From assembly GCA_002167555.2 (NCBI GenBank), contig NHDL02000003.1, forward strand, positions 166,571 through 175,276: a stretch of 8,706 nucleotides of DNA. The letters are read 5' to 3'. Positions within the stretch are counted from its first letter, which is position 1. Each line of letters starts with the position of its first letter. The notes under the pieces are model-generated. The model saw nothing but the letters and a program-made list of their open reading frames with translations. It was not told where the DNA came from and ran no database searches. A program made the position numbers and the translations under genes. The stretch is from Deltaproteobacteria bacterium TMED58 (GTDB taxonomy: Bacteria; Desulfobacterota_D; UBA1144). Below, piece after piece: positions 1 through 8,706 of the stretch.

Positions 1-711
1 TGACTCTTTTCTTGAAACAAAAGTTCCTGTATCATTTTTAAAAATACTCAATATATGGTCATATTCTTTTAAAAGATTATCATATTTAAGATAGTCCGGC
101 ATCATTTGCTCAACTTTGGTCCAATAATCTGCTGAATGATTTCTAATATGAATATGTGCTAGTTCATGAACAACTAAATATGCAATAACTTCAGATGGTA
201 CAAGAACTACCCTCCAACTAAAATTCAAATTTCCATCTCCTGAACAAGAAGCCCATTGAGAAAATGAATCTTTAATGATAACTTTTTTATAAGGAATCTG
301 ATAAAGCATAGAGAATCTATCGGCTACCTGTGAAATATATTCACCTGCCCTATCTTTATACCAATCAATAAAGAATTTATTTGCAAACTTTAAATAATGG
401 CGTGAAAGAAAAAAGGTGTTATCGCTAAATGTTAAAGGAGTATCGCTGTTGATTATTTTTAAATTTCGTTCAATTCCTAGGTATAAAAATTTTTCGCCTT
501 CTTCATATTTTTTATGTAAATCATTTAAATATTTAGCTTTTGTAATTTGTTGAGTTCTTAATAACCAAAATTTTTTAGACTCAATTATCTCTTCTATTTT
601 TTCTATAGTCTCACCAAGAGGAGCTCTAACTATAATATAACCCTCTACAGAAACACTAATTTCAGTGCTTTTTCTATCGGTTCTAATAATTTGGTCCACT
701 TTTACAGACAT
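1..711 (-). CDS. YgjP/DUF45-family zinc metallopeptidase, 3' end outside the window
   Basis: The 237 codons visible here are open to the window edge with no stop. The family is normally about 230-240 residues, so little is probably missing. The product matches the YgjP-like (M48-related, SprT-like) metallopeptidase family. Its zinc motif HELAH is at residues 182-186, with H182 and H186 as ligands and E183 as catalytic base, and the family's third ligand lies in NHS at 191-193. Upstream are the conserved blocks WASCSGDGNLNFSW (153-166) and VPSEVIAYLVVHE (171-183). The family norm for the first is WGSC, so A154 is a mild deviation. No signal peptide is seen, so the protein is probably cytoplasmic. 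Some family members sit near restriction or DNA-repair genes, but nothing here indicates a substrate. The ATG at 711 has no Shine-Dalgarno sequence and lies 8 bases after an extended -10 element. Family assignment is confident; the role is not known. Confidence 0.9.
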   Translation of the reverse strand, partial: MSVKVDQIIRTDRKSTEISVSVEGYIIVRAPLGETIEKIEEIIESKKFWLLRTQQITKAKYLNDLHKKYEEGEKFLYLGIERNLKIINSDTPLTFSDNTFFLSRHYLKFANKFFIDWYKDRAGEYISQVADRFSMLYQIPYKKVIIKDSFSQWASCSGDGNLNFSWRVVLVPSEVIAYLVVHELAHIHIRNHSADYWTKVEQMMPDYLKYDNLLKEYDHILSIFKNDTGTFVSRKES

Positions 712-719
712 TTGAGCTC

Positions 720-728
720 ACTATAACA
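720..728 (-). promoter_or_regulatory. Extended -10 promoter for the YgjP-like gene
   Basis: On the minus strand, TGT followed by TATAGT forms an extended -10 element (TGnTATAnT). It ends 8 bases before the ATG at 711, so transcription would begin within a base or two of the start codon and give a leaderless mRNA. No good -35 is seen, which extended -10 promoters tolerate. A perfect GAGCTC palindrome (714-719) fills the gap. This is inferred from sequence only. Confidence 0.5.
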
Positions 729-767
729 CAAAAAAGGTTATAAATACTAGTTATTTAAGAAAAAAAA

Positions 768-1067
768 TTAAAGAAGGACTAAACACAGTACTGTTATTAA
801 AAGACCAAATACTATGCCTACAACGGTACCCTTCAGAGTCTCTAGTTGAGCCTTAGGAACTTTTGGTGGATCCGGTACCTTATCTGTATCTAATAGTTCA
901 AAAAGAGGAACATGAGAAATAATAATAAAAGTTGGAATACCAATAGCAACACCCATAATGATTAATTTCCCAAATACTGGAATTGTCTCATAAAAAACAA
1001 TATTCTCAGCATGCACGGTGACAGTACAAAATAAGAAGAGATAAAAAACTTGTATTAAAAATTTCAT
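768..1067 (-). CDS. Small secreted or membrane protein, function unknown
   Basis: This 99-residue protein begins with a typical signal peptide. K2 is followed by a hydrophobic stretch rich in F and L (residues 3-18) and a VHA cleavage site at 18-20. The rest holds two hydrophobic segments, about 32-50 and 78-98. Between them is a polar, proline-rich loop (DTDKVPDPPKVPKAQ, 60-74). The second segment ends at the C-terminus. If the signal is cleaved, this predicts a two-pass inner-membrane protein with a cytoplasmic loop. I do not recognise a family. It could be a small accessory subunit of a membrane complex, but no neighbour supports that. The next gene on the same strand, the YgjP-like gene, starts 56 bases downstream with its own promoter. 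The ATG has no Shine-Dalgarno sequence. Confidence 0.65.
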   Translation of the reverse strand: MKFLIQVFYLFLFCTVTVHAENIVFYETIPVFGKLIIMGVAIGIPTFIIISHVPLFELLDTDKVPDPPKVPKAQLETLKGTVVGIVFGLLITVLCLVLL

Positions 1068-1078
1068 ATATTTAGATT

Positions 1079-1090
1079 GAATTATAATTC
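1079..1090. repeat. Palindrome GAATTATAATTC holding a -10 element on each strand
   Basis: These 12 bases are a perfect inverted repeat with no spacer. Read on the plus strand they give TATAAT at 1083-1088. Read on the minus strand they give TATAAT at 1086-1081. The two divergent genes at 1067 (minus) and 1112 (plus) could therefore share one symmetric promoter core. The minus side also has a recognisable -35; the plus side does not. Confidence 0.6.
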
Positions 1091-1108
1091 TAAATATAGG
1101 AAAATCAA
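1081..1108 (-). promoter_or_regulatory. Promoter for the 99-residue membrane protein gene
   Basis: On the minus strand a TTGATT -35 (1108-1103) is followed by a 16-base spacer and a consensus TATAAT -10 (1086-1081). The predicted start of transcription is about 6 bases before the ATG at 1067. The -10 lies inside a 12-base perfect palindrome shared with the opposite gene. Confidence 0.55.
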
Positions 1109-1111
1109 ATT

Positions 1112-1857
1112 ATGCCTTCATGTTGTTTACAAATTTACCAGAGACTATCTCATTTCGAAGAAGATAAAAATTATTGGAAAGAATATACTGATTTTTATGA
1201 ACGTTTTTGGGGTGGCCCAACCTCACCATATGGATTATGGTTTGGAAATGAATATGGAACCTTTCAAAGTGCGTTGTGTGAACACTTAAGTATTAAAGAA
1301 AGCGAAATAAAAGAATGCCTGTTTATTAAAGAAGATAATGAGAACTTTATTTGTCCGGATAATAAATTAGATAAAACACCATTCTCGTATCTTGTTGATA
1401 ATATTATTCCAATTCATTGGTTTTTTATTTTCAACGAAAGTCAAAAAAAATATTCAAGACACACTGGGGTTTTGGTGCAATACATTATAAATGTGGAATA
1501 AATTCCGCTATAAAACTTATAAATGATTTCATATCAACGGCGAATAGAACCGATACAAATGATAACGAGCTTAAAAATTATATTGATGTTATTAAAAACG
1601 ATTTATCCGAACTGTCAGACTGGTTCATGAAATTTCCATCTGATAGTATTATAATTTTAAACTATGGAGATTTACTGGCTTCATTCCCTATGAATAGTTT
1701 GGATAAAGAAGATTCGGTAAGAATAATAGTTGATTTTAAAGATATGCTCTCCTCATTAAAATATGAATCAGCTAAGGACTTATTCAACTTCTTAATTGAA
1801 CGCTGGACCAATATAGAGTTTGCTAATCAGAAAGATTTAAGTAAATCATCAAATTAA
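1112..1857 (+). pseudogene. Unrecognised 248-residue protein gene split by a -1 frameshift at A8
   Basis: Two overlapping open frames encode the halves of what looks like one protein. The first (1112-1501) starts at an ATG 11 bases after a weak AGG and reads sensibly up to PIHWFFIFNESQKK. It then continues as an unlikely tail to a stop at 1499-1501. The second frame is open through 1417-1857 and carries on naturally with IFKTHWGFGAIHYKCG. The switch falls in eight A at 1443-1450. A -1 shift there, or one extra A, yields 113 + 135 = 248 residues. The joined protein is acidic and soluble, rich in aromatic residues (YERFWGGPTSPYGLWFGNEYG, near residues 29-49, written here as a region), with no signal peptide or membrane segment. 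I do not recognise a family. It may be a true pseudogene, a base missed in the homopolymer, or a gene expressed by slippage. Its 3' end overlaps the opposite gene by 9 bases. Confidence 0.6.
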
Positions 1858-2538
1858 TTCTTTTATCTTTTTCATGGAAATTAATTTTGGTGGAACAAGT
1901 AGTTGATCTTCATTTTTTACAAAATCATTTTTATATTCCAAGCTCCATTTATAACTTAAAAAATATTGAGTAATAGATAATGCAACTTCTTTGAGATTAT
2001 TAATTTCAGCCCATTCAGATATTTTACTCTCAAGAGGAATTATTTTAGCCTTGGCAGGATTAAATATTACTCTCAGTGCAAAGTTTCTTTCTTTTATTGA
2101 TTTAGGCTTAAGTTCTTTATCTGTTGTCTTTAGCATTTTATAAATATACTTATAAGTCCCTGCGATATGTTCTTTATTGAAAGGCATAGAATTTTTTGAT
2201 TTTTTATAAGCGTTATAGTCACCTAAACCTAGAGCAAACTCTTTGAGGCTCATTTTATCTTCTACACTAGGATATTTAGACTGCAAGGTCCAGGCTATGA
2301 CTTGATATCTAATAATGGGATGATCTAATATACACGGCTGCTCCTTAATGGCGAGTGCTAAATACAATGGTTTTTTAGTATCCTGAAAATCACTGAAGTA
2401 CTTACAAAAAAAAAGCCATGAAAGAATCCCGGTCTTGCCGACATGGACCTGCTCAACAAATTCTTTCAAAGCCATAAAGAACTTTTCACTCAGAATTTCC
2501 GAATCAATCCAAATATCTTCTTTCTTTTTCATAACCAT
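1849..2538 (-). CDS. Unrecognised 229-residue protein, last gene behind fumC
   Basis: This is a basic, soluble-looking protein with no signal peptide. A short hydrophobic and aromatic patch (ILSWLFFCKYF, 38-48) is too brief and polar at its edges for a clear membrane span. Other visible stretches are a helical ITQYFLSYKWSLEYK (189-203) and a lysine-rich C-terminus. I see no catalytic motif and no known domain. It lies 42 bases after the preceding gene on the same strand and may be part of the fumC transcript, but it also has an extended -10 promoter of its own. The start at 2538 (MVMKKK) is chosen because it sits 7 bases after that -10. The ATG at 2532 would be two codons shorter. Neither has a Shine-Dalgarno sequence. 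The last three codons overlap the 3' end of the split gene on the plus strand. Coding nature is well supported by the long open frame; function is unknown. Confidence 0.7.
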   Translation of the reverse strand: MVMKKKEDIWIDSEILSEKFFMALKEFVEQVHVGKTGILSWLFFCKYFSDFQDTKKPLYLALAIKEQPCILDHPIIRYQVIAWTLQSKYPSVEDKMSLKEFALGLGDYNAYKKSKNSMPFNKEHIAGTYKYIYKMLKTTDKELKPKSIKERNFALRVIFNPAKAKIIPLESKISEWAEINNLKEVALSITQYFLSYKWSLEYKNDFVKNEDQLLVPPKLISMKKIKELI

Positions 2539-2545
2539 TTTTAAA

Positions 2546-2554
2546 ATTATACCA
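2546..2554 (-). promoter_or_regulatory. Extended -10 promoter upstream of the 229-residue protein gene
   Basis: On the minus strand TGG followed by the consensus TATAAT forms a complete extended -10 element. It ends 7 bases before the ATG at 2538, so the predicted transcript is leaderless. No convincing -35 is present. It lies inside the 42-base gap behind the 246-residue gene and would let the last gene be expressed apart from fumC. Confidence 0.55.
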
Positions 2555-2580
2555 CTTATAGGAAAGTAAAAATATAAAAT

Positions 2581-3321
2581 TTAAATTAACTTCATTCTCA
2601 TTGAAATTGACTGAAATGTCGTACGGTATTTGTTAGCTAAAATGTGTAAAACAATTTTGTCAACAGAATCTACTTCATCAAAATTTTTTGTAGTAATAGA
2701 TCCAGAATAAGGAGCATATGACTTATGATATCTTGAAGCAAATATACCTAATGCCTCATCAATAATAAGCGTGTTTACATGCTTGGACAACATTATAGAG
2801 GATGAACGCTTTTTCCCTTTATTATTTGCCAAAATATATGGATAGAACTTTACGAAAAACTTATCTATTTTTGACCTTAAAGAAAGGAACTCAGATAAAA
2901 GTCTAGAATCACTAGGAAAATTCTCCGCATCAGGACCAAAGTAAACCAACTTAGATAATGAGCCTGAGGAAGCAGCCGTAAAAATTTCTTTTAACCAATA
3001 CTTTGCTTCTGTCCATCTATCAAAGTTTTTCTTTGTAGATAATAATGTACTAGAGTTTTCAAGTTCGTTTAGAACTGATTGAAGTAAATTTATTACAATT
3101 TTTACTTTTGACTCTCTCTCAAGGGTCAATTCATCTTTCCATCCCTTCACATAGCTTTCATCATAAAGAATTCTAGGATCAAGCTTGATTTGTTCAACAA
3201 GATATTCTAATAAAACTTTTTCTTTCAATATATCCGGAAAATATTTTTCCTTATAATATTCAACACTAACTGATATATCTTCGAGATTATTAATTTTTGT
3301 TAAAAATTTTTTCTTCTTCAT
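2581..3321 (-). CDS. Unrecognised 246-residue protein, directly behind fumC
   Basis: The protein is strongly basic, starting MKKKKF, mostly helical in appearance and without signal peptide or membrane span. Visible stretches include a long polar helix-like region (about 40-95), KNFDRWTEAKYWLKEIF (98-114), a glycine- and serine-rich segment with YFGPD (127-131), the basic NNKGKKRSSS (166-175) and RYHKSYAPYSG (197-207). I recognise no family and see no catalytic signature. The basic patches would suit nucleic-acid or membrane-surface binding, but that is only a guess. Its ATG comes 2 bases after the fumC stop and has no Shine-Dalgarno sequence, so translation is probably coupled to fumC. The next gene on this strand follows after 42 bases and is also of unknown type. 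The order fumC-246-229 may simply reflect genome compaction. Confidence 0.7.
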   Translation of the reverse strand: MKKKKFLTKINNLEDISVSVEYYKEKYFPDILKEKVLLEYLVEQIKLDPRILYDESYVKGWKDELTLERESKVKIVINLLQSVLNELENSSTLLSTKKNFDRWTEAKYWLKEIFTAASSGSLSKLVYFGPDAENFPSDSRLLSEFLSLRSKIDKFFVKFYPYILANNKGKKRSSSIMLSKHVNTLIIDEALGIFASRYHKSYAPYSGSITTKNFDEVDSVDKIVLHILANKYRTTFQSISMRMKLI

Positions 3322-3323
3322 TT

Positions 3324-4712
3324 TTAAAGACTAGGTTTTATCATATCCTTTGGATTCAAAATCCTATCCGCTTCCTTTTTTTCTAGAATTTCATCTTCAT
3401 TTACAACTTCACGAACAGTTTTATTTTCTTTAAATGCCTTTTTAGCAACACCTGCAGCCTTATCGTAACCAATAACTGGGGCAAGACTAGTGCACATAGC
3501 TAAACTTTTTTCAATTGTGCTTTCACATTTATCCTTATCGGCTTCAATCCCAGCAATACAATCTATTGCAAAAACTCTGGATACATTTGAGAGAATTTCT
3601 ATTGATTCAATCATATTATGTGCCATTATTGGCATCATTACATTAAGTTCGAAATTACCAGATTGTCCTGCAATAGTTATAGCTGTGTCATTCCCAATGA
3701 CTTGTGCACATACCTGCGTTAATGATTCTGCAAGCACAGGGTTTACTTTACCTGGCATTATTGATGATCCAGGCTGTATAGCTGGCAGTGAAATCTCACC
3801 AAAACCACATCTAGGGCCACTTCCCAGCCATCTAATATCATTGGCTATTTTCATTAATGAAGTTGCTAGCGTTTTTAAAGATCCACTAGTTAAAACAAGG
3901 GCATCTTTAGAAGCCTGAGCCTCAAAATGATTTTTAGCTTCTTTGAATTTAATACCTGTTTTTTTTGAAATTTCTAAAGCAACTTTTTTTCCAAATTGTT
4001 GATGAGAATTAATACCAGTACCAACAGCAGTTCCCCCTTGCGCTAGCTCTGAGAGGTTAATTGATGATTCTTTAATAAAATTAATAGATTTAGAAACCAT
4101 CGATGAATATCCGCCAAACTCTTGCCCAAGTGTTATCGGTGTTGCATCTTGTAAATGAGTTCTACCAATTTTAAAAATTTTATCAAATTTTCTTGCTTTC
4201 TTAGATAATTCTTTTTGAAGTATTTTTAAACTAGGAATTAAGGATTTTATAATCAAACCATAAGAGGCTATATACATAGCAGTTGGTATTACATCATTAC
4301 TAGATTGACATAAATTGACATGATCATTTGGATGAACTTTACTTTTACCATTTATATATTTATTTGCTAATGTTGAAATAACTTCGTTTGTATTCATATT
4401 TGTTGAAGTTCCTGACCCAGTTTGAAAAATATCTACAACAAAGTGTGAATCATGCTTACCAGAAATCACTTCGTCGGCAGCTTTCATGATAGATTTTGCT
4501 ATATTCGAATTGATTAATTTTAAATCTAGGTTTACTTTTGCAGCAGAAAATTTGATCGTACCTAAAGCTTCAATATAAGCCCTGTTAAATCGTAAATTGC
4601 TAATCGGAAAGTTTTGTATTGCTCTAGCGGTTTGTGCTCCATATAGTGCATCACTTGGGACATTCATTGAACCCATCGAATCAGATTCTTTTCTATATTT
4701 TTTTTTAATCAT
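3324..4712 (-). CDS. fumC: Class II fumarate hydratase
   Basis: This enzyme interconverts fumarate and L-malate in the TCA cycle and, unlike class I fumarases, needs no iron-sulfur cluster. The 462-residue length is normal for the cytosolic homotetramer. Signature blocks appear in order: DSMGSMNVPSDALYGAQT (11-28), QTGSGTSTNMNTNE (97-110), the HPND loop (127-130), QSSND (136-140), GRTHLQDATP (183-192), and GSSIMPGKVNP (315-325) with the presumed catalytic serine S317, K322 and N324. The GRTH histidine (H186) and the PGKVNP wording favour fumarase over aspartate ammonia-lyase, which has GRTQ and PAKVNP. A good Shine-Dalgarno (AAGGAAG, 4726-4720) precedes the ATG. It diverges from trxA and is followed after 2 bases by an unknown gene, likely on the same transcript. 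Confidence 0.96.
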   Translation of the reverse strand: MIKKKYRKESDSMGSMNVPSDALYGAQTARAIQNFPISNLRFNRAYIEALGTIKFSAAKVNLDLKLINSNIAKSIMKAADEVISGKHDSHFVVDIFQTGSGTSTNMNTNEVISTLANKYINGKSKVHPNDHVNLCQSSNDVIPTAMYIASYGLIIKSLIPSLKILQKELSKKARKFDKIFKIGRTHLQDATPITLGQEFGGYSSMVSKSINFIKESSINLSELAQGGTAVGTGINSHQQFGKKVALEISKKTGIKFKEAKNHFEAQASKDALVLTSGSLKTLATSLMKIANDIRWLGSGPRCGFGEISLPAIQPGSSIMPGKVNPVLAESLTQVCAQVIGNDTAITIAGQSGNFELNVMMPIMAHNMIESIEILSNVSRVFAIDCIAGIEADKDKCESTIEKSLAMCTSLAPVIGYDKAAGVAKKAFKENKTVREVVNEDEILEKKEADRILNPKDMIKPSL

Positions 4713-4764
4713 AAATGGACTTCCTTTTATTTAATAATGTGATAATTTTAACTTATTGTTGGCG

Positions 4765-4793
4765 ACTTTAATAATTTATTTTAATATAATCAA
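4765..4793 (-). promoter_or_regulatory. Possible fumC promoter
   Basis: On the minus strand a TTGATT -35 (4793-4788) lies 17 bases from a weak TAAAGT -10 (4770-4765). This would give a leader of about 45 bases that includes the fumC Shine-Dalgarno sequence. A second weak -10 candidate, TAAAAT, is at 4750-4745. The -35 overlaps the trxA -10 on the other strand. Confidence 0.35.
4785..4790 (+). promoter_or_regulatory. trxA -10 element
   Basis: A consensus TATAAT lies 32 bases before the trxA ATG, giving a leader of about 26 bases that contains the Shine-Dalgarno sequence. No clear -35 is seen at the usual distance; TTGGCG (4759-4764) would require a 20-base spacer. Confidence 0.5.
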
Positions 4794-4822
4794 AGAATAA
4801 GTTTTTGATTGAGGAGTAAAAT

Positions 4823-5146
4823 ATGAGCAATGTTATAGAAATAAATGATGCAAATTTTGAGAGTGTGGTTTTAAAATCTGAAATACCGGTACTTGTTGAT
4901 TTTTGGGCACCTTGGTGCGGCCCATGTAAATTATTAGGGCCAACTTTAGAAGAGATCTCGTTAGAAAAAGAAGGAAAATTAGCAATAGTAAAAATTAATA
5001 TTGATGAAAATCAAGAGATGGCAGCAAAATATGGAATTAAAAGTATCCCTACAATGCTAATTTTTAACAAAGGTGACCTAAAAAATCAACTTGTTGGATC
5101 GATGCCTAAAAAAAATATCGAAGATGTTCTTTCACAGGAGTTATAA
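4823..5146 (+). CDS. trxA: Thioredoxin
   Basis: This is a small cytoplasmic dithiol oxidoreductase that passes electrons from thioredoxin reductase to ribonucleotide reductase and other disulfide targets. The 107-residue length is standard. The active site is canonical: FWAPWCGPCK with W31, C32, G33, P34 and C35. The conserved cis-proline is P76 in SIPT, and the family's buried acidic residue is D26 in LVDFW. The glycine of the last conserved block is G92. There is no signal peptide, so it is not a periplasmic Dsb- or Ccm-type protein. GAGGAG (4811-4816), 6 bases before the ATG, is a strong Shine-Dalgarno. The TAA stop directly abuts the ATG of the GYD-domain gene, so the two are co-transcribed and probably translationally coupled. 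Confidence 0.96.
   Translation: MSNVIEINDANFESVVLKSEIPVLVDFWAPWCGPCKLLGPTLEEISLEKEGKLAIVKINIDENQEMAAKYGIKSIPTMLIFNKGDLKNQLVGSMPKKNIEDVLSQEL
5136..5140 (+). promoter_or_regulatory. Shine-Dalgarno of the GYD gene, inside the end of trxA
   Basis: AGGAG lies in the codons for the Q and E of the trxA C-terminus, 6 bases before the ATG at 5147. Ribosomes finishing trxA cover this site, which supports coupled translation of the two proteins. Confidence 0.7.
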
Positions 5147-5437
5147 ATGCCAAAATATATAATGTTGAGCAACTTAACTGATGAAGGAAGAAAAACTGTA
5201 AAAATGCGTCCAGAAAGAATCAAGGAAGTTAATGATGAAATTGAAAAGATGGGTGCAAAAGTAATTGAGCAATACGCTGTGTTAGGAGAGTATGATTTTA
5301 TCAATATCCTTGATGCACCTGATAATGAAACAATTTCTAGAATCTCAATCGAATTAGGATCTAGGGGGACGATTCAATTAATTACACTCGCTGCAATACC
5401 AATTGATGAGTTAGAAGATTCTTTACTAGAGAAATAA
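5147..5437 (+). CDS. GYD-domain protein
   Basis: The 96-residue protein matches the GYD domain family over its whole length. It opens with a PKYIMLSNLTDEG strand-and-turn (2-14). The signature LGEYDF is at 46-51, followed by the APDNET block (57-62) and SIELGSRGTIQLITL (67-81). The family has a ferredoxin-like alpha/beta fold related to dimeric stress-responsive proteins, and its biochemical role is not established. No signal peptide is present. The ATG follows the trxA stop with no base between. Its Shine-Dalgarno, AGGAG at 5136-5140, lies in the last trxA codons with a 6-base spacing. Pairing with thioredoxin may hint at a redox-related role, but that is inference from position only. The stop is 4 bases from the stop of the converging DUF3943 gene. 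Confidence 0.9.
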   Translation: MPKYIMLSNLTDEGRKTVKMRPERIKEVNDEIEKMGAKVIEQYAVLGEYDFINILDAPDNETISRISIELGSRGTIQLITLAAIPIDELEDSLLEK

Positions 5438-5441
5438 GAAA

Positions 5442-6812
5442 TTAATATAATGGGACTTTTAAATTTACCTTTATTCCATTATGAATATATTTAGCAGCAT
5501 CTCCATTTAATGGCTTAATAAATGAAATTGCTAAATTTAAATTATCTACAAACTTAAATATTACTTCCATAAATGTATCAATTCCTGAGCTATTTTCTGT
5601 AAGTTTATCAATTGCTTTAAAGTCAAAATCTAAACTATATTTTTGACTTTTAGACTTAAAAACATTAAATCTTGCATCATAAATAGCAAAAAATTCCTTT
5701 GATTCATTGCTATAATCTTTTGCATTAAAAAATAATTCAGATCCTGCCCCAAATCTAAAATAATTATTTGCTATATAAAATTTAGGGGAGAGCGTACTTG
5801 AATCATGGAGAACATCTTTAAGTATTAAAGAATTAGAATATAGCTTTTCCAACCTATCTTTCTTATCACCCCAAATAGTTGTTGTAGGAAAATTAATACC
5901 TAAATCAGCTCCAATATGAACATCCTCCTTGCTCGAGAGAACTTTGCTAATTAATAATGAAAAATTTCCTACTTCAAAACCATTATCTACAACATTATAT
6001 TCCTTATCATTTCCGTCATATGCGCCAGCCCAAGGAAATCTTAAGCTTATGTTTGTTTCCTTGGCATTATCAGTAAAACTGGCATCTACCATATATAGGA
6101 TATCTGCGCCCCCTCCACGATATTGCTTAACATCAAAAAAATATGTTTTTACACTAATACCACTCAATGATATTGGACTATTATCAATTGTTGAATCTCT
6201 GTATTTAAAAGGTTTATAAATCATGAACTGGCCAGAAAGTGGATTTATAATACCTAAATCGCCTTCGGACATAAATAATCTTGCTGGATTTATTAAATAG
6301 GATAAAGTTTTTTTAAAGAAGGAATGAGATTTTGATAGTTCTTTATTTAAATTCTCAAAGTATATACCAAGTGGAATTCCTAGTCCTGGGGTAACTATCA
6401 AATCAATGACTGAAGGTTTTTCTACTGTGCCTTCAATCGTAAACTCCCATAAGCTGCTTTGTAAAATCGTACCTAGGTATGCATCAGACTTTTCATATCC
6501 TAAATCTCGATAAACTTGATAGTACAATGCTCCAAAATATGGGTGATATATATAGTTTGTTGCGAAGTTGTCTCCATCATTAATTTCAGGGCTGGTAATA
6601 TTCTGCGCCCATTTTTTTGGGCTAGTATCAAAAATTTTAGAATCTTTGTTTCTAACATAAAGAATCCTACCTCCCCACAAAAAATAATTTATTGTCGCAC
6701 TATCTTTTAAAAAACTTTTATCAACCTCAGATTCTGAATTCTCATCCATTTCACTCCCAAAAGACGGTAAACAAAAAATAATATAGATAATTATTACTAG
6801 TAACTTTTGCAT
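5442..6812 (-). CDS. DUF3943-family protein, probably exported to the envelope
   Basis: The protein has 456 residues. An N-terminal signal peptide (K3, hydrophobic 4-16, probable cleavage near G19 or S20) indicates export. No lipobox precedes C14, so it is not an obvious lipoprotein. Residues about 84-150 match the DUF3943 core: NYIYHPYFGALYY (86-98), a second helix with LWEFTIEG (121-128), EKPS (131-134) and DLIVTPGLGIPLG (137-149). The remaining 300 or so residues alternate polar and hydrophobic positions with many aromatics, and the chain ends in VPLY. That would suit an outer-membrane beta-barrel, although this is inferred. The family's function is unknown. The ATG abuts the stop of the glycosyltransferase gene, without a Shine-Dalgarno, so translation is probably coupled. 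This suggests a shared envelope role. Confidence 0.82.
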   Translation of the reverse strand: MQKLLVIIIYIIFCLPSFGSEMDENSESEVDKSFLKDSATINYFLWGGRILYVRNKDSKIFDTSPKKWAQNITSPEINDGDNFATNYIYHPYFGALYYQVYRDLGYEKSDAYLGTILQSSLWEFTIEGTVEKPSVIDLIVTPGLGIPLGIYFENLNKELSKSHSFFKKTLSYLINPARLFMSEGDLGIINPLSGQFMIYKPFKYRDSTIDNSPISLSGISVKTYFFDVKQYRGGGADILYMVDASFTDNAKETNISLRFPWAGAYDGNDKEYNVVDNGFEVGNFSLLISKVLSSKEDVHIGADLGINFPTTTIWGDKKDRLEKLYSNSLILKDVLHDSSTLSPKFYIANNYFRFGAGSELFFNAKDYSNESKEFFAIYDARFNVFKSKSQKYSLDFDFKAIDKLTENSSGIDTFMEVIFKFVDNLNLAISFIKPLNGDAAKYIHNGIKVNLKVPLY

Positions 6813-7937
6813 TTAATTTTTATGGAGCAACATTCTCTTTGCTCTACCTACCCAAGTAAATTGTTTTGAAAGTTTCAATGATTCTTCTGATATTTTACTA
6901 GATAACTCTTTACTAGCCAATAAACTGGATAATGCAGCATTCAAGTCATTGAATGAGTCTGGATTAACTAATATCGAATCTGAGCCATCAGACAAAATTC
7001 TGGATATTGAAGGTAGATTAGATGCAATGATAGGTTTTCCTGATGACAAATATTCAAATAGCTTAATTGGCGATGAATATTCCAATGCTTTTGAGCCACC
7101 TTTAATAGTAAAGTCGGTATCGTATGGGATAAGTAATATATCTGAAATTGCTAAAAAATTAGGTATGTCTGAATTTTTTACATGTCCTGTGAAGAGAATA
7201 TTTTTTTGAGAAACATTTATTTTCTTTTGATATAAAATATTATCGGAATCTTCACCACCTACAATAAGGAAAAAAATTTCTTTATTAAATTTAGATAGTT
7301 CGATAATTTTTTCAATGCCTCTACCTATATATGTGTTGCCTACATAAGAAACGATTTTACAATTTTTTGGAACTTTCAATTGACTTTTGAATGAATCCAA
7401 ATCTTTATTTGGCTTAAATGTTTTTAAATTAACACCATTGTGTAAAACCTCCAATTTATTTGAAAAATTGTAACTTCTCTCAATATTTTCCTTTGTACCC
7501 TCAGAATTACAAGTAATCTTAGATATATTTTTTGAATCAATAAATCTCTTAATTGCTAATCTGGAGATATAATTTACCGGTGGATGATGAATATCAATTA
7601 TTATTTTAGATTTAAAAAAAGACATTAAATAAGCAAAAGTAATATTTCTTGTAACAATGAAGTCATATTCTTTTTTTAGAATTAGTTTAAAGAAAGATAA
7701 AATTCCATGAAAAAAATGTCTCAGCGGTCCATATTTAAAACCAATAGTGGGAGAAATTTTAAATCTTTCACGCACATCATAATAAATAAAAAAACTTTCT
7801 AATTCATTTTTATTTATAGGTAAAATCAGTTCAACGTTATGATTTAATTCAGCGAAAGCTTCACACATTCTAGCTACATGAATAGAACTTGCTCCTTCTT
7901 TGAAAAGCTGCGGACTCCCTACATAAAGTATATTCAT
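6813..7937 (-). CDS. Family 4 (GT-B) glycosyltransferase
   Basis: The enzyme would transfer a sugar from a nucleotide donor to an envelope glycan, lipopolysaccharide or other acceptor at the cytoplasmic face of the membrane. The specific substrates cannot be read. The 374-residue product shows the two-lobe GT-B plan: an N-terminal lobe starting MNILYVGSPQ with GASSIHV (15-21), the linker block LHNGVNLKTF (165-174), then YVGNTYIGRGIEK (198-210), FTGHV (249-253) and SPIKLFEYLSSGKPIIAS (289-306). The E of LFEY fits the second glutamate of the usual EX7E motif; the first is shifted (E286, eight residues between). I chose the ATG at 7937. The open frame reaches a TTG at 7973, but the extra 12 residues are AT-driven and MNILYVG is the normal start for the family. 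The next gene, DUF3943, begins directly at its stop. Confidence 0.9.
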   Translation of the reverse strand: MNILYVGSPQLFKEGASSIHVARMCEAFAELNHNVELILPINKNELESFFIYYDVRERFKISPTIGFKYGPLRHFFHGILSFFKLILKKEYDFIVTRNITFAYLMSFFKSKIIIDIHHPPVNYISRLAIKRFIDSKNISKITCNSEGTKENIERSYNFSNKLEVLHNGVNLKTFKPNKDLDSFKSQLKVPKNCKIVSYVGNTYIGRGIEKIIELSKFNKEIFFLIVGGEDSDNILYQKKINVSQKNILFTGHVKNSDIPNFLAISDILLIPYDTDFTIKGGSKALEYSSPIKLFEYLSSGKPIIASNLPSISRILSDGSDSILVNPDSFNDLNAALSSLLASKELSSKISEESLKLSKQFTWVGRAKRMLLHKN

Positions 7938-7944
7938 TATTAAT

Positions 7945-7973
7945 ATATTATTGATTAATTGATTAATAAACAA
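7945..7973 (-). promoter_or_regulatory. Promoter of the glycosyltransferase-DUF3943 operon
   Basis: On the minus strand TTGTTT (7973-7968) is separated by 17 bases from TAATAT (7950-7945). The ATG at 7937 lies 7 bases after the -10, so the mRNA would be leaderless. No Shine-Dalgarno is present. This supports the ATG over the upstream TTG, which lies within the -35 element. Confidence 0.45.
7951..7966. repeat. Tandem TTGATTAA repeat between two divergent genes
   Basis: Two exact back-to-back copies of the 8-mer TTGATTAA fill most of the spacer of the glycosyltransferase promoter. The second copy contains the proposed hisS -35. A 10-base palindrome, TAATATATTA (7941-7950), adjoins them. They could be a regulator site, or chance in AT-rich DNA. 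Confidence 0.4.
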
Positions 7974-7987
7974 TACTTATTTAAGAT
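7959..7987 (+). promoter_or_regulatory. Possible hisS promoter
   Basis: TTGATT (7959-7964) is followed by a 17-base spacer and a weak TAAGAT -10 (7982-7987). The predicted leader is about 8-9 bases with no Shine-Dalgarno sequence. Other AT-rich candidates exist in this stretch. Confidence 0.35.
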
Positions 7988-8002
7988 TTGATTTATATAG
8001 TT

Positions 8003-8706
8003 ATGAAAATTGTAAAAGGATTTAGGGACATTCTTCCATATGAGAACTCAAATTCAGAGACGTCTTATAGCTGGACTAATATACTAAACAATCTTAGAGA
8101 TATTATGGAACTTTATAATTTTCAAGAAATAATAACTCCAGTATTAGAATATGACTCTACATTTAAAACAGGCATAGGTGAAGATACGGATATAGTCTCA
8201 AAAGAGATGTATGAATTTATATTAAATCGTGAATCAAGTGAAAAAAATAAGAATGAAGTCTTAAAGTATTGTCTTAGACCCGAAGGTACTGCTCCAATTG
8301 TAAGAAGTGTAATAGAGAACTCATTAAATAAGATTAAAAGCTTAAATAAACTTTATTACTTGGGTCCAATGTTCAGATATGAGAGATCACAGAAAGGTAG
8401 GTATAGAATGTTTCATCAAATAGGAGCAGAACTTATAGGCTCCGATGAAATATTATATGAAGTTGAGTTATTAAATTTAGCTAAAGATTTAATTGAGAAC
8501 CTAAAAATTAATGATACTACTTTTGAATTAAATACTATTGGAAATAGAAAAAGTATGGAAAATATTAGTGAGGCTGTATCTGCTTTTGGTAAAAAAAATA
8601 AAGATACAATAGAAAAAAAAGATTATGAAATACTAAATAAAAATCCTTTAAGATTCTTAGATAAAGCAATACATAAATATAATTTTGATAATGTTCCTAA
8701 AACTAT
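8003..8706 (+). CDS. hisS: Histidyl-tRNA synthetase, N-terminal 234 codons
   Basis: This class II aminoacyl-tRNA synthetase charges tRNA-His with histidine using ATP. The start is fixed by the classic opening MKIVKGFRDILP. Motif 1 is seen around residues 37-50, ending ITPVLEY. The loop GIGEDTDIVSKEMY (57-70) and LRPEGTAPIVR (91-101) form the substrate pocket. Motif 2 runs from YLGPMFRYERSQKGR to MFHQIG (119-140) with the ATP-contacting arginines R125 and R128. The family is usually about 420 residues, so motif 3, the histidine-specific motifs and the anticodon-binding domain lie beyond the window edge. The frame is intact throughout. It is divergent from the glycosyltransferase gene, and the ATG has no Shine-Dalgarno. 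Confidence 0.95.
   Translation, partial: MKIVKGFRDILPYENSNSETSYSWTNILNNLRDIMELYNFQEIITPVLEYDSTFKTGIGEDTDIVSKEMYEFILNRESSEKNKNEVLKYCLRPEGTAPIVRSVIENSLNKIKSLNKLYYLGPMFRYERSQKGRYRMFHQIGAELIGSDEILYEVELLNLAKDLIENLKINDTTFELNTIGNRKSMENISEAVSAFGKKNKDTIEKKDYEILNKNPLRFLDKAIHKYNFDNVPKT

Follow-up and report, generated by a model that had tools for sequence, protein, structure and literature searches.

A one-base length difference in a run of A splits one ordinary gene in the window, the whole 8,706-nucleotide stretch of Deltaproteobacteria bacterium TMED58 DNA analyzed here. The difference is best seen as accidental, with no dedicated mechanism behind it (probability roughly 0.78). On the plus strand, an upstream ORF (positions 1112-1501, starting with the ATG at 1112) encodes 129 amino acids; the first 113 make up the N-terminal portion of a conserved 248-residue protein and the final 16 are out of frame. 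A second open frame on the same strand (1417-1857) overlaps the first by 85 bases and encodes the C-terminal part from about position 1450, with residues conserved across the class kept. Within the overlap lies a homopolymer of eight A's (1443-1450), flanked by C on the 5' side and T on the 3' side. The first frame reads the run as CAA AAA AAA, which places an in-frame A_AAA_AAA heptamer at 1444-1450. A step of -1 within the run gives the 248-residue protein, including the stretch QKKIFKTHWG. A sequence-only reading made before this analysis had proposed that a -1 slip at A8 joins two overlapping frames into 248 residues, and both the coordinates and the reading are confirmed on the sequence. 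Since the two halves align with adjacent segments of a single protein in relatives, the two frames can be taken as one gene, beyond what chance would give. The gene is best annotated as a single 248-amino-acid protein with a frame problem.

Matches to the joined protein are present in 54 of the 57 class genomes, the window's own included. Three congeners match over the full length with 74-77% identity (E 1e-129 to 1e-135), nine other family members are 50-61% identical, and further genomes of the class (about 40) show about 30-40% identity. The congener G004 (77% complete) has a distant paralogue only. No internal stop occurs among the matches listed, and all those spanning the break are in a single frame, the window genome excepted; the arrangement of overlapping frames is conserved in none of the relatives. 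In a codon alignment the family members have CAA or CAG, then AAA, then AAA or AAG, followed by a codon for V, I or T, all in one frame. This alignment puts the change of frame in the A run, where the window is one base short and out of register with its relatives. Because the relatives are uninterrupted and in register, the intact frame is ancestral and the interruption is private to the window genome among the genomes compared. A continuous frame, in reads or in relatives, had been named beforehand as what would reduce the split to a sequencing error; for the relatives, it is what the codon alignment gives.

The family is characterized by the motifs WGGPTSP, THWGF and LNYGD, and often there are two paralogous copies per class genome. 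The window genome (G000) has an open-frame paralogue (G000:C1:2909-3628) at about 30% identity. Profile searches against Pfam, NCBIfam and PDB with the protein and 20 relatives gave no significant family, and AlphaFold models of two relatives (mean pLDDT 48.7) are too poor for a fold search. An Rfam scan of the window gave no match, and the exact site was not found in viral contigs.

The accidental loss of a base could have more than one source. With about even odds it would be a consensus or assembly error in the draft genome. Otherwise it may be a real and very recent frameshift allele, generated by replication slippage and carried by some of the cells; this is possible but the less probable source. 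Such an allele would lead to a short, probably nonfunctional product, with the intact distant paralogue remaining. The ranking that is most likely has a consensus error first and a recent null allele next, with an indel tolerated through slippage as the minority view. Both a recent indel and a base dropped during sequencing or assembly had been listed in the sequence-only reading; both are supported, and the sequences compared do not tell them apart.

The window genome is probably a draft assembled from metagenomes. Illumina consensus errors at an A8 run are normally rare, which would count against an error if this genome was read on that platform. The position of the break site, outside any visibly merged block, also counts against an error: the window contains no N, and the nearest is 1.4 kb from the break. 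Isolated single Ns occur in G000 and in the sister assemblies G001 and G002, and in G000 they are gathered in blocks, which suggests merging of contigs from different samples. Clusters of single Ns probably mark the overlaps of merged contigs. In a published marine pipeline, Megahit contigs were merged with Minimus2 at 95% identity (PMC5769542), and the N pattern and the names of sister records (NAT510, SAT211) lead us to infer a similar origin for the window genome. One cluster of single Ns (G000:C4 up to 166,570) stops right before window position 1.

ORFs were compared, by stretches, over about 41% of the window genome (353 kb compared) and parts of three congeners. Apparent frameshifts by tRNA genes, at stretch ends and in N-rich blocks were set aside, as were a few G002 cases with short HSPs. 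In the 353 kb, homopolymers break the window gene, pepA once and murC twice; irregular breaks are also found in N-rich stretches of G000. The names murC, pepA and gltX are ones we take from the sequences themselves. In murC (L084, G000:C1) there is a T9 break at about 27,430 and an A8 break at about 28,395, and the congeners are uninterrupted. The pepA gene (leucyl aminopeptidase; L035) loses its frame at an A11 run (G000:C4, about 35,210). In G002, gltX (L081) is out of frame at A10 (G002:C11, about 30,560), and in G001 a lipoprotein gene that we presume from its sequence to be DsbA-like (L190) is out of frame at A9 (G001:C17, about 16,920). G003, which is free of Ns, has no homopolymer break in the 303 kb compared.

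Each of these breaks is private to one genome, and a different gene is affected in each sister assembly. Wherever a gene matching murC, pepA or gltX was found in another congener, it is uninterrupted. No second intact copy was detected for murC or pepA in G000 or for gltX in G002. Against contig merging as a cause, N-free stretches hold the break of the window gene, the two in murC and the one in G001. The rate in G000 is not clearly exceptional (4 breaks in 242 long runs versus 2 in 513 for the others, Fisher p 0.09). The occurrence of further one-base breaks at long runs, in the same assembly and in sister assemblies, supports an accident. Two breaks in a cell-wall gene (murC), or one in the gene for glutamyl-tRNA synthetase (gltX), mean either that the breaks are not real or that they are rescued; with murC presumably essential, its two breaks point to sequence error.

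That several genes are broken in an AT-rich genome of roughly 1 Mb also fits indels tolerated through slippage. In this alternative, which is unlikely for the window gene, the indel in the A run is real and RNA polymerase slippage brings some of the transcripts back into frame. In its favor, the genome is low in G+C (30%) and rich in A/T runs, the breaks outside N-rich stretches sit at runs of 8-11, single-copy and probably essential genes are hit (murC and pepA, and gltX in G002), and the downstream half of the window gene is conserved. Somewhat more doubtful is the wider claim that the lineage tolerates real homopolymer indels in murC, gltX, pepA and the window gene by transcriptional or translational slippage. 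If the murC, pepA and gltX indels were real, slippage-tolerated frameshifts would reach beyond insect endosymbionts.

There are precedents for such rescue. Eight genes of Blochmannia vafer are frameshifted in poly(A) (PMC3017870), and genes frameshifted in poly(A) tracts of Blochmannia and Buchnera are the subject of Tamas 2008 and Wernegreen 2010, as cited in that paper. As these systems are represented there, they share with the present case one-base indels in A/T runs, a small genome of low G+C, and genes that are otherwise intact and often essential. They differ in that some frameshifts are shared by more than one species and full-length products have been reported, whereas the breaks described here are private, the assembly is a draft and A8 is a short run. 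In Citrobacter rodentium tssM1, an A11 run gives about 20% transcriptional frameshifting and both products were shown (PMC4256274). That gene, like the one in the window, is interrupted soon after the A run, but the run is three bases longer than A8. One large survey stands against the view that indels are tolerated by slippage (PMC5574713). It is also a difficulty that every break is private to one genome, with none shared across species, and that the two murC breaks would require a double rescue.

The lengths of A runs in coding sequence also make efficient slippage at the break less probable. Compared with synonymous shuffling, A7 runs (286 versus 226.8 expected) and A8 runs (126 versus 95.6) are above expectation, A9 runs are reduced (29 versus 43.0), and runs of A10 or longer are strongly depleted (4 versus 24.3), a sharp threshold in length. 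Reasoning from the avoidance of runs to the cost of long ones follows PMC1088944. Because avoidance sets in at A9-A10 and not at A8, we infer that A8 is probably not efficiently slippery in this genome and that the cost of runs starts at 9-10; run lengths would look no different if replication slippage were the cause.

An established pseudogene under decay is very unlikely. The distant open-frame paralogue in G000 could make a loss tolerable, but there is no other lesion in the gene, residues invariant across the class are retained past the break, and the downstream half is evolving no faster than elsewhere. Rates were compared by branch lengths alone, as NG86 estimates of dN/dS suffered from saturation of dS in most cases. 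Every pair, whether or not it includes the window, shows greater variability in the downstream half than in the upstream half. In separate trees for each half, the window tip branch is 0.042 upstream and 0.227 downstream, and the L003 tip branch is 0.032 and 0.269; the L002 path in the downstream half is about 0.34. The downstream half is no faster on the window lineage than on either of these. Its conservation and unexceptional rate leave three possibilities for the break: a very recent origin, an artifact, or compensation. Conservation of this half fits selection past the break, but it is also expected if the break is very recent or an error.

Least likely of all is programmed -1 ribosomal frameshifting at A_AAA_AAA. 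The sequence-only reading had offered this, or transcriptional slippage, as a way to obtain two products, of 129 and 248 residues, and a perfect in-frame heptamer within the overlap is indeed there; neither version fares well, as A8 is probably not prone to slippage, no relative has the split and all specify the complete protein in one frame, the heptamer is commonplace with no counter-selection against it, and no stimulator was found, simple folds of the downstream RNA falling within shuffles (z -1.1, -0.2 and +0.5). The site resembles the A_AAA_AAR heptamers of IS elements that use such frameshifting (PMC4066793), but unlike those it has no detected stimulator, no conserved overlap of frames, and a heptamer at chance frequency. 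Frameshifting in E. coli at heptamers that lack stimulators does not exceed about 10 times a background of 0.055% (PMC4066793). In the window genome the in-frame heptamer occurs 268 times, in 173 of the 408 genes with relatives, and it is in frame in 92 of the 146 A8 runs on the coding strands of these genes. It is neither avoided nor enriched, and does not occur beyond chance (239 observed versus 230.6 expected from synonymous shuffles of 354 N-poor genes). When a genome is AT-rich, finding a slippery heptamer where a frame breaks means little. The A run itself is present because of base composition and a Gln-Lys-Lys stretch conserved in the family, and the lysine codons of this genome are 8179 AAA and 2857 AAG.
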